The position numbers and the translations under genes were made by a program. The notes under the pieces were generated by a model. The model was not told the DNA's origin and searched no databases. It was given only the letters and a program-made list of their open reading frames with translations. A DNA stretch of 64,000 bases from Clostridiales bacterium (GTDB lineage: Bacteria > Bacillota > Clostridia > Lachnospirales > Lachnospiraceae): assembly GCA_012839295.1 (NCBI GenBank), contig DUNO01000010.1, positions 1 to 64,000 of the forward strand. The letters are read 5' to 3'. Of the stretch, positions 1 through 64,000 are shown piece by piece. Every line of letters starts with the position of its first letter. Position 1 is the first letter of the stretch.

Positions 1-83
1 AAGAAAGTCACTTTCAAACTATTTATTAAGGCCTATTCACTTTTTGGGTAGGTCATCAAAAAATGAAAGGCACGGGTGTAGGT

Positions 84-1094
84 ATGGCAAAGAATAATGA
101 TATTTCCGGTACCCAGAAGGCGGCAATCCTGCTGATTTCACTTGGGCCGGAGCGTTCTGCCAGCATTTTTAAGCATTTAAAAGAAGAAGAAATAGAGACC
201 ATGACGTTGGAAATAGCCAACACCAGAAGTATTTCACCAGCCACCAAGGATCAGGTGCTGGATGAATTTTATGAGATCTGCCTGGCACAGCAATACATTG
301 CAGAGGGCGGTATTGCCTATGCGAAGGAGCTGCTGGAAAAGGCGCTTGGTGCCGATAAGGCAAGGGATGTGATCGGTAAGCTGACGGCTTCCCTGCAGGT
401 TCGTCCCTTTGAATTTGTGCGCAAGACGGATGCGTCCCAGTTGTTAAACTTTATCCAGGATGAGCATCCACAGACAATCGCCTTGATTCTGTCTTATTTA
501 TCACCGGCGCAGGCTTCTACGATTGTTTCCTCCCTGGCTCCCGATAAGCAGGCGGATGTGGCGAAGCGTATTGCCCAGATGGACCGTACGTCACCGGATG
601 TCATCAAGGAGGTTGAGAAGGTGCTGGAAAGAAAGCTGGCTTCCCTGGTAAACCAGGATTATACGATTGTCGGCGGTGTGGATTCTATCGTAGAGATCCT
701 CAATACTGTTGACCGCGGCACAGAAAAACACATCATGGAAACCTTGGAAATTGAAGAGCCTGAGTTGGCAGATGAAATCCGTAGAAAGATGTTCGTATTC
801 GAGGATATCCTCAGCCTGGATGATAAATCCATCCAGAGAGTTCTCCGTGAGGTTGACAATAATGAGCTGGCAGTCGCTTTGAAGGGCTCCAACGAAGAGG
901 TGCAAAATGTTATCTTTAACAACCTGTCAAAGCGTTTGGCTGCTATGATCAGGGAGGATATGGAATATATGGGACCTGTCCGTCTTAAGGATGTGGAAGA
1001 AGCACAGCAGAAGATTGTTAATATTATCCGTAAACTGGAAGATTCCTCAGAGATTATTATATCGAGAGGCGGAGGTGACGAGATCGTTGTCTAA
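84..1094 (+). CDS. fliG: Flagellar motor switch protein FliG
   Basis: FliG forms the upper ring of the C-ring rotor and contacts MotA to generate torque. The 336-residue product begins MAKNNDISGTQKAAILLISL, the usual FliG N-terminus, and keeps the middle-domain stretch FIQDEHPQTIALILSYL (about residues 123-139) and a charged C-terminal motor domain. An ATG 21 bases upstream (63) is in frame, but the internal ATG at 84 gives the family-like N-terminus. It is the first complete gene of the window. FliF would be expected upstream, but the first 62 bases are too short to show it. The stop overlaps the start of fliH. Confidence 0.96.
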   Translation: MAKNNDISGTQKAAILLISLGPERSASIFKHLKEEEIETMTLEIANTRSISPATKDQVLDEFYEICLAQQYIAEGGIAYAKELLEKALGADKARDVIGKLTASLQVRPFEFVRKTDASQLLNFIQDEHPQTIALILSYLSPAQASTIVSSLAPDKQADVAKRIAQMDRTSPDVIKEVEKVLERKLASLVNQDYTIVGGVDSIVEILNTVDRGTEKHIMETLEIEEPELADEIRRKMFVFEDILSLDDKSIQRVLREVDNNELAVALKGSNEEVQNVIFNNLSKRLAAMIREDMEYMGPVRLKDVEEAQQKIVNIIRKLEDSSEIIISRGGGDEIVV

Positions 1095-1887
1095 TGTAAT
1101 AAAGGCCTATGCCGTCCGTTATGATGATGGAACGAAGAGGAGGCTGGAGTCCCACCTAAGAATAGATAAAGAACTGGAAAGCAGGAGGAGCCTTGCGGCT
1201 CAGCTGGCCTTATCCCAGGAGGGCTTTCAGGAAGGCTTTGTGGAAGGGCTTCAGGCGGTGGCCGTGGAGACCCTGCCGGAGGAGGAAGCAGGTGAGGAGC
1301 TATCGGAACGCGCTTCTAAAATCCTTGAGGAAGCAAGGGCGGAAGCGGAGCGGCTCTTAGAAGAGGCAAAAAGGGAAGCGGAAAAATTAAAGGCAGATAC
1401 CCTGGCCCAGGCCAGCAGGAAGGGCTATGAAGAGGGCATGCTTAAGGTAAAGGAAGAAGCCAGGAAGCTCCAGGCGGAGTATGAGGCCAGATATAAGCAG
1501 CTGCAGGATGAGCAGGAGGAAATGTTAAATAATCTGGAGCCCCAGATGGCTGGTATCATCGCTGCCCTGGTTGAAAAAATAACAGGAATCCTGGTTGAGG
1601 ATAAGGAAGAGGTAATACTGAACCTGGTCAGCAGGGCAATCCGGAATATGGATAAGAGCGATGAATATAATATCAGGGTATCCAAGGAGGATTTTAAATA
1701 TATTTCCATGAGGAAGAACCTTCTGCTGACTGCCATAGGCAGGGAAGTGCCTCTTTTTATAACAGAGGATGGGGATATGAAGAAGAACCAGTGTATCATC
1801 GAGACGGACAGTAAGGTGGTCAATTGCAGTCTTGATGTACAGCTGAATAATCTGATTACCGATTTAAAATTGCTCGGCAGTATTTAG
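1087..1887 (+). CDS. fliH: Flagellar export apparatus protein FliH
   Basis: FliH is the peripheral stalk-like regulator of the FliI export ATPase. The 266-residue protein starts LSNVIKAYAVRYD, has a long Glu/Ala/Lys-rich coiled coil (about residues 60-165) and a C-terminal FliH/HrpE-type domain. I chose the TTG at 1087 because GGAGGTGA lies 8 bases upstream and because the longer ATG-initiated frame (from 991) would be buried inside fliG and has no family-like sequence. The gene overlaps the fliG stop by 8 bases, which suggests translational coupling. FliH is poorly conserved, so identity rests on coiled coil plus position between fliG and fliI. Confidence 0.88.
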   Translation: MSNVIKAYAVRYDDGTKRRLESHLRIDKELESRRSLAAQLALSQEGFQEGFVEGLQAVAVETLPEEEAGEELSERASKILEEARAEAERLLEEAKREAEKLKADTLAQASRKGYEEGMLKVKEEARKLQAEYEARYKQLQDEQEEMLNNLEPQMAGIIAALVEKITGILVEDKEEVILNLVSRAIRNMDKSDEYNIRVSKEDFKYISMRKNLLLTAIGREVPLFITEDGDMKKNQCIIETDSKVVNCSLDVQLNNLITDLKLLGSI

Positions 1888-1935
1888 GGTAAATGGTCTA
1901 GAAAAAAATACGGGCGTTAGTAAGAGGGCAGAAAA

Positions 1936-3270
1936 ATGATGTTGTCCATTGATTTTGATAAATATAGACAGCTGCTGAACAAATCCTATGAACAGGAAAT
2001 TGGGAAAGTAGTTAAGCTGGTAGGACTTACCATTGAGGCCTCCGGGCCAAATTCGAATCTCAATGATGTATGCTACATAACCGGTGGGGAACAGAAGGAT
2101 AGGAAAGTAGCGGAGGTGGTCGGCTTCCGTGAGAACCGGATTTTGCTGATGCCCTATGACAATATGACCGGCGTAGGTATCGGCAGCCTGGTGGAAAACT
2201 CAGGGACGGCCTTTAAGGTACCCGTCGGTGAGGAGCTTCTTGGAAAAACCCTGGATGGAATGGGGTATCCGTTGGAGCAATCTGAACCGGAAGGGAAAGC
2301 TTTTCCCCTGGTGAAAGCCTTTTACCCGGCCGAGGCACCGCCCCCGGATCCGCTGAAGAGGAAGCTCATTGATGAGATACTGCCCCTCGGGGTGAAGGCT
2401 GTAGATTCCATGCTGACGGTGGGCAAGGGCCAGAGGATCGGCATTTTTGCCGGAAGCGGTGTTGGTAAGAGTACGCTGCTCGGTATGTTTGCACGGAATA
2501 CAAAGGCGGATATCAATGTAATCGCCTTAATCGGTGAGCGTGGCAGGGAGGTACGTGAATTTATTGAACGTGACCTTGGGGAGGAAGGCTTAAAAAGATC
2601 AGTTCTTGTAGTAGCTACCTCCGATAAGCCGGCCCTGATCCGAAAAAAAGCCGCCCAGACGGCTACGGCCATAGCGGAATATTTTAGGGACCAGGGGAAG
2701 GATGTACTGCTCATGATGGACTCCCTGACCCGTTTTTCCATGGCACAGAGGGAAATCGGGCTAGCCTCAGGCGAGCCTCCCGTATCCCGCGGTTATCCGC
2801 CCAGCGTTTATTCGGAGATGCCAAAGCTCCTGGAGCGGGCAGGTAATTCGGAGCATGGCTCAATTACAGGGCTGTATACGGTACTGGTAGATGGGGATGA
2901 TTTTAATGAACCGATTACGGATACGGCACGAAGCATTCTGGACGGCCATATCATGCTATCCAGGAAGCTTGGACATAAGAACCACTATCCGGCAATCGAT
3001 ATCCTGCAAAGCATTTCGAGGTGTATGAGTTCAATCATCACCAGGGAGCATAAGGTAGCCTCAGGCAGGCTGAAAAATGTCCTGGCCACCTACCAGGAGG
3101 CAGAGGATCTGATTAATATTGGTGCCTATAAAAATGGCTCCAACCCGGACATTGATTATGCCATCTCAAAAATCAAAGAGGTCAATGCATTCCTACAGCA
3201 GGATGTTAATGATAAATATGAACTCGAGGAAGAAATAGCAATGCTGATGGAGATTTTTAACGAAGGATGA
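1936..3270 (+). CDS. fliI: Flagellum-specific ATPase FliI
   Basis: FliI is the F1-beta-like hexameric ATPase that energises early steps of flagellar type III export at the inner membrane face. The 444-residue product has the Walker A loop GIFAGSGVGKSTLLG near residue 170, Walker B VLLMMDSLTRFSMA near 255 and the family signature RGYPPSVYSEMPKLLERAG. Two adjacent ATGs are available; AGAGGG lies upstream of both. It sits between fliH and fliJ, its known partners, and overlaps fliJ by 4 bases (ATGA). Confidence 0.98.
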   Translation: MMLSIDFDKYRQLLNKSYEQEIGKVVKLVGLTIEASGPNSNLNDVCYITGGEQKDRKVAEVVGFRENRILLMPYDNMTGVGIGSLVENSGTAFKVPVGEELLGKTLDGMGYPLEQSEPEGKAFPLVKAFYPAEAPPPDPLKRKLIDEILPLGVKAVDSMLTVGKGQRIGIFAGSGVGKSTLLGMFARNTKADINVIALIGERGREVREFIERDLGEEGLKRSVLVVATSDKPALIRKKAAQTATAIAEYFRDQGKDVLLMMDSLTRFSMAQREIGLASGEPPVSRGYPPSVYSEMPKLLERAGNSEHGSITGLYTVLVDGDDFNEPITDTARSILDGHIMLSRKLGHKNHYPAIDILQSISRCMSSIITREHKVASGRLKNVLATYQEAEDLINIGAYKNGSNPDIDYAISKIKEVNAFLQQDVNDKYELEEEIAMLMEIFNEG

Positions 3271-3728
3271 AGAAGTTTAGATATTCCATGGAAAGTGTGC
3301 TCCAAATCAAATTGAAGCTGGAGAACCAGGCAAAGATAGCCTATAGCAATGCCAGGATGAAGCTCACAAAGGAAGAAGAGAAGCTGGAGCAGTTAAAACA
3401 TAGAAGGCTTTCCCTGGAAGAGGAGCTCCGGCGTTTAAGCACAGGAAGGCTGGACCTGTTCCAGATCCAGCAGTGTGAGCAGGCGGTCCAGTTCACTGAC
3501 GCCAGAATTAAGCAGCAGGAAACAGTGGTGCGAAACGCAGCCCACCGGCTGGAGGTAGCGCGTATCCGGTTAAGTGATGCGATGATCGGGCGCAAAACAC
3601 AGGAACGGCTGAAGGAAAAAGCATTTGAAGAATATATACAGGAATTTGACGCTGAGGAACGGAAGGAAGTCGACGAGCTGAACAGCTTCAGCTATAACAG
3701 TCCGGCGCTTTCCGGGGAGGATGGATAA
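3267..3728 (+). CDS. fliJ: Flagellar export chaperone FliJ
   Basis: FliJ is the gamma-subunit-like coiled coil that sits in the FliI ring and escorts export chaperones to FlhA. The 153-residue protein starts MKKFRYSMESVLQIKLKLE, the typical FliJ opening (F-x-F/Y-x-LE-x-VL), and is almost entirely charged helix. It overlaps fliI by 4 bases and abuts the next gene, matching translational coupling in an export-ATPase cassette. FliJ proteins share little sequence, so position adds weight. Confidence 0.9.
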   Translation: MKKFRYSMESVLQIKLKLENQAKIAYSNARMKLTKEEEKLEQLKHRRLSLEEELRRLSTGRLDLFQIQQCEQAVQFTDARIKQQETVVRNAAHRLEVARIRLSDAMIGRKTQERLKEKAFEEYIQEFDAEERKEVDELNSFSYNSPALSGEDG

Positions 3729-4505
3729 ATGGCTAAGAAAGAAAAGGCAGCAAATAGTGAGGACAAGCAGACAGGGAACAAGATATTAACAATACTTATT
3801 GCGCTTTTAATTGTAATTATATGGCTGGCTATATTCGGGGCATTAATTAAGCTGGATATTGGAGGCTTTGGTTCCGGGGTCTTGCGGCCAATCTTAAAGG
3901 ATGTGCCGGTTGTCAACCTGATTCTCCCGGGGGAGATGGAGACAAGGGTAACGGAGGGAGAAAACAGCTACGGATATAAATCCATGGCAGAAGCAGTTGC
4001 AAAGATCCAGGAGCTGGAGGCGGCCCTTGCCGATATGGAGAACGGCAAGGTAAATGAGAGCCAGTCGGTTCAGGAGCTCCAGGCGGAAGTGAACCGCTTA
4101 AAGGCATTCGAGGAGGAGCAGAAGGCCTTTGAGGAAAGGGTCAGGGAATTCGACAAGAATGTAATATTTGCAGATGCTGCCCCGGATATTGAGGAATACA
4201 AAAAATATTATGAGCAGATCAACCCTACCACTGCGGAGGAGCTTTACCGCCAGGTTATTGAGCAGCTGCAATATTCGGATGCAATTAAAGCAAAGGCAGA
4301 TATCTATAGAAATATGGATCCGGGGGCGGCGGCACAGATCCTTGAGACAATGACTGCCGATGTAGGAGCTGTAGCCGAGATATTATTAAGCATGAGGCCG
4401 AGGGAGAGCGCCGCTATTTTAGCTGAGATGGACCAGGTGGTGGCTGCCAAGATAACAAAGAAGATGCTTGATATGGATGAGGAAAAGCTAAGTGCTTCTA
4501 AATAG
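3729..4505 (+). CDS. MotE/YlxF-like membrane protein with MgtE N-terminal-like domain
   Basis: The 258-residue product has a lysine-rich start, one strong membrane helix (about residues 20-45), a coiled-coil region (about 85-135) and a C-terminal helical domain like the intracellular MgtE N-domain, with the pattern MDPGAAAQILETM and MRPRESAAILAEM. This architecture is that of MotE/YlxF/FlbB proteins found beside fliJ and fliK, which act as stator chaperones or assembly factors in some bacteria. The role here is inferred from architecture and location. The start abuts the fliJ stop. Confidence 0.8.
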   Translation: MAKKEKAANSEDKQTGNKILTILIALLIVIIWLAIFGALIKLDIGGFGSGVLRPILKDVPVVNLILPGEMETRVTEGENSYGYKSMAEAVAKIQELEAALADMENGKVNESQSVQELQAEVNRLKAFEEEQKAFEERVREFDKNVIFADAAPDIEEYKKYYEQINPTTAEELYRQVIEQLQYSDAIKAKADIYRNMDPGAAAQILETMTADVGAVAEILLSMRPRESAAILAEMDQVVAAKITKKMLDMDEEKLSASK

Positions 4506-4673
4506 TGTATTATGAATGTAGAATAATGCCGATATATGTTATTGAGAGGAAAAAGCAACAGAAAACACATCATTGGTAATAGGAAGTTTTGCTTCTTATT
4601 ATAGATATCTTGAAAGGTACGCGTCCTTTTTCACAAAAGGAGAGGCAGGCCTTGACGAAAGGAGGAATACCAT

Positions 4674-6176
4674 ATGACGACGCAAAGCGTTATGACCCAG
4701 GCGGTAAACCTGTTTGGGGGCTCTGCCGGCGGTTCTGCTTTGAAAGGAAATAAAATGGGCGGAGGCTTTAACCAGGTAATGGACAGCAATCTAAAATCCT
4801 TACAGACTGCGGCTGCCAGGAATGATGCCCCGGCGGATAAGGCTTCTGCACAGAATACGGACACCGGCAGGGAAGCTGCAAAGGAAGCTGTGACGGATAC
4901 AGCCGGGACAGCGGATACCGGGCAGGCAAAGCCGGTCAGGGAAACAAAAGGCAGGGACGCCGCAGGGACAACGGACGGTGTAGGCCGGGAGAGCGCAGCC
5001 TACCGGAAGCAGACGGAGGATTTGGGACTGGTAACAGAGGATGATCCTGAGGTCTCCCAGCAGGCCGTAGCACAGATGGTGGCAATGCTTGGATCCATCC
5101 AGGAGCTGGTAATGCAGCAGCTTAACCTGACCCCAGAGGAATTTGAACAGCTGCTTTCAGGGCAAGGTATGGAGCTTACGGATTTACTACAGCCCGATGG
5201 GCTGCAGCAGTTTATTCTGGCAGCCAACGGACAGACGGACATCTCGGCAGTATTAACGGATGAGAAGCTGGCCGCCATGATGAAGTCTTTAATGGACGGT
5301 GCCCAGGAGCTGACGGCAGGGACTGGACTTACGCCGGAGCAGCTGCAACAGCTATTACAGCAGGCCGGTTCCGGGAAGGAAAACTCAGGAGAGCTTTTAG
5401 ATGCAGAGCTTCAAGGGCAGCTTTCAGGGGAAGATGTGAATCTGAAGGGAAATCTTTTTGCCGCCGCGGAAGTAACTGCAGAGGATGGGGCAGATAAAGA
5501 AAGCTCCCAGATAGCCAATACCGATAACGGAAATGGTGAAACCGTAGCAGTAGCTGCTGCTGTGGATGAAACCAGGGAAGGTCTGGCAAATACCCGGGAA
5601 GATGCAAGGCAGAAGGAACAGGGGGAATTAAAGGCGGCGGATCAGTTCCAAGCCTTTATCGACAATCTGGCAAAAGCGTCCCAGGATCCGCAGGTTGGAT
5701 TTGATGGGAACCTGGCACGGACTGCGGAGCTCAGGGATATTGTGAATCAGATTCTGGACCGGATTAAGGTATCCGTTACGACTGACCAGGCTTCTATGGA
5801 GCTACAGCTGAATCCGGAAAATCTGGGCAAGGTGAACCTGACGGTACAGTCAAAAAACGGGATCATGACAGCGCAGTTCCTGGTCCAGAACGAGCTTAGC
5901 AAGGAAGCCATTGAAAGCCAGCTGCATGTACTCCGTGAAAGCTTAAATTCACAGGGGGTTAAGGTGGAGGCTATTGAAGTAGCCGTAGCTTCTTACTCCT
6001 TTGACCAAAAGGCAGGACAGGAGACAGGGTACCAGCAGGAGAGCGGAAAAAGCACTGCGGCTAAGAAGCTATCCTTAGAGGATGCCCTGGCAATGTCGGA
6101 GGATCAGGAAGAGTTGAATCCGGTATCAGGGGAAGCCCTGGGATTAAGCGGCAGCCAGATTGATTATACCGCATAG
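4674..6176 (+). CDS. fliK: Flagellar hook-length control protein FliK
   Basis: FliK measures hook length and switches export specificity through FlhB. The 500-residue product has a long low-complexity Ala/Gln/Glu/Asp/Gly-rich N-terminal part and, at about residues 365-450, a conserved C-terminal Flg_hook domain including MELQLNPENLGKVNLTV and QFLVQNELSKEAIESQL. AAAGGAGG sits 8 bases before the ATG. It lies directly upstream of flgD, the usual order. The 168-base spacer before it holds a small hairpin (AATAGGAAG/CTTCTTATT) and no gene. Confidence 0.93.
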   Translation: MTTQSVMTQAVNLFGGSAGGSALKGNKMGGGFNQVMDSNLKSLQTAAARNDAPADKASAQNTDTGREAAKEAVTDTAGTADTGQAKPVRETKGRDAAGTTDGVGRESAAYRKQTEDLGLVTEDDPEVSQQAVAQMVAMLGSIQELVMQQLNLTPEEFEQLLSGQGMELTDLLQPDGLQQFILAANGQTDISAVLTDEKLAAMMKSLMDGAQELTAGTGLTPEQLQQLLQQAGSGKENSGELLDAELQGQLSGEDVNLKGNLFAAAEVTAEDGADKESSQIANTDNGNGETVAVAAAVDETREGLANTREDARQKEQGELKAADQFQAFIDNLAKASQDPQVGFDGNLARTAELRDIVNQILDRIKVSVTTDQASMELQLNPENLGKVNLTVQSKNGIMTAQFLVQNELSKEAIESQLHVLRESLNSQGVKVEAIEVAVASYSFDQKAGQETGYQQESGKSTAAKKLSLEDALAMSEDQEELNPVSGEALGLSGSQIDYTA

Positions 6177-6231
6177 GCCAAGGCTAAATGAAAGAAATTT
6201 CAAGCTTAAAAATTAGGGAAAGGAGACAGTG

Positions 6232-6813
6232 ATGAGTGAATTAATACAAAGTGTAAAAGACGGTAAGATCCAGGAAACCGGCAATTCCGAGTCAAAAACC
6301 ACCAAAAAAGTGGGCGGTGAACTTGGAAAGGATGCCTTTATGAAGCTGCTGGTTACACAGATGCAGTATCAGGATCCCCTAAATCCGAACAGCAACACGG
6401 AATACATAGCACAGCTTACAACCTTCTCGCAGCTGGAACAGATGCAGAATGTTGCGAAGACAACGACAAACTCCCAGGCCTTTAGCTTGGTCGGCAAGAC
6501 AGTAACCGTTAAGACGGACAGCACCACAAAGGACACACCAAGGTATGTTACCGGCAAGGTTGATTTTGTATATGTATCCGGTTCGTCCACCAAGCTTTCC
6601 ATCGACGGTAAGCTTTATTCCGTTGAGCAGCTGGATACGGTTATGGATGACGATTATGCCTCGGCGAATAGCAGCGATTCCACAAATGGTGCGTCAGGCA
6701 GCACGGCAGGCGGTTCAACGGCAGGCAGTACCACGGATAATTCCGCAGGCGGCACAGCAGCGGGAGGCACCACGGATAATTCCGCAGGTAATACAGCGGG
6801 AGGAAGTAATTAA
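6232..6813 (+). CDS. flgD: Flagellar hook-capping protein FlgD
   Basis: FlgD caps the growing hook so FlgE subunits can fold. The conserved N-terminal half is clear: GKDAFMKLLVTQMQYQDPLN and YIAQLTTFSQLEQMQN. AAAGGAG 6 bases before the ATG at 6232 decides against the GTG one codon earlier. The 193-residue protein lacks the large Tudor/Fn3 hook-cap domain of proteobacterial FlgD and ends in a Ser/Gly/Thr/Ala-rich tail made by a 39-bp tandem repeat. The stop codon falls inside that repeat array, so the tail looks prematurely ended. Confidence 0.94.
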   Translation: MSELIQSVKDGKIQETGNSESKTTKKVGGELGKDAFMKLLVTQMQYQDPLNPNSNTEYIAQLTTFSQLEQMQNVAKTTTNSQAFSLVGKTVTVKTDSTTKDTPRYVTGKVDFVYVSGSSTKLSIDGKLYSVEQLDTVMDDDYASANSSDSTNGASGSTAGGSTAGSTTDNSAGGTAAGGTTDNSAGNTAGGSN

Positions 6814-6825
6814 GATAATTCCGCA
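6736..6825 (+). repeat. 39-bp tandem repeat spanning the flgD stop codon
   Basis: The 12-mer GATAATTCCGCA recurs at 6736, 6775 and 6814, exactly 39 bases (13 codons) apart. The first two copies encode the TTDNSAG units of the FlgD tail. The third begins right after the TAA stop, and its frame stays open for 21 more codons to a TAA at 6877. This indicates copy-number change or a recent stop within the array. Confidence 0.9.
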
Positions 6826-6977
6826 AGCAGTACAGCAATTGGCAATAGACAGAGTGGACCGGCTTCAAGTACTGGGTAAAGCCGGATGAGTAAAAACAGA
6901 AAATGATACATGGAGGTATGGCTTCAAGAAGCCCTTTGGTTTAAAGAAGCCAGGACAAGACCGCAGGAGGCGGTGGA

Positions 6978-7382
6978 ATGGAGGAAATAATGAACATTCC
7001 TGTGAATCAATACCCTTCCATAGAGCAGATGACGCAGCAGCTGAATGCTGTAAAGAACAGCTCCACAGCGGCAGGCAGGCAGATTACGACCCCCTTCAGT
7101 GAAATATTAAAGACAAAGCAGGCGGCTGAAGCAAACGAGCTAAAATTCTCAAAGCATGCAAATGAGCGTTTGGCAAGCCGGAATATTGACCTGACGGATG
7201 AGCAGCTGGAACGGCTGGAAAACGGGGCGAAAAGAGCCAGTGAGAAGGGGATCAATGAATCCTTAGTAATGGTAGATGACCTTGCCTTTATCGTAAATGT
7301 TAAAAACAATACGGTAATTACCGCAGTGAAGGACGGGGAGGACAAGGTATTTACAAACATTGACGGAGCGGTAATCATGTAG
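6978..7382 (+). CDS. Conserved flagellar operon protein (TIGR02530/YlxG-region type)
   Basis: The 134-residue protein contains the hallmark core LKFSKHANERLASRNIDLTD (about residues 54-73) followed by a domain ending in NNTVITAVKDGE, matching the small flagellar operon protein family found between flgD and flgE in Firmicutes. Its biochemical role is not settled. Two starts have good ribosome sites: ATG 6978 (AGGAGG, 7-base spacer) and ATG 6990 (GGAGG, 5-base spacer). It precedes flgE, which supports a hook-assembly role by context only. Confidence 0.85.
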   Translation: MEEIMNIPVNQYPSIEQMTQQLNAVKNSSTAAGRQITTPFSEILKTKQAAEANELKFSKHANERLASRNIDLTDEQLERLENGAKRASEKGINESLVMVDDLAFIVNVKNNTVITAVKDGEDKVFTNIDGAVIM

Positions 7383-7488
7383 GAGCCGGACCTAAGGGAA
7401 GCTTAAGTATCCATGACTGACAGATTGGATACCGGGGTGTATCTACAGATACATCCGAATGAACCGCAGAATATGGAGGTCAAAAGTT

Positions 7489-8961
7489 ATGATGAGAGCA
7501 CTCTTTTCTGGTGTATCAGGCCTTAAAGTACACCAGACAAAAATGGACGTTATTGGTAACAATATTTCAAATGTTAACACCATCGGTTTTAAATCAAGTT
7601 CCGTGACTTTTTCCGATGTGTTTTATCAGACAACCCAAAGCGCTTCCGGACCCAATGCGACGACGGGAACCACGGGACGTAATGCAATGCAGGTCGGCTT
7701 GGGCTCCAATGTGGCATCGATTGTTTCGTCGATCACGACAACCGGCGCGTCACAGAGGACGGATAACCCCTTCGATGTCATGATTGAGGGCGACAGCTTT
7801 TTTATTGTGAACAGGGGCGGTTCAAACTATTTTACAAAAGCAGGCTCCTTTAATGTGGACGCACAGGGTACCTTATGCACTGCCTATGGCGCTTCCGTTA
7901 TGGGATGGCAGGTGGATAAGGAGGATCCTACCAAGACAGAAGCGGCAGCGGTGACACCCTTAAGGATCATGTCCCCGGAGAATTTGTATGCGGAGCCTGA
8001 AGCAACCAAGGAAGTCTATATTTCGGGGAATATTGACAGCAAGGACACGCAGCTTGCAAGCACGGCAGGCAAGGCAGTCAATGTAACCTTCTTCGATAAG
8101 CTGGGCAACAGCTATACGGCTGATATGAGGATATGGCAGGATGACGATGATCAGACCACGAGTGAATTCCGGGTTGGCATTACGGACATAAAGGACAGCT
8201 CCGGCCAATCCATCTTTGTAACGAAGCAAGTGGATCCGGATACGGGGAAGATCACCTACGTAGCGTCCCCGATCACGAGTTTTGCCCTTGGGGGTAATGA
8301 TTTTTCCGTGGGTGATATAGATGAGGAGACCGGTGAGGTAACCATTGACAATACAGACCTTGTTGCCCTAAGGTTTAATGGGGCAACAGGCGAATTCCTC
8401 AGTGTCGGTGAAACTACCGGCGATGAGGAAAACCCGAAAAGTATTGCCTTTACCGTCGGTGGCACTACGACCACCGGTGATTCGGTATTTGAAACTATTA
8501 ATATAGACTTTTCCACCATCACAATGTACGCCAGCAGCGGTTCTTCCTCCCTGGAGGCAACCAAGGGAAGCCTGGAGGGTATCGGAGCGGGCAGGAAGGT
8601 CGGAAATATGACGGGCATAAGCATTGACGGCTCAGGTAAGATTTACGGCAAGTATGATAACGGTGAGAGCAGGCTGCTTGGGCAGATTGCAGTTGCAAGC
8701 TTCGCAAACCCGGCCGGACTGGAAGCAGTCGGTAACAGCATGTATGCGGCAACACAGAACTCCGGCGATTTTGACGGCATCGGACAGGATCCTACAATGG
8801 GCGGAGGAAGCCTGACCACAGGCGTGGTGGAGATGTCCAATGTGGACCTGGCCCAGCAGTTTACAGACATGATTACAACACAGAGAGGCTACCAGGCCAA
8901 CTCCAGAATAATAACAACATCTGACTCCTTATTGGAAGAACTGATTAATTTGAAAAGATAA
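7489..8961 (+). CDS. flgE: Flagellar hook protein FlgE
   Basis: FlgE polymerises into the hook. The 490-residue protein has the conserved rod/hook N-terminus MMRALFSGVSGLKVHQTKMD with NNISNVNTIGFKSS, the central DNPFDVMIEGDSFFIV element, and the C-terminal QRGYQANSRIITTSDSLLEE coiled-coil zone. GGAGGT lies 8 bases before the ATG at 7489. An in-frame ATG 30 bases upstream would add a non-conserved leader. It follows the flgD cassette and precedes flbD, as usual in clostridia. Confidence 0.97.
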   Translation: MMRALFSGVSGLKVHQTKMDVIGNNISNVNTIGFKSSSVTFSDVFYQTTQSASGPNATTGTTGRNAMQVGLGSNVASIVSSITTTGASQRTDNPFDVMIEGDSFFIVNRGGSNYFTKAGSFNVDAQGTLCTAYGASVMGWQVDKEDPTKTEAAAVTPLRIMSPENLYAEPEATKEVYISGNIDSKDTQLASTAGKAVNVTFFDKLGNSYTADMRIWQDDDDQTTSEFRVGITDIKDSSGQSIFVTKQVDPDTGKITYVASPITSFALGGNDFSVGDIDEETGEVTIDNTDLVALRFNGATGEFLSVGETTGDEENPKSIAFTVGGTTTTGDSVFETINIDFSTITMYASSGSSSLEATKGSLEGIGAGRKVGNMTGISIDGSGKIYGKYDNGESRLLGQIAVASFANPAGLEAVGNSMYAATQNSGDFDGIGQDPTMGGGSLTTGVVEMSNVDLAQQFTDMITTQRGYQANSRIITTSDSLLEELINLKR

Positions 8962-9000
8962 CATAAGGCTGATGTATGAATAGGAGCCATACACCGGCGT

Positions 9001-9035
9001 AAGGTGGGGTGGCAAGGATAAGTCCACCCCATCTT
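9001..9035 (+). repeat. Intercistronic inverted repeat between flgE and flbD
   Basis: AAGGTGGGGTGG and CCACCCCATCTT form a stem of about 10-12 bp around an 11-base loop. No T-run follows, so it is not a canonical intrinsic terminator. It may stabilise or process the mRNA upstream of flbD and the motor genes. Confidence 0.65.
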
Positions 9036-9072
9036 AAAGAATGTTGCAGCTATAGGGCAGAAGGGAGCAGCC

Positions 9073-9264
9073 ATGATTGAGGTAACAAGGTTAAATGATT
9101 CGAAGGTAATTATTAATGCGGAGTTAATTGAAAAGGTAGAAGAGGCTCCTGATACAATTATCACACTAACTTCTGGGAATAAATTAATAGTAAAAGAAAG
9201 TAGACAAGAAGTGAGAAATCTTGTAATATTATACAAAAAAGAAATATATCGCCAGGATTTATGA
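9073..9264 (+). CDS. FlbD family flagellar protein
   Basis: This 63-residue protein begins MIEVTRLNDSKVIINAELIE and ends with VRNLVILYKKEIY, which matches the small FlbD family in Firmicute and spirochete flagellar operons (unrelated to the Caulobacter regulator FlbD). Its function is unknown; position between flgE and motA is its standard place. The 134 bases after it hold no convincing gene. Confidence 0.88.
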   Translation: MIEVTRLNDSKVIINAELIEKVEEAPDTIITLTSGNKLIVKESRQEVRNLVILYKKEIYRQDL

Positions 9265-9407
9265 CGAAAATTAAAGAGAATTGGAAGCCGGTAACTGAGG
9301 AATGCAGAAACTGGATCCATGCCATTATCATATGGCACTTTGTAGTACCTGCAGGACATGGATGGAATAATGGAAGTACAAAATATTTAGGATAAGAGGT
9401 GGCAGTA

Positions 9408-10211
9408 TTGGATTTAGCGTCCGTAGTTGGCTTGGTAGCATGTTTGATAATAGTTTTAGTTGGTATTATATGGGGGCAGGCGGATCCTGTTGCTATATTA
9501 GGCGGTTTTTATGATTTAGCATCTATCTTTATTACAATTGGGGGGACTCTTTTTTGTACGTTGATTATGTCACCGAGCTTTAAAGGGTTTGTGGAAAATA
9601 TTAGCAGCATTAAAATGGCCTTAAGAACAATCCCTTCCAATGATGAGGAGACCATCCGTTCCATCATAGAATTATCCAACGTGGCGCGGAAAGAGGGGCT
9701 GCTGGCACTGGAAGAAGCGGCAAACAATGTGGAGGATGATTTCCTGAAAAAAGGGATACTGCTCATTGTAGACGGAACCGACCCGGAGCTGGTGAGGAAC
9801 ATATTGGAGACGGAATTGAACTGTATTGAAGGCAGGCATATATCGAAAGCAGCCTTTTGGGAATCCATGTCTGCTATGGGGCCGGCCTGGGGTATGATCG
9901 GTACCCTGATTGGTCTGATTAATATGTTAAAAAAGCTGGACGACGTTAGCACCATAGGCCCCAATATGGCGGTGGCCTTGATTACCACCTTCTATGGAGC
10001 CATGATTGCAAACTGGATCTGTATCCCGGTCGCAACAAAATTAAAGCAGAACAGCGCAAAAGAAATTATGGTGAAAGAGGTTATGGTAGAAGGCCTGCTG
10101 TCCATACAGGCCGGTGAAAATCCAAGAGTCATTGAAGAAAAATTAAAATCCTTCTTATCCCCTACCCGTAGGGTGGAGATGGAAGAAGAAAGTGGTGAAG
10201 CAGTTGGCTAG
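9408..10211 (+). CDS. motA: Flagellar stator protein MotA
   Basis: MotA forms the proton- or sodium-driven stator with MotB. The 267-residue product has membrane helices near residues 4-24, 29-50, 145-165 and 180-200, the cytoplasmic loop between helices 2 and 3, and the conserved SAMGPAWGMIGTLIGLINML. I favour the TTG at 9408 (MDLASVVGLVACL, the usual MotA opening) with AGAGGTG 6 bases upstream. A GTG three codons earlier is the alternative. The 3' end overlaps motB. Confidence 0.95.
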   Translation: MDLASVVGLVACLIIVLVGIIWGQADPVAILGGFYDLASIFITIGGTLFCTLIMSPSFKGFVENISSIKMALRTIPSNDEETIRSIIELSNVARKEGLLALEEAANNVEDDFLKKGILLIVDGTDPELVRNILETELNCIEGRHISKAAFWESMSAMGPAWGMIGTLIGLINMLKKLDDVSTIGPNMAVALITTFYGAMIANWICIPVATKLKQNSAKEIMVKEVMVEGLLSIQAGENPRVIEEKLKSFLSPTRRVEMEEESGEAVG

Positions 10212-11157
10212 AAGAAAGAAGGATAGCGGAGGAGGCGGCGGGAATGCGCCCTGGCTCAACACCTTTGCTGATCTGATGAACCTGTTGCTGTGTTTTTTTG
10301 TCCTACTATTTTCCATGTCAACAGTAAGCGAGCAAAAGTTTGAGGATGTTTCTATTTCCTTTGCCAATGCCCTCGGGGTTTTTGAGGGGGGCGGCAGCTC
10401 CATCACCGGAGAGGGTAGGATGATATCCGCAGGTATTTCACAGCTGAATGAATTGGATGTATTTCTAAATTCTATGGGAGAAACAACGAAGGGAAGCAAT
10501 ACTTCGAAGAATAATACGAATTCCAGCAATAATGGGGCGAACAACTCCTCAGGCTCCCAGGAAGTTCTGGATATGGAAGCTAATGAGGAAGGGGTCCAGG
10601 AGGGTGCCATGGGCTCAGATTCCCCGTTGGAAAATGATAAAAACTCCCTTCAGAAAGCGTTATCCGTACTGCAATCAGCAATGCAGGAGGAAACCAGGGA
10701 AATGTATGATAAGGCCTCGGATCTGACAGAGAAGTACAATATAAAGGATGATGCCACGCTGAGTTTGGATTCGAATTACCAATACGTGCAGCTGACATTA
10801 AAAGGCTCGGTCTTCTTTGACTCGGGTAGTGCGGAGATCAAAAAGGAAGCGTATAGGATCTTGAATAATCTGGGCAAGATATTGGAGAATTTTAAAGGGC
10901 ATCATGTTGAAATTATCGGACACACGGATAACGTTCCGATAACCAGCTCTGTTTACAGGGACAATAACTGGCTTTCTTCTGCCAGGGCCTTGAACGCCGC
11001 AGATTATTTAATTGAAAAATGCGGTGTGGATCCTGATTACCTGAAGTATTCCGGAAGAGGGGAATATGATCCCATTGCCAGTAATTCGACGGCGGAGGGA
11101 AGGGGCAGGAACAGAAGGATTGAGATAAAGATATATAACAGCTATTATAACAATTAA
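10204..11157 (+). CDS. motB: Flagellar stator protein MotB
   Basis: MotB anchors the stator to peptidoglycan. A single N-terminal helix carries the ion-binding Asp in NTFADLMNLLLCFFVLLFSM (Asp23 from this start). A Ser/Asn-rich linker and a C-terminal OmpA-like domain with VFFDSGSAEIKKEA, IIGHTDNVP and SAEGRGRNRRIEIKI follow. The TTG at 10204 gives MARRKKDS, typical of MotB; GTGs at 10192 and 10195 are alternatives. It overlaps motA by at least 8 bases. Whether protons or sodium drive it cannot be read with confidence. Confidence 0.95.
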   Translation: MARRKKDSGGGGGNAPWLNTFADLMNLLLCFFVLLFSMSTVSEQKFEDVSISFANALGVFEGGGSSITGEGRMISAGISQLNELDVFLNSMGETTKGSNTSKNNTNSSNNGANNSSGSQEVLDMEANEEGVQEGAMGSDSPLENDKNSLQKALSVLQSAMQEETREMYDKASDLTEKYNIKDDATLSLDSNYQYVQLTLKGSVFFDSGSAEIKKEAYRILNNLGKILENFKGHHVEIIGHTDNVPITSSVYRDNNWLSSARALNAADYLIEKCGVDPDYLKYSGRGEYDPIASNSTAEGRGRNRRIEIKIYNSYYNN

Positions 11158-11187
11158 AGTTTACTACGAGGATTAAGGGGGAACCTG

Positions 11188-11715
11188 ATGAAGAAGAATA
11201 TCTTGACAATTATTATCATGGCAATCACGCTCATCAATACCGTTTTGCTGGCAATACTTATATTTGTCATTGTCCCGTCCTCCAACAGGACAAACCAGCT
11301 GGTTGCGAAAGTGGCTTCCATTGTTAATCTGGAGCTGGAAAATCCGGAGGAAGCAGAGGTGTCGGTATCGGATATCGTTACCCAGAAAATTGATGAGAAG
11401 CTTACGATCAAGCTAAAGAACAGCGGAGGGCAGCAAATAAACAACGGCAACGAAGAACAGCCGCATTATGCAATTTTGTATGTATCCCTGGCAATGAATA
11501 GTAAAAATAAGGATTATGAGACGTTGAAGGATAAAATCGTGGAAAATGAGGGGCCAATTACGGAAATCGTAAATGAGGAATTCGCAAAGTACACCATTGA
11601 TAATGTGCAGGACAACAAAGAGACAATCCGAAAGAAGGTGCTGGAGAGGATCCACGACCTGTTCCAATCAGACTTTATTATCAATGTATCCTTCGGAAAT
11701 ATAGTGTATAATTAG
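11188..11715 (+). CDS. fliL: Flagellar basal body-associated protein FliL
   Basis: The 175-residue protein has an N-terminal membrane helix (about residues 4-27), a periplasmic/extracytoplasmic domain and the C-terminal KVLERIHDLFQSDFIINVSF typical of FliL. FliL forms rings around stators and affects motor torque. The position after motB and before fliM is the usual clostridial one. Sequence conservation is low, so the call leans on architecture and context. Confidence 0.87.
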   Translation: MKKNILTIIIMAITLINTVLLAILIFVIVPSSNRTNQLVAKVASIVNLELENPEEAEVSVSDIVTQKIDEKLTIKLKNSGGQQINNGNEEQPHYAILYVSLAMNSKNKDYETLKDKIVENEGPITEIVNEEFAKYTIDNVQDNKETIRKKVLERIHDLFQSDFIINVSFGNIVYN

Positions 11716-11839
11716 TTGTGGAAAAATGGGAATGAATATTGCGGGAAGAAACGGAAAATTGATACTTGGACAAGAAATATGGTGATTTTATGAAGATTCT
11801 ATGTTATCATGTTACTAAGTATGACGGGAGGTAATGACA

Positions 11840-12820
11840 ATGGGCGATGTCCTATCCCAAAGTGAGATAGATAATCTGCTTGCGGCGCTTTCAAGCGGTG
11901 AACTAGATGCGGATGATTATAAAGAGACGACGGAAAAGCAGGTTAAGAATTACGATTTCGCCAGACCATCAAAGTTTTCCAAAGAACATTTACGTACGCT
12001 GAACATTATTTTTGAACATTACGGAAGATTGTTGTCTACAAATCTTCCCGCATATTTAAGAAAGAATGTTCAAGTTGAAGTGATAAACTCTGAAGCGGTC
12101 CAATATTCTGAATTTACCAATGCCCTATCGAATCCGGTATTGTTGGGGATTATTGATTTTTCCCCGTTGGAGGGCAATATCATTATCGAGCTGGCGGATA
12201 ATTTAGGATATTCAATCGTGGACAGGATGCTGGGAGGCGGCGGATATCCGCTGGAAAAGGCAAGGGATTTTTCGGAGATTGAATTATCGATCATGGAACG
12301 TATTTTCAATATATGCACAAATCTGCTGCGGGAACCCTGGGCGAATGTAATACAGCTTCAGCCCCGGCTGCTGCGGATTGAGACAAATTCACAGTTTGCC
12401 CAGATTATTTCTCCAAGTGAGATGATTTCTATCGTAACCTTGAATATAAAAATCGGTAATATTGAAGGAATGATGAATATTTGCCTTCCTTATGTATGTT
12501 TGGAAAAAGTAATTGACAAGCTGAACACCAAGTATTGGTATTCGACGATGCAGCTTTCCGATGACAAGTCCTACCAGGAGGTCATTGAAACAACAATTTC
12601 GAAAGCGCGGATACCGATCAGGGCGGTGCTCGGCAAAAGCACCATATCCGTTAACGACTTTATGAATATGCAAAAGGGTGACATAATAAAGTTAAATTCA
12701 AAAACAGAGGATGAATTGGCCGTCTATGTTGGCAACTTACATAAATTTACCGCGCTTCCTGGTGCATCCTCGGGTTCTTATGCGGTAAAGATTTCATCTA
12801 TTATCAGAGGAGAGGAGTAA
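11840..12820 (+). CDS. fliM: Flagellar motor switch protein FliM
   Basis: FliM is the C-ring component that binds CheY-P. The 326-residue protein starts MGDVLSQSEIDNLLAALSSG, carrying the CheY-binding LSQSEIDNLL helix, then the CheC-like middle domain (MLGGGGYPLEKARDFSEIE) and a C-terminal SpoA/FliN-like domain. GGGAGGT is only 1 base before the upstream ATG at 11834 but 7 bases before the ATG at 11840, so I place the start there. It is followed after 7 bases by fliY. Confidence 0.97.
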   Translation: MGDVLSQSEIDNLLAALSSGELDADDYKETTEKQVKNYDFARPSKFSKEHLRTLNIIFEHYGRLLSTNLPAYLRKNVQVEVINSEAVQYSEFTNALSNPVLLGIIDFSPLEGNIIIELADNLGYSIVDRMLGGGGYPLEKARDFSEIELSIMERIFNICTNLLREPWANVIQLQPRLLRIETNSQFAQIISPSEMISIVTLNIKIGNIEGMMNICLPYVCLEKVIDKLNTKYWYSTMQLSDDKSYQEVIETTISKARIPIRAVLGKSTISVNDFMNMQKGDIIKLNSKTEDELAVYVGNLHKFTALPGASSGSYAVKISSIIRGEE

Positions 12821-12827
12821 CGGACTT

Positions 12828-14015
12828 ATGGATGGAATGTTATCTCAAGAAGAGATAAATGCCCTGCTTAACGGCATGGGCTCAGATGATTCGGGATCCA
12901 GCGGTGCGAGGGAACAACTGACTGCCGCCGAAAAGGATGCAATTGGTGAGATATCAAATATCAGCATGGGAACGGCAGCGACTACACTGTTTTCCCTGGT
13001 GAACCAGAGAGTTAATATTACGACACCGGTTGTGGAATATGCAACCTGGAAGGATGTCGTAAACAGCTATGATAAGCCCGCTGTATTTATACAGATTTAT
13101 TATGAGGATGGCTTGGATGGGAACAACATCCTGATTCTGAAGGAGAAGGATGTTAAAATCATCACTGACTTAATGATGGGAGGGGATGGAACCAATACAG
13201 ATGGGGAGCTGACGGAGCTGCATTTGAGCGCGATCAGTGAGGCTATGAACCAGATGATGGGTTCTGCTGCGACCTCCATATCCTCCATGCTGGAAAAGAG
13301 GGTGGATATCAGCCCTCCGACTGCCTCTGTGGTAGACCTTTATGAACATATCAACGGGGAGAATATCGCTGATTTCCTAAAAGGAGAATTTGTCAGGGTA
13401 TCCTTCCATATGGAGATCGGGGAGCTGGTTGACAGCGTATTAATGCAGCTGTATCCCTTTGAGTTTGCCAGGGATTTATATAGTCAGTTCATCCAGGCAA
13501 CCTCCATGGAACCGGATGTTCCGACGAGGCCAGCGGCTGCTGACACTGCTCCAAAGAAGGCCGCGCCGCCCCAGATGGAACAAGCACAGCAGGTGCAGAT
13601 GCAGGCACCACCGCCACAGTATAATCCATACCAGCAGATGGCTCCGGGTCAGATACCCTATATGCCAGGCCAGATGCCATATATGGCGGGGCAGCCCATG
13701 CCGCCGGTACAGGATGTCAATGTGCAGCCGGTACAATTTACACCGTTTTCTCCGCTTACGGGAGGGGTGGTGCAGCCGGAAAACATCGACCTTTTAATGG
13801 ACGTGCCCCTGGAGGTTACGGTCGAGCTTGGCAGGACCAGCAAGTCAATTAAGGAAATACTGGATTTTACGCCGGGTACGATTATTGAATTAAACCGTTT
13901 GGCCGGTGAACCGATTGATGTCCTGGTAAATGGCAAATTTGTCGCAAAGGGTGAGGTTGTAGTAATGGAAGAAGCCTTTGGTATCCGGGTAACGGAAATT
14001 ATAAAGCAAAAATAA
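12828..14015 (+). CDS. fliY: Flagellar motor switch phosphatase FliY (FliN-type C-terminus)
   Basis: The 395-residue protein joins an N-terminal LSQEEINALL helix, a CheC-like domain with two ExxN-type motifs (AIGEISNISMGTAATTL and ISEAMNQMMGSAATSI), a Pro/Gln/Met-rich linker (about residues 225-310) and a FliN/SpoA domain (VPLEVTVELGRTSKSIKEIL). This is the FliY layout: a switch subunit that can dephosphorylate CheY-P. Fused FliY replaces separate FliN in Firmicutes. It is adjacent to fliM and cheY, its partners. Confidence 0.94.
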   Translation: MDGMLSQEEINALLNGMGSDDSGSSGAREQLTAAEKDAIGEISNISMGTAATTLFSLVNQRVNITTPVVEYATWKDVVNSYDKPAVFIQIYYEDGLDGNNILILKEKDVKIITDLMMGGDGTNTDGELTELHLSAISEAMNQMMGSAATSISSMLEKRVDISPPTASVVDLYEHINGENIADFLKGEFVRVSFHMEIGELVDSVLMQLYPFEFARDLYSQFIQATSMEPDVPTRPAAADTAPKKAAPPQMEQAQQVQMQAPPPQYNPYQQMAPGQIPYMPGQMPYMAGQPMPPVQDVNVQPVQFTPFSPLTGGVVQPENIDLLMDVPLEVTVELGRTSKSIKEILDFTPGTIIELNRLAGEPIDVLVNGKFVAKGEVVVMEEAFGIRVTEIIKQK

Positions 14016-14062
14016 GTTAAATTAAGAAATTTTTATAACTCAAGAAGATGGGAGAAATTAGT

Positions 14063-14425
14063 ATGGCGAAGAGTATATTAATATGTGATGATGCGGCTTT
14101 TATGAGGATGATGATTAAGGATATCCTGACAAAAAACGGCTATAACATTGCAGGAGAAGCAGAAAATGGATTGAAGGCGGTCGATAAGTACCAGGAAACA
14201 AAGCCGGACCTGGTTATGATGGATATCACCATGCCGGAGATGGATGGGATCCAGGCCTTAAAGAAAATCAAGGCAGCAGATCCAAGTGCCAATGTTATTA
14301 TGTGCTCTGCCATGGGACAGCAGGCGATGGTTATCGAATCAATCCAGTCCGGGGCTAAGGACTTTATCGTAAAGCCTTTCCAGGCAGACAGGGTATTGGA
14401 AGCGGTCAAGAAAGCAGTGGGTTGA
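14063..14425 (+). CDS. cheY: Chemotaxis response regulator CheY
   Basis: CheY carries phosphoryl groups from CheA to the switch. The 120-residue receiver has the acidic pair Asp9-Asp10 (ICDDAAFMR), phospho-acceptor Asp54 (LVMMDITMP), switch Ser/Thr region MCSAMGQ and Lys in FIVKPF. GGGAG lies 8 bases before the ATG at 14063; the upstream ATG at 14048 lacks a site. No output domain is present. It sits between fliY and fliO, as in other clostridia. Confidence 0.96.
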   Translation: MAKSILICDDAAFMRMMIKDILTKNGYNIAGEAENGLKAVDKYQETKPDLVMMDITMPEMDGIQALKKIKAADPSANVIMCSAMGQQAMVIESIQSGAKDFIVKPFQADRVLEAVKKAVG

Positions 14426-14432
14426 TAAAAGA

Positions 14433-14891
14433 ATGCATCAAAAAACGATTGTCATTTTAGAGGGTATTTTGTCCAAGCTGAAGACGACGCCGACACCGGC
14501 TGCAGGGGAAAACCAGGACAGCTTTGTTTCCGGAGCGGCGGGATCAATGTCCCCATGGGATAACTTTATCCAGATGCTGGGTCTTATCATCCTGCTGGTC
14601 ATAATACTGGTAGCAGCTTATTATACCACCAGATTTGTTGGTAGTATCCGGCAGGGACAGCTAAAGCATAGCAATTTCCAGGTGATTGATGCCTACCGCA
14701 TTGGTCCGAATAAGGTAATTGAGATCGTAAAAATTGCCAATAAATACATTGTTATTGCAATAGGAAAGGATACGGTCAATTACATTACGGAGCTGGATGA
14801 GGCAGAGGTGTCGGTCAGGGAAGAACAGGGGAAAGAGTTACAGTCCTTCGCACAGACCCTTGATAAGTTAAAAAAAAGGATGAATAAGTAA
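14433..14891 (+). CDS. fliO: Flagellar biosynthesis protein FliO
   Basis: The 152-residue protein has one strong membrane helix (about residues 45-68) followed by a basic cytoplasmic domain with FQVIDAYRIGPNKVIEIVKI and KYIVIAIGKDTVNYITEL, as in FliO/FliZ. FliO helps assemble the FliP ring of the export gate. The gene lies immediately upstream of fliP. The ribosome site is weak, so the exact start is less certain. Confidence 0.88.
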   Translation: MHQKTIVILEGILSKLKTTPTPAAGENQDSFVSGAAGSMSPWDNFIQMLGLIILLVIILVAAYYTTRFVGSIRQGQLKHSNFQVIDAYRIGPNKVIEIVKIANKYIVIAIGKDTVNYITELDEAEVSVREEQGKELQSFAQTLDKLKKRMNK

Positions 14892-14903
14892 AGGTTGGTA
14901 TTC

Positions 14904-15752
14904 ATGAACACTAATGCGAAAAAACTTTTAAGCAGAAAGCCGGCAGTAATTGTGGTACTTCTTGTGATCTGCCTTTTGGCAATGTTTAAGGGCAGTACGG
15001 CTTATGCAACGACTGTGAAGGACACGGTAACAGATTCTACAAATGACAATGGCAATAATCTTTCCGGGGCTCTGGGGCCACTTGAATTTACCTTGAATAC
15101 GGACGAGGATGCAAATTCCCTGTCCTCCACGCTCCAGATGCTGATGGTGCTGACAGTAATCAGCCTGGCTCCATCCATATTAATCATGGTAACCTCTTTT
15201 ACCAGGATTATTATTGTTTTACATTTTGTCAGGTCGGCCCTAGGGCTGCAGACGACACCTCCGAACCAGGTTATCATTGGTTTGTCCTTGTTTTTGACAT
15301 TTTTCATTATGTCACCTATATTCACAAAGGTAAATAATGATGCAATACAGCCCCTTTCCAAGGGGGCGATTACCCAGGAAGAGGCGTGGGATGCGGGAGT
15401 AGAGCCCTTTCGGACCTTTATGCTGGAGCAGACAAGGCCGAAGGATTTAAAGCTGTTTTTGGATATTGCAGGCATTAGCACAGATGGCTTGGAATCCCTG
15501 AACGAGATTCCGATTACGGTTATCATACCATCCTTTATTATCAGCGAATTACAGAAAGCCTTTATCATCGGCTTTGTTATTTACATACCATTTATCGTCA
15601 TCGACATGGTCGTGGCTTCCACTTTGATGTCCATGGGTATGATGATGCTGCCGCCGACTACAATTTCAACACCGTTTAAAATATTATTATTTATTATGGC
15701 GGACGGCTGGAACCTGGTGATCGGCGAGGTTGTTAAAACCTTCTACAGGTGA
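14904..15752 (+). CDS. fliP: Flagellar export gate protein FliP
   Basis: FliP forms the core export pore with FliQ and FliR. The 282-residue product has a signal-like N-terminus (basic stretch, then VIVVLLVICLLAMF), then the FliP core with LQMLMVLTVISLAPSILIM, LGLQTTPPNQVIIGLSLFLT and MGMMMLPPTTISTPFKILLF. A TTG three codons upstream (14895) is possible; the ATG at 14904 has AAAGG about 9 bases before it. Four or more membrane segments are visible. Confidence 0.96.
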   Translation: MNTNAKKLLSRKPAVIVVLLVICLLAMFKGSTAYATTVKDTVTDSTNDNGNNLSGALGPLEFTLNTDEDANSLSSTLQMLMVLTVISLAPSILIMVTSFTRIIIVLHFVRSALGLQTTPPNQVIIGLSLFLTFFIMSPIFTKVNNDAIQPLSKGAITQEEAWDAGVEPFRTFMLEQTRPKDLKLFLDIAGISTDGLESLNEIPITVIIPSFIISELQKAFIIGFVIYIPFIVIDMVVASTLMSMGMMMLPPTTISTPFKILLFIMADGWNLVIGEVVKTFYR

Positions 15753-15834
15753 CGGGACAGGGATTTAAAGCAGCCGGACTTTTCCGGGCGGTATCGCCGG
15801 GATCCGCCGGTTTGCGACGGACAGGAGGATTATT

Positions 15835-16110
15835 ATGAATGAGGTTATCGTAATTGATATTGTCAGGCAGGCATTGTATATTGTCTTAAAGACAGCTTCC
15901 CCCATGCTGCTGGTGTCACTTGCAGTAGGCTTGGTAGTCAGTATCCTTCAGACGGTCACTTCGATTCAGGAGCAAACCCTCACATTTGTTCCTAAATTAG
16001 TTGCAATCTTTTTGGTTCTCATGCTGTTTGGGAGCTGGATATTAAATGAGCTGAGAGGCTATACTGTGGAGTTGTTTTCCAACTTCAGTTATTACATTAA
16101 TAATCTATGA
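15835..16110 (+). CDS. fliQ: Flagellar export gate protein FliQ
   Basis: This 91-residue, two-helix membrane protein shows the family pattern LVSLAVGLVVSILQTVTSIQ and TLTFVPKLVAIFLVLMLFG. FliQ surrounds the FliP-FliR pore. AGGAGG precedes the ATG. It overlaps fliR by 4 bases (ATGA). Confidence 0.96.
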   Translation: MNEVIVIDIVRQALYIVLKTASPMLLVSLAVGLVVSILQTVTSIQEQTLTFVPKLVAIFLVLMLFGSWILNELRGYTVELFSNFSYYINNL

Positions 16111-16874
16111 CATTTACAATCGAGAATTTTGAAGCTTTTGTGTTAATATTTGTGAGGCTCACCGGATTTGTTTTTACGGCTCCCTTTTTTTCCTTAAGGA
16201 ATATACCGCGCCGGGTCAAAGCTGGTTTATCCATTTTTATGACGGCCATCGTATTTTATAACGTGCCGTATGCACCCCTGGAATATGCAAGTGTAATTGA
16301 GTATTCCGCTATTATCATCAAGGAAGCCCTTGCAGGAGCAATTATGGGCTTTTTTGCAAATATAGCCTATCAGGTGGTTTCCTTTGCAGGGCAGATGATA
16401 GATACGGAGATCGGGTTTTCCATGGTAAATGAGATTGATCCGACTTCCCAGGTACAGACTACAATCACCGCCAATTTATATGGATATGCAGTACTGTTAA
16501 TTATGCTGGTAACGAACCTGCACCATTATTTCATCCGTGCCATCAGCGATTCCTTCCAGATTATCCCCCTGGGCAGGGCAACGATAGACCCTAATATCTA
16601 TGAGCTGATGAAAATGTTTGTCAAGGAATATTTTATCATTGGATTTCGCATCGTATTGCCGGTGTTTGCAGCTATTCTTGTAGTGAACGCCATATTGGCC
16701 ATCCTATCAAAAATTGCGCCGCAGATGAATATGTTTGTAATTGGTATGCAGCTTAAGATTTTTGTCGGGCTCTTTGTTATGGTTTTAATTATTGATATGA
16801 TTCCTTCTGTTGCAGACTTTATATTTAATGAGATGAAGAGGCTGCTGGAAGCATCATTTGGGTATTTGTATTAA
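16107..16874 (+). CDS. fliR: Flagellar export gate protein FliR
   Basis: FliR is the single-copy gate subunit that completes the FliP5-FliR pore. The 255-residue protein has six or so hydrophobic segments, the RLTGFVFTAPFFSLRNIPRR opening, and GQMIDTEIGFSMVNEIDPTS in the middle, both typical of FliR. Start overlaps the fliQ stop. It precedes flhB, its partner. Confidence 0.96.
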   Translation: MTFTIENFEAFVLIFVRLTGFVFTAPFFSLRNIPRRVKAGLSIFMTAIVFYNVPYAPLEYASVIEYSAIIIKEALAGAIMGFFANIAYQVVSFAGQMIDTEIGFSMVNEIDPTSQVQTTITANLYGYAVLLIMLVTNLHHYFIRAISDSFQIIPLGRATIDPNIYELMKMFVKEYFIIGFRIVLPVFAAILVVNAILAILSKIAPQMNMFVIGMQLKIFVGLFVMVLIIDMIPSVADFIFNEMKRLLEASFGYLY

Positions 16875-16921
16875 AGCAGCAGGCTAAAGCCTGCAGTAGT
16901 AGATTATTTAAAGGGATTTCG

Positions 16922-18088
16922 ATGATGAGGCAGTCTTTGGGAAAGCGGGAACAACATATGATACAGATCAGGGACATTCAGTATGCTTCCTACCGGCTTC
17001 CCTATAAGCTCCAGTATTTTGCAGAAGGGGCGGATAAGACGGAGGAGCCTACTGCGAAAAAGCTGTCGGATGCCCGTAATGAAGGGCAGGTTGCCCGGAG
17101 CACTGAATTGACCACGGCATCCGGACTGGCAGTGTTATTTATATCATTAAAGCTTTTTTCCGGTTATATCGGTACCCGGTTTATCGAGGTATACGTAAAG
17201 AGCTTTCAAAGCATTGACAAATATGTGGAGGACGAGTTCTCCATAGCTATTATCAGTGCCATATTAGGGCGGGCTCTTTTGGATATTTTGATTATTTGTC
17301 TCCCAGTCATGGTTTTGGCTGTTCTGGTAACCTTTGTAGTAGTATTGTTCCAGGTAAAATGGAAAATTTCAGGAAAAACCATAACGCCGAAGTTTAGTAA
17401 GATAAACCCTGTAAGCGGGTTTAAAAAGCTTCTTTCAAAGGACAAAATTGTCCAGGTACTTATTGAAGTAATTAAGATCATTGTAATTTCGTACATCGCC
17501 TACGGAACCTTAAAGGATGAGTGGGCAATGCTGTTCCGGCTCTATGACATGAAGCTGGAGCAGGCGATTCTTTTAATAGGAAATCTTGTCATCGACCTTG
17601 GACTGGAAATAAGTCTTATTTTCCTGGTCATTGGGGTTGGAGATTTAATATATCAAAAGCTGAAATTCCGGAAAGAGATGAGGATGTCAAAGCAGGAAGT
17701 AAAGGATGAGTTTAAGAACAGCGAAGGCGATCCCCAGATCAAAGGAAAAATCAAGCAAAGGATGCGTGAAGCATCCATGCGCCGTATGATGCAGAACCTG
17801 CCAAAGGCGGACGTCGTCATAACGAACCCGACGCATCTGGCAGCTGCCATCCAGTATGACAGGGATGCAAGCATGGCTCCGGTGCTGCTGGCCAAGGGTG
17901 CTGACCATCTTGCGGAAAAGATCAAGGAAATTGCCAGGGAGAACCAGATTGAGATAGTGGAGAATAAGCCCCTGGCGAGAATGCTGTATTATAACGTAGA
18001 GATCGGGGAGGAGATCCCCCCGGAGCTTTATCAGATGACAGCGGAAGTGTTGGCTTATGTATACGGTCTTAAGAATAAGGCTGTATAG
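16922..18088 (+). CDS. flhB: Flagellar export specificity switch protein FlhB
   Basis: FlhB cleaves itself to switch export from hook to filament substrates. The 388-residue protein has LQYFAEGADKTEEPTAKKLS at the start of the core, four membrane helices, a cytoplasmic linker KNSEGDPQIKGKIKQRMREA, and the autocleavage motif NPTH in VVITNPTHLAAAIQYD (about residue 302). About 30 residues precede the usual FlhB start, so translation may begin later than the tandem ATGs at 16922/16925. Confidence 0.96.
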   Translation: MMRQSLGKREQHMIQIRDIQYASYRLPYKLQYFAEGADKTEEPTAKKLSDARNEGQVARSTELTTASGLAVLFISLKLFSGYIGTRFIEVYVKSFQSIDKYVEDEFSIAIISAILGRALLDILIICLPVMVLAVLVTFVVVLFQVKWKISGKTITPKFSKINPVSGFKKLLSKDKIVQVLIEVIKIIVISYIAYGTLKDEWAMLFRLYDMKLEQAILLIGNLVIDLGLEISLIFLVIGVGDLIYQKLKFRKEMRMSKQEVKDEFKNSEGDPQIKGKIKQRMREASMRRMMQNLPKADVVITNPTHLAAAIQYDRDASMAPVLLAKGADHLAEKIKEIARENQIEIVENKPLARMLYYNVEIGEEIPPELYQMTAEVLAYVYGLKNKAV

Positions 18089-18169
18089 CCAGAAGGGCAT
18101 TTTGCTTGGAGAAAGAAAACCGGCTCGCTGGTTTATCTTATTTTTGTGACTGATCAGGAGGATTGAGGT

Positions 18170-20203
18170 ATGAGACGGAACGATATGATAGTTGGTTTAT
18201 TCATATTGTCAGCGGTTATTTTTTTGATAATACCAATGCCCTCTATATTGCTTGATGTATTGTTGGCGTTAAATATATCAATTGCCATGGTCGTGTTATT
18301 CAATGCAATGTTTGTGAAGGAAGTGCTCAGTATGTCCGCGTTTCCGACCATATTGCTGTTTACGACCATATTCCGCATTTCCTTAAATGTATCCAGTACA
18401 AGGTTAATCCTGTCTACTGGTGAACCGGGAAACGTAATTGCAACCTTCGGACAGTTCGTAGGCGGCGGAAATCTTGTTATCGGTATTATTATTTTCATTA
18501 TCTTAATTATGGTACAGTTTATGGTAATCAATAAGGGCTCCGAGCGTGTGGCAGAGGTTACGGCCCGTTTTACCCTGGATGCGATGCCGGGTAAGCAGAT
18601 GGCCATTGACGCGGACTTAAACACGGGAGCCATTAACGATGCGGAGGCAATGGCCCGCCGCGGGAAGATCCAGGAGGAAGCAGCATTCTTTGGTTCCATG
18701 GACGGTGCCACCAAGTATGTTAAGGGTGATGCAATTGCCGGCCTGATTATCACAATCATTAATATGGTCGGCGGAACCGTGATGGGAGTGATGTACCTTG
18801 GCTACTCGGGAATGGATGCCTTCCAGCATTTCGCCATCATGACCATCGGTGACGGCCTGGTAAGCCAGATTCCTTCCCTTATGATCTCCCTGGCAACGGG
18901 TATCCTCGTTACAAAGGCGTCAAAGGAAGCGGATTTTGGGGATATGCTGATGAACCAGCTGTTCTCCATCCCGAGGGTATTGTATCTGGTTGGCGGGAGC
19001 ATGATCGGGCTCGGTATTGTTACGCCTTTAAATACCCTGTTATTCTTAGCTTATGGCATGATCTTTATTATCTCCGGCAGGGTGATTGCCGGTAAGCTGG
19101 AGGAGGTACAGATCGAGCAGGAGGTATCCACGGACGAGGCTTCTGCAAATGAGATCAGGAAGCCGGAAAATGTGGTATCCTTATTGCAGGTAGATCCCAT
19201 CGAGCTGGAATTTGGCTATGGAATCATCCCCCTTGCGGATACGAACCAGGGCGGAGACCTGCTGGACCGTGTTGTATTAATTAGAAGGCAGATTGCTTTG
19301 GAGCTTGGATGCGTGGTTCCCATGATCCGTTTGCGGGATAACATCCAGTTGAATCCAAATCAGTATATTATAAAAATAAAAGGAATACAGGTGAGTGAGG
19401 GAGAGATCCTTTTCGACCATTATATGGCCATGAATCCGGGATACGTGGAGGAAGAAATTACGGGTATCCCCACCTTTGAACCCTCCTTCCATCTGCCGGC
19501 CATCTGGATTACGGAAGGCCAGAGGGAAAGGGCGGAAACCCTGGGCTATACGGTGGTGGATCCTCCGTCCATCATAGCAACCCATCTGACGGAGGTAATC
19601 CGTGCACATATCTTTGAACTGCTCACCAGGCAGGATGTACAGCATCTGGTGGACAATATCAAGGATTCCCATTCCACCCTGGTTGGGGAGCTTGTACCGA
19701 AGCTCCTTAGCATTGGTGAGATCCAGAAGGTGCTCCAGAACCTGCTGCGGGAGGGAGTGTCCATCAGGGATTTGATAACTATCTTTGAAACCCTTGCAGA
19801 TTATGCACCTACTACCCGTGACACGGATGTGCTTACGGAGTATGCAAGGCAGAGCTTAAAGCGTGCGATTTCCAATAAATATTTCCCGCCGAATGAGATG
19901 ACCAGCGTTGTTACCCTGGATCCTAAGGTGGAGCAGGAGATCATGGGCTCCGTAAAGCAGTCGGAACAGGGAGCATTTTTGACCCTCGATCCAAATGTGA
20001 CCAGGGAAATCATGGAGTCAGTCCAGACGGAGGTACATAAGCTGGAGGAGCTTGGCAAGAATCCGATTATCATAACCTCTCCCATTGTGCGTATGTACTT
20101 TAAGCGTTTAACCCAGGATTATTTTAAGGATTTAATAGTTGTATCATACAATGAGATAGACTCCAATGTCGAATTACAGTCAGTAGGGATGGTGACAGTT
20201 TAG
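18170..20203 (+). CDS. flhA: Flagellar export protein FlhA
   Basis: FlhA is the nonameric export-gate platform. The 677-residue product has about eight N-terminal membrane helices, the FHIPEP signature region with RFTLDAMPGKQMAIDADLN and GRIQEEAAFFGSMDGA-like sequence (here GKIQEEAAFFGSMDGA), and a large cytoplasmic domain ending in typical FlhA-C sequence. Its TAG stop shares a base with the GTG start of flhF (TAGTG). The ATG is preceded by AGGAGG. Confidence 0.98.
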   Translation: MRRNDMIVGLFILSAVIFLIIPMPSILLDVLLALNISIAMVVLFNAMFVKEVLSMSAFPTILLFTTIFRISLNVSSTRLILSTGEPGNVIATFGQFVGGGNLVIGIIIFIILIMVQFMVINKGSERVAEVTARFTLDAMPGKQMAIDADLNTGAINDAEAMARRGKIQEEAAFFGSMDGATKYVKGDAIAGLIITIINMVGGTVMGVMYLGYSGMDAFQHFAIMTIGDGLVSQIPSLMISLATGILVTKASKEADFGDMLMNQLFSIPRVLYLVGGSMIGLGIVTPLNTLLFLAYGMIFIISGRVIAGKLEEVQIEQEVSTDEASANEIRKPENVVSLLQVDPIELEFGYGIIPLADTNQGGDLLDRVVLIRRQIALELGCVVPMIRLRDNIQLNPNQYIIKIKGIQVSEGEILFDHYMAMNPGYVEEEITGIPTFEPSFHLPAIWITEGQRERAETLGYTVVDPPSIIATHLTEVIRAHIFELLTRQDVQHLVDNIKDSHSTLVGELVPKLLSIGEIQKVLQNLLREGVSIRDLITIFETLADYAPTTRDTDVLTEYARQSLKRAISNKYFPPNEMTSVVTLDPKVEQEIMGSVKQSEQGAFLTLDPNVTREIMESVQTEVHKLEELGKNPIIITSPIVRMYFKRLTQDYFKDLIVVSYNEIDSNVELQSVGMVTV

Positions 20204-21417
20204 TGATTATCAAAAAATTTCAAGCAAATACGGAGACGGAAGCAATCCTGAGTGCCAGGGAGGAACTTGGTAAGGATGCTATTGTCATGAACATAAAGAC
20301 GATCTCCCCTAAGGGCATCTATAAGCTGTTTCGTAAACCTCTGGTTGAAATTACAGCTGCTATTGATGAGAATATTACCTATAAGAATGATAAAGTGAGA
20401 AATGCTGCGCCGGCTCCCATGGCACCCCAGAGGAAAATACGGAGGCCGGACATCATTTATGACGAACCGCAGGAGGGCGCCGGCCGACAGCCGGAAGCCG
20501 ACATTCCGGCGGCTTCCTCCGCTATTGAGCTAAAGCTCAATAACCTGCAAAGCTTGCTCGAAAAGCAGATGGTGGAGAAGGAAAGGGAGCTGAAGGAAAA
20601 GCAGGAGTCTAAGACAGAGGTAAATAAAAATCTGGCATGCATCCAATTAATCTATAACCAGCTGGTTGCCAATGAGGTGGATGAAAAGTATGCCAACCAG
20701 ATCATTACGGAAATAGAGGGTACCTTAAAGAAGGATGCTTCCATGGATAATATCCTTGCAAGCATTTACCAGAAGATCATCCTTAAGCTGGGGCAGCCAA
20801 AGACCATCAGCACCGGGGGCGGGACAGCGAAGTTTATCTTCTTTATCGGTCCCACGGGCGTGGGCAAGACCACCACGATTGCGAAAATTGCTTCAAGGTT
20901 TAAGGTGGCTGAGAAGGCAAAGGTAGCATTTTTAACCGCGGATACCTACCGTGTTGCTGCCGTGGAACAGCTGAGGACCTACGCAAACATATTGGGGATT
21001 CCCCTGAAGGTAATTTATTCCGAGGACGAGATGAAGCTGGCAAGGGAAGAGTTTTCTGACTATGACCTGGTGTTCGTTGATACGGCAGGGCGTTCCCACC
21101 GCAGTAAGGAGCAGAGGGACGATATGGAGCTCCTGGTTAATGCCATCCCGGAGGAGGAGCGTGAGGTCTATCTGGTCCTGAGCGCTACTACAAAATACCG
21201 GGATCTGGTTAAGATAACAGAGGCTTATTCTGAAATAATGAATTACAATCTCATTTTTACAAAGCTGGATGAGACGGGAACCATTGGGAACCTGTTCAAT
21301 ATCCGCATGCTGACTGAGGCACCGCTGTCCTATGCTACCTTTGGGCAGAACGTACCGGATGATATCTCACGGGTGGATACCCAGAATATTGCAAAACAGT
21401 TACTGAAGGGACAGTAG
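20203..21417 (+). CDS. flhF: Flagellar SRP-like GTPase FlhF
   Basis: FlhF is a signal-recognition-type GTPase that sets flagellar number and placement. The 404-residue protein begins MIIKKFQANTETEAILSARE, has a coiled N/B region, then the G domain with P-loop FIGPTGVGKTTTIAKIA (about residues 213-229), TADTYRVAAVEQL, VDTAGRS and TKLDETGTIGN. The GTG start overlaps the flhA stop. It precedes flhG, its regulator. Confidence 0.97.
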   Translation: MIIKKFQANTETEAILSAREELGKDAIVMNIKTISPKGIYKLFRKPLVEITAAIDENITYKNDKVRNAAPAPMAPQRKIRRPDIIYDEPQEGAGRQPEADIPAASSAIELKLNNLQSLLEKQMVEKERELKEKQESKTEVNKNLACIQLIYNQLVANEVDEKYANQIITEIEGTLKKDASMDNILASIYQKIILKLGQPKTISTGGGTAKFIFFIGPTGVGKTTTIAKIASRFKVAEKAKVAFLTADTYRVAAVEQLRTYANILGIPLKVIYSEDEMKLAREEFSDYDLVFVDTAGRSHRSKEQRDDMELLVNAIPEEEREVYLVLSATTKYRDLVKITEAYSEIMNYNLIFTKLDETGTIGNLFNIRMLTEAPLSYATFGQNVPDDISRVDTQNIAKQLLKGQ

Positions 21418-21499
21418 GAAATGTAAAAATCCCACACGGTAAGAGGTATAATGTACTTTGATTATAGGATGCCGTACTATGGTGTCATGGAGGCTTATT

Positions 21500-22381
21500 A
21501 TGGATCAGGCTGAAAAGTTAAGGAAGATGGTTAGGGAACAAGCCCAGCCAAGAAGGGTTGCCCGGGTAATTACAGTAACCAGCGGCAAGGGCGGAGTAGG
21601 AAAATCAAGCATATCGGTAAATCTTGCAATTGCATTAAGCCGTTTAGGCAATAGAGTGGTCATATTGGATGCGGACTTTGGCTTGGCTAATGTGGAGGTC
21701 ATGCTTGGGATAAGGCCCCAGTATAATCTTGCCGATCTTATGTTCAGGGGAAAAGGGCTGTCCGATATCATAACGGAGGGTCCGGAGAATATCGGGTTTA
21801 TTTCCGGCGGCTCGGGAATTCAGGAGCTGGCGAACCTGACACGTGACCAGATCGTATTTTTGATCCAGAAGCTGGTGGAGCTGGATGAAAGGGCGGACAT
21901 CATCATTGTTGATACCGGTGCCGGTATCTCGGATTCCGTACTGGAATTCGTGGCTGCCAGCTCGGAGGTGCTGCTGGTGGCTACGCCTGAGCCTACATCG
22001 ATTACGGATGCATATGCCTTATTAAAAACCTTAAACAGGAAAACGGATGTGTCCCTGGCGGAGACGGTAATAAAGGTCATAGCAAACCGGGTCGATTCCC
22101 ATGAGGATGGGAAGGAATTATATGACAAGCTCAGCCTGGTGGTCGGGAAATTCCTGAACCTTAAGCTGGAGTTCATGGGCTCAGTGCCCCAGGATACGTC
22201 TGTGACCAAAGCGGTCATGAAGCAAAAGCCGGCAGTGATGCTTTATCCAAATACGAGCTTTGCTGCTTCGTTAACCTCGTTTGCCCACAGCCTGAGTGAG
22301 CATACCAATGAGGAAGCACCAAGTAAAATGGGAATTGCGCAGCTTTTTACTAATTTACTCAGGTCAAGGATCAGAAAGTAA
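21500..22381 (+). CDS. flhG: Flagellar number regulator FlhG (MinD-like ATPase, YlxH)
   Basis: FlhG stimulates FlhF GTPase and limits flagellar number. The 293-residue protein opens MDQAEKLRKMVREQ, the FlhF-activating DQAxxLR motif, followed by the deviant Walker A TSGKGGVGKSSISVNLA, VILDADFGLANVEVMLG and IIIVDTGAGISDSVLEF. GGAGG 6 bases before the ATG at 21500 decides the start over an ATG at 21458. After it lies a 146-base spacer with a 13-bp tandem repeat. Confidence 0.95.
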   Translation: MDQAEKLRKMVREQAQPRRVARVITVTSGKGGVGKSSISVNLAIALSRLGNRVVILDADFGLANVEVMLGIRPQYNLADLMFRGKGLSDIITEGPENIGFISGGSGIQELANLTRDQIVFLIQKLVELDERADIIIVDTGAGISDSVLEFVAASSEVLLVATPEPTSITDAYALLKTLNRKTDVSLAETVIKVIANRVDSHEDGKELYDKLSLVVGKFLNLKLEFMGSVPQDTSVTKAVMKQKPAVMLYPNTSFAASLTSFAHSLSEHTNEEAPSKMGIAQLFTNLLRSRIRK

Positions 22382-22413
22382 ACAGGCAAGGGGACTGTCC
22401 ACAGCTAGTTATG

Positions 22414-22490
22414 ATAGGACAGTATAATAGTATAGTGTAATAGGATAGTATAATAGGATAATTAATAGGATAATGCAATAGGGCAGTACA
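22414..22490 (+). repeat. Six-copy 13-bp tandem repeat upstream of the PilZ gene
   Basis: Six head-to-tail units of consensus ATAGGATAGTATA cover 77 bases (unit lengths 13,13,13,12,13,13). Unit junctions create TATAAT strings. The array lies between flhG and the PilZ gene, in a region where most genes nearly touch. Confidence 0.88.
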
Positions 22491-22527
22491 ATTTAAGAAG
22501 GGTTGATAATCCTGTGGGAGGGAAAAC

Positions 22528-23292
22528 ATGCTGCGTGAGGTATTAAATTACGGTGATAAAATAAATATCAAACCACTGGATGAATCCGGACACGAAGTAC
22601 GTAATGCAAGGACTTTTGTCAGCCAATTAATTGATTTTGTAGATTTAGACATTATCAGCATCGCTGATCCGATTGTCTATGGCAGAACGTTGGTTTTAAA
22701 GGTTGGAGCTTATTATAACCTGTGCTTTTATACCGGCAAGGGTTTATATCAGGGTAACTGTATCGTATTAAGCAACCATAAAGAAAATAATATGCTGTTT
22801 TCCAATGTCAGGATTATAACTGATTTGGAAAAGGTCCAAAGAAGACAATATTACCGGTTCGAATGTATCCATGAGATTGATTATAGGCGGGTTACATTGG
22901 ATGAGGAATTACTTGATAGAAAGCTTAAGGCGGATGAGTTTGTAAGCGATAAGGAACGCGAAGAGTGCAAGCAGAGGCTAAGCCAGTTTGATAAGGATTG
23001 GATCCGTGCAGATATTATCGATATCAGCGGGGGCGGGGCAAAGTTCTACTCCAAGAGCCTGCATCAGCCGGGGGATAAGCTGCGGATCAGGATAGAGGTC
23101 CAGGTTGGCAGCCGGGTCATAAAAATGGAACTGGGAGCAAAGATCGTCGCCTCCTATAAAATTGAAAACAGGGCTGGTTTTTATGAGCACCGGGTTCAAT
23201 TCGTTGATATCCGTCCAAGGGACAGGGAAAACCTGATTCGGTTTATCTTTGAGCAGGAACGGCGTCTTAGAAGAAAGGAAAAAGAAAGGTAA
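22528..23292 (+). CDS. YcgR-like flagellar brake protein with PilZ domain
   Basis: The 254-residue protein has an N-terminal YcgR-type domain (about residues 1-100) and a PilZ domain that carries the c-di-GMP signature RRQYYRF (RxxxR) near residue 109 and DISGGGAKF (D/NxSxxG) near residue 172. By family knowledge it would bind c-di-GMP and slow or bias the motor. An insert of about 45 charged residues separates the two halves of the motif. It is placed between flhG and cheB, consistent with motor control. Confidence 0.9.
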   Translation: MLREVLNYGDKINIKPLDESGHEVRNARTFVSQLIDFVDLDIISIADPIVYGRTLVLKVGAYYNLCFYTGKGLYQGNCIVLSNHKENNMLFSNVRIITDLEKVQRRQYYRFECIHEIDYRRVTLDEELLDRKLKADEFVSDKEREECKQRLSQFDKDWIRADIIDISGGGAKFYSKSLHQPGDKLRIRIEVQVGSRVIKMELGAKIVASYKIENRAGFYEHRVQFVDIRPRDRENLIRFIFEQERRLRRKEKER

Positions 23293-23301
23293 AGTCGAAA
23301 A

Positions 23302-24390
23302 ATGAAGAAAAATATTTTGGTAATAGATGACTCTGCACTCATGAGAAGGGTGATATCTGATATAATAAATGCGGACGAGAGATTCCAGGTTACAGAGGTG
23401 GCGGTTAATGGTCTGGATGGATTAAATATACTCCTTACCAGGGGAAAAGAGTTTGATGCGGTCCTGCTTGATATCAACATGCCCAGGATGAATGGGCTAG
23501 AGATGCTGGAAGAGCTGAAAAAGCAGGGTGTGAAGGCGAAGGTCATTATTGTCAGCACCATTGCAACAAAGGATGCTAAGGAGACGATTTATGCGCTGGA
23601 GCTTGGTGCCTTTGATTTTGTAACAAAGCCGGAGAGCTATCTGGAGGTTAAAAGTAACCAGTTTTCAGGCAATATTTTAGCCTGTCTGGAGACCGCTACC
23701 CAGGCTGAGGCAAAAGTTGACCGGCAGGTGGAGGAAACCAAGGCAGAGATCCTCAGGACCGTAAGACAGCCGGTACAAAGAAGGAGCCTTGCACAATTAT
23801 CACAGAACGCTTCCAGGCTTGTAGCCCTGGCCTGTTCCACCGGAGGGCCAAAAGCATTGCATACCGTAATCCCAAGCCTGCCAAAGAACCTGGATGCCAG
23901 CGTACTGATCGTGCAGCATATGCCGGGAGGCTTTACAAAATCCCTTGCGGACCGGCTGAATGAGCTTAGCAAGGTAGAGGTAAAGGAAGCGGAGGACGGC
24001 GAGCCCCTTCGGAAGGGAACCGTATATATTGCGAAGGGCGGCTATCAGATGCGGCTGAAGAAGCAGGCGGACGGGCAGTATTATCTTGCTGTAACAAAGG
24101 AGCCGGCAAGGCATGGACTTCTACCCTGTGCGGATATTATGTATGAATCGCTGCTGGACACGGATTTCGACCAAATTACCTGCGTAGTGCTGACAGGCAT
24201 GGGCGGTGACGGAACTGCCGGAATATCACAACTCTATAAAAAACAAAATATACATGTAATCGCACAGAATGAAGAGACAAGCATTGTCTATGGAATGCCC
24301 AAGGTAATTAAGGAGGCGGGTCTTGTGGACGAAGTGGTTCCCTTGAATGAGGTGTCTGATGCCATTACAAGAAATGTGGGGGTGCGTTAA
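23302..24390 (+). CDS. cheB: Chemotaxis protein-glutamate methylesterase CheB
   Basis: CheB removes methyl groups from chemoreceptors for adaptation. The 362-residue protein has a receiver (Asp9/Asp10, phospho-acceptor Asp57 in LLDINMPRMNG), a linker with RRSLAQLS, and the esterase domain with catalytic Ser in ACSTGGPKAL, His in IVQHMPGGFT and Asp in GMGGDGTAG. It ends one base before the cheA ATG. No cheR is visible in this window. Confidence 0.97.
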   Translation: MKKNILVIDDSALMRRVISDIINADERFQVTEVAVNGLDGLNILLTRGKEFDAVLLDINMPRMNGLEMLEELKKQGVKAKVIIVSTIATKDAKETIYALELGAFDFVTKPESYLEVKSNQFSGNILACLETATQAEAKVDRQVEETKAEILRTVRQPVQRRSLAQLSQNASRLVALACSTGGPKALHTVIPSLPKNLDASVLIVQHMPGGFTKSLADRLNELSKVEVKEAEDGEPLRKGTVYIAKGGYQMRLKKQADGQYYLAVTKEPARHGLLPCADIMYESLLDTDFDQITCVVLTGMGGDGTAGISQLYKKQNIHVIAQNEETSIVYGMPKVIKEAGLVDEVVPLNEVSDAITRNVGVR

Positions 24391-26517
24391 ATGGACGTAA
24401 GTCAATATCTTGAGATTTTTATCGAAGAAGCAAAGGAGCATTTACAAAATTTAAATGAACACTTATTAGTATTAGAACGGGAACCGGAAAATGAAAATAC
24501 GATTAATGAGATTTTCCGCGCGGCCCACTCCTTAAAGGGAATGTCCGGAACCATGGGCTATAAAAGAATGCAGCGCCTGACCCATGACATGGAAAATGTC
24601 TTCTCAGAGATCCGCAACAGTAAAATGAAGGTAACCTCCAGCCTGGTGGATGTATTGTTTAAGGGGCTGGATGCCTTGGAAGCATACCTTGCCAACATCC
24701 AGACGGAAGCAAATGAGGGTGAGGAGGACAATGAAGATATTATCAATGCATTGAATGATATCTTAAATGAGGGTCTTGGTAAAGCAGCTGCCAAGTCAGA
24801 TGCCCAAGGGGCTGACACGGCAATTGCTTATAACGGGGCAGTAAAGGCCGCCGAGGTAAAACCGGCTGGGGCTGACCAGAGCCTGGCTCATGGCAAGCTG
24901 AAATTCCTGGATATTAAGATTGAGGAGCATGAAAAAAAGGCAATGGTAAAGGCCTTAAGCCTTGGACTGAATGTGGTCGGGCTGACGGTATACATCCAGG
25001 AATACTGCGTATTAAAGGGAGCAAGGGCCTTCATGGTAAACCGTGCCCTGGAGGAATTCGGCGAGATCATTAAGCTGTATCCCAGCGCCCAGGACCTGGA
25101 GGATGAAAAATACGATTTTGAATACTCTGCTTTTATGATTACAAGGGAAACACCGGACAAGCTGATGAGGCTTGCGGCAAATGTTTCCGAGGTAAAGGAG
25201 ATTGCCGCAGATTATTTCAAGCTCTCCGAGGCTGATGTTGCCTTATATTCCAAGCAGATTACCCAGGACGAGGCAAAGGCTGCCCAGACACAGATAAATG
25301 AAGCGGCTTCCCTAAAGTCAGGCTCTGCCGCAGCAGCTGCAAAGCAGCCTGCGAAGCCTGTAGCAAACCGTTCTGTCCGGGTTGATATCGAGAAATTGGA
25401 TGTTTTAATGAACCTGGTCAGCGAGCTGATTATTGCCAAGAACGGTCTTGTATCCATCAGTGACTCCAGTGATTCTGCCCTGGATAATTCCTTCCACGAG
25501 CAGATTGAGTACCTGGAGCGGGTTACGACAAACCTGCATGAATCCGTGATGAAGACCAGGATGGTTCCCATTGAAAGCGTAGTGAACCGTTTCCCGAGAA
25601 TGATCCGTGACCTGTCCAAGAAATTAGGCAAGGAAATGGAATTATATATGACCGGTGAGGAAACAGAGCTTGACCGTACGGTCATCGATGAAATTGGTGA
25701 TCCGTTGATGCATTTGCTCCGCAACGCAGCAGACCATGGCCTTGAGAGCAATGCGGACAGGGCAAAGGCGGGCAAAAATCCGGTGGGCTCCATCTATCTG
25801 GATGCATATCAGGATGGTAATAACGTAGTGATTGAGGTACGTGATGACGGTGCCGGAATCAATACGGAAAAGATAAAGCAAAAGGCAATAGAAAAGGGCA
25901 GGATTACGGAGGAGCAGGCTGCGAGGATGACGGATAAGGACGTTATTGATGTCCTGTTCCAGCCAAGCTTTTCAACGGCGGAGACAGTGACGGACGTATC
26001 CGGCCGCGGCGTAGGCCTTGATGTGGTTAAGACAAAGATTGAAGCCCTTGGCGGAGAGATTGAAGCCAAGACTAAGCTTGGCGGAGGCTCCAACTTTATT
26101 ATCCGGCTGCCGCTGACATTGGCGATTATCCAGGCTCTGATGGTCATCATCGGAAATGAAAAATACGCCCTTCCGTTGGGCAGCATCCAGACAGTAGAAG
26201 ACATACCAAGCACTGAATTTAAGGACATACAGGGAAAAGAGGTTATCAATTTAAGGGGTAGCGTCGTTCCGATTGTACGTCTTGGCACAATCCTGGGCTG
26301 CCAGAAGCCGGAGAAGGAACCGGAGGAGCACCTTGTCGTCATCGTAAAGAAGGGCGAAAGACTGGCCGGTATGGTAGTGGACGAGCTGATAGGGCAGCAG
26401 GAGATCGTTATTAAGTCAATTGGTAAATATATCAAGAATCATAAGATCATCAGTGGTGCTACCATTCTTGGCAATGGTGAGGTGGCTTTAATTCTAGATG
26501 TCAATTCATTAGTGTAG
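24391..26517 (+). CDS. cheA: Chemotaxis histidine kinase CheA
   Basis: CheA receives receptor signals through CheW and phosphorylates CheY and CheB. The 708-residue protein shows P1 Hpt with phospho-His46 in FRAAHSLKGMSGTMGY, a P2-like region (about residues 170-275), P3 dimerisation helix starting VDIEKLDVLMNLVSELIIAK, P4 ATPase with LLRNAADHGLE and GRGVGLDVVK, and P5 CheW-like domain. It starts directly after the cheB stop. Confidence 0.98.
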   Translation: MDVSQYLEIFIEEAKEHLQNLNEHLLVLEREPENENTINEIFRAAHSLKGMSGTMGYKRMQRLTHDMENVFSEIRNSKMKVTSSLVDVLFKGLDALEAYLANIQTEANEGEEDNEDIINALNDILNEGLGKAAAKSDAQGADTAIAYNGAVKAAEVKPAGADQSLAHGKLKFLDIKIEEHEKKAMVKALSLGLNVVGLTVYIQEYCVLKGARAFMVNRALEEFGEIIKLYPSAQDLEDEKYDFEYSAFMITRETPDKLMRLAANVSEVKEIAADYFKLSEADVALYSKQITQDEAKAAQTQINEAASLKSGSAAAAAKQPAKPVANRSVRVDIEKLDVLMNLVSELIIAKNGLVSISDSSDSALDNSFHEQIEYLERVTTNLHESVMKTRMVPIESVVNRFPRMIRDLSKKLGKEMELYMTGEETELDRTVIDEIGDPLMHLLRNAADHGLESNADRAKAGKNPVGSIYLDAYQDGNNVVIEVRDDGAGINTEKIKQKAIEKGRITEEQAARMTDKDVIDVLFQPSFSTAETVTDVSGRGVGLDVVKTKIEALGGEIEAKTKLGGGSNFIIRLPLTLAIIQALMVIIGNEKYALPLGSIQTVEDIPSTEFKDIQGKEVINLRGSVVPIVRLGTILGCQKPEKEPEEHLVVIVKKGERLAGMVVDELIGQQEIVIKSIGKYIKNHKIISGATILGNGEVALILDVNSLV

Positions 26518-26525
26518 GGGGGATC

Positions 26526-26987
26526 ATGATGGCAGCTTTAGATTCAAAACAATATATTATAGCATATCTTAATCAACAGCCATTTGGCATAGACATTAAG
26601 TACATAGACAATATCATCGTACTGCAGGGCATTACCAGGGTGCCGAAGGCCCAAGCTTATTTTAAGGGCGTCATCAACCTGCGTGGGGAGATCGTTCCGG
26701 TTATGAGCCTCAGGGGACGCCTGGAGCTTCCGGAGTCAGAGTACACCTCGAAGGCAAGAATTATCATTGTAAGGCCGGAGCCCCAGTCTGCTCCCGTTGG
26801 AATCATCGTGGACGAGGTAAAGGAAGTTATAACCCTGGAAGCGGATGCAATTGAAAAAATGAATTATGATGAAAGCGATATTAAGGGCAGCTTCAGTACC
26901 GGGGTCGGAAAGTATGGCAGCGAATTAATCAACCTTTTAAACATTCCGGCAATTATTGCGGATAAGGGAAGCAACGAATTAGTTTAA
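26526..26987 (+). CDS. cheW: Chemotaxis coupling protein CheW
   Basis: The 153-residue single-domain CheW has KQYIIAYLNQQPFGIDIKYI, GVINLRGEIVPVMSLRGRL and GIIVDEVKEVI, all characteristic. It bridges receptors and CheA P5. It follows cheA by 8 bases. Tandem ATGs at 26526 and 26529 leave a one-codon uncertainty. Confidence 0.96.
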   Translation: MMAALDSKQYIIAYLNQQPFGIDIKYIDNIIVLQGITRVPKAQAYFKGVINLRGEIVPVMSLRGRLELPESEYTSKARIIIVRPEPQSAPVGIIVDEVKEVITLEADAIEKMNYDESDIKGSFSTGVGKYGSELINLLNIPAIIADKGSNELV

Positions 26988-27029
26988 GGCTATGGAACTG
27001 ATAAAAATATTATTAAGTGTGAGGTGTGA

Positions 27030-27653
27030 GTGGTGTCCCAGATTGATTTAAACCAAATTGATAATATGCAATATGATGTACTGAAGGAAATAGGAAATAT
27101 TGGTGCAGGGAATGCCACAACAGCTCTCTCGCAGATGATCAATTCAAAGATTGATATGAAGGTTCCGAAGGTGGATTTATTGGAATTCAAGGAGCTTTCA
27201 GATATCGTCGGTGGTGCAGAGAATATTGTAGTTGGTATCTTATTTACCTTGGAAGGACAAATTGATGGCATGATGATGTTTATGATGGACATGGGGGCCG
27301 CCAGGCACTTGGTTAATCTATTGCTTGGCGGTGCCTATGGGTCGGATTCCGGTGAGTTTTCAGAAATGGAACGCTCTGCCCTGAATGAAATCGGAAACAT
27401 CATTGCAGGCGCGTACCTGTCATCACTTTCTTCCCTGACCAATTTATTGATTACATCCAGTATTCCCTATATGGCAATTGATATGTCGGGTGCGATCCTA
27501 AGCGTACCCGCCATTGAATTTGGAAAAATCGGTGATAAAGCATTGCTGATTGAGACGGAATTCGGAGATGCGGACAATGCAGTCAACGGATTTTTCATAT
27601 TAATTCCGACAATTGATTCATATAAAGCTATATTATCATCATTAGGATTATAG
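27030..27653 (+). CDS. cheC: CheY-P phosphatase CheC
   Basis: The 207-residue protein contains the two CheC active-site motifs, each ExxN-type: VLKEIGNIGAGNATTAL (about residues 17-33) and ALNEIGNIIAGAYLSSL (about 118-134). CheC dephosphorylates CheY-P and binds CheD. Start is GTG at 27030 or 27033 with GAGGTG upstream. It is followed by cheD 8 bases later. Confidence 0.96.
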   Translation: MVSQIDLNQIDNMQYDVLKEIGNIGAGNATTALSQMINSKIDMKVPKVDLLEFKELSDIVGGAENIVVGILFTLEGQIDGMMMFMMDMGAARHLVNLLLGGAYGSDSGEFSEMERSALNEIGNIIAGAYLSSLSSLTNLLITSSIPYMAIDMSGAILSVPAIEFGKIGDKALLIETEFGDADNAVNGFFILIPTIDSYKAILSSLGL

Positions 27654-27661
27654 GTGAATAC

Positions 27662-28147
27662 ATGAACGAAATGATAAAGGTAGGTATGGCGGACTCTAAT
27701 GTGTGCGTATCGCCTAATGCAATCACTACACTGGGGCTTGGCTCCTGTGTAGGTATTGTGTTATACGACCCGGTCAGGAAAATTGCCGGTATGGTCCACG
27801 TTATGCTGCCAGACAGTACAAAGATAATAAACAATAGTAACAAAGCGAAATTTGCTGACACAGGGATCGATTTATTAATCAGCCAGATGCTTGCCATCGG
27901 GGCGGACAGGAGGAACCTGGTGGCAAAGATAGCCGGGGGAGCCCAGATGTTCGCCTTCGGGGCCAACAGTGACATGATGCGGATTGGAGACCGCAATGTA
28001 GAAGCGACTAAGAGCAAATTAAAGCAGTTAGGAATTAGCTTAAAGGCAGAGGATACGGGAGCCAATTACGGAAGGACGATTGAATTTTATCCTGACAACG
28101 GCATGTTACTGATTAAATCTGTCGGAAAAGAGAAAAAGATGATATAG
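27662..28147 (+). CDS. cheD: Chemoreceptor glutamine deamidase CheD
   Basis: CheD deamidates receptor glutamines and is regulated by CheC. The 161-residue protein has the catalytic Cys in TTLGLGSCVGIVLYD (about residue 28) and the His in GMVHVMLPD (about residue 45), with the conserved AKIAGGAQMF and GRTIEFYPDNG. The cheC-cheD pairing is standard for Gram-positive adaptation systems. Confidence 0.96.
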   Translation: MNEMIKVGMADSNVCVSPNAITTLGLGSCVGIVLYDPVRKIAGMVHVMLPDSTKIINNSNKAKFADTGIDLLISQMLAIGADRRNLVAKIAGGAQMFAFGANSDMMRIGDRNVEATKSKLKQLGISLKAEDTGANYGRTIEFYPDNGMLLIKSVGKEKKMI

Positions 28148-28191
28148 GCAGCATAGGACTTATATATGGATTCTATAGTGGGGGAATAAAG

Positions 28192-28503
28192 TTGAGGGAA
28201 CGGTACATAGCGCCATTCATAACGCTGGTAGCAGCGGTTATTACAAGCATAATTAACATAATAAATGAAGTGGAAATTGTTACAGCCTTAAAACGTTTAC
28301 TTCTGGTAATTATCATTTTTTATATTTTAGGACTAATTGTAAACAAAGTGGTGAAGGTGGCACTCATGAAATTTGACGGGGCAGAACAGACCGGGGAAGA
28401 AAAGGCGGGAGAGGACGAAGGGCAGCCGGAGGAAGAGCAAAGGCAGCAAGGTAACAGGCAGCAGGCAGCCAAACAACAGGCATCCGGAGAAAAACAGGAA
28501 TAA
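28192..28503 (+). CDS. Small membrane protein of unknown function, upstream of fliA
   Basis: The 103-residue product has two hydrophobic helices (about residues 6-24 and 34-53) and a highly charged Glu/Gln/Lys-rich tail from about residue 62. I chose the TTG start because GGGGGA lies 6 bases upstream. I do not recognise a named family. Small membrane proteins are often found just before the sigma factor in clostridial flagellar operons, which suggests but does not show a flagellar link. Confidence 0.7.
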   Translation: MRERYIAPFITLVAAVITSIINIINEVEIVTALKRLLLVIIIFYILGLIVNKVVKVALMKFDGAEQTGEEKAGEDEGQPEEEQRQQGNRQQAAKQQASGEKQE

Positions 28504-28541
28504 CTTCTGTGTAAACAGTTGGGTGGATTTCAGGAGGGGCT

Positions 28542-29309
28542 ATGAACGCAGATTACAAACAAAAGCTCTGGGAAGATTATACCAGAAAAAGAACTCCAGA
28601 ACTTCAGGAAAAGATAATAATTGAATATGCAGGGTTAGTAAAATTGGTAGCAGGCCGGCTCAGCATGTACTTGGGGTACAACGTCGAATACGACGATCTG
28701 GTTGGTTATGGTACCTTTGGCTTGATTGATGCCATAGATAAATTTGATCATATGAAGGGTGTCAAGTTTGAGACCTATGCCTCGCTGAGGATCCGGGGCG
28801 CAATTCTGGACCAGATCCGGAAGATGGACTGGATTCCCAGAAGCATCCGGCAAAAACAGAGGAAGATAGACCTGGCCTACCATAATTTAGAGGTAAAATA
28901 TGGGCGCATGGCCAATGAAGAGGAAGTTGCCACCGAGCTGGAGATATCGGTGGATGAGCTGGAGAGCTGGCAAAGCCAGACAAAGGTTGCTAACATCATT
29001 TCCCTGGATGAATTTATGGACCAGGGCTCCGAAGCAAAGGTAGAGCAAAGCCTGCAGGCTGATTATGACCAGCCGGACAGGATACTGGAGAAGCAGGAAT
29101 TAAAGGAAATTTTGGCGAAGGCCTTGGAAACATTAACGGAAAAAGAAAAAAAAGTAATAGTTCTTTATTACTATGAGGAATTGACATTAAAGGAAATCAG
29201 CCGTATCCTTGAGGTATCGGAATCCAGGATCTCACAGCTGCATACAAAGGCCTTGCAGAAGATGAAGCAGCGGCTGGGGAATAACATGGAACTTTTCGCA
29301 GGAATTTAA
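28542..29309 (+). CDS. fliA: Flagellar sigma factor FliA/SigD (sigma-28 type)
   Basis: The 255-residue sigma factor has region 2 with DDLVGYGTFGLIDAIDKFD and FETYASLRIRGAILDQIRKM, region 3 near WIPRSIRQKQRKID, and region 4 LKEISRILEVSESRISQLHT. It belongs to the FliA/WhiG group and would direct transcription of late flagellar genes such as flagellin, none of which are here. AGGAGGGG precedes the ATG. Confidence 0.96.
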   Translation: MNADYKQKLWEDYTRKRTPELQEKIIIEYAGLVKLVAGRLSMYLGYNVEYDDLVGYGTFGLIDAIDKFDHMKGVKFETYASLRIRGAILDQIRKMDWIPRSIRQKQRKIDLAYHNLEVKYGRMANEEEVATELEISVDELESWQSQTKVANIISLDEFMDQGSEAKVEQSLQADYDQPDRILEKQELKEILAKALETLTEKEKKVIVLYYYEELTLKEISRILEVSESRISQLHTKALQKMKQRLGNNMELFAGI

Positions 29310-29389
29310 AGCACTGATATCGCTTTTAATATAAATGTAGCTGCCGTTTTGGGGGCGGAAGCGGGGGATGAACACGTAGGAGGAGAAAT

Positions 29390-30991
29390 ATGAGCGGGAA
29401 GAATGGTTACTTTCAGTTGATGACAAAAGAGGATGGAACTTACTTAAGGCTCTATGGTCCGGAGGAAGGCGGGGTGCCGGTTCTTTATGATGAGGTCAGC
29501 AATTATCTGATGGACCAGAACGTGTATGACTTTGATAAGCTCGTTGTCGGAAGGGCTTTGAATACGCCTGAGGGAACTGCTGAGGTTAAGATATCATCCT
29601 TTTTAATGCCAAAGACAGATGAATCTGTTTGGGTTGAAATTTTGGAGGAGCGCATGTATGCCAGGGCGAGATTTTATCCCCCTGCAAACAATGGGATGCT
29701 GCTGTCCAAGGATGATATCATCAATGCGCTGGTCCGCAGAGGTGTAAAGTATGGGGTTGATGAAGAGGAGATCGGGAAATTCCTGAAGGAAAGAAGATAC
29801 TGTACGGACTATATCCTGGCCAGGGCTACCGCCCCGGTGCAGGGCAGGGATGCCAAGATTACATACCATTTTAATACTGACCTGACCTTAAAGCCCAAGA
29901 GAAATGAAGACGGCTCGGTGGATTTCCACCAGCTTGACATGATCAGCCATTGCAAAAAAGGAGGGCTGCTTGCAACCCTTACCCCCATGGAGCCTGGTAA
30001 ACCGGGGATTGATGTATGCGGAAATATTATCCGTCCCCTGAAGGTAAACAATAAAGTGCTGCGCCACGGTAAGAATATCCAGCTGTCCCCGGATGGACGG
30101 CAGATGTTTTCACTGGTGGACGGCCATGTGACCCTGACGGATGGCAGGGTATTTGTATCCGATACCTTCGAGGTGGGTGCAGACGTGGATGCCTCCACGG
30201 GGGATATCGTTTATGAAGGAAATGTAGTAGTCAAAGGGAATGTTATTACAGGCTATTCCATCCATGCAAGGGGCGACATCGAGGTAAATGGCGTAGTGGA
30301 AGGAGCCTACATTGAAGCGGGAGGACAAATTGTCTTAAAGCGCGGCATGCAGGGGATGAACAAGGGCGTCCTGAAGGCGGGCGGCAATGTTATTTCAAAA
30401 TTTCTTGAAAACGCTGAGGTAATCTCCGGCGGATATGTCTCCACAGAATCCATATTACATTGTAAGATTTCTGCCCAAGGTGATGTTATTGTCGGAGGAA
30501 AAAGAGGCTTTGTCACCGGCGGGGAAATACGTTCCGCCTCTATGATTTCAGTTCGGACGGCAGGCTCCATGATGGGGACTGTGACTTTATTAGAGGTTGG
30601 GATTGACCCGAAAATAATAGAGGAATTCAGGGAGCTTGAGAAAAAAATCGCCGTAATGATGGCTGATAAGGAAAAGCTTGCCCAGGCCCTGGCTTTATTT
30701 AGGAAAAAGCTTTCCATGGGTGCACAGATTTCCGATGAAAAGAAGGAATATTTAAAGCAGGTTACCCAGAACAATATCATGCTGGAGGCACAGATCAGGG
30801 AAGCCAGAAAGCGCTATGAGGATCTGAAAATCCAGGTGGATAACAATACTTCAGGGATAATCAAGGTGTCTGACATAGTTTATCCTGGAACGAAGCTTAC
30901 GATATCGAATGTGAATTATTTTGTCCGTGATGAGGTCCATCACAGCAAATTTGTACGGGACCGTGCAGATATCAAGGTAATGCCACTGTAA
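29390..30991 (+). CDS. FapA family (DUF342) protein
   Basis: The 533-residue protein has an N-terminal domain, a right-handed polymer-like region rich in G-x-V/I repeats (DIVYEGNVVVKGNVITGYSI, AEVISGGYVSTESI) around residues 200-400, and a coiled coil (about 405-485) before a C-terminal beta segment. This is DUF342/FapA architecture, common next to fliA in clostridia. Its role is unknown; flagellar polymer assembly or polarity have been proposed for relatives. AGGAGG lies before the ATG. Confidence 0.85.
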   Translation: MSGKNGYFQLMTKEDGTYLRLYGPEEGGVPVLYDEVSNYLMDQNVYDFDKLVVGRALNTPEGTAEVKISSFLMPKTDESVWVEILEERMYARARFYPPANNGMLLSKDDIINALVRRGVKYGVDEEEIGKFLKERRYCTDYILARATAPVQGRDAKITYHFNTDLTLKPKRNEDGSVDFHQLDMISHCKKGGLLATLTPMEPGKPGIDVCGNIIRPLKVNNKVLRHGKNIQLSPDGRQMFSLVDGHVTLTDGRVFVSDTFEVGADVDASTGDIVYEGNVVVKGNVITGYSIHARGDIEVNGVVEGAYIEAGGQIVLKRGMQGMNKGVLKAGGNVISKFLENAEVISGGYVSTESILHCKISAQGDVIVGGKRGFVTGGEIRSASMISVRTAGSMMGTVTLLEVGIDPKIIEEFRELEKKIAVMMADKEKLAQALALFRKKLSMGAQISDEKKEYLKQVTQNNIMLEAQIREARKRYEDLKIQVDNNTSGIIKVSDIVYPGTKLTISNVNYFVRDEVHHSKFVRDRADIKVMPL

Positions 30992-31032
30992 AACAGTGCA
31001 GATAATACCGCGGCAGCGGAGATGGAGGGAAT

Positions 31033-31335
31033 ATGTCCGTTAAACCCATTGACCTTATGAAGCTGCAGGAGGCGTCGCAGTATAAGCATATGGAAATCCA
31101 AAGGCAGCAGCATGCCCAGGAGGCATCCAGCCAGAATTTCCAGAGCATGATTGCCAACCAGCATAAAAAGCCCCAGGAAACCACAAAGTCGGAGAATCTG
31201 GAGCTTCATTATGATGCAAAGGAAAAGGGGAGCAATGAATATGTGGGTTCCCGCGGCCAGAAAAGGAAGGGGAAAAAGGAAGATAAGAAGGATAAGGAGC
31301 CTCCGAAAAGGGGAGGCTTTGATGTGTTAATTTGA
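31033..31335 (+). CDS. Small charged protein of the flagellar operon, function unknown
   Basis: A 100-residue Gln/Lys/Glu-rich protein starting MSVKPIDLMKLQEASQYKHM and ending in a basic stretch KRKGKKEDKKDKEPPKR. GGAGGGAAT lies before the ATG. No catalytic motif or membrane segment is visible. It resembles small hydrophilic proteins found at this position in clostridial flagellar operons, but I cannot name a family with confidence. Confidence 0.7.
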   Translation: MSVKPIDLMKLQEASQYKHMEIQRQQHAQEASSQNFQSMIANQHKKPQETTKSENLELHYDAKEKGSNEYVGSRGQKRKGKKEDKKDKEPPKRGGFDVLI

Positions 31336-31364
31336 TGGTGAATATTTTTAGAATGGAGATATAG

Positions 31365-32078
31365 ATGAGTCCGTTGGAAATTGTTTTAATTATTGCAGGT
31401 ATCATTGTGATTATTATTAGCTGCAGGCTTGTGGATAAGAATGGAAGGAGCGATGGGAAAAATACGGTCATTCCATTTTCTTTTGAGGAAAATGTGTCTG
31501 AGGAGGACAAGAAGAGGCTGATGGAGAAGCTTAGGGAGCGTTTGGACGATATCAGCGAGGAAATGATTATCAGGGCTGATGACACCCTGGGCAGGATATC
31601 GAATGAAAAAATAATTGCAGTGAATGAATTTTCTGACCAGATCCTTGAAAAGATAAAGCGTAACCATGAAGAAGTGGTATTTCTATATAATATGTTAAAT
31701 GACAAAGAAAAGGAAATGAAAGCCGCCATGAAGGAAATCGACCTCTCGAAAAAGAAGGTCCAGGAGATTATCGAAAGTAAGGCGGTGATTGAAAGGCTAC
31801 AGACGGCAAAGGGTACAAAAACAGCCGAGCTGGACCAGACTGTGGCAAGGTCTCAGCCCAAGCCTGTGCAGGAGCTGTTAAGGGATGTCCAGACAGCCCT
31901 GGAAACGGAGGAGCCCTCAGGCGGCAGCTTAAATTCCAACCATAATACACAAATCCTTAATCTATATTCCCAAGGCAAATCAGTGATGGAGATTTCAAGG
32001 CTCCTGGGAATGGGACAGGGGGAAGTGAAATTGGTGATTGATTTGTTCAAAGGGAGAAAGTCCATTACCATCGACTGA
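31365..32078 (+). CDS. Membrane-anchored coiled-coil protein with C-terminal DUF6115-like helix-turn-helix
   Basis: The 237-residue product starts with one membrane helix (about residues 3-20), continues as charged coiled coil (about 40-165) and ends with ILNLYSQGKSVMEISRLLGM and a following recognition-like helix, the DUF6115 pattern. Such proteins recur at the end of clostridial flagellar operons. The helix-turn-helix may bind DNA or act structurally; neither is shown here. Confidence 0.75.
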   Translation: MSPLEIVLIIAGIIVIIISCRLVDKNGRSDGKNTVIPFSFEENVSEEDKKRLMEKLRERLDDISEEMIIRADDTLGRISNEKIIAVNEFSDQILEKIKRNHEEVVFLYNMLNDKEKEMKAAMKEIDLSKKKVQEIIESKAVIERLQTAKGTKTAELDQTVARSQPKPVQELLRDVQTALETEEPSGGSLNSNHNTQILNLYSQGKSVMEISRLLGMGQGEVKLVIDLFKGRKSITID

Positions 32079-32202
32079 AAGCCGGTAAGGATGGGGCAGG
32101 GAGCTAATAGAAATGGTTGAGGCTGTGGGATGAATGCAAGCAAATCTTGATTGGCAGAAGGGCCATCTTGATTGACTTTGGTAAGGGAAGGCTTGGTAGA
32201 GG

Positions 32203-32805
32203 ATGAAATTGAAATATTATATGAGGGGTCTGGGGATAGGGATTATTCTTACGACCCTTATATTGACCATAGGAAATAGGACGATTCCGGACGAGGAGGT
32301 CATAAGACGTGCATCTGCACTCGGCATGGCCTTTAAGGACGAAGAGGATGACAAATTAAATAAAATGCTTGAGGGTAAAAGGGTGACACTGACGCCTGCA
32401 TTAACCCCGGCGCTGACAGCGGCACCGTCACAGACACCAGCAGATGGATCAAAGGATGGGCAGGAGGAGCAGCTGACAATCACTCCGGCCATAACAACGG
32501 CACCGGAACCAACTGTAGTTCAGGAGCCGTCGGTTACACCTGAGGCGGATTCAGAACGGGAGCCGGTGGCAGCGTCTGAGGCGGAGGGCGAAGCTGGGAA
32601 TGAAATAACCTTTTCGATTGAAAGGGGCATGAGCTCCGGGCAGGCAGCCGAGGTGTTAAAACAAGCCGGGCTTATTCAGGATGCGGAGGCCTTTAACAGG
32701 TATGTCATGGAGGAAGGAAAAGCAGGCGTTATTAAGGTAGGCGAGTTCAAGGTGAAAAAGGGTGCCAGCTATGATGAAATTATTAAGATCATAACCTCGG
32801 AATAA
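32203..32805 (+). CDS. MltG/YceG-like membrane protein lacking the catalytic domain
   Basis: The 200-residue protein has a short N-terminal membrane helix (about residues 7-24), a Thr/Pro/Glu-rich spacer, and a C-terminal domain (about 137-198) with FSIERGMSSGQAAEVLKQAG and FKVKKGASYDEIIKIITS. That domain matches the LysM-like N-terminal part of MltG/YceG, but the endolytic transglycosylase domain with its catalytic Glu is absent. It may bind glycan without cutting it. It ends the flagellar block. Confidence 0.72.
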   Translation: MKLKYYMRGLGIGIILTTLILTIGNRTIPDEEVIRRASALGMAFKDEEDDKLNKMLEGKRVTLTPALTPALTAAPSQTPADGSKDGQEEQLTITPAITTAPEPTVVQEPSVTPEADSEREPVAASEAEGEAGNEITFSIERGMSSGQAAEVLKQAGLIQDAEAFNRYVMEEGKAGVIKVGEFKVKKGASYDEIIKIITSE

Positions 32806-32894
32806 TTAGGCCGGCCTTAAGGGCTTGGGAGCACCGCTTCAAAATAATATCCATATCCGCAATAGTATGTGGAGGTATCATTTTAAAATAGTAC

Positions 32895-32923
32895 TTGCTA
32901 TCATTAATTTGATATGGTATAAT
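32895..32923 (+). promoter_or_regulatory. Sigma-A promoter for rpsB-tsf
   Basis: TTGCTA and TATAAT are separated by exactly 17 bases. The leader to the rpsB ATG is about 100 bases, long enough for autogenous control of ribosomal protein S2, but I see no defined motif. Confidence 0.8.
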
Positions 32924-33030
32924 CTTGTAGTCAAATTACACGCATATTGATTTCAGCAGTGGTGCCAACGAGCAGTGGTCTGTGGGAAATGTGATGTATG
33001 CGGAAGAAAACAACCAAATGGAGGTAAATT

Positions 33031-33786
33031 ATGAGCGTTATTTCAATGAAGCAGTTATTGGAAGCGGGTGTACATTTTGGACACCAGACAAGAAGATGGA
33101 ACCCTAAGATGGCGGAGTACATCTACACAGAGAGAAACGGTATCTATATCATCGACTTACAGAAGTCTGTAGGTAAGGTTGACGAAGCCTATACAGCGAT
33201 CAAGAACATTGTTGCTGACGGCGGATCCGTATTATTCGTTGGTACAAAGAAGCAGGCACAGGATGCTGTTAAATCAGAGGCTGAGCGTTGCGGCATGTAC
33301 TATGTAAATGAGAGATGGTTGGGCGGTATGTTAACTAACTTCAAGACCATCAAGAGCAGAATTGACAGGTTAAGGGAAATTGAGAAAATGGCTGAGGACG
33401 GTACTTTTGAAGTACTGCCTAAGAAAGAAGTTATCCAGTTAAAGAAGGAATGGGAAAAGCTTGAGAAGAACCTTGGCGGTATCAAGAACATGAAGAAGGC
33501 TCCCGATGCTATCTTCGTTGTAGATCCCAAGAAGGAAAGAATCTGTATCCAGGAAGCACATACCCTTGGTATTCCTTTGATCGGTATTGCCGATACTAAC
33601 TGTGACCCGGAAGAATTAGATTTTGTTATTCCTGGTAACGATGATGCCATCAGGGCAGTTAAATTAATCGTATCCAAGATGGCTGATGCTGTTATTGAAG
33701 CAAACCAGGGTGTTCAGTTAACGGATTCCTCCAGTAACGAAGCAGCTGGGGAAGAAGCCGGGCTGGCTGAGGCAATTGCTGAATAA
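33031..33786 (+). CDS. rpsB: 30S ribosomal protein S2
   Basis: The 251-residue protein starts [20 protein letters not shown] and contains [32 protein letters not shown] and [20 protein letters not shown], all invariant S2 features. GGAGGT precedes the ATG. It is paired with tsf, as in most bacteria, and preceded by a clear promoter, so it starts a new transcription unit after the flagellar operon. Confidence 0.99.
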
Positions 33787-33898
33787 TCCAGAGTTTTCAT
33801 TATGAACCAGGAAATGGTTCAATGATAGAGAATTGTAAGTACCCTGCCGGTAAATCATATGATATATCGGGCAGGGACACAAAAATGGAGGTTTAATA

Positions 33899-34831
33899 AT
33901 GGAAGTTACAGCTAAAATGGTAAAAGATTTGAGAGAAATGACCGGCGCCGGAATGATGGATTGTAAGAAGGCTCTTGCAGCAACAGAAGGCGATATGGAT
34001 AAAGCAGTAGAGTTCTTAAGAGAAAAAGGACTTGCAGCAGCTGAGAAAAAGGCTGGAAGAATCGCGGCAGAAGGTATGGTTGATGTTAATGTAAGCGCTG
34101 ATGCCAAGGTGGCAGCCATCGTTGAGGTTAACTCCGAGACAGACTTTGTTGCCAAGAATGAAAAGTTCAGGGATTTTGTTGCAGCAGTAGCAGCACAGGC
34201 AGCTAAGAGCTCCGCAGCAGATATCGATGCTTTCCTCGCAGAGGCATGGGCACTTGATTCCTCCAAGACAGTTAAAGAAGAATTGGCATCTATGATTGCG
34301 ATCATCGGTGAGAATATGACAATCAGAAGATTCGAGAAGGTTGTTGCTGGGAACGGTTTTGTAGTATCCTATATCCATGGCGGCGGAAGGATCGGTATCC
34401 TTGTAGACGTGGATTGCGCAGTAAATAATGAAGCAACACAGGAGGCTGCTAAGAATGTAGCTATGCAGATCGCAGCTTTATCTCCTAAATATGTTGACCA
34501 GTCTGAGATTTCTGCTGAGTTCATCGCTCATGAGAGAGAGATTTTAAAGGCTCAGATCATGAATGACCCTGCTAACTCCAAGAAGCCGGAGAACATCATC
34601 GAGAAGATGTTAGAGGGACGTTTACAGAAGGAATTAAAGGAATTCTGCCTTGTTGACCAGGCATATGTAAAAGACGGTGACCTGTCTGTCGGACAGTATC
34701 TTGCTAACGTTTCCAAGGAAGTTGGAGCAGATATGAAGATCAGACGCTTCGTTCGTTTTGAGACAGGCGAAGGTATTGAGAAGAAGGAAGAGAACTTCGC
34801 TGAAGAAGTTGCAAAGCAGATGGGACAGTAA
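33899..34831 (+). CDS. tsf: Elongation factor Ts
   Basis: EF-Ts exchanges GDP for GTP on EF-Tu. The 310-residue protein has the N-terminal UBA-like domain with LREMTGAGMMDCKKALAAT and the conserved EVNSETDFVAKNEKF, followed by the dimerisation domains. An ATG with GGAGG upstream starts it. A strong terminator follows. Confidence 0.99.
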   Translation: MEVTAKMVKDLREMTGAGMMDCKKALAATEGDMDKAVEFLREKGLAAAEKKAGRIAAEGMVDVNVSADAKVAAIVEVNSETDFVAKNEKFRDFVAAVAAQAAKSSAADIDAFLAEAWALDSSKTVKEELASMIAIIGENMTIRRFEKVVAGNGFVVSYIHGGGRIGILVDVDCAVNNEATQEAAKNVAMQIAALSPKYVDQSEISAEFIAHEREILKAQIMNDPANSKKPENIIEKMLEGRLQKELKEFCLVDQAYVKDGDLSVGQYLANVSKEVGADMKIRRFVRFETGEGIEKKEENFAEEVAKQMGQ

Positions 34832-34853
34832 TTTCGTAATTAAAATAATGTTT

Positions 34854-34887
34854 AACCGCCAGGAACCCAGTGTTTCCGGCGGTTTTT
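34854..34887 (+). terminator. Intrinsic terminator after tsf
   Basis: AACCGCC-A-GGAA pairs with TTCCGGCGGTT (one bulged A), followed by a run of five T. It closes the rpsB-tsf unit. Confidence 0.93.
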
Positions 34888-34910
34888 CTATATCTGGAGA
34901 AGTGACTTAA

Positions 34911-35084
34911 ATTATCGTAGACTTTCTGGGGAAAAACGGTAAAAGCTTAGGTGAAAATAAGCAAAAATATAATGATATAATAATTTTATATATGTTTATT
35001 GTAACAAGAAATATTAAGGATTATGAAAATTCCTTGGTTAGAGCAGTAGAGCCAAAAGAATTCCTTCAACAAAGAAATAGTTAG
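34911..35084 (+). pseudogene. Remnant of a PIN-domain (VapC-like) gene, C-terminal piece
   Basis: A short open stretch ends with MFIVTRNIKDYENSLVRAVE and PKEFL before a TAG stop. The pattern (F/Y)IVTRN-x-KDY/F-x-NS, then P-x-EFL, is the usual C-terminus of PIN-domain ribonuclease toxins, which includes the last active-site Asp. No start, no N-terminal domain and no antitoxin gene are visible, so this is a decayed fragment. Confidence is limited by its length of about 57 codons, of which about 30 look family-like. Confidence 0.6.
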
Positions 35085-35151
35085 AAGAGGTTATTCACGA
35101 GTGGATAGATATATAATTGAGAATTATGTGGCATCTAGTATTTAATACCTA

Positions 35152-35189
35152 ACCTCCCGGTACAAATTTGTCCTGGGAGGTCTTTTTTT
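35152..35189 (+). terminator. Intrinsic terminator downstream of the PIN remnant
   Basis: ACCTCCCGGTACAAA pairs with TTTGTCCTGGGAGGT (15 positions, one wobble, one mismatch), then seven T. It insulates the next gene from upstream transcripts. Confidence 0.9.
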
Positions 35190-35249
35190 ATGGGGGTAAG
35201 GGGATTTTAAGGTACTTAAAAAATTATCTCAGTAATACAGCTAAAGCCT

Positions 35250-35278
35250 TTGCGTATTGTCCACATTTGTGGTAGAAT
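35250..35278 (+). promoter_or_regulatory. Sigma-A promoter for the polysaccharide deacetylase gene
   Basis: TTGCGT and TAGAAT with a 17-base spacer lie 31 bases before the TTG start codon of the deacetylase. Confidence 0.7.
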
Positions 35279-35309
35279 GGGTTAGAGAATTTTAACTAGA
35301 GGTGAGTTT

Positions 35310-36437
35310 TTGCGAAGTAATAATGACATGGATACGATAGATAAAAGCTTGAAGTACAGGAGCGCTGAATATAGAAGGAGGAGAGTTAACCTCATTAAGA
35401 AGATAATTGTAACTGTAGCGGTAATCCTATTAGTCCTGCCAACAACCATATGTGTTGTCTTGGGCATACAGGTCAACCGGCTGCAGAAGCAGATAGAGGA
35501 GCTGTCGGAGGACGATGAAGGATATGGACCGTCTGGGGATGCGGATAATGAAACACATGTATCAGCCGCTGAGATACCGGATCAATCCGATGCCGGAGGG
35601 GATTCCTCTGGGAAAGGTGATTCTTCTGGAAATGAAAACCCGGATACAAAAGAAAACCCAGCTGTGACAGGAAAGCCGTCCGTGACGGAGAAACCGGCCG
35701 TAACAGGGGTACCGTCCACTGAGGATCCGGACAGCAATACGGATAAGGCGGGAAGCAGCCAGGACCAGACGGATAAAACTACAAAGGAAGATCAGATTTA
35801 TAAAGGGAAAAAGGTATACCTGACCTTTGATGACGGGCCGAGCATTTATACGGATGAGATTCTGGACATCCTGGCAAAATACCAGGTTAAGGCAACCTTT
35901 TTTGTAATTGGGAAGACGGATGAAAAATCAAAGGCAAGATATAAGCGGATCGTAGAGGAGGGACATACCCTCGGCATGCATTCCTATTCCCACAAATACA
36001 ATAAGATATATAATTCCTTGGAAGATTTTGATAAGGACTTTACAAAACTAAGGAAATTGTTATATGATACTACTGGGTATAAGCCCATGATTTACCGGTT
36101 CCCGGGTGGCAGTAACAATATGGTGAATAAGCATGGGATGGATGAGTTCATCCGGTATTTGAATAAGAAATCAATTGCTTATTATGATTGGAATGTCGTA
36201 AATGGGGATGCCACCGGAGTGGAGTATACAAAGCAGCAGCTTATAAAAAATGTTCTGGACGGGGTAACAACGAAGAACACCTCCATCGTGCTTATGCATG
36301 ATTCGGCGGCAAAGAGGGCGACGGTAGATTCACTTCCTAAGCTTTTGAAGGAGCTGACTGAAAAGGGGGCGGAGATCCTGCCCATTGATGAAGAAGTTAA
36401 ACCAATCCAAATGATAAAGGCCGATTCCATAAAATAA
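35310..36437 (+). CDS. Membrane-anchored polysaccharide/peptidoglycan deacetylase (NodB domain)
   Basis: The 375-residue product has a basic N-terminus, a membrane helix (about residues 27-52), a Ser/Thr/Pro/Asp-rich linker (about 70-165) and a NodB domain (about 170-365) with VYLTFDDGPSIYTDEILDIL (catalytic Asp and metal Asp), metal ligands HSYSH, and YRFPGG. It would deacetylate N-acetylglucosamine in cell-wall glycan outside the cell. The TTG start has GGTGAG upstream; an ATG at 35328 is the alternative. It is followed by a bactofilin gene. Confidence 0.92.
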   Translation: MRSNNDMDTIDKSLKYRSAEYRRRRVNLIKKIIVTVAVILLVLPTTICVVLGIQVNRLQKQIEELSEDDEGYGPSGDADNETHVSAAEIPDQSDAGGDSSGKGDSSGNENPDTKENPAVTGKPSVTEKPAVTGVPSTEDPDSNTDKAGSSQDQTDKTTKEDQIYKGKKVYLTFDDGPSIYTDEILDILAKYQVKATFFVIGKTDEKSKARYKRIVEEGHTLGMHSYSHKYNKIYNSLEDFDKDFTKLRKLLYDTTGYKPMIYRFPGGSNNMVNKHGMDEFIRYLNKKSIAYYDWNVVNGDATGVEYTKQQLIKNVLDGVTTKNTSIVLMHDSAAKRATVDSLPKLLKELTEKGAEILPIDEEVKPIQMIKADSIK

Positions 36438-36459
36438 ACCAATATAGGGAGGTATTTGT

Positions 36460-37383
36460 ATGGGCTTTTTTAAAGAGCTTAAAGATGATTTATCCCAGGC
36501 CATGAATGAATTATTGCCGGAGGAGGAGCAGGAATCCGGGGAAGAGCTGGTAAATACCCTTGATCCGGAAGAGGATGAGCAGAAACCGGAGGATGACTAT
36601 GGCAATAAGGAGCTGGAGGAATGGCTGGGGGAGTATGAAGGGGAGGATGGAAACGTTGCAGCCGCCCTTTTAGAAGACGAGCTTTTGCCAGAGGACACAG
36701 AAATGCCAGAAACACATTCAAAAGACTTAAAGGAAGAAGAGGAAGACGATATGGAAGAAAATATTGATTTGGAATTGCTGGAAGAAATGAGCAAAGCCTC
36801 CATGGAGGAGTCTTTGGAGGAAACAGGGGAAGCTTCCCTCATGGAGACATTGGAAGGGATGAACCTGGAAGGGGACAAGGATGCGGAGGATGAAAAAGAG
36901 CAATCTGCGTCAAAGTTAAAAAGCAGTTCGTCAGTAATTGATGATGAAGTCACGGTTATCTCCAAGGGGACAACCATCAATGGAAGTATCTCTTCGGATG
37001 GTTCCCTGGATATCATGGGTAACATCACCGGTGATGTTGAGTGCTTGGGCAAATTATCCATCACGGGCAGGATAAAGGGGAATTCCTCTGCCTCTGAGGT
37101 ATACGTTAATACGGAACGTCTTGAGGGCAGCATTTCCAGTGAAGGAAGTATTAAAATCGGTTTAGGTACGGTTGTCATTGGTGACATCATGGCTACCTCA
37201 GGCGTAATTGCAGGTGCGGTTAAGGGTGAGATCGATGTAAACGGGCCGATTGTGATTGATTCTACTGCCATCATCAAGGGCAACATTAAGGCTAAATCCG
37301 TGCAGATTAATAATGGTGCGGTAATCGAAGGCTTCTGCTCCTTAAGCTACTCTGCAGTTGACGTGGATAATATATTTGAATAA
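36460..37383 (+). CDS. Bactofilin family protein with long acidic N-terminal region
   Basis: The C-terminal 145 residues form the bactofilin (DUF583) beta-helix: VTVISKGTTINGSISSDGSL, DIMGNITGDVECLGKLSITG, then repeated G-x-I/V turns. Bactofilins polymerise spontaneously into filaments. The first 155 residues are unusually acidic (runs of Glu/Asp), far longer than the short tails of most bactofilins. Its pairing with a wall-glycan deacetylase suggests a role in localised cell-wall work. It precedes pyrH by 46 bases. Confidence 0.9.
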   Translation: MGFFKELKDDLSQAMNELLPEEEQESGEELVNTLDPEEDEQKPEDDYGNKELEEWLGEYEGEDGNVAAALLEDELLPEDTEMPETHSKDLKEEEEDDMEENIDLELLEEMSKASMEESLEETGEASLMETLEGMNLEGDKDAEDEKEQSASKLKSSSSVIDDEVTVISKGTTINGSISSDGSLDIMGNITGDVECLGKLSITGRIKGNSSASEVYVNTERLEGSISSEGSIKIGLGTVVIGDIMATSGVIAGAVKGEIDVNGPIVIDSTAIIKGNIKAKSVQINNGAVIEGFCSLSYSAVDVDNIFE

Positions 37384-37429
37384 CAGGGTGGCTACGCGCC
37401 CTGGGTTTTGTGGAGGCAAATTTATCAGT

Positions 37430-38134
37430 ATGGAAGCATTTGAAAGAGTACTACTCAAATTAAGCGGTGAGGCTCTGGCGGGCCAGAAGCAGGCCGCCTT
37501 CTGTGAAGAGACCTGTACCGGTGTTGCGCGCCAGGTGAAGCAGTTGGTGGAAGACGGGATCCAGGTCAGCATTGTAATCGGCGGAGGCAATTTTTGGAGG
37601 GGCAGGACCAGTGAGACCATCGACAGGACAAAAGCAGACCAGATCGGTATGCTGGCGACGGTGATGAACTGTATCTATGTATCTGAGATTTTCCGCCACG
37701 TCGGGATCCCGACTGAGGTATACACCCCATTTGCCTGCGGGAGCATGACAAAGCTCTTTTCGAAGGATGAGGTCATAGCCTGCATGAAGCAGGGAGGGGT
37801 TGCATTTTTAGCCGGAGGTACGGGGCATCCGTATTTTTCAACGGATACGGCCACCATTCTCAGGGCGGTTGAACTGGATTGCGATATCGTACTGAATGCC
37901 AAGGCCATTGATGGTGTGTACGACAGTGACCCTAAGACGAACCCGGAGGCTAAGAAATATGACCGGATCTCTGCGAAGGAGGTTCTGGACCAGAGGCTTG
38001 GAGTTATCGACCTGACGGCTACCGTATTATGCATGGAAAATAAAATGCCGGTGCTTTTATTTGGTTTAAACGAAGAGAACAGCATAGTGGATGCTGCACA
38101 TGGTAAATCAAACGGTACGACAATGACCGTATAA
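37430..38134 (+). CDS. pyrH: Uridylate kinase
   Basis: PyrH phosphorylates UMP to UDP. The 234-residue protein starts MEAFERVLLKLSGEALAG and has VSIVIGGGNFWRG, ADQIGMLATVMN and FFSTDTA-like sequence (YFSTDTATILRAVELDCDIV), all typical. The ATG at 37430 gives the family length; its GGAGG is 13 bases away, so initiation may be weak. It begins the pyrH-frr-uppS-cdsA-dxr-rseP-ispG-polC run. Confidence 0.98.
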   Translation: MEAFERVLLKLSGEALAGQKQAAFCEETCTGVARQVKQLVEDGIQVSIVIGGGNFWRGRTSETIDRTKADQIGMLATVMNCIYVSEIFRHVGIPTEVYTPFACGSMTKLFSKDEVIACMKQGGVAFLAGGTGHPYFSTDTATILRAVELDCDIVLNAKAIDGVYDSDPKTNPEAKKYDRISAKEVLDQRLGVIDLTATVLCMENKMPVLLFGLNEENSIVDAAHGKSNGTTMTV

Positions 38135-38202
38135 ATATAATAAATGGAGGCTGCAAGTCAGGCTTTCATTACTGTTACGATTATTATTGGAGGGATGAGA
38201 AA

Positions 38203-38757
38203 ATGGATGCAAAATTAGAGCAATTCAGTAACAAGATGGAGAAGACCATTGCGAATTTAAAGGAAGAATATTCAACGATCCGTGCAGGAAGGGCTAATCC
38301 GCATCTTTTAGATAAACTTAGGGTGGATTATTACGGCCAGCCATCTTCATTCCAGTCGGTGGCAAATATTTCTGTGCCGGAGCCGAGAGTGATTCAGATC
38401 CAGCCATGGGAGAGTAAATTGATCAAGGATATCGAGAAGGCGATCATTAATTCCGACCTGGGCTTAAATCCAAGCAATGATGGTAAGGTAGTACGCCTCG
38501 TATTTCCTGAATTAACGGAGGAAAGAAGAAAAGAGCTGGTTAAGGATGTGAAGAAAAAGGCGGAAAATGCTAAGGTGGCAGTCAGGAATATCAGGCGTGA
38601 TGCCAATGAAATGTTTAAGAAGCAGAATAAGGCAAGTGAGATTTCTGAGGATGAATTCAAGCATTTAGAGGATGAGGTCCAGAAAATCACGGACCGCTAT
38701 ATCAGTGAAATTGACAAGGTAATGGATGAGAAGTCGAAGGAAATTCTCACGGTATAA
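38203..38757 (+). CDS. frr: Ribosome recycling factor
   Basis: The 184-residue product has EYSTIRAGRANPHLLDKLRV, YYGQPSSFQSVANISVPEPR and NPSNDGKVVRLVFPELTEER, the RRF signatures. With EF-G it splits post-termination ribosomes. It follows pyrH as in nearly all Firmicutes. Confidence 0.99.
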   Translation: MDAKLEQFSNKMEKTIANLKEEYSTIRAGRANPHLLDKLRVDYYGQPSSFQSVANISVPEPRVIQIQPWESKLIKDIEKAIINSDLGLNPSNDGKVVRLVFPELTEERRKELVKDVKKKAENAKVAVRNIRRDANEMFKKQNKASEISEDEFKHLEDEVQKITDRYISEIDKVMDEKSKEILTV

Positions 38758-38858
38758 TATTAAATAATTAATCAGGGGTGGATTAAAAGGACTATTCAAA
38801 AATTTGTATGAAACAAATTGAATACACTTTTGAGACACCCTTTACCGGTTTTATGAAC

Positions 38859-38927
38859 CTGGAGCACTTTCGGAAATTCCTTCTGTGGCTTTCAAAGCCT
38901 AGGAAAGGGCTTTTGGGAGTGCTCCAG
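38859..38927 (+). repeat. Structured inverted repeat upstream of uppS
   Basis: CTGGAGCACT and AGTGCTCCAG (10-bp perfect) enclose further complementarity (TTCCT/AGGAA and GGCTTT-C-AAAGCC). The 69-base element lies 20 bases before the uppS start and has no T-run. It could be an RNA regulatory structure or a small dispersed repeat. Confidence 0.75.
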
Positions 38928-38946
38928 ATAAGAATGGAGAAGCTTC

Positions 38947-39666
38947 ATGAAAGACAGTGAATTAAATGTTCCAAAGCACGTGGCCATCATCCTGGATGGG
39001 AACGGGAGATGGGCAAAGAAGAAAATGATGCCGCGTAATTACGGGCATGCCCAGGGAAGTAAAAACGTAGAAAAGATCTGTGAGCTGGCTTATAAAATGG
39101 GAATTGAATATCTGACCGTATATGCATTTTCAACAGAAAACTGGAGGCGTCCCCAGGATGAGGTGGAGGCCTTGATGAAGCTGCTGCAGAATTATCTGTC
39201 GACCAGTATAAAGACGAGTATGAAAAACAATATGTGTATCCGTGTGATTGGTGACACGAGAAAGCTGCCGGAGGAAATCAGGAGAAGTATCCGGGAGCTT
39301 GAGGAGGCCTCAAGGAATAATACGGGTCTGAAGTTCCAGGTGGCCATTAATTATGGAAGCAGGGATGAGATCCTCCGTGCGGTCAAAGCCTTGGCTCTTG
39401 ACGTGAAAGAGAATAAAACAGACATTGATCATATAGATGAAGAAACCCTTGGACAATATCTGGATACCAGGGGAATTCCGGATCCGGATTTATTAATAAG
39501 GACGAGCGGGGAGCAAAGGTTATCTAATTTCCTGCTATGGCAGTCGGCATACACGGAATTTTATTTTACGGATGTACTATGGCCTGATTTTAATGAGAAG
39601 GAATTGCAAAAGGCAGTAGAGTACTATAGTGGAAGGACTAGAAAATTTGGGGCTGTGTTATCCTAA
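38947..39666 (+). CDS. uppS: Isoprenyl transferase (undecaprenyl diphosphate synthase)
   Basis: UppS makes the C55 lipid carrier for wall glycans. The 239-residue protein has HVAIILDGNGRWAKKKMMPR (catalytic Asp), NYGHAQGSKNVE, YAFSTENWRRP and LIRTSGEQRLSNFLLWQSAY, all canonical. GGAG sits 8 bases before the ATG. Confidence 0.98.
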   Translation: MKDSELNVPKHVAIILDGNGRWAKKKMMPRNYGHAQGSKNVEKICELAYKMGIEYLTVYAFSTENWRRPQDEVEALMKLLQNYLSTSIKTSMKNNMCIRVIGDTRKLPEEIRRSIRELEEASRNNTGLKFQVAINYGSRDEILRAVKALALDVKENKTDIDHIDEETLGQYLDTRGIPDPDLLIRTSGEQRLSNFLLWQSAYTEFYFTDVLWPDFNEKELQKAVEYYSGRTRKFGAVLS

Positions 39667-39677
39667 GCCCATAGGGT

Positions 39678-39764
39678 GGAGGCAAAGCCTCCCCAAAAAG
39701 TAAAATACAGGGGGATAAAACCTCCTAAAATACAGGAGGCCAAAGCCTCCTAAGATACGGAGGC
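39678..39764 (+). promoter_or_regulatory. Array of complementary CCTCC/GGAGG arms over the cdsA ribosome site
   Basis: GGAGGC-AAA-GCCTCC is at 39678-39692. Then CCTCCT (39721), AGGAGG (39734), CCTCCT (39746) and GGAGG (39759) follow; the last is the cdsA Shine-Dalgarno, 6 bases before its ATG. AAGCCTCC/GGAGGCTT would form an 8-bp hairpin that hides the ribosome site, while AGGAGG (39734) could instead pair with CCTCCT (39746) and free it. A switch is inferred, not shown. Confidence 0.6.
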
Positions 39765-39769
39765 TTGTT

Positions 39770-40570
39770 ATGTTTCGGACCAGGTTGCTTAGCGGTGTTA
39801 TTTTATTTCTGATAACTGTAGTTGTTGTGGTTTTTGGGGGCAAGGTATTGTTTGCCGTCTTACTTACCATTTCCTTAATTGGGATGATGGAGCTGTACCG
39901 TGTGGTAAAGGTCAACCGGTCCCTTATGGGGATGATTGGGTTCCTGGCAGGGCTTGTGTATTACCTGCTGCTTTATTTTAACCTGCACCAGTATCAGCTG
40001 ATGCTGGTGGTCCTGTTCCTGATGGTACTGATGGGCGCCTATGTATTCAGCTTTCCAAAATACAGTACGGAGCAGATTGCAGTGACCTTTTTGGGGCTGT
40101 TTTATGTGCCCTTGATGCTATCCTATATCTACCAGGTACGGATGCTGGAAAGCGGTGCCTGGATTGTCTGGCTGATCTTTATTGGTGCATGGGGATCCGA
40201 TACCTGTGCCTACTCCGTCGGAGTATTATTTGGGAAGCATAAATTTGCTCCCAAGCTAAGCCCAAAGAAATCCATCGAGGGCTGTATCGGGGGTATCGCC
40301 GGTGCAGCTTTGATTGGGGCTGTTTACGCTGCTGTCATCAAAGACAGGATTGTCGGCTTTGAGAATCCGGTAATTGCGTTTGCTGTGATTGGCGCGGCCT
40401 CCAGCATCCTTTCCCAGATTGGGGATCTGGCAGCCTCCGCGATCAAGAGAAACCACGATATTAAGGATTATGGAAGCCTGATCCCAGGGCATGGTGGAAT
40501 CCTGGACCGTTTTGACAGCATCATCTTTACCGCCCCCGTAGTGTATTTTTTGGGAATGCTGCTTAACTAA
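39770..40570 (+). CDS. cdsA: Phosphatidate cytidylyltransferase
   Basis: CdsA makes CDP-diacylglycerol for phospholipid synthesis. The 266-residue, multi-helix membrane protein carries SDTCAYSVGVLFGKHKFAPK and KLSPKKSIEGCIGG, and the C-terminal signature KDYGSLIPGHGGILDRFDSI. The ribosome site is embedded in the inverted repeats described upstream. Confidence 0.98.
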   Translation: MFRTRLLSGVILFLITVVVVVFGGKVLFAVLLTISLIGMMELYRVVKVNRSLMGMIGFLAGLVYYLLLYFNLHQYQLMLVVLFLMVLMGAYVFSFPKYSTEQIAVTFLGLFYVPLMLSYIYQVRMLESGAWIVWLIFIGAWGSDTCAYSVGVLFGKHKFAPKLSPKKSIEGCIGGIAGAALIGAVYAAVIKDRIVGFENPVIAFAVIGAASSILSQIGDLAASAIKRNHDIKDYGSLIPGHGGILDRFDSIIFTAPVVYFLGMLLN

Positions 40571-40594
40571 GGCATATTTTATGGAGGTATTCAA

Positions 40595-41761
40595 ATGAAG
40601 AAAATTGCAGTTCTTGGGTCGACGGGCTCCATTGGGACCCAGACCCTGGAGATTGTAAGGGAACATAGAGATTTATTGCAGGTAACAGCGCTGGCGGCAG
40701 GAAGCAATGTGGAGCTGTTAGAGGAACAGGTCCGTGAGTTTATGCCCTCCATTGTCTGTTTATACCAGGAAGAAAAAGCAAGGCTTTTGAAGGAAAGGGT
40801 GAAGGATCTTAAGGTTAAGATAGTCACCGGTATGGAAGGCCTGATCGAATGTGCCGCAGAGCCTGCTTCTGACATGGTGCTTACAGCCATGGTTGGAATG
40901 ATTGGGATACAGCCCACCATTGAAGCCATCAAAGCGGGGAAGGATATAGCGCTTGCCAATAAGGAGACCCTGGTTACGGCAGGCCATATCATCATGCCTT
41001 TAATTAAAGAAAAAAATGTTGCATTACTTCCGGTAGACAGTGAACATTCTGCAATATTCCAGTCCTTAAATGGAGAGAATAAGAAACAGGTAAATAAAAT
41101 CATATTAACTGCTTCCGGCGGACCCTTCCGCGGCAAGAAGCTGTGTGAGCTTGAAAATAAAAAGCCTGAGGATGCCTTAAAGCATCCAAATTGGGCGATG
41201 GGACAGAAGATTACCATAGATTCTGCAACCATGGTGAATAAAGGGCTGGAGGTTATGGAAGCAGCCTGGCTTTTTGATGTCGGAATTGACCAGATCCAGG
41301 TGGTAGTCCATCCGCAAAGCGTGATACATTCCATGGTCGAATATGTGGATGGCAGTATCCTGGCGCAGATGGGTGTCCCGGATATGAGGCTGCCGATCCA
41401 GTATGCCCTCTTTTATCCGGACCGGCTGCCCTTGGATGGAGGCCGTGTGGACTTTTTCCAGCTGAAACAGCTGGCCTTTGAGGAACCTGACCTGGAAACC
41501 TTTTATGGGCTAGCCCTTGGCTTTCAGGCCGGAAGGCTTGGCGGCAGCATGCCCACAGTCTATAATGCGGCGAATGAATGGGCCGTAGCGGCATTCCTAA
41601 GGGGAGAGATAGAATTTCTTGCAATTCCAAGACTGATCAGGGCAGCAATGGATCAGCATAAAGTTATTGCGAATCCCTCCCTGGTTGAAATTCTGAATAT
41701 TGAGCAGCAGACATATGATTTTGTAAGGGATTTTATTGAGAAAGGATTTTTTTCAGCATGA
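40595..41761 (+). CDS. dxr: 1-deoxy-D-xylulose 5-phosphate reductoisomerase
   Basis: Dxr performs the committed step of the MEP isoprenoid pathway with NADPH. The 388-residue protein has the nucleotide-binding VLGSTGSIGTQTLEIV, ANKETLVTAGHIIM, PVDSEHSAIFQ (metal and substrate site), TASGGPFRG and HPQSVIHSMVEYVDGS. It overlaps rseP by 4 bases (ATGA). Confidence 0.99.
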   Translation: MKKIAVLGSTGSIGTQTLEIVREHRDLLQVTALAAGSNVELLEEQVREFMPSIVCLYQEEKARLLKERVKDLKVKIVTGMEGLIECAAEPASDMVLTAMVGMIGIQPTIEAIKAGKDIALANKETLVTAGHIIMPLIKEKNVALLPVDSEHSAIFQSLNGENKKQVNKIILTASGGPFRGKKLCELENKKPEDALKHPNWAMGQKITIDSATMVNKGLEVMEAAWLFDVGIDQIQVVVHPQSVIHSMVEYVDGSILAQMGVPDMRLPIQYALFYPDRLPLDGGRVDFFQLKQLAFEEPDLETFYGLALGFQAGRLGGSMPTVYNAANEWAVAAFLRGEIEFLAIPRLIRAAMDQHKVIANPSLVEILNIEQQTYDFVRDFIEKGFFSA

Positions 41762-43056
41762 ATATAATTGTGGCTTTATTGATACTGGGTGTGATTGTGC
41801 TTATTCACGAATTGGGGCACTTCTTACTTGCAAAGGCGAATGGGGTAACAGTAACGGAGTTCTCCATCGGTATGGGTCCAAGGCTGGCAAGCGTTGAACA
41901 CAAAGGAACCAAGTATTCCCTGAAGGTGCTTCCAATTGGCGGCTCCTGCATGATGCTCGGGGAAGATGAATCAATTGATGATGAAGGAGCTTTTAATAAG
42001 AAGGGAGTTTGGGCGCGGTTTTCCGTAATCTTTGCCGGGGCGTTTTTTAATTTTATCCTGGCCTACGTGCTTTCCCTTATTTTTATTGGGAATGTCGGTG
42101 TCGATAAACCTATAGTAACTGGGACAGTGACGGACGGTGCATCGGAGGGGATATTTCAGGAGGGCGATGAGATTACGGCAATCAATGGGTCGCCCATCCA
42201 TTTTTCCAGGGAAATCAACTATTATTTTTACTTTAATCCAATATCAGAAAAGCCCGTTGAGATAACCTATAACCGGGACGGGGCCAAGAAAAAAGCAACG
42301 ATTGTCCCGAAGTGGATGGATTCCTATATGCTGGGCTGCAACTATACCGGGTCGAGTGCGGCGGCTAAAATGGAAACTGTCCTGGAGGGCTATCCCTTGG
42401 CAGAGGCAGGATTAAAGGTTGGTGATGTCATCGTTAATATCAACGGAACGGAGATTGACTCTGGAAAAGCTCTTGCGGCTTATCTGGATGCGAACCCGTT
42501 AACGGGAGAAAAATTATCAATTTCTTATGTCCGTAATGGACATGTGGAGAATCCTGTAACGACCATAGTGGTGCCCAAATTGGTTGACAGCAGCTATAGC
42601 ATTGGGTGGAAGTATAATTCTTCTTTTGAAAAGGGATCTGCCTTGGAGGTGGTTAAGTATAGCTTCTATGAGGTTAAGCTTAACATTGTCAATACCTTAA
42701 AGGGCGTCCTTTATCTGGTGACCGGTAAGGCGCGCCTGAATGAAATTGCCGGACCGGTGGGTATCGTGAATTATGTGGATGATATCGTGACGGAGACAAA
42801 GAGTTACGGTGTTGGTATTATGGTGCTTTCCTTGATTGAATTCAGCATTATGATCAGTGCGAACCTGGGTGTGATGAATTTGCTGCCTTTTCCTGCCCTT
42901 GATGGCGGGCGGCTGGTGTTTATCCTGATTGAGGCGGTTTTCCGTAAGCCGGTTCCTAAGGAGAAGGAAGCTATGGTGCATATGGTTGGTATGGCGCTGT
43001 TGATGGCGTTGATGGTGTTTGTGTTGTTTAATGATGTGCGGAATATCTTTGGGTAG
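41758..43056 (+). CDS. rseP: Site-2 intramembrane metalloprotease RseP
   Basis: RseP cuts membrane regulators such as anti-sigma factors. The 432-residue product has the zinc motif HELGH in the first helix (LIHELGHFLLAKANG), a second zinc ligand in NLLPFPALDGGR, and two PDZ-like domains (around residues 115-180 and 195-265). Two PDZ domains are more than many Firmicute homologs carry. It overlaps dxr by 4 bases. Confidence 0.97.
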   Translation: MNIIVALLILGVIVLIHELGHFLLAKANGVTVTEFSIGMGPRLASVEHKGTKYSLKVLPIGGSCMMLGEDESIDDEGAFNKKGVWARFSVIFAGAFFNFILAYVLSLIFIGNVGVDKPIVTGTVTDGASEGIFQEGDEITAINGSPIHFSREINYYFYFNPISEKPVEITYNRDGAKKKATIVPKWMDSYMLGCNYTGSSAAAKMETVLEGYPLAEAGLKVGDVIVNINGTEIDSGKALAAYLDANPLTGEKLSISYVRNGHVENPVTTIVVPKLVDSSYSIGWKYNSSFEKGSALEVVKYSFYEVKLNIVNTLKGVLYLVTGKARLNEIAGPVGIVNYVDDIVTETKSYGVGIMVLSLIEFSIMISANLGVMNLLPFPALDGGRLVFILIEAVFRKPVPKEKEAMVHMVGMALLMALMVFVLFNDVRNIFG

Positions 43057-43097
43057 AGAGAGGCCTATTTAAGGTTAACTAAGATTTAAGCTGTGTT

Positions 43098-43286
43098 CAT
43101 CTTCCAGGGCGTCCCCCACCCGTTTAGACTGCGCCTTTACCTCCTTTCGGGATGCTTCTTACAAGCCTCAGGGCGTGTAATAATGCTGTCCAGTGGAACA
43201 GCATTATTACACTGAGTCTTGACGGAGCATGGACACCCTCGGGAGGCCGGTCTTGCTAAAACGGGTGGGGGACGCCCTGGAAGATG
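43098..43286. repeat. 189-bp near-palindromic element between rseP and ispG
   Basis: The outer arms CATCTTCCAGGGCGTCCCCC... and its complement ending ...GGGGGACGCCCTGGAAGATG match over 30 bases with one extra base. The centre has GTGTAATAATGCTGT(.)CC against GGAACAGCATTATTACAC. Sequence between these arms also pairs in part. No ORF fits inside. It may be a miniature inverted-repeat element or a very long RNA hairpin. No target-site duplication is obvious. Confidence 0.85.
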
Positions 43287-43401
43287 GGATGCAGGTAATT
43301 GTTATGAAGTGACATGGAATGTTCCGGATACTAAATAAGCTATGGTATTAAGTGAAAGGACGAGGGAAAGATATTAATTCTCAAAAGATATTATGATTTA
43401 T

Positions 43402-43549
43402 ATAAGATGTAAATATTGAACAAATACAATATGAACCCAAAAAAAGCGGGATGTGCTGTTCAGTTGCTTAATAAGATATAAAACAGGAGAAAAGAGCCAA
43501 CTTTAAAAAATAATATGATAAGATGAAAATATTAAACAGATACATATGA
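43402..43549 (+). repeat. Imperfect direct repeat upstream of ispG
   Basis: A 33-base block at 43402-43434 (ATAAGATGTAAATATTGAAC...) recurs at 43518-43549 (ATAAGATGAAAATATTAAAC...) with about 29 matching positions. The second copy carries the ATG at 43546 that opens the longer ispG frame. The 83 bases between them hold no gene. The 259-base stretch after the palindrome is otherwise AT-rich and without coding signal. Confidence 0.7.
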
Positions 43550-43587
43550 GGTTTTATGAGAGTTGGTTTACGAAAGGATGTGGTTGT

Positions 43588-44643
43588 GTGGTTCGTGAGA
43601 ATACAAAGGTTATTAGGATTGGTAACCGGGTAATTGGTGGTGGGAATCCGGTTTTGATCCAGTCTATGACGAATACGAGGACGGAGGATGTGGAGGCTAC
43701 GGTGGAGCAGATCCATCGTTTGACGGAGGCGGGCTGTGATATTGTGCGTTGTACGGTTCCCAGCCAGGAGGCCGCGGTTGCTTTGGCAGAGATTAAGAAG
43801 AATATAAAGATTCCATTGGTGGCTGATATACATTTTGATTATCGTCTGGCGGTTGCGGCGATGGAGCATGGTGTGGATAAGATCCGGATTAATCCTGGTA
43901 ATATTGGGAATGATGAGAGGCTGAAGGCGGTTGTCACGGCTGCCAAGGAGCGGAAGGTTCCGATCAGGGTTGGTGTAAACAGCGGTTCACTGGAGAAGGA
44001 TATTATTGCAAAGTATGGCAGGGTTACTGCGGAAGGCTTGGTGGAAAGCGCCCTTGAGAAGGTGAAGCGTATTGAGGATATGGACTATGACCAGTTGGTC
44101 ATTAGTATTAAGTCCTCGGATGTTATGATGTGTATCAGGGCACATGAGCTGATTGCTTCCCGGACAAGATACCCCCTGCATGTGGGGATTACGGAGGCGG
44201 GGACTGTAAATGCCGGTAATATTAAGTCAGCCCTGGGGCTGGGAGTTATATTATACCAGGGGATTGGGGATACAATCCGGGTATCCCTTACGGGAGATCC
44301 GGTGGAAGAGATCCGTTCCGCGAGGATCATATTAAAAACCCTTGGGCTTCGTAAGGGAGGGGTTGAGGTAGTGTCCTGTCCGACCTGCGGCAGAACCCAG
44401 ATTGACCTGATTAAGCTTGCTACAGATGTAGAAGAAATGGTTTCGGAGCTGGAGCTTGATATTAAGGTGGCGGTTATGGGCTGTGTCGTAAACGGACCCG
44501 GAGAAGCCAGGGAGGCGGATATCGGGATTGCCGGAGGAAGAGGGGAAGGCCTTTTGATCAAAAAAGGCGAGGTTATCCGCAAGGTGCCGGAAGATCAGTT
44601 GCTGGGAGTATTAAGGGAAGAGCTGTTGAATTGGAAATATTAA
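43588..44643 (+). CDS. ispG: 4-hydroxy-3-methylbut-2-enyl diphosphate synthase (IspG/GcpE)
   Basis: IspG makes HMBPP in the MEP pathway using a [4Fe-4S] cluster. The 351-residue protein begins MVRENTKVIRIGNRVIGGGN and has VLIQSMTNTRTEDV, INPGNIG, cluster ligands CPTCGRTQ and GCVVNGPGEA. A GTG at 43588 with AAAGG 10 bases upstream gives the family N-terminus; an ATG at 43546 would add 14 non-conserved residues and lacks a ribosome site. Confidence 0.96.
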   Translation: MVRENTKVIRIGNRVIGGGNPVLIQSMTNTRTEDVEATVEQIHRLTEAGCDIVRCTVPSQEAAVALAEIKKNIKIPLVADIHFDYRLAVAAMEHGVDKIRINPGNIGNDERLKAVVTAAKERKVPIRVGVNSGSLEKDIIAKYGRVTAEGLVESALEKVKRIEDMDYDQLVISIKSSDVMMCIRAHELIASRTRYPLHVGITEAGTVNAGNIKSALGLGVILYQGIGDTIRVSLTGDPVEEIRSARIILKTLGLRKGGVEVVSCPTCGRTQIDLIKLATDVEEMVSELELDIKVAVMGCVVNGPGEAREADIGIAGGRGEGLLIKKGEVIRKVPEDQLLGVLREELLNWKY

Positions 44644-44682
44644 AAGAAACCCCTTTGATGCCCGGAGCAAATAAGGGCGTTT

Positions 44683-44710
44683 TTGGAAACTGGATTTTGG
44701 AAACTGGATT
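44683..44710 (+). repeat. Perfect 14-bp tandem duplication between ispG and polC
   Basis: TTGGAAACTGGATT occurs twice head to tail in the 110-base spacer between ispG and polC. It lies upstream of the polC ribosome site (AAAGGAG). Confidence 0.9.
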
Positions 44711-44753
44711 AAGATTAGGACTGGTAAGTATCCGTTCGAAAGGAGAATGGGTT

Positions 44754-47700
44754 ATGCTATTTTTTGATACATTTGAATTAACTGCTGACCAGGAGCTGCA
44801 GAAGCTTTATGGTGAAGTGGATGTGCTAAAGGTTCTGGCATCAAGGCAGAATAATAATCTGTATATCTGCGTCCGCAGCACACGGTTAATCAGCAGGGCT
44901 TATATCAGAAGGATGGAAGAACTGCTGAACCGGCAGCTCTTTTTACATACAGGGAAGAGGGCGGTCATTAAGCCCCAGTTTGAGCTATCGGCCCAGTATA
45001 CGCTGGAGAACCTTTTCCCTATTTACCGTGAAAGTATTTTAGAGGAGCTGAAGGAAGAGAGCGTTGTCACGCACCATATCTTTTCCAGTGCGGAGGTGCT
45101 GGTGGAGGAGACTACGATCAGGATCCGCGTCACGGACAGCTGTGTTGCCAAGGAGAAAATGTCTAAGCTTAAGGATTACCTGGAAACGCTGTTCCAGGAG
45201 CGCTTTGACTATACGGTAAGGGTGACTCTGGATTATATCGAACCGGAAGAATCAAAAGAAGACCATGAGGAGGAATACCGAAGACAGATGCTCAGGGTGT
45301 CGGCAAAGGAAGCTGAGGAGGAAGGCTTTGCGGCTTCTTCGCCGGAAGGGGATAATGCCGGTGGATACAGCAGTGCCCCGGGCGGTGCAGAGGCTCTGGA
45401 TGGTTCAGGTGTTTCGACTGCTTCAGGTGCGCTAGGCAGTTCGGGTATTTCGGACGGTTCAGGTACGTTAAACGGTTCCGGTATTCCGACTGCTTCAGGT
45501 TCATTAGGCGGTTCGGGAGGTTCGGATGGTCCGGGGCTTTCAGGTGGTCCAAATGGCTCAAATGGTTTAAGGACAGCCACGGCAAATGCAGGCAGCCAGA
45601 CAGACCAGGGGCCGAGTATGAAACAAGGCAATGCTCCTGCAGCACGGGCCAATGGAGGATCTACAGGTGTAGACAGTGGCGCCGCGGCAAAACCTGCCGC
45701 TGTGAAGGCTGGCAATGGGTCAAAGCCGGCTGCACCGGCAAGGGGCGGAAAAAGTGCATATGATAAAGCAAGATCCGGCTACCGGAAGCTTCCCGCGGAT
45801 CCCTCCATTGTCTATGGGCGCAGCTTTGAGGGCAGTTCCATGCCGATCTGTGACATCATCGGAGAGATTGGTGAGGTTGTGATCCGGGGCAAGCTGATTA
45901 AGCCGGATTCCAGGACCATTGGCAATGAGAAGAGCATTATTACCTTTGTCATGACGGATTTTACTGATTCCATAAAGATAAAGCTATATGCCAAGACCGT
46001 GGAGGTAGAGGAGATCACCTCCGTGCTAAAGCCGGGAAGCTTCTATCTGCTGAAGGGCATCGCCCAGATGGATACCTATGAGAGGGATGTTACCATTGGC
46101 TCGGTGGTCGGCATCAAGGCAATCAGTGATTTTACCGCCACCAGGAGTGACAATGCCCCGGTGAAGCGGGTAGAGCTCCATGCCCATACGATGATGAGTG
46201 ACATGGACTCCGTAGTGGATGTGAAGGCGTTAATTAAACGTGCCTTCAAATGGGGGCATAAGGCAGTTGCCATCACCGACCACGGCGTAGTGCAGGCCTT
46301 CCCGGAAGCAAACCACACCTTAAGTCCCAGGGACTTTAAGGATGAGGAGGAGCAGAAAAGGGCAAAGGAATTCAAGATCATTTACGGAATGGAAGCCTAT
46401 CTGGTGGACGATATCAAGGAAGTGGTAACAAATCCGAAGGACCAGGAGCTTGATGATCCCTTCGTGGTATTTGACATAGAGACGACGGGCTTTAGCCAGA
46501 ATAAGGACAGAATTATTGAAATTGGTGCGGTGAAGGTTATCAATGGGCAGGTTGCTGACAAATACAGCACCTTCATCAACCCGGAGGTACCAATCCCCTA
46601 TGAGATTGAGCAATTGACACACATCAACGATGATATGGTAATTGGGGCTCCTAAGATAGAGGAGATCCTGCCGCAGTTTTTAGAATTTTGCGGGGGCTGC
46701 AGCCTGGTAGCGCATAATGCTTCCTTTGATGTGGGCTTCATCCAGAAAAATGCTGAGCACCTGGGAATTGAGACCTGCTTTACTGTTATAGATACAGTGG
46801 GTCTGGCCAGGATCCTGCTTCCGGACTTAAGCCGCTATAAGCTGAACACGGTTGCAAAGGCACTGGGGGTATCCCTGGAGAACCATCACCGTGCGGTGGA
46901 TGATGCCGGGGCGACCTCGGAAATATTCATTAAAATGTGTGCCATGCTAAAGGAGCGGGAGATTACCAAGGTAAATGAAATAGATAAACTGGGACGGCTG
47001 TCCAAGGAGGCAATCCGCAAGCTGCCTGCCTACCACGCCATTCTACTGGCGCAGAATGACGCGGGACGCGTGAATCTGTATAAGATGGTATCCCTGTCCC
47101 ACATTGAGTATTTCAACAAGCGTCCCAAGATACCGAAGAGCCTGCTTATGGAATGCAGGGAGGGTATCCTGCTGGGGTCCGCCTGTGAAGCAGGGGAGGT
47201 GTTCCAGGCAATCCTTGGCAATAAGTCCCATGACCAGCTGGCAAGGCTGGTGAATTTCTATGATTACCTGGAGATCCAGCCGCTAACCAATAATGAATTC
47301 ATGATCCGCAGTGAGAAGGAAAGGGATATTAATACACAGGAAGACCTGATGGAATTAAACCGGAAGGTGGTTGCACTTGGCGAAGAATACAATAAGCCGG
47401 TGGTAGCAACCTGTGACGTGCATTTCCTGGATCCGGAGGATGAGATTTACAGACGGATTATCCTGGCGGGCAAGGGCTTTAAGGATGCGGATGAACAGGC
47501 AGCCCTGTATTTGCGTACCACGGAGGAGATGCTGGAGGAGTTCTCCTATCTGGGAAAGGCCAAGGCGGAGGAGGTCGTTATCACAAATCCGAACCTGATT
47601 GCCGACATGATCCTGAAAATCTCCCCGGTACGGCCGGATAAATGCCCGCCTGTGCTGCCGAATTCGGATGAAGACCTGCGCAGCATATGCTATGAGAAAG

Positions 47701-49541
47701 CCCATTCCATGTACGGCAAGCCCCTGCCAAAGCCGGTGGAAGAGCGTCTGGAGCATGAATTAAAATCCATCATCAGCAATGGCTTTGCGGTTATGTACAT
47801 CATAGCCCAGAAGCTGGTGTGGAAGTCAAATGAGGACGGTTACCTGGTGGGCTCCCGTGGCTCCGTAGGTTCCTCCTTCGTGGCGACGATGGCAGGTATC
47901 ACGGAAGTAAATCCCCTGGCACCCCATTATTACTGCACGAACTGCCATTTCTCAGACTTTGATTCGGAAGAGGTCAAAAAATACGGCGGCAGCTCCGGTT
48001 GTGACATGCCTGACCGCTTATGCCCGGAATGCGGGCAGCCCTTGTGTAAGGATGGGCATGATATCCCATTTGAAACCTTCCTGGGCTTCTATGGGGACAA
48101 GGAGCCGGATATCGACCTTAATTTCTCCGGTGAATACCAGAGTAAGGCCCATGAATATACGGAGGTCCTCTTCGGAAAAGGGCATACCTTCCGCGCAGGA
48201 ACCATCGGTACCCTGGCGGACAAAACGGCCTTTGGCTATGTAAAAAATTATTTTGAAGAGCGGGGAATACATAAACGGAATGTAGAAATCGACCGTATCG
48301 TAGGCGGACTGGTAGGTGTCCGCAGGACCACCGGGCAGCATCCGGGAGGAATCGTGGTTATGCCCCATGGCGAGAATATCTATTCCTTCACCCCGGTCCA
48401 GCGTCCGGCCAATGATATGACAACGAGCACGGTTACAACCCATTTTGATTACCATTCCATTGACCATAACCTGCTCAAGCTGGATATCCTGGGACACGAC
48501 GATCCGACCATGATCCGCAAGCTGGAGGACATCACCGGGCTGGATGCAAAAAAGATCCGGCTGGACGACCAGAAGGTACTCAGCCTGTTCCATGACACCA
48601 GCGCCCTTGGCGTAACCCCGAAGGAGCTGGACGGCTGTGAGCTGGGCTGCCTCGGCATTCCGGAGTTCGGTACGGATTTCGTAATGCAGATGGTAAAGGA
48701 TACGAAGCCGAAGTCATTTTCCGACCTGGTACGTATCTCGGGACTATCCCACGGTACCGACGTATGGCTGAACAACGCCCAGACCCTGATCCAGAACGGA
48801 AACTGTACCCTGACCACGGCGATCTGTACCCGTGACGATATCATGACCTACCTGATTGCTACAGGAGTAGAACCAGGCCAGGCCTTCAAGATCATGGAGA
48901 GCGTCCGTAAGGGAAAAGGCCTGACGCCCGAGATGGAAGCTGCCATGACGGCAGCAGGGGTACCGGATTGGTACATATGGTCCTGTAAGCAGATCAAATA
49001 CATGTTCCCCAAGGCACACGCGGCGGCTTATGTCATGATGGCCTTCCGTATCGCCTATTTTAAGGTATACCATCCGCTGGCCTACTATGCGGCCTATTTT
49101 TCCATCCGGGCATCGGCCTTCAATTATGAGCTGATGTGCCTCGGCAAGGAAAAGCTGGAGCAGCATATAGCGGACTACAAACGCAGGAGCAATATGTTAA
49201 CGAAGAAGGAGCAGGATACCTTCAAGGACATGCGCATTGTCCAGGAAATGTACGCCCGTGGCTTTACCTTCCTGCCCATCGACATCTATAGGGCAAAGGC
49301 CCATGATTTCCAGATCATTGATGAAAAATTAATGCCGTCCCTGAGCACGATTGACGGCCTGGGTGACAAGGCGGCGGATGCGGTGGTAGAAGCGGCAAAG
49401 CAGGGCGCGTTCCTGTCAAGGGATGATTTTAAAATCCGCTGCAAGGTCAGCTCAACGGTAGTGGACAGTATGGCGAAAATGGGGCTGTTTGGCGACCTGC
49501 CGGCCTCCAACCAGATGTCGCTGATGGACTTTTTAAGCTGA
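44754..49541 (+). CDS. polC: DNA polymerase III alpha subunit, PolC type
   Basis: PolC is the Gram-positive replicative polymerase with built-in 3'-5' exonuclease. The 1595-residue product has an N-terminal domain, an OB/PHP region with VELHAHTMMSDMDSVVD (about residue 474), DEDD exonuclease FVVFDIETTGFSQNKDRIIE (about 569), a Cys4 zinc site (CTNCHF, CPECGQPLC), catalytic PDIDLNFSGEYQ (about 1118) and C-terminal helix-hairpin-helix. AAAGGAG 8 bases before the ATG at 44754 sets the start; the frame stays open upstream to 44631. A Gly/Ser-rich insert (about residues 190-345) is unusual. Confidence 0.98.
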   Translation: MLFFDTFELTADQELQKLYGEVDVLKVLASRQNNNLYICVRSTRLISRAYIRRMEELLNRQLFLHTGKRAVIKPQFELSAQYTLENLFPIYRESILEELKEESVVTHHIFSSAEVLVEETTIRIRVTDSCVAKEKMSKLKDYLETLFQERFDYTVRVTLDYIEPEESKEDHEEEYRRQMLRVSAKEAEEEGFAASSPEGDNAGGYSSAPGGAEALDGSGVSTASGALGSSGISDGSGTLNGSGIPTASGSLGGSGGSDGPGLSGGPNGSNGLRTATANAGSQTDQGPSMKQGNAPAARANGGSTGVDSGAAAKPAAVKAGNGSKPAAPARGGKSAYDKARSGYRKLPADPSIVYGRSFEGSSMPICDIIGEIGEVVIRGKLIKPDSRTIGNEKSIITFVMTDFTDSIKIKLYAKTVEVEEITSVLKPGSFYLLKGIAQMDTYERDVTIGSVVGIKAISDFTATRSDNAPVKRVELHAHTMMSDMDSVVDVKALIKRAFKWGHKAVAITDHGVVQAFPEANHTLSPRDFKDEEEQKRAKEFKIIYGMEAYLVDDIKEVVTNPKDQELDDPFVVFDIETTGFSQNKDRIIEIGAVKVINGQVADKYSTFINPEVPIPYEIEQLTHINDDMVIGAPKIEEILPQFLEFCGGCSLVAHNASFDVGFIQKNAEHLGIETCFTVIDTVGLARILLPDLSRYKLNTVAKALGVSLENHHRAVDDAGATSEIFIKMCAMLKEREITKVNEIDKLGRLSKEAIRKLPAYHAILLAQNDAGRVNLYKMVSLSHIEYFNKRPKIPKSLLMECREGILLGSACEAGEVFQAILGNKSHDQLARLVNFYDYLEIQPLTNNEFMIRSEKERDINTQEDLMELNRKVVALGEEYNKPVVATCDVHFLDPEDEIYRRIILAGKGFKDADEQAALYLRTTEEMLEEFSYLGKAKAEEVVITNPNLIADMILKISPVRPDKCPPVLPNSDEDLRSICYEKAHSMYGKPLPKPVEERLEHELKSIISNGFAVMYIIAQKLVWKSNEDGYLVGSRGSVGSSFVATMAGITEVNPLAPHYYCTNCHFSDFDSEEVKKYGGSSGCDMPDRLCPECGQPLCKDGHDIPFETFLGFYGDKEPDIDLNFSGEYQSKAHEYTEVLFGKGHTFRAGTIGTLADKTAFGYVKNYFEERGIHKRNVEIDRIVGGLVGVRRTTGQHPGGIVVMPHGENIYSFTPVQRPANDMTTSTVTTHFDYHSIDHNLLKLDILGHDDPTMIRKLEDITGLDAKKIRLDDQKVLSLFHDTSALGVTPKELDGCELGCLGIPEFGTDFVMQMVKDTKPKSFSDLVRISGLSHGTDVWLNNAQTLIQNGNCTLTTAICTRDDIMTYLIATGVEPGQAFKIMESVRKGKGLTPEMEAAMTAAGVPDWYIWSCKQIKYMFPKAHAAAYVMMAFRIAYFKVYHPLAYYAAYFSIRASAFNYELMCLGKEKLEQHIADYKRRSNMLTKKEQDTFKDMRIVQEMYARGFTFLPIDIYRAKAHDFQIIDEKLMPSLSTIDGLGDKAADAVVEAAKQGAFLSRDDFKIRCKVSSTVVDSMAKMGLFGDLPASNQMSLMDFLS

Positions 49542-49589
49542 GCCATATGCCTGTACGCGGGTTCCTGGAGAAGCCATTGAGGATTATTA

Positions 49590-49629
49590 TTGTGAAAACG
49601 GTGAATCATAGTTGTGAAAAACGGTGAAT
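49590..49629 (+). repeat. Short direct repeat downstream of polC
   Basis: TTGTGAAAACGGTGAAT recurs after 5 bases as TTGTGAAAAACGGTGAAT. It sits in the 270-base spacer after polC, just upstream of the next promoter. No terminator with a T-run is visible after polC. Confidence 0.75.
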
Positions 49630-49637
49630 TTTACGTC

Positions 49638-49666
49638 TTGATTATGGGACTTTTTTGGTGTATAAT
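49638..49666 (+). promoter_or_regulatory. Sigma-A promoter for the 67-residue gene
   Basis: TTGATT and a consensus TATAAT are separated by 17 bases. The small gene starts about 145 bases downstream, leaving a leader without an obvious ORF. Confidence 0.75.
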
Positions 49667-49811
49667 TCAATCAGTTGTGCAAAGGAAAAACGGAATCCAT
49701 AAATTTGTAACCTATGCATAGTGCGAATTGGACTGATACTGATTTGTTGTCGGAACAGGTATTTAGCCCCGATAATGTAACAGTTTATAAAATTGATGGG
49801 AAGGGAAATAC

Positions 49812-50015
49812 ATGATAAAGTACAAATATCATATAACCGGCATTAACCTGGCCGGAAAGCAATTTGAATCGGAATGTATAGACTATGACTTGATATATGC
49901 TGTCCAGAAATACAGAAAGCTGGTCTATTCCATAGACACGGCTGTCAAGAAGGAACAGGTGCAGCATGATGCAAAAGTAGGAATTGTGGATATGCAAATA
50001 TTAAAGCCTCAATAG
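49812..50015 (+). CDS. Small conserved-looking protein of unknown function
   Basis: A 67-residue protein starting MIKYKYHITGINLAGKQFES, mixed alpha/beta by appearance, without cysteine pairs or membrane helices. AAGGGAAA sits before the ATG and a clear promoter lies upstream. I do not recognise the family. It converges on the coiled-coil gene on the other strand across a perfect hairpin. Confidence 0.65.
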   Translation: MIKYKYHITGINLAGKQFESECIDYDLIYAVQKYRKLVYSIDTAVKKEQVQHDAKVGIVDMQILKPQ

Positions 50016-50047
50016 GGCGGGACTGCGCTCTAAAGCGGTTTTGGGAA

Positions 50048-50095
50048 CCAGAAAGGGCGGTGGGTTTATGTTGATAACTCCACCGCCCTTTCTGG
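50048..50095. repeat. Perfect 16-bp inverted repeat between convergent genes
   Basis: CCAGAAAGGGCGGTGG pairs perfectly with CCACCGCCCTTTCTGG around a 16-base loop. It lies between two genes that point at each other, so it may act as a two-way terminator. There is no T-run on either side, which makes termination less certain. Confidence 0.85.
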
Positions 50096-50117
50096 CCGCC
50101 ATGGCTGATGGGCTTGC

Positions 50118-50375
50118 TTAGGGTATTTCTTCGACACGTTCTTTAAGCTTGCCCACTGCATTTTCGAGGGACTTGATGCGGAGTGATAAGATTTCCTTTT
50201 CGTTTCCGGCCTTCAGCATGTCATTAAGTTTCCTGCTTAGCTCTGAATGCCCTTCTGCAATTAAGTTGATATTTTTGTTAGTTTCGTTTTCCAGGGTTAA
50301 CTGTAAGTCGCCCACTTGTTTTTTCAGGCTTTGCATATCTTCGTAGATGGCTTTTATTAATTCGCTGTCCGACAT
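50118..50375 (-). CDS. Small coiled-coil protein of unknown function
   Basis: An 85-residue protein, almost all amphipathic helix, beginning MSDSELIKAIYEDMQSLKKQ with leucine heptads through residue 80. On the minus strand AAGGAG precedes the ATG at a good distance. No enzyme motif is present. Small coiled coils of this type are common in clostridia, with unknown roles. Confidence 0.75.
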   Translation of the reverse strand: MSDSELIKAIYEDMQSLKKQVGDLQLTLENETNKNINLIAEGHSELSRKLNDMLKAGNEKEILSLRIKSLENAVGKLKERVEEIP

Positions 50376-50568
50376 GTCTTTCTCCTTTTTTGCTTGCGCG
50401 GTGATTGGAAGTTAATAAGGCTATTATACATTATATTGGAAGTAATATCGAGCAGAAATGAAGCTGGTATTTCGATATAATATTTTATGCTGCATTTTGG
50501 TAATCCCTACAGTATATTTCAAAAATGTGTTAATTGATAAAACAATTTAAAAAATATAAAAAAAAGAC

Positions 50569-50597
50569 TTGATTTTTGTTTTCGGATGGTGTATTAT
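50569..50597 (+). promoter_or_regulatory. Promoter of the tRNA-Glu gene
   Basis: TTGATT and TATTAT with a 17-base spacer lie 16 bases upstream of the mature tRNA 5' end. Confidence 0.8.
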
Positions 50598-50613
50598 AGA
50601 TATTGTTCTTGAT

Positions 50614-50685
50614 GGCTCGTTGGTCAAGGGGTCAAGACGCCGCCCTCTCACGGCGGAAACACGGGTTCGATTCCCGTACGAGCTG
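50614..50685 (+). tRNA. tRNA-Glu (anticodon CTC)
   Basis: A full cloverleaf is visible: acceptor GGCTCGT/ACGAGCT (first pair G-U), D arm, anticodon stem CCGCC/GGCGG around the loop CTCTCAC (anticodon CTC, reads GAG), and T arm ACGGG-TTCGATT-CCCGT. The discriminator is G and CCA is not encoded. It stands alone with its own promoter and terminator. Confidence 0.96.
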
Positions 50686-50708
50686 CTATATGAAAAATGA
50701 TTTATAGA

Positions 50709-50744
50709 ATGTTGGAGTATGTAAAACATACGTCCAACATTTTT
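50709..50744 (+). terminator. Intrinsic terminator of the tRNA-Glu gene
   Basis: ATGTTGGA-g-TATGT pairs with ACATA-cg-TCCAACAT around a 3-base loop, followed by TTTT. Confidence 0.88.
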
Positions 50745-50885
50745 GCTTTTCTGGATTTTTATCAAAAGGCTTTTTCAAAGGTTAGTGTTGGTTGGAGCCA
50801 TTATAGTTGCTTCACCATAAATAAAATGATAAGATTAAGCTGATAATCCATCACAAAAAACGATTACACAGGAAGGAAGTTAGCC

Positions 50886-51638
50886 ATGGATATTCAAAGG
50901 ATACTAGAGCAGGTTAAGACAGGGGAGCTTGGGATAGAGGAAGCCGGCGAGCTGTTAAAGAAATTACCATACGAAGACCTGGGCTTTGCCAAGCTGGACC
51001 ATCACAGGGAGCTGCGCTCCGGCTTTGGCGAGGTTATCTTCTGCCAAGGAAAGGATATAACCCACCTTCAAAAAATATATAAGAATTTTTACGAGCATGA
51101 CCGGAATGTGCTGGGAACAAGGGCGACACAGGAGCAGTACGAGAAGGTAAAAGAAATACTGCCAATGGCAGCATATGATCCGCTTTCAAGAATCCTATCG
51201 ATTCAGACAAAGGAGGTAGCGAAGGTTGGCTGCATTGCAGTATGTACGGGAGGTACCGCGGATATCCCGGTAGCAGAGGAAGCGGCGCAGACCGCCGAAT
51301 TCTTCGGCAGCAGGGTAGAACGGATCTATGATGTAGGAGTAGCGGGAATCCACCGGCTGGTATCCAAGCTTGAGACAATCCGTGGGGCAAATTGTGTCAT
51401 AGCGGTTGCAGGCATGGAGGGAGCCCTTGGAAGCGTCGTAGCCGGCCTTGTCGATAAGCCGGTAATTGCAGTTCCCACCTCTGTCGGCTATGGAGCCAGC
51501 TTTGGCGGGATTTCTGCACTGCTTACCATGCTTAATTCCTGTGCGGAGGGTCTTGCGGTGGTCAATATTGATAACGGCTTTGGTGCAGGATACATCAGTA
51601 CCCAGATTAACCGGCTGGCATGCCATACTAAAGATTAG
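50886..51638 (+). CDS. larB: Nickel pincer cofactor biosynthesis protein LarB
   Basis: LarB carboxylates and hydrolyses nicotinic acid adenine dinucleotide in the first step of nickel-pincer nucleotide synthesis. The 250-residue protein has an N-terminal helical part and a C-terminal AIR-carboxylase-like (PurE) domain with CTGGTADIPVAEEAAQTAEF, YDVGVAGIHRL, VAGMEGALGSVVAGLVDKPV and PTSVGYGASFGG, the LarB pattern. larC lies downstream but on the opposite strand; larE is not in the window. Confidence 0.94.
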   Translation: MDIQRILEQVKTGELGIEEAGELLKKLPYEDLGFAKLDHHRELRSGFGEVIFCQGKDITHLQKIYKNFYEHDRNVLGTRATQEQYEKVKEILPMAAYDPLSRILSIQTKEVAKVGCIAVCTGGTADIPVAEEAAQTAEFFGSRVERIYDVGVAGIHRLVSKLETIRGANCVIAVAGMEGALGSVVAGLVDKPVIAVPTSVGYGASFGGISALLTMLNSCAEGLAVVNIDNGFGAGYISTQINRLACHTKD

Positions 51639-53091
51639 CTTTTGCCAAGCTTTTAATTAGCTCGTATATGGACTGGTAATCCTGGCCGGAGGATAGTGCA
51701 AGAGCTTTCACGTTTTCGTATTCCGGATAATAGAAAGTATGTCCCTCATAGTGGCATACCTTAACCCTGGCTTCACCATAAGGGGTCATAATTGTCTGAA
51801 TCTCACGGGGAAGGATGGTTCGGGCAGCCTCGGATTTTCGGATCCCGATGGTTGTGGTGTGGGTAAAGAGGACATTTTCCATAGCCGGAATATGCTCTTT
51901 GCTGCAAATGACACCGATCAAATAAGCCGGACGGTTCTTCTTCATGAAAATGGGGGTATAATAGACATCCTTAGCCCCCTTCTGGAATAGCAGCTCCATG
52001 GCAAATGCCAGGGCTTCACCGGTACAGTCGTCTACGTTGGCTTCAAGGACCCATACCTGGTCTGAGGAAGCAGGAGTATCCGCAGCCTCTATCAGCATGG
52101 CACGCAGAATTCCGCTGGCACCGGAATAATTTCTCTTTCCGGCTCCCAGGCCTATCTTTTTAATCTGAAAATCCTTTGGTAAAGCATCCCTTGTCTTGAT
52201 GGCGGCAACAATGGCTGCACCTGTAGGTGTAACAAGCTCGCCTTTAACGTCAGTAATATGGAGGCGTAATTGGTGTGCTGCGGAGATGTTCACGACTGCC
52301 GGTACAGGAATAGGAAGAAGCCCATGCTGGCACATGATCTGGCCGGTTCCTTCATATAGCTCGGATACGATGACGTCAGTGATGTTTAAATTATCGAGGC
52401 AGATGGCAGTAGCTACAATGTCCACAATAGAATCGATGGCTCCGACCTCATGGAAATGAACCTCATCCAGTGGCTTGGCATGTGCCTTGGCCTCCGCTTC
52501 GGCAATGATGAGGAAAATGTGCTTGGCCAGCTGCTTTGCCCGGGCGGAAATGGAGGAATGGTCTATGATGTCATTGATTTCGGTTAGGTTGCGGTGCTCA
52601 TGATGTCCCAGGACAAGATGGGGGTGGGAGGATTTGGATAAGGCTGGGCTGCTGTGGTGGTGATGTTTGTGGAGATGGTCATGGTGATCATGATCGTTGT
52701 GATCATGGTCGTTATGATTGTGGTCATTATGATCGTGGTCATTATGATCGTGGTCATGGTCACTATGCGCATGATTGTGGTATTTATGGTCATAGTCGTG
52801 CCCGGGGTGATGGGTAGAGTCGTGATTGTGGTTATGATCATGGTTATGTTCGTGATCATGGGTAGATCCATGAATGTGATCTTCTGTTTGGGTTAGAATT
52901 ACATCAAAATCACAGGCGTCAATGCTGTTTTTAGCTCTGCGTCCGAGTTTGATTTGGTAGCCATCTACCTTAAGGCTTTGTAAACCTTCTAATAGTATTT
53001 TTTCATCTGCTCCAAGGTCGAGAAGGGCTGCGACTGTCATGTCGCCGCTGATACCGGAATAGCATTCTAGATATAGTGCTTGTTCTTTCAT
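51628..53091 (-). CDS. larC: Nickel pincer cofactor biosynthesis protein LarC with His-rich insert
   Basis: LarC inserts nickel into the pincer ligand using CTP. The 487-residue protein starts MKEQALYLECYSGISGDMTV and has HFHEVGAIDSIVDIVATAIC, GLLPIPVPAV, ELVTPTGAAIVAAI and VLEANVDDCTGEALAFAMEL, as in LarC (DUF111). An insert at about residues 75-150 consists largely of His with Asp and Asn, a probable nickel-binding store. The start at 53091 is chosen over an ATG six codons upstream on family length. No slippage heptamer, as used by some larC genes, is needed because the frame is intact. The end overlaps larB by 11 bases. Confidence 0.94.
   Translation of the reverse strand: MKEQALYLECYSGISGDMTVAALLDLGADEKILLEGLQSLKVDGYQIKLGRRAKNSIDACDFDVILTQTEDHIHGSTHDHEHNHDHNHNHDSTHHPGHDYDHKYHNHAHSDHDHDHNDHDHNDHNHNDHDHNDHDHHDHLHKHHHHSSPALSKSSHPHLVLGHHEHRNLTEINDIIDHSSISARAKQLAKHIFLIIAEAEAKAHAKPLDEVHFHEVGAIDSIVDIVATAICLDNLNITDVIVSELYEGTGQIMCQHGLLPIPVPAVVNISAAHQLRLHITDVKGELVTPTGAAIVAAIKTRDALPKDFQIKKIGLGAGKRNYSGASGILRAMLIEAADTPASSDQVWVLEANVDDCTGEALAFAMELLFQKGAKDVYYTPIFMKKNRPAYLIGVICSKEHIPAMENVLFTHTTTIGIRKSEAARTILPREIQTIMTPYGEARVKVCHYEGHTFYYPEYENVKALALSSGQDYQSIYELIKSLAKANL
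52654..52870 (-). repeat. Degenerate repeat encoding the LarC His-rich region
   Basis: Short units based on ATGATCATGATCAC-like sequence (plus-strand form GATCGTGGTCATTAT, repeated at 52731-52760) run through about 215 bases. They encode the His/Asp/Asn stretch and could change length by slippage. Confidence 0.8.
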
Positions 53092-53497
53092 GTGAGATCT
53101 CGCTTTCATTTTATGGTTTGTAATGTTATTATAATTGATTTTCTAGCTTAACTTGATTATTTGTGAGAAGAAGGAGTGTAATTGCTTACAATGGATTGAA
53201 TTTGTGATTTTGGTTTTAACCAGAGGATTCAAATAAAAATGAAGCATATTTACAAAACCTTATATATTGTGAATGAAATTTGTTCTCCGGCTCTGAACAG
53301 CATTCTAAAGCAGGTCTAAGCCCCTCATTGCGCTTGCTGCCATATATTATAGCACATAAGATCGGGCTTAAGCAATTTGTAGTAACAAATAGTTTTTGGA
53401 TACGTTTTTTGGATAGTTTGTATTCAGTAACTGTCAGCAAAATAGTAGCATTTGTAAATAAAATACAGATAAAAAAGCAAATTTCGAGCATTTGGTA

Positions 53498-53526
53498 TTT
53501 ACATTCTAACCCAGATGTAGTATAAT
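53498..53526 (+). promoter_or_regulatory. Promoter of the zinc-ribbon gene
   Basis: TTTACA and TATAAT with a 17-base spacer. An ATG overlaps the -10 box, so translation must start further downstream. The stretch from 53110 to 53497 upstream shows no convincing gene on either strand. Confidence 0.75.
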
Positions 53527-53566
53527 GGCATTAATTTTAGAACTACATAGAGAGGGGAAATATAGC

Positions 53567-53812
53567 TTGCTAAAGATTTATATTTGTCCGGAATGTTATA
53601 ACTATAGAATGGTTTCACGTAAACCGGACGCCATTTGCCTTCATTGCGGGGAGCGGTTAGAGCAATGTGATTTTGATTATGGAGTATATATCAATATGAC
53701 TGAAAATGAGCGGAACGAGTATAGAGAGAATTATAAGAAGAGAATGTTGGCTTATGGTGAGAAAGTTCTCGAAGTGAAATCAAAAGAAACCTCAGAAGGA
53801 ACCTTTTTATAG
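53567..53812 (+). CDS. Small zinc-ribbon protein, function unknown
   Basis: The 81-residue protein has a four-cysteine zinc ribbon, CPEC near residue 7 and CLHCG near residue 25, then an acidic helical tail. I place the start at the TTG with AGGGG 9 bases upstream, because the ATG at 53525 lies inside the -10 box. Its stop codon sits within the left arm of the terminator. I cannot assign a function. It marks the boundary of the polysaccharide cluster. Confidence 0.65.
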   Translation: MLKIYICPECYNYRMVSRKPDAICLHCGERLEQCDFDYGVYINMTENERNEYRENYKKRMLAYGEKVLEVKSKETSEGTFL

Positions 53813-53844
53813 AAGTCGTTATTCTATATAGAGGTTCTTTTCAT
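53799..53844 (+). terminator. Intrinsic terminator of the zinc-ribbon gene
   Basis: GAACCTTTTTATAGAA pairs with TTCTATATAGAGGTTC (two mismatches), then TTTT. The stop codon of the gene lies within the stem. Confidence 0.8.
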
Positions 53845-53857
53845 GTCATTTAATAAC

Positions 53858-53871
53858 ATTACATATGTAAT
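53858..53871. promoter_or_regulatory. Perfect 14-bp palindrome, possible operator
   Basis: ATTACATATGTAAT reads the same on both strands. It lies in the 289-base spacer before the first glycosyltransferase gene, where no gene is visible and only a lone TATAAT (54067-54072) without a good -35 hints at a promoter. Confidence 0.4.
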
Positions 53872-54101
53872 TAGATGATCGGAAAAGGAAGGAAAAAGAG
53901 TAGTACAGCCATCGGGTACAGGAAGTTAGCAGGTATTTGTGGGCTTAGTAGGGGTGTGAAATCAAGAAATAAATCCAACCAGTGAAAAATGATGTATAGG
54001 ATATTACCATTGGATTAAGATTTTCATGAGTTTATACACATGTGGCCATATTTGCTGCATGGAGTTTATAATTATTATGTTTTATAATGAAGGAAAGTAT
54101 G

Positions 54102-55049
54102 ATGCAGATATCAGTAGTAATGACAACCTATAATGGAGAAGCATTTATAAATCAGCAATTAGATTCGATCATAAAGCAGACTTTATTGCCTGATGAGATT
54201 CTGGTATGTGATGACTATTCAAATGATAGCACTTGGGGCATATTGGAATCCTATCAGATAAAATATCCGGAATTAATACATATATGCAAAAATGAAAAGA
54301 ATATTGGATTTGAACATAATTTTCTTAATTTACTTAAGAAAGCAGAAGGGGACATTATTTTTTTATCAGATCAGGATGATGTATGGTATTCAAATAAGAT
54401 CAAAAGTATGTATCAAATGTTTGAGCGAAATCCTAATATATTAGCATTATCAACGGCTTATGATTTGATAGATGAATATAACAGTACCTATCGGGATATT
54501 CGCAGTGTCGTTTTTAACAATAATAAAAGATTAAAAAAAATCAGTTGGAAAGATTTTGTGATACATCCCAAATATCCGGGGATGGCAATGGCGGTTCGGA
54601 AATCTTTGTTGAATCAGGTCTCCTGGATTGAATTGTCAAAAGTACCGGCACATGACTGGTTGCTGAACTTATTTGCATCAATACATGACGGGATGTATCT
54701 TTGGGATAATATACTTACCAGCTACAGGCAACATAAGTCCAACGTGATAGGTTCGTCTGCTAATAAGCATATATCTGATGCAAGAGCAATGCGTATCTCT
54801 ACAACTGTTAGTTTATTAAAAACCTATGAACTGTTCTTGGAAATATGTGAGAAACAGAAATATGATAATAATAAAATAGAATTAGGCGAGCGATTGACTC
54901 GTATTTGTAAAAAACGCATGGAATTAATTGAAAGCGAGCGCTTATGGGCTTTGATACGTTGGGATATTTCAAATTATAATTATCTAACCCTTCGTACTTT
55001 TTTAGGGGATGTGTATATGGGATTAAAGATAAAGCTGGAAAAGGGGTAA
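54102..55049 (+). CDS. Family 2 glycosyltransferase
   Basis: The 315-residue protein begins MQISVVMTTYNGEAFINQQL and has the GT-A sugar-nucleotide motif FLSDQDDVWY (DxD) near residue 88, as in rhamnosyltransferase-type GT2 enzymes. It would add a sugar to a lipid-linked surface glycan at the membrane. AAGGAAA 6 bases upstream supports the ATG at 54102 over 54087. Codon use is more AT-rich than in the housekeeping region. The acceptor is unknown. Confidence 0.88.
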   Translation: MQISVVMTTYNGEAFINQQLDSIIKQTLLPDEILVCDDYSNDSTWGILESYQIKYPELIHICKNEKNIGFEHNFLNLLKKAEGDIIFLSDQDDVWYSNKIKSMYQMFERNPNILALSTAYDLIDEYNSTYRDIRSVVFNNNKRLKKISWKDFVIHPKYPGMAMAVRKSLLNQVSWIELSKVPAHDWLLNLFASIHDGMYLWDNILTSYRQHKSNVIGSSANKHISDARAMRISTTVSLLKTYELFLEICEKQKYDNNKIELGERLTRICKKRMELIESERLWALIRWDISNYNYLTLRTFLGDVYMGLKIKLEKG

Positions 55050-55053
55050 TGTT

Positions 55054-55437
55054 GTGATTCATATTATAATGGCGACATATAATGGAGAATTATATATTGA
55101 AGAGCAATTAAACTCTATTATAGCTCAAACATACACGGAATGGAAGTTATGGATTCATGATGATGGCTCAACAGATAACACAGTCGCTATCCTGCAGGAT
55201 TATCAGCAAGTATATCCGGATAAAATTGTGATAATAGAATCTGATAATAAACATCTAGGTGCAAAGAAGAATTACGCATATCTTTATGAGCATGTCCCTA
55301 TTGCTGATTATTATGCATTCTGTGACCAGGATGATATCTGGTCACAGGATAAATTAGACGTACTCATGTCATTTGCCGAAGAAAGTGATCAAACCAGACC
55401 AGCGTTGATTTACCATGATATAAATATTCTTCTATAA
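55054..55437 (+). pseudogene. Truncated family 2 glycosyltransferase (N-terminal half)
   Basis: The 127-residue frame starts (GTG) MIHIIMATYNGELYIEEQLN and keeps HDDGSTDNT and FCDQDDIWSQDKLDVL, then stops after YHDINILL. Related enzymes run to about 300 residues, so the C-terminal acceptor part is missing. No in-frame or shifted continuation is visible before rfbA. It begins 4 bases after the previous gene. It could still be translated, but activity is doubtful. Confidence 0.8.
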
Positions 55438-55503
55438 TTACTGGAAGGCTGGCCAAAGCCTATAAATAAATTACAAAATAGAAGCAAAAGCGAGGGATAC
55501 AAG

Positions 55504-56382
55504 ATGAAAGGAATTATATTGGCAGGAGGATCCGGAACAAGATTATATCCGCTGACAATGGTTACATCGAAGCAGCTGCTACCTGTTTATGATAAACCGA
55601 TGATATATTATCCGCTATCTACGTTAATGTTGGCGGGAATTCAAGATATTTTAATCATATCTACTCCACATGATCTTCCTAATTTTAAGGAGCTATTAGG
55701 GGATGGTTCAAATTATGGAATCAATCTCAGTTACGCAGAGCAGCCTTCTCCGGATGGATTGGCTCAGGCATTTTTGATTGGGGAAGAGTTTATTAATGGG
55801 GGTTCCTGTGCAATGATATTAGGGGATAATATATTCCATGGCAGTGGTTTGACAAAACATCTGAAAGCAGCAGTAGCCAGGGAGAACGGTGCAACTGTAT
55901 TCGGTTATTATGTAGATGATCCGGAGCGCTTTGGTATTGTTGAATTCGATCAGACTGGAAAGGCTATCTCTATAGAAGAAAAACCAAGAAATCCAAAATC
56001 TAACTATTGTGTGACTGGATTATATTTTTATGATAAAAGAGTCGTTGATTTAGCAAAGCGAGTTAAGTTTTCTGCAAGAGGAGAGCTTGAAATAACAGAC
56101 CTTAACAGAATGTATCTGGAGGAGGGCTCTCTGAATGTTGTTACCTTGGGGCGTGGTTATGCTTGGCTGGATACGGGAACCATGGATGCTTTGAGTGAAG
56201 CGGCTGAATTCGTTAAGGTTGTTGAGAAGAGGCAGGGGATTCAAATTGCGGCAATTGAGGAAATCGCATATAAGAACGGTTGGATATCCAGAGAAAAATT
56301 ATTGGAAGCTGCTGAGGTTTATGGCAAATCAAACTATGGCGCTCATTTAAAGAGGGTTGTAGAAGGGAAGGTATTGTATTAA
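55504..56382 (+). CDS. rfbA: Glucose-1-phosphate thymidylyltransferase
   Basis: RfbA makes dTDP-glucose, the first step to dTDP-L-rhamnose. The 292-residue protein starts [20 protein letters not shown], with the nucleotide loop GGSGTRLYP, then [20 protein letters not shown] and [16 protein letters not shown], all standard. GAGGG precedes the ATG. rfbC follows, but rfbB and rfbD are not in the window. Confidence 0.97.
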
Positions 56383-56448
56383 AATTATTAGACAAGGTAC
56401 CTAATTTGATGCCATATAAAATACGGGTTAAAATGAAGGGAAATGAAG

Positions 56449-57018
56449 ATGAAAATAATTAAAACAGAAGTTTTAGATGTATACATATTAGAACCAAGAG
56501 TATTTGGGGACAGTAGGGGCTGGTTTATGGAAAGCTGGTCAGACAGGGAACTAAAGAATGCGGGGATATCTTACGATTTTGTACAGGACAACCATTCCTT
56601 TTCTGCACAGAAAGGAACTTTAAGAGGCCTCCATTATCAAAAAGGAGACGCAGCTCAGGCAAAGTTAGTAAGGTGTACGAAAGGAGCAGTCTTAGATGTA
56701 GCAGTAGATATGCGGCAAGGCTCCCCCACTTATAAAAAATGGGTATCGGTAGAGCTTTCTGCTGATAATAAATGCCAGCTAGTGATTCCAAGAGGTTTTT
56801 TGCACGGATTTATCACTTTGACTGACGATGTGGAATTTTTATATAAGGCTGATAATTTTTATAATTATGAGGCCGATAGGAATATTATCTGGAACGACCC
56901 TGAACTCAGTATTGATTGGGGCACTGAAGCGCCAGTTTTATCTGATAAGGATGCAATGGCACCAATGCTGAAGGATAGCGACGTGGATTTTAAATATGAG
57001 AAAACAGTAGAAATGTAG
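56449..57018 (+). CDS. rfbC: dTDP-4-dehydrorhamnose 3,5-epimerase
   Basis: The 189-residue cupin enzyme shows EPRVFGDSRGWFMESWSDRE, QDNHSFSAQKGTLRGLHYQ (catalytic His), GAVLDVAVDMRQGSPTY and PRGFLHGFITLTDD. It acts third in dTDP-L-rhamnose synthesis. AAGGG 8 bases upstream supports the ATG at 56449 over 56443. It pairs with rfbA. Confidence 0.96.
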   Translation: MKIIKTEVLDVYILEPRVFGDSRGWFMESWSDRELKNAGISYDFVQDNHSFSAQKGTLRGLHYQKGDAAQAKLVRCTKGAVLDVAVDMRQGSPTYKKWVSVELSADNKCQLVIPRGFLHGFITLTDDVEFLYKADNFYNYEADRNIIWNDPELSIDWGTEAPVLSDKDAMAPMLKDSDVDFKYEKTVEM

Positions 57019-57128
57019 AATGAAGATTGGTGGGGATTTTGTTCATCTTATGGTGGATAAGCATCCGCGGCACAGGAAACTGTGAATTGTAAAGAGATAG
57101 TTGGATAATCGATGAAAGGAGGATGTTG

Positions 57129-57998
57129 ATGAAGAAAATTTTAATAACGGGCATTAATAGTTATATAGGGACATCCTTTGAACATTGGGTTCGTGGCCGC
57201 CAGGGAGAATATCAGATCAATACGATTAGCTTAAAGACGTCAGAATGGAAAGAACAGAGCTTTGCATCTTATGATATAATCTTTCATGTAGCAGGAATTG
57301 CGCACGTGGACGCCAACGATAGCACCCAGGAGGAGCAGGATACTTATTACCGGGTGAATCGCGATTTAACTATAGAATTGGCGCGAAAGGCAAAGGAAGA
57401 AGGAGTGAAGCAATTAATATTCATGAGTAGTATTATCGTCTATGGTGATAATACCAATCTTGGGGATACGAGGATTATAACCAGGCATACCAAGCCTACC
57501 CCTTCAAATTGCTATGGAGACAGTAAATTGCAAGCAGAACAGGCCATCTTACCGTTGCAATCCGATGAATTTCATGTAGCTATTCTTCGAGCACCCATGA
57601 TCTATGGAAAAGGCTCTAAAGGGAACTACTCCAGACTGGCAGGTTTAGCAACGAAAACAAGAATTTTCCCCAAGATTCAAAACCAAAGAAGCATGTTGCA
57701 TATTGATAATCTTTGTGAATTCATCCGCCTGATTATAGATAATGACGACAGTGGAATCTTCTATCCTCAAAATGAAGAGTATATTTGTACCTCCGAATTG
57801 GTCCGTCAAATAGCCGCCGCTCATGGTAAAATCCTGCACTTGACATCTGCCTTTAATTCATTGCTGTTTCTGTTTGTTCCAAGACGAATCACCAATAAAA
57901 TGTTTGGAACCTTGATCTATGATAAGAGCATGTCACAATATAAAGATAAATATTGCGTTCGTTCGTATGAAGAAACAATTCAATTAACTGAAAGCTAG
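57129..57998 (+). CDS. NAD-dependent sugar epimerase/dehydratase (extended SDR)
   Basis: The 289-residue protein has the Rossmann start KKILITGINSYIGTSFEHWV (GxNxYIG form), IIFHVAGIAHV, MSSIIVYG, and an SDR active site NCYGDSKLQAEQA (Tyr-x3-Lys). AAAGGAGG 6 bases before the ATG at 57129 sets the start. It resembles UDP-GlcNAc/UDP-Glc 4-epimerase or QuiNAc-type reductase families in capsule clusters; the substrate cannot be read. Confidence 0.88.
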   Translation: MKKILITGINSYIGTSFEHWVRGRQGEYQINTISLKTSEWKEQSFASYDIIFHVAGIAHVDANDSTQEEQDTYYRVNRDLTIELARKAKEEGVKQLIFMSSIIVYGDNTNLGDTRIITRHTKPTPSNCYGDSKLQAEQAILPLQSDEFHVAILRAPMIYGKGSKGNYSRLAGLATKTRIFPKIQNQRSMLHIDNLCEFIRLIIDNDDSGIFYPQNEEYICTSELVRQIAAAHGKILHLTSAFNSLLFLFVPRRITNKMFGTLIYDKSMSQYKDKYCVRSYEETIQLTES

Positions 57999-58012
57999 AA
58001 GAGGATTGTATA

Positions 58013-59146
58013 ATGAAGAGAGTTTTGATGGTAGCTTCCGTAGCTTCAATGATAGATCAATTCAATATGGATAATATCGGGATTTTACAAGGTCTTGGAT
58101 ATGAAGTATATGTGGCGGCGAATTTTCTTAACGGGAACACCAGCTCAAAGCAAAGACTGAATGAATTTATTCAGGAATTAGAAGCTCGAGGTGTTATGCA
58201 TCATCAAATTGACTTTGCAAGAAGTGTTACTCATCTATTATCTAATTATAAAGCCTACAAGCAGTTGAGAAGGTTGATTCAAAGCATGGATTTTCAATTT
58301 ATCCATTGCCATTCCCCCATTGGTGGAGTATGTGCCAGGTTATTGGCCCATAAGAATAGGGTCAAGGTAATATATACTGCCCATGGATTTCATTTTTATA
58401 AAGGTGCATCGCCTATGAAGTGGCTGCTATACTATCCGGTGGAACGATGGTTATCCAGATATACGGATGTATTGATCACCGTTAATGAGGAGGATTATGT
58501 TATTGCTCAGTCACTTCATGCAAAGGAGGTTGTAAAAATTCCTGGAATCGGTATTGATTTAAAGAGCTATGAGAATGTGGCTGTGGATATTGGGGGTAAG
58601 AAAAGAGAACTTGGCATTCCGGAAGGAAGCTTCATCGTTCTATCGGTTGGTGAATTAAGCAAGAGAAAAAATCATGAGATTGTAATAAAGGCCTTAGCAG
58701 AATCGAAGCTATCCAATGTCATTTATCTGATCTGTGGCTTGGGAGATAAGGAAGAGTATCTTAGAGGTTTAGCTTCGAGCTTAGGCGTTGATGTGAAATT
58801 TCTTGGCTATCGTAGTGATATAAGGGATATCTATAAGGTTGCCGATTTATTTGTATTCCCATCCTTACAGGAGGGGCTTCCGGTGGCATTGATGGAGGCT
58901 ATGGCAGTAGGGACTCCAGTTATATGCTCCGACATTAGGGGCAACCGCGACTTAATTGATGAACGTATTGGAGAGCAGCGATTAAATCCACGTGATGACA
59001 AAGGTTTTTCAAATGCAATAAGTAATCTTTATTCTGATAAGATGATGCGAAAAAGCAAAGCTGTGTATAATAGAATGAAAATAAAAGGCTTTAGTAAAGA
59101 TAAAGTAAATGATATAATGACAGAGATATATACCAATTTAAGATAA
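58013..59146 (+). CDS. Family 4 glycosyltransferase (GT-B fold)
   Basis: The 377-residue protein has an N-terminal acceptor domain with FIHCHSPIGGVCARL and YTAHGFHFYKGA, and a C-terminal donor domain with LSVGELSKRKNHEIVIKAL and FVFPSLQEGLPVALMEAMAV, whose E-x7-E motif is typical for GT4 (EpsD/EpsF-like). It would extend a surface glycan. It is the last intact gene before the decayed stretch. Confidence 0.93.
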   Translation: MKRVLMVASVASMIDQFNMDNIGILQGLGYEVYVAANFLNGNTSSKQRLNEFIQELEARGVMHHQIDFARSVTHLLSNYKAYKQLRRLIQSMDFQFIHCHSPIGGVCARLLAHKNRVKVIYTAHGFHFYKGASPMKWLLYYPVERWLSRYTDVLITVNEEDYVIAQSLHAKEVVKIPGIGIDLKSYENVAVDIGGKKRELGIPEGSFIVLSVGELSKRKNHEIVIKALAESKLSNVIYLICGLGDKEEYLRGLASSLGVDVKFLGYRSDIRDIYKVADLFVFPSLQEGLPVALMEAMAVGTPVICSDIRGNRDLIDERIGEQRLNPRDDKGFSNAISNLYSDKMMRKSKAVYNRMKIKGFSKDKVNDIMTEIYTNLR

Positions 59147-59166
59147 TTTATTTAATATAATCTTAT

Positions 59167-59200
59167 ATGAATCTACTGGAGAGATAGCTATTGAACATTA
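59167..59200 (+). repeat. 34-bp direct repeat, left copy (methyltransferase fragment)
   Basis: ATGAATCTACTGGAGAGATA and the next 14 bases match 62664-62697 exactly. In the right copy they encode ESTGEIAIEH of the methyltransferase; in the left copy the same frame reads on only to IIEIK then stop. Thus a piece of a methyltransferase gene lies here without the rest. Confidence 0.95.
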
Positions 59201-59215
59201 TATTATTGAGATTAA

Positions 59216-59556
59216 ATGAAGAAGATACAGATATTAATGTCTACATATAATGGTGAAAACATCTAGATGAACAAATTGAGAGCATCCTACAACAAGACTA
59301 CCCAGACCTTTCTCTTTTAATTTGGGATGATGGTTCGACTGATGGTACTTTAGATGCAGCTAAAAGATATGCAGAACAAGATAATCGTATACAGTAATTC
59401 GTAGGGGAGAACATAGGCGCAAAGAATAGTTTTTTTGATTTGATAAACAAAGTTGACCTCCTGGTAGATTACTATGCTTTCTCAGATCAAGATGATATAT
59501 GACTAGCTAATTAAACTGAATTCAGCAATCAATAATATTGTATTTGATGGTCCGTG
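59216..59556 (+). pseudogene. Decayed family 2 glycosyltransferase
   Basis: Pieces of a GT2 N-terminal half can be read: MKKIQILMSTYNGEN, a frameshift, then LDEQIESILQQDYPDLSLLI and WDDGSTDGTLDAAKRYAEQD, a TAA, GENIGAKNSFFDLINKV, DYYAFSDQDDI, then TGA and TAA, and KLNSAINNI in a further frame. At least two frameshifts and three stops make it a clear pseudogene. The C-terminal half is missing. The remaining bases to 59633 show nothing else. Confidence 0.9.
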
Positions 59557-59633
59557 AAGGTATCTGTTCGCTAAAGAAAAGGTAATAGATATTGAAGAGT
59601 AGAGACATAGTATTAAAGAATTGAGGAGATAAA

Positions 59634-60500
59634 ATGAGTGAAGTAGAGGATAGTAAAACTCTTGGCAGCCCACTTGTATCTGTTATTATCAGAACGTGTG
59701 GAAGACCACATATATTAAAAAACGCTATTGAAAGTGTAGTCAATCAAGACTATGCAAATATTGAAATTGTTGTGGTTGAGGATGGTTCGAGCACCTCGGA
59801 GCACGTAGTAAGAGAATGTTGTAAAAAAGTAAGTTTTCAATATTATCACACGGCAGAGAAAGTCGGTAGAACAGTTGTGGGAAATTTGGGTTTACAAAGA
59901 GCTAAAGGTGAGTATTTTAATTTTTTAGATGATGATGATATACTATTTCACCAGCATATAGATGTTTTGGTAAGTGAGGCAGTTAAACACAATAAATTAG
60001 TTGTATATGCTATTGCTGAAGAGCATCAAATTAAAGAAGGTGGTAAGACATCCTATCCTTATAAGGTGAAGAGAAAATTAGTCAAATTTGCTCAGCAATA
60101 TAATAAGTTATTACTATGCTATAAAAATTATTTACCGATACAAAGCGTTATATTTCATCGGTCTTTGTTTGAACAATACGGAGGATTCGACGAAAGTCTT
60201 GACTATATGGAGGACTGGGATATGTGGGTTCGCTATTCGTCAGTTTGTGATTTCTTTTTTGTGCCTCAGATTACTTCAATTTATTATACACCCTATAAAA
60301 ATAGAAAAAAACAGGAACGTGACATTTTAATGAAAGAAGCGAGAAGAAAAATCATTTTAAAGCATTCAAATTATGATGTACATATAAATGCAGAACAAAT
60401 CAACAATGATATGGAGTATATACTTAATGTTTATACAAAAACAGGACTTTTCTTTTATATGAAAAAAATCAGAGACTTATTATTATATAAGGATACGTAA
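59634..60500 (+). CDS. Family 2 glycosyltransferase
   Basis: The 288-residue protein has PLVSVIIRTCGRPHILKNAI, VVVEDGSSTSEH and FLDDDDILF (DxD), then YMEDWDMWVRYS, a common ED motif of GT2 enzymes. GAGGAG precedes the ATG. It is 8 bases before the ABC permease and probably builds the exported glycan. Confidence 0.9.
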   Translation: MSEVEDSKTLGSPLVSVIIRTCGRPHILKNAIESVVNQDYANIEIVVVEDGSSTSEHVVRECCKKVSFQYYHTAEKVGRTVVGNLGLQRAKGEYFNFLDDDDILFHQHIDVLVSEAVKHNKLVVYAIAEEHQIKEGGKTSYPYKVKRKLVKFAQQYNKLLLCYKNYLPIQSVIFHRSLFEQYGGFDESLDYMEDWDMWVRYSSVCDFFFVPQITSIYYTPYKNRKKQERDILMKEARRKIILKHSNYDVHINAEQINNDMEYILNVYTKTGLFFYMKKIRDLLLYKDT

Positions 60501-60508
60501 GGTGGACA

Positions 60509-61300
60509 ATGAAAGATAAAATTAGTAAAAAAACGAGTGAGATTATATTTATTTGGCAATTTGCTATGGATGATTTTAAAGCAAAATATGCTGGGTCGGC
60601 ATTAGGGGGAACGTGGGCTTTTTTGCAGCCTATAATTACGATTGTTCTTTATTGGTTTGTATTTCAATTGGGATTTAAAACACAGTCCGTAGGAGATTTT
60701 CCTTTTATTTTATGGCTATTATCTGGACTTATACCATGGTTCTTTTTTAGTGATGCAATATCAAATGCAACTGCCAGCATGATGGAATATAATTATTTAG
60801 TAAAAAAAGTGTTATTCAATGTAAATATTCTTCCTTTGGCCAAAATAGTATCTTCTTTATTGGTTCATTGCGTGATGATTCTTTTAACAATTATTATATA
60901 TATGTTTTTTGGATATTGGCCTAATGAGTATTACCTTCAAATACCGATGTATGTGATATATACTGTTATATTGGTATCGGGAATTGTATATATTACTGCA
61001 ACCTTATACGTTTTTTTCAAAGATACAATTCAAATTGTGTCAATTGTTTTGCAAGTCATATTTTGGCTGACGCCTATAGTATGGCAATTTGATGTAATGC
61101 CAGCAGTAACAAGAAAAATACTGATATTTAATCCAGTATATTATATTGTAAATGGTTATAGAACTATTTTTATATATAAGCAATGGATTGGGCAAAATGC
61201 TTGGATGACAGTGTATTATTGGGTGATTGCTCTTTTGTTACTAATTGTGGGTCTAAGGTTGTTTGCTAAATGCAGAGAACACTTTGCAGATGTATTATAG
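60509..61300 (+). CDS. ABC-2 type polysaccharide export permease (Wzm/TagG type)
   Basis: The 263-residue protein has six hydrophobic segments and the conserved N-terminal FKAKYAGSALGGTWAFLQPI and later FWLTPIVW and NPVYYIVNGYR, all typical of Wzm/TagG/RfbA permeases. It would carry lipid-linked polysaccharide across the membrane with the ATPase that follows. Its stop is 8 bases before the ATG of that ATPase. Confidence 0.94.
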   Translation: MKDKISKKTSEIIFIWQFAMDDFKAKYAGSALGGTWAFLQPIITIVLYWFVFQLGFKTQSVGDFPFILWLLSGLIPWFFFSDAISNATASMMEYNYLVKKVLFNVNILPLAKIVSSLLVHCVMILLTIIIYMFFGYWPNEYYLQIPMYVIYTVILVSGIVYITATLYVFFKDTIQIVSIVLQVIFWLTPIVWQFDVMPAVTRKILIFNPVYYIVNGYRTIFIYKQWIGQNAWMTVYYWVIALLLLIVGLRLFAKCREHFADVL

Positions 61301-61308
61301 AGGTAGAT

Positions 61309-62616
61309 ATGGAAGAAAATAATGTAATTATTATAGAAAATATAGTGAAAAAATATAATTTATATGCTAAACCTCAAGATAGATTTCGAGAAGCGATGGG
61401 ATTAAAAAAGAAGTCGTTTCATAGTGAATTTTATGCATTGAACGATATTAGTTTTTATGTAAAGAGGGGAGAGACGGTAGGCATTATTGGGACTAACGGT
61501 TCTGGAAAATCCACCTTATTAAAAATTATAACTGGGGTGTTAGTGCCTTCGCAAGGAAACGTCCATGTGCATGGACGTGTATCAGCATTATTGGAGTTAG
61601 GAGCTGGTTTTAATCAGGAATATACAGGCCTTGAAAATATATATTTAAATGGTAGGATGATGGGATATTCAAGGAAGGAAATGGAGAAAAAAGTAGATGC
61701 TATCGTTGAATTTGCAGAAATTGGTGAATTTATAAATCAACCAGTGAAAACATATTCAAGTGGAATGTTTGCTAGGTTAGCATTTGCGGTTGCTATTAAT
61801 GTTGAACCGGATATTTTAATTGTGGATGAAGCTCTTAGTGTTGGTGACTTGTTTTTTCAGAATAAATGCTTTAAGAAGTTTGAGGAATTAAAAAGTAGGA
61901 ATGTTACAATTCTGTTTGTTTCGCACGATATAGCTAGTGTGCGCCAAATGTGTTCACGTGTATTGTGGATAGAAAAAGGGAAACAAATTATTTTTGATCA
62001 GAGTGATAAAGTCTGTGATATGTATATGGATATGAAACGGAAAGATATGAATAAAGCTTTTACAGGAGAGATGAATGAAGAAAGTAAATATCTCGAGTGC
62101 AAAGATAGACATGGAGTTGCAATGTTCCCTAAAATTGTATGGAAAGAATCTTCAATATACTCAGATAAGTTACAAATTGAATCAGCATTCATTACAGATC
62201 GTAAAGGTGTAGTAAATGTACTTGAAATAGATAATAGCTATACGATCCATGTGGTAGTGAGATTAAATGAGGATATAGATAAACTCATAGTTGGAGTTGT
62301 GGTGGAAAATAATAAAGGTATTCCTTTATACGATCTTAATAACTATATTAACACTGGAAAGGTAATAAGAGGTAATCGTGGTCAGATTATAGAAGTAGAA
62401 TTTAGATTTAGGTTACCACGAATTATGAAAGGACAATATCTTATGTCAGCAGCTGTTGCTAAGGGTACACAAGAGCAGCATATTATGTTGACTTGGCTAC
62501 ATGGAATACAGACAATAGAAATTATTAATAATGGTTATAATTCATCCTATATTGAAATACCTTCGGTAGTTGAATGCAATATATATGATGAAGAAAAAGT
62601 AAAATTTGTAGGATAA
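61309..62616 (+). CDS. Polysaccharide ABC transporter ATPase with C-terminal extension (Wzt type)
   Basis: The 435-residue protein has ABC ATPase motifs: Walker A GIIGTNGSGKSTLLKI (about residues 57-72), TGLENIYLNGRMMG, signature TYSSGMFARLAFAV, Walker B ILIVDEALSVGD and the switch His in FVSHD. After about residue 250 comes a beta-rich extension of some 180 residues like the Wzt C-terminal carbohydrate-binding domain. That domain recognises chain ends in O-antigen exporters. AGAGGT precedes the ATG at 61309; the longer frame from 61270 overlaps the permease. Confidence 0.95.
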   Translation: MEENNVIIIENIVKKYNLYAKPQDRFREAMGLKKKSFHSEFYALNDISFYVKRGETVGIIGTNGSGKSTLLKIITGVLVPSQGNVHVHGRVSALLELGAGFNQEYTGLENIYLNGRMMGYSRKEMEKKVDAIVEFAEIGEFINQPVKTYSSGMFARLAFAVAINVEPDILIVDEALSVGDLFFQNKCFKKFEELKSRNVTILFVSHDIASVRQMCSRVLWIEKGKQIIFDQSDKVCDMYMDMKRKDMNKAFTGEMNEESKYLECKDRHGVAMFPKIVWKESSIYSDKLQIESAFITDRKGVVNVLEIDNSYTIHVVVRLNEDIDKLIVGVVVENNKGIPLYDLNNYINTGKVIRGNRGQIIEVEFRFRLPRIMKGQYLMSAAVAKGTQEQHIMLTWLHGIQTIEIINNGYNSSYIEIPSVVECNIYDEEKVKFVG

Positions 62617-62626
62617 GGAGACAGTA

Positions 62627-63760
62627 ATGAGCGGGCATTATAATGGAGAGAGATTTCTACCAGATGAATCTACTGGAGAGATAGCTATTGAACATTACCA
62701 AAGATACCAATTGGCTATAAATTTTGTGGCTGGAAAGAAAGTTTTAGATGCTGCTTGTGGAGAAGGATATGGAAGTAATTTACTTGCAGAGACAGCGTGT
62801 CAAGTGATTGGTCTGGATATAGATATAGATACGGTTGAAAGGGCAAACGAAAAATACGGAACCTCCAAGTTATCTTATGTCCAGGGCAACATTGAGAAGT
62901 TGCCTTTTGATGATGAAGTATTTGATGTGGTTATTTCTTATGAAACGATTGAGCATGTAGATGGCGTAGCACAAAATAATTTCTTAAAAGAGATTTGCCG
63001 AGTTTTAAAATCAAATGGTATCCTTATTATGTCAACACCAAATAAGGCGGTATATACAGATTTGGTCAGAGGAGAAAATAAGTTTCATATAAAAGAATTT
63101 TATGTAAATGATTATCTTGAATTTTTGAACAACTTCTTTTGTAATATAGATATCTTCTGCCAATATCCTAAAACAGGATATTTTATTACTCAAGAAGGTG
63201 AAGAAAATAATATCATTTATAAAGGAATAAGAAAAGAAGACAGTAGATATATTATAGCTATATGTTCAAATTGTGACTTAAAATATGAAATAGATACGGC
63301 TAGGTTCACTTATTTTGATAGTAAAATGTATTATTTTTTACATGCCCATACACATAGGTTAGAGTCTGAAATTATAGAAATGAAGATTGATATAGATGAT
63401 TTTGAGAAAAAACAAAATGGAACAATCGAAGAGCAGAAGAACTATGTTGTGCACTTAGAAAATGATTTAAAAGAAATAAAAAGGTATAATGAAATTTTAG
63501 AGAGTGATAGAGGAAAACAACATAAATATATTATTCAACTGGAAAATTATTTGAAGGAGCACAAAGAATATATTAACAAATTGGAAAATGATATAAAGGA
63601 TGTAAAAGAATATAATGGAGTTTTAGAAAATGATAGAGGAAAACAAAATGAGTATGTTATGCAATTGGAAAGTGATTTGGAAAAACAAAAGGAATATATA
63701 ACTCGTTTAGAAAAAGATATAAAGGAAAATAATGTTTTTTTACGTAAGAAAAAAAAATAG
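62627..63760 (+). CDS. SAM-dependent methyltransferase with repetitive C-terminal coiled coil
   Basis: The 377-residue protein starts MSGHYNGERFLPDESTGEIA, then a class I methyltransferase domain with VLDAACGEGYGSNLL (motif I, about residues 39-53), VIGLDIDIDTVERA, FDVVISYETIEHV and NGILIMSTPN. From about residue 245 it is a charged coiled coil with a 42-residue repeat (LENDLKEIKRYNEILESDRG...). It follows the Wzt gene by 10 bases. The end lies in an A9 run followed by TAG, so length may vary. By analogy it may cap and measure glycan chains. Confidence 0.88.
   Translation: MSGHYNGERFLPDESTGEIAIEHYQRYQLAINFVAGKKVLDAACGEGYGSNLLAETACQVIGLDIDIDTVERANEKYGTSKLSYVQGNIEKLPFDDEVFDVVISYETIEHVDGVAQNNFLKEICRVLKSNGILIMSTPNKAVYTDLVRGENKFHIKEFYVNDYLEFLNNFFCNIDIFCQYPKTGYFITQEGEENNIIYKGIRKEDSRYIIAICSNCDLKYEIDTARFTYFDSKMYYFLHAHTHRLESEIIEMKIDIDDFEKKQNGTIEEQKNYVVHLENDLKEIKRYNEILESDRGKQHKYIIQLENYLKEHKEYINKLENDIKDVKEYNGVLENDRGKQNEYVMQLESDLEKQKEYITRLEKDIKENNVFLRKKKK
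62664..62697 (+). repeat. 34-bp direct repeat, right copy (inside the methyltransferase gene)
   Basis: It is identical over 34 bases to the left copy 3,497 bases upstream and encodes ESTGEIAIEH near the N-terminus of the methyltransferase. The pair brackets the GT2 pseudogene, a GT2 gene and the ABC exporter. Confidence 0.95.
63454..63735 (+). repeat. 126-bp repeat encoding the methyltransferase coiled coil
   Basis: A 42-codon unit (LEND-type start, DRGKQ in the middle, then a short LE..LK-type half unit) occurs about 2.2 times. DNA copies share strings such as GATAGAGGAAAACAA (near 63508 and 63634, 126 bases apart). Confidence 0.85.
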
Positions 63761-63801
63761 ATTGGCTTATATAGAATATATGGAAGAACAGGAGAGAAAA
63801 G

Positions 63802-64000
63802 ATGGATTTAATATATGTCTCATATAATTCTGAAAAATGGATAGACAAGTGTTTTTCTTCAATCATGCGTTCAGAATATGATTTGAAAGCAGTATCAATT
63901 TATGTAATTGATAATAAATCAACAGATAATTCCCTGAAGAAGTTGAAGGAAAATAGAAGTGCATATAAAAACGATCTTAAGGATTTCGTTATTATTGAAG
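63802..64000 (+). CDS. Family 2 glycosyltransferase, 5' part (runs off the window)
   Basis: The visible 66 codons begin MDLIYVSYNSEKWIDKCFSS and contain YVIDNKSTDNSLKKLKENR, the N-terminal GT2 pattern (V-SYN, then D-N-S-TDNS). AGGAGA precedes the ATG. It continues beyond the right edge, so the catalytic DxD is not seen. Confidence 0.85.
   Translation, partial: MDLIYVSYNSEKWIDKCFSSIMRSEYDLKAVSIYVIDNKSTDNSLKKLKENRSAYKNDLKDFVIIE

What the first reader, a model, noticed from the sequence alone, without database searches (positions are those of the whole stretch)
61309..63760. Candidate chain-length ruler in a Gram-positive: Wzt with C-terminal domain beside a coiled-coil methyltransferase
In E. 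coli O9a, WbdD (methyltransferase/kinase on a coiled-coil rod) ends the glycan chain and sets its length, and Wzt's C-terminal domain recognises the capped end. Here a Wzt-type ATPase with a 180-residue extension is followed, 10 bases later, by a class I methyltransferase with a rod built from 42-residue repeats. I see no kinase domain. A methyl-capping and length-measuring system for a clostridial surface polysaccharide is inferred from this layout.
Basis: partly seen in the sequence, partly recalled or inferred. Interest (0 to 1): 0.85.

Follow-up and report, generated by a model that had tools for sequence, protein, structure and literature searches.

The report
Methyl-capping rod enzyme beside glycan exporter
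A clostridial-type bacterium carries genes that look like a known scheme for capping a growing surface sugar chain with a methyl group, recognising the cap and exporting the chain; the rod-shaped capping enzyme may also measure the chain, but that step is only inferred.

Summary
Window 61309-62616 encodes a Wzt with a true Wzt_C (cap-binding) domain; 10 nt later, 62627-63760 encodes a class I methyltransferase, with no kinase seen, followed by a 111-residue coiled coil. The "42-residue repeat" is a triplet of 14-residue (two-heptad) units; seven unit slots span residues 276-373. A dual GT2 gene follows.

Of 80 loci picked by methyltransferase similarity, 47 have a same-strand Wzt (45 long), and in 36 the methyltransferase starts within 100 nt of the end of wzt. 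In 25 of 32 Bacillota loci with a long Wzt it is the N-terminus of a protein of 800 aa or more. One Undibacterium protein fuses homologues of both our genes. The tryptophan that stacks on the methyl cap in Aquifex is kept (W396).

Methyl capping with Wzm/Wzt in a Gram-positive (Geobacillus WsaE) and WbdD/O7-type rulers are published, so this is a new member of a known kind. Its use is a natural rod-length series in orthologous loci (94 to 193 residues after the methyltransferase). Length measurement is not shown.

The parts
60509..61300 (+). Wzm, membrane subunit of the glycan exporter (263 aa)
   Evidence: ABC2_membrane PF01061 E 6.9e-15; 53-60% identical in the closest syntenic loci L046-L050
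61309..62616 (+). Wzt, ATPase subunit with C-terminal extension (435 aa)
   Evidence: ABC_tran E 1e-24 and Wzt_C E 7.7e-20; match over residues 10-410 to 8dku E 4e-80 and 7k2t E 1e-79; PMC9445017 names 7K2T as full-length Aquifex WzmWzt
62161..62538 (+). Wzt_C cap-binding domain (Wzt residues 285-410), with N344, A382 and W396 at the positions of Aquifex Asn313, Ala348 and Trp362
   Evidence: pocket residues from PMC9445017 passages
62627..63271 (+). class I SAM methyltransferase domain (residues 1-215)
   Evidence: Methyltransf_11 E 1.3e-24; family alignments A1, A3
63416..63748 (+). coiled-coil rod (residues 264-374)
   Evidence: COILS-type score, matrix recalled; 0 of 200 shuffles as long, 4 of 200 reach the peak score
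63452..63745 (+). seven 14-residue (two-heptad) unit slots, residues 276-373, arranged as 42-residue triplets
   Evidence: six of the seven carry L-E-x-D
63802..64000 (+). start of the next gene, a dual GT2 glycosyltransferase (557 aa, to position 65475 of the contig), the likely chain polymerase
   Evidence: fused to the methyltransferase-rod in L103
59634..60500 (+). GT2 glycosyltransferase just upstream of wzm
   Evidence: PF00535 E 7e-22; also upstream of wzm in L048-L050 at 45-50% identity
58013..59146 (+). GT4 glycosyltransferase
   Evidence: PF00534 E 5.5e-35
55504..56382 (+). RmlA-like glucose-1-phosphate thymidylyltransferase
   Evidence: name by eye from the translation; BLAST relatives beside wzm/wzt in some loci; an RmlB match over its cut-off lies elsewhere in the genome
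56443..57018 (+). RmlC-like epimerase
   Evidence: name by eye from the translation; BLAST relatives in some loci

Best explanation
This is an ABC-transporter-dependent glycan assembly locus with terminal methyl capping. Inferred steps: the GT2 proteins build a (probably rhamnose-containing) chain on a lipid carrier in the cytoplasm. The 62627-63760 protein oligomerises through its coiled coil, with the methyltransferase heads held away from the polymerase/membrane end. When the chain's free end reaches the heads it is O-methylated, which stops growth. The Wzt_C domain binds the methylated end and lets Wzm/Wzt export the chain. The rod, about 16-17 nm if 111 residues form one continuous coil, therefore sets a minimum chain length. 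Shown by sequence: the domains, the gene order, the rod, a partly conserved cap pocket and the fusion of both genes elsewhere. Inferred: methylation of the terminal sugar, oligomerisation, length measurement, sugar identity.
For: Wzt_C domain, found in 44 of 47 Wzts scanned. Nearest solved relative is the full-length Aquifex Wzt, whose domain binds 3-O-methyl-mannose. W396, A382 and N344 match its pocket, and these columns are kept in 31, 38 and 37 of 47 rows, ours included. In 80 loci held for methyltransferase similarity, 47 have a same-strand Wzt, and in 36 the methyltransferase starts within 100 nt of its end. A coil of 56 residues or more is found in 36 of 46 scored proteins with a Wzt in the held DNA and 8 of 31 without (Fisher P 6e-6). 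L047, L049 and L050 have the same four genes in the same order, L048 too once its frame is read by hand, and L046 as far as its contig goes. L103 fuses homologues of both our proteins. No kinase among the hits shown for 15 cluster proteins scanned; about ten other cluster ORFs were not scanned. Precedents: O8 WbdD is methyltransferase-only, rod changes shift chain length in O9a, WsaE caps with 2-O-methyl in a Gram-positive.
Against: Nothing here measures a glycan. The methyltransferase's PDB matches are generic class I enzymes; no entry named WbdD is among the best 60 of 148, so kinship with WbdD is not shown. Partial correlation of methyltransferase with Wzt_C distances, given Wzt ATPase domain and Wzm, is -0.08 (1689 of 2000 permutations as high or higher; 41 proteins sets): no sign of co-evolution. 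His350 of Aquifex is alanine here, as in 39 of 47 rows. Our rod stops at residue 377 with a short basic tail, whereas L027, L029 and L103 have about 105 residues between the coil and the glycosyltransferase. Rods also occur beside Wzt of only 244-249 aa (L030, L031, L065, L088), and a long Wzt beside a methyltransferase without a coil (L087, L094). Outside Bacillota the link of long coil with Wzt is not significant (6 of 13 against 6 of 25, P 0.27). In the phylum sample, Wzm and Wzt at 45% or more stand near only 4 of 18 methyltransferase places. [quoted passage not shown]
Confidence: 0.66

Rival explanations
1. The methyltransferase caps the chain and Wzt_C reads the cap, but the rod is only an oligomerisation and polymerase-docking scaffold; length is set by kinetics or by enzyme stoichiometry.
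For: [quoted passage not shown] Our rod lacks the C-terminal segment seen in the fused relatives read. Longest coil segments vary from 47 to 218 residues in 32 Bacillota loci with a long Wzt.
Against: The motif spacing keeps heptad phase (L-E-x-D steps of 14 or 28 in ours, L048 and L049). In O9a, changing the rod changes modal length.
Confidence: 0.22
2. The methyltransferase decorates internal sugars, or is not required for export; Wzt_C binds a repeat-unit feature that is not a methyl cap.
For: Methyltransferase and Wzt_C distances do not co-vary beyond the rest of the transporter. Three of the six Aquifex sugar- or methyl-contacting positions compared differ here (Leu300 to Val, Thr346 to Ser, His350 to Ala).
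Against: Placement directly behind wzt in 36 of 80 loci. Keeping of the methyl-stacking tryptophan in 31 of 47. The characterised systems read about here use such pairs as terminator and cap reader.
Confidence: 0.13
3. The locus is a decaying fused gene: the methyltransferase-rod has lost its polymerase half and no longer works as a terminator.
For: 25 of 32 Bacillota methyltransferases with a long Wzt are 800 aa or longer. Our protein ends in lysines at an A-tract just before the stop.
Against: Both genes are intact. The split is shared by L047, L048, L049 and L050, with the same dual GT2 downstream. The downstream gene has its own ATG behind an AGGAG-type site, and its frame has a stop upstream of that ATG.
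Confidence: 0.04

Closest known systems
WsaE with Wzm/Wzt, S-layer glycan cluster of Geobacillus stearothermophilus NRS 2004/3a (PMC2943079, passages and section 15 read; PMC3898925, passages read)
   Same: Gram-positive; wzm and wzt next to a protein with an N-terminal methyltransferase that puts a 2-O-methyl cap on a rhamnan; rml genes in the cluster; Wzt predicted to bind the methylated chain
   Different: WsaE has methyltransferase and two rhamnosyltransferase domains in one chain; here they are two genes. 'coiled-coil' has 0 hits in that review.
WbdD/WbdA of E. coli O8 and O9a (PMC3482155 and PMC5082667, passages read)
   Same: Terminator with N-terminal methyltransferase and a C-terminal coiled-coil domain (O9a), separate polymerase, capped product required for export; O8 WbdD is a simple methyltransferase
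   Different: O9a WbdD has a kinase and a C-terminal region that recruits WbdA; methyltransferase kinship was not demonstrated; polymer and host envelope differ
ORF6 of Klebsiella pneumoniae O7 (PMC11231755, passages read)
   Same: Methyltransferase, coiled coil and two GT2 rhamnosyltransferase modules serving one ABC-transporter pathway
   Different: One chain, with a kinase domain and an extra carbohydrate-binding module; cap is methyl-phosphate
Aquifex aeolicus WzmWzt (PDB 7k2t, 8dku; PMC9445017, passages read)
   Same: Closest solved Wzt over nearly its whole length; pocket residues Asn313, Ala348 and Trp362 kept
   Different: His350 to Ala, Leu300 to Val, Thr346 to Ser; Gram-negative O antigen of D-rhamnose/D-mannose

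Membership tests
Cap-recognising Wzm/Wzt exporters | Wzt carries a C-terminal Wzt_C (cap-binding) domain | tested here: met
   PF14524 E 7.7e-20, above cut-off
Cap-recognising Wzm/Wzt exporters | methyl-cap pocket residues of Aquifex kept | tested here: inconclusive
   N344, A382, W396 identical; V331 and S380 similar; His350 position is A384
Cap-recognising Wzm/Wzt exporters | jelly-roll fold and dimer of the domain | not tested
Cap-recognising Wzm/Wzt exporters | export depends on the cap | not testable with these tools
   needs a mutant and glycan analysis
Coiled-coil terminator/ruler (WbdD type) | terminating enzyme at the N-terminus of an extended coiled coil | tested here: met
   methyltransferase residues 1-215, coil 264-374; that it terminates is inferred
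Coiled-coil terminator/ruler (WbdD type) | C-terminal membrane-associated helix and polymerase recruitment site | tested here: inconclusive
   only a short basic tail after the coil; the fused relatives read have a longer segment; recruitment cannot be tested
Coiled-coil terminator/ruler (WbdD type) | kinase domain (O9a; absent in O8) | tested here: not met
   no kinase in the 25 of 27 Pfam hits shown, about 50 residues of room; not needed for O8-type
Coiled-coil terminator/ruler (WbdD type) | sequence kinship of the methyltransferase with WbdD | tested here: inconclusive
   no entry named WbdD among the best 60 of 148 PDB sequences; the other 88 were not shown
Coiled-coil terminator/ruler (WbdD type) | rod length sets chain length | not testable with these tools
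   needs glycan sizing of rod variants
WsaE-type methyl-capping polymerase of Gram-positives | gene follows wzm-wzt and carries the methyltransferase N-terminally | tested here: met
WsaE-type methyl-capping polymerase of Gram-positives | glycosyltransferase domains in the same chain | tested here: not met
   separate dual GT2 gene; no single frameshift joins them; fused in L103 and in 23 of 32 Bacillota loci with a long Wzt
WsaE-type methyl-capping polymerase of Gram-positives | 2-O-methylation of terminal rhamnose | not testable with these tools
   needs enzyme assay or glycan NMR

The most novel reading that the evidence does not exclude
In Gram-positive bacteria the length of capped surface glycans is tuned in quanta: the terminator's rod gains or loses whole two-heptad (14-residue, 42-nt) units by tandem duplication, so orthologous loci form a natural allelic series of rulers. 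The same rod, inside WsaE-like fused proteins, would be the missing length factor for S-layer-type glycans.
Probability: 0.33. Interest if true: 0.7.

Novelty: new member of a known kind. Interest (0 to 1): 0.5.

Why it matters
[quoted passage not shown] This survey predicts a coil of at least 47 residues in all 32 Bacillota methyltransferases beside a long Wzt, most of them WsaE-like large proteins. It also finds a split form in clostridia whose rods differ about two-fold between orthologous loci. That gives a ready-made set of rulers for testing whether rod length predicts glycan length outside Gram-negative LPS.

Tried and rejected
Frameshift joining the rod gene to the dual GT2 gene: rejected; the GT2 frame has a stop upstream of its ATG, and the third frame runs into a stop inside the GT2 gene.

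Rod-length variation inside the genus: only our genome of 34 has a match at E<=1e-30. In the family sample it was 1 of 299 at E<=1e-20, our own. No same-species series was available.

Co-evolution of methyltransferase and Wzt_C: negative (41 sets, that is ours and 40 of the 80 loci, had all parts and a Wzt extension).

Kinship with WbdD through solved structures: not shown (60 of 148 matches seen).

What the glycan is attached to: the genome has S-layer-homology domains (9 matches) and LytR-CpsA-Psr proteins (5 matches), which does not decide between them.

Literature: the listings showed no paper on a Gram-positive coiled-coil terminator or a Blautia locus of this kind beyond the WsaE and WbdD/Klebsiella papers. 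Only titles and abstract starts were seen for the others, and most subscription papers are not held. Hagelueken 2015 was not held and is cited through PMC5082667.

Structure prediction and fold comparison could not be run; residue mapping and profile searches were used instead.

Full report
WHAT IS THERE. The window is bases 1-64000 of contig C9 (88,496 bases) of a 6.36 Mb draft genome. The nearest relatives of the methyltransferase are MAGs named Blautia (63-64% identity) and Lachnospiraceae (54-57%), so a clostridial host is a fair inference. Gene order: RmlA-like 55504-56382, RmlC-like 56443-57018 and SDR 57123-57998 (names by eye), GT4 58013-59146, GT2 59634-60500, Wzm 60509-61300, Wzt 61309-62616, methyltransferase-rod 62627-63760, dual GT2 63802-65475. 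An RmlB match over its cut-off lies on another contig. GC content is 44-51% over the first 52 kb of the window, 38% at 52-60 kb and 31% at 60-64 kb, as in a horizontally acquired surface-glycan cluster.

WZT. Residues 285-410 match Pfam Wzt_C (E 7.7e-20, cut-off passed). The best solved matches, over residues 10-410, are 8dku (E 4e-80) and 7k2t (E 1e-79); PMC9445017 names 7K2T as full-length Aquifex aeolicus WzmWzt. The isolated extension still finds the Aquifex cap-binding domain (8dky E 2.3e-5, 6o14 E 2.6e-5) and, weakly, 2r5o, which I recall as the E. coli O9a domain (E 0.044). In Aquifex the 3-O-methyl group sits in a pocket of Leu300, Thr346, Ala348 and Trp362, with Asn313 and His350 binding the sugar (passages). 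The chain numbering is native plus one. The matching residues here are V331, S380, A382, W396, N344 and A384. Over 47 aligned Wzts (ours and 46 relatives; two have a gap here because they lack the domain), W is kept in 31, A382 in 38, N344 in 37, H391 in 38 and A384 in 39. So the methyl-stacking tryptophan and the asparagine are kept while the His350 contact is not. Wzt_C was found in 44 of the 47.

METHYLTRANSFERASE AND ROD. Residues 1-215 are a class I SAM methyltransferase. A COILS-type score with a recalled matrix gives one coiled coil at 264-374. Of eight control stretches from the same cluster, seven gave none and the first GT2 domain gave one 32-residue call. The coil is built of 14-residue units (HLENDLKEIKRYNE and so on, residues 276-373); the 42-residue repeat is a triplet of these. 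No kinase is seen among the 25 of 27 Pfam hits shown, and there is little room for one.

RELATIVES. In a phylum sample, 17 of 398 genomes, ours included, have a methyltransferase match at E<=1e-20. Of 18 places in other genomes, Wzm and Wzt stand near four: L027 and L029 with long Wzt, L030 and L031 with Wzt of 244-249 aa. In 47 of the 80 there is a Wzt on the same strand in the held DNA, 45 of them 380 aa or longer; in 36 the methyltransferase starts within 100 nt of the end of wzt. Three of the 80 (L091, L100, L102) had no methyltransferase ORF called and were left out of coil counts. Of 39 Bacillota loci (listed by hand from the titles; one, Selenomonas, has an outer membrane, recalled), 33 have Wzt, 32 long, 28 adjacent. 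In 25 of these 32 the methyltransferase protein is 800 aa or longer, and 23 of the 25 show a BLAST match to one of our cluster's glycosyltransferases, as in WsaE. Coils of 56 residues or more: 36 of 46 scored with a Wzt against 8 of 31 without (Fisher P 6e-6). Within Bacillota it is 30 of 33 against 2 of 6 (P 0.006); outside Bacillota 6 of 13 against 6 of 25 (P 0.27). Some loci without Wzt are on short contigs; restricted to 64 loci with more than 2.5 kb upstream it is 34 of 43 against 5 of 21 (P 3e-5).

SPLIT FORM AND FUSION. L047, L049 and L050, and L048 after setting its frame by hand, have wzm-wzt-methyltransferase/rod-dual GT2 exactly as here; L046 agrees as far as its contig goes. Undibacterium L103 carries one 1067-aa protein after wzt that matches our methyltransferase-rod (residues 5-327, 33%) and then our dual GT2 over its full length (36%). 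This fusion supports joint function.

ROD LENGTH. Residues after the methyltransferase: ours 162, L045-L047 94, L050 157, L048 and L049 193. These totals do not themselves differ by multiples of 14, because the ends differ too. L-E-x-D stands at steps of 14, with one step of 28 each in ours and L049, giving seven unit slots in ours and nine in L048 and L049; L045-L047 and L050 have the motif once. L048 and L049 show 42-nt tandem DNA repeats (4.8 and 3.6 copies) matching at 85 and 81%. Other rods show different heptad-multiple periods: 28 in L057 and L079, 35 in L054 and L068. Of 50 rods of 56 residues or more, 11 had a top lag reached in at most 5 of 200 register-keeping shuffles, and in 10 of these 11 the lag is a multiple of 7; heptad bias itself favours such lags. 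This looks like growth by duplication of whole coil modules.

MECHANISM. The best reading is termination by methylation of the growing end, a rod that keeps the methyltransferase away from the polymerase, and export licensed by Wzt_C. Precedents, all from passages unless stated: O9a WbdD, where rod changes shift modal length and the heads stand about 200 A away (PMC5082667); O8 WbdD, methyltransferase only (PMC3482155); K. pneumoniae O7 ORF6 and the statement that the strategy is widespread (PMC11231755); Geobacillus WsaE, a 2-O-methyl cap in a Gram-positive, methylation independent of length in vitro (PMC2943079, section 15). Our rod would be about 16-17 nm at 0.15 nm per residue (textbook value).

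AGAINST. No co-evolution of methyltransferase and Wzt_C beyond the transporter. The rod lacks the C-terminal segment of the fused relatives read. Exceptions exist both ways (L030, L031, L065, L088; L087, L094). The peak coil score is reached by 4 of 200 shuffles, though not its length. Nothing was folded, because the predictor was off. No glycan is known.

VERDICT. Real and well explained: a probable Gram-positive member of the methyl-capped, Wzt_C-gated export class. The value lies in the natural rod-length series and in the coiled coil inside WsaE-like proteins, which I did not see described in the listings and passages.

Noticed in passing
55054-55437: A 127-aa GT2-like ORF that looks truncated compared with its 320-aa neighbour at 54087-55049; possibly a broken glycosyltransferase gene (by eye).
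   Followed up: no
L005:3981-8206 (contig C9 66980-71205): A 586-aa membrane-like protein without Pfam match at E<=1e-5, a GT2 that looks like a polyprenyl-sugar synthase, a small membrane-like protein and a flippase stand together; they resemble a module that adds side-chain sugars after export.
   Followed up: partly
L005:9249-13762 (contig C9 72248-76761): Nucleotidyltransferase, dehydratase, epimerase and RmlC-like genes that look like a CDP-deoxysugar pathway, followed by UDP-galactopyranose mutase, hint at unusual sugars in the polymer or a second glycan.
   Followed up: partly
window 52000-64000 and L005: GC content drops from 44-51% to about 30% across the cluster, and the methyltransferase has no match at E<=1e-30 in the other 33 genomes of the genus searched.
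   Followed up: partly
50886-53109: Two opposed genes that look by eye like LarB and LarC; the second carries a long His/Asp-rich stretch.
   Followed up: no
L054 7965-9116 and L068 2280-3512: Methyltransferase rods in Eubacterium plexicaudatum and a Lachnospiraceae strain have a 35-residue (five-heptad) repeat instead of 14.
   Followed up: partly
L030 7450-8751: A methyltransferase with a coil stands beside a Wzt of 249 aa without a C-terminal extension, so the rod does not always go with a cap-binding domain.
   Followed up: no
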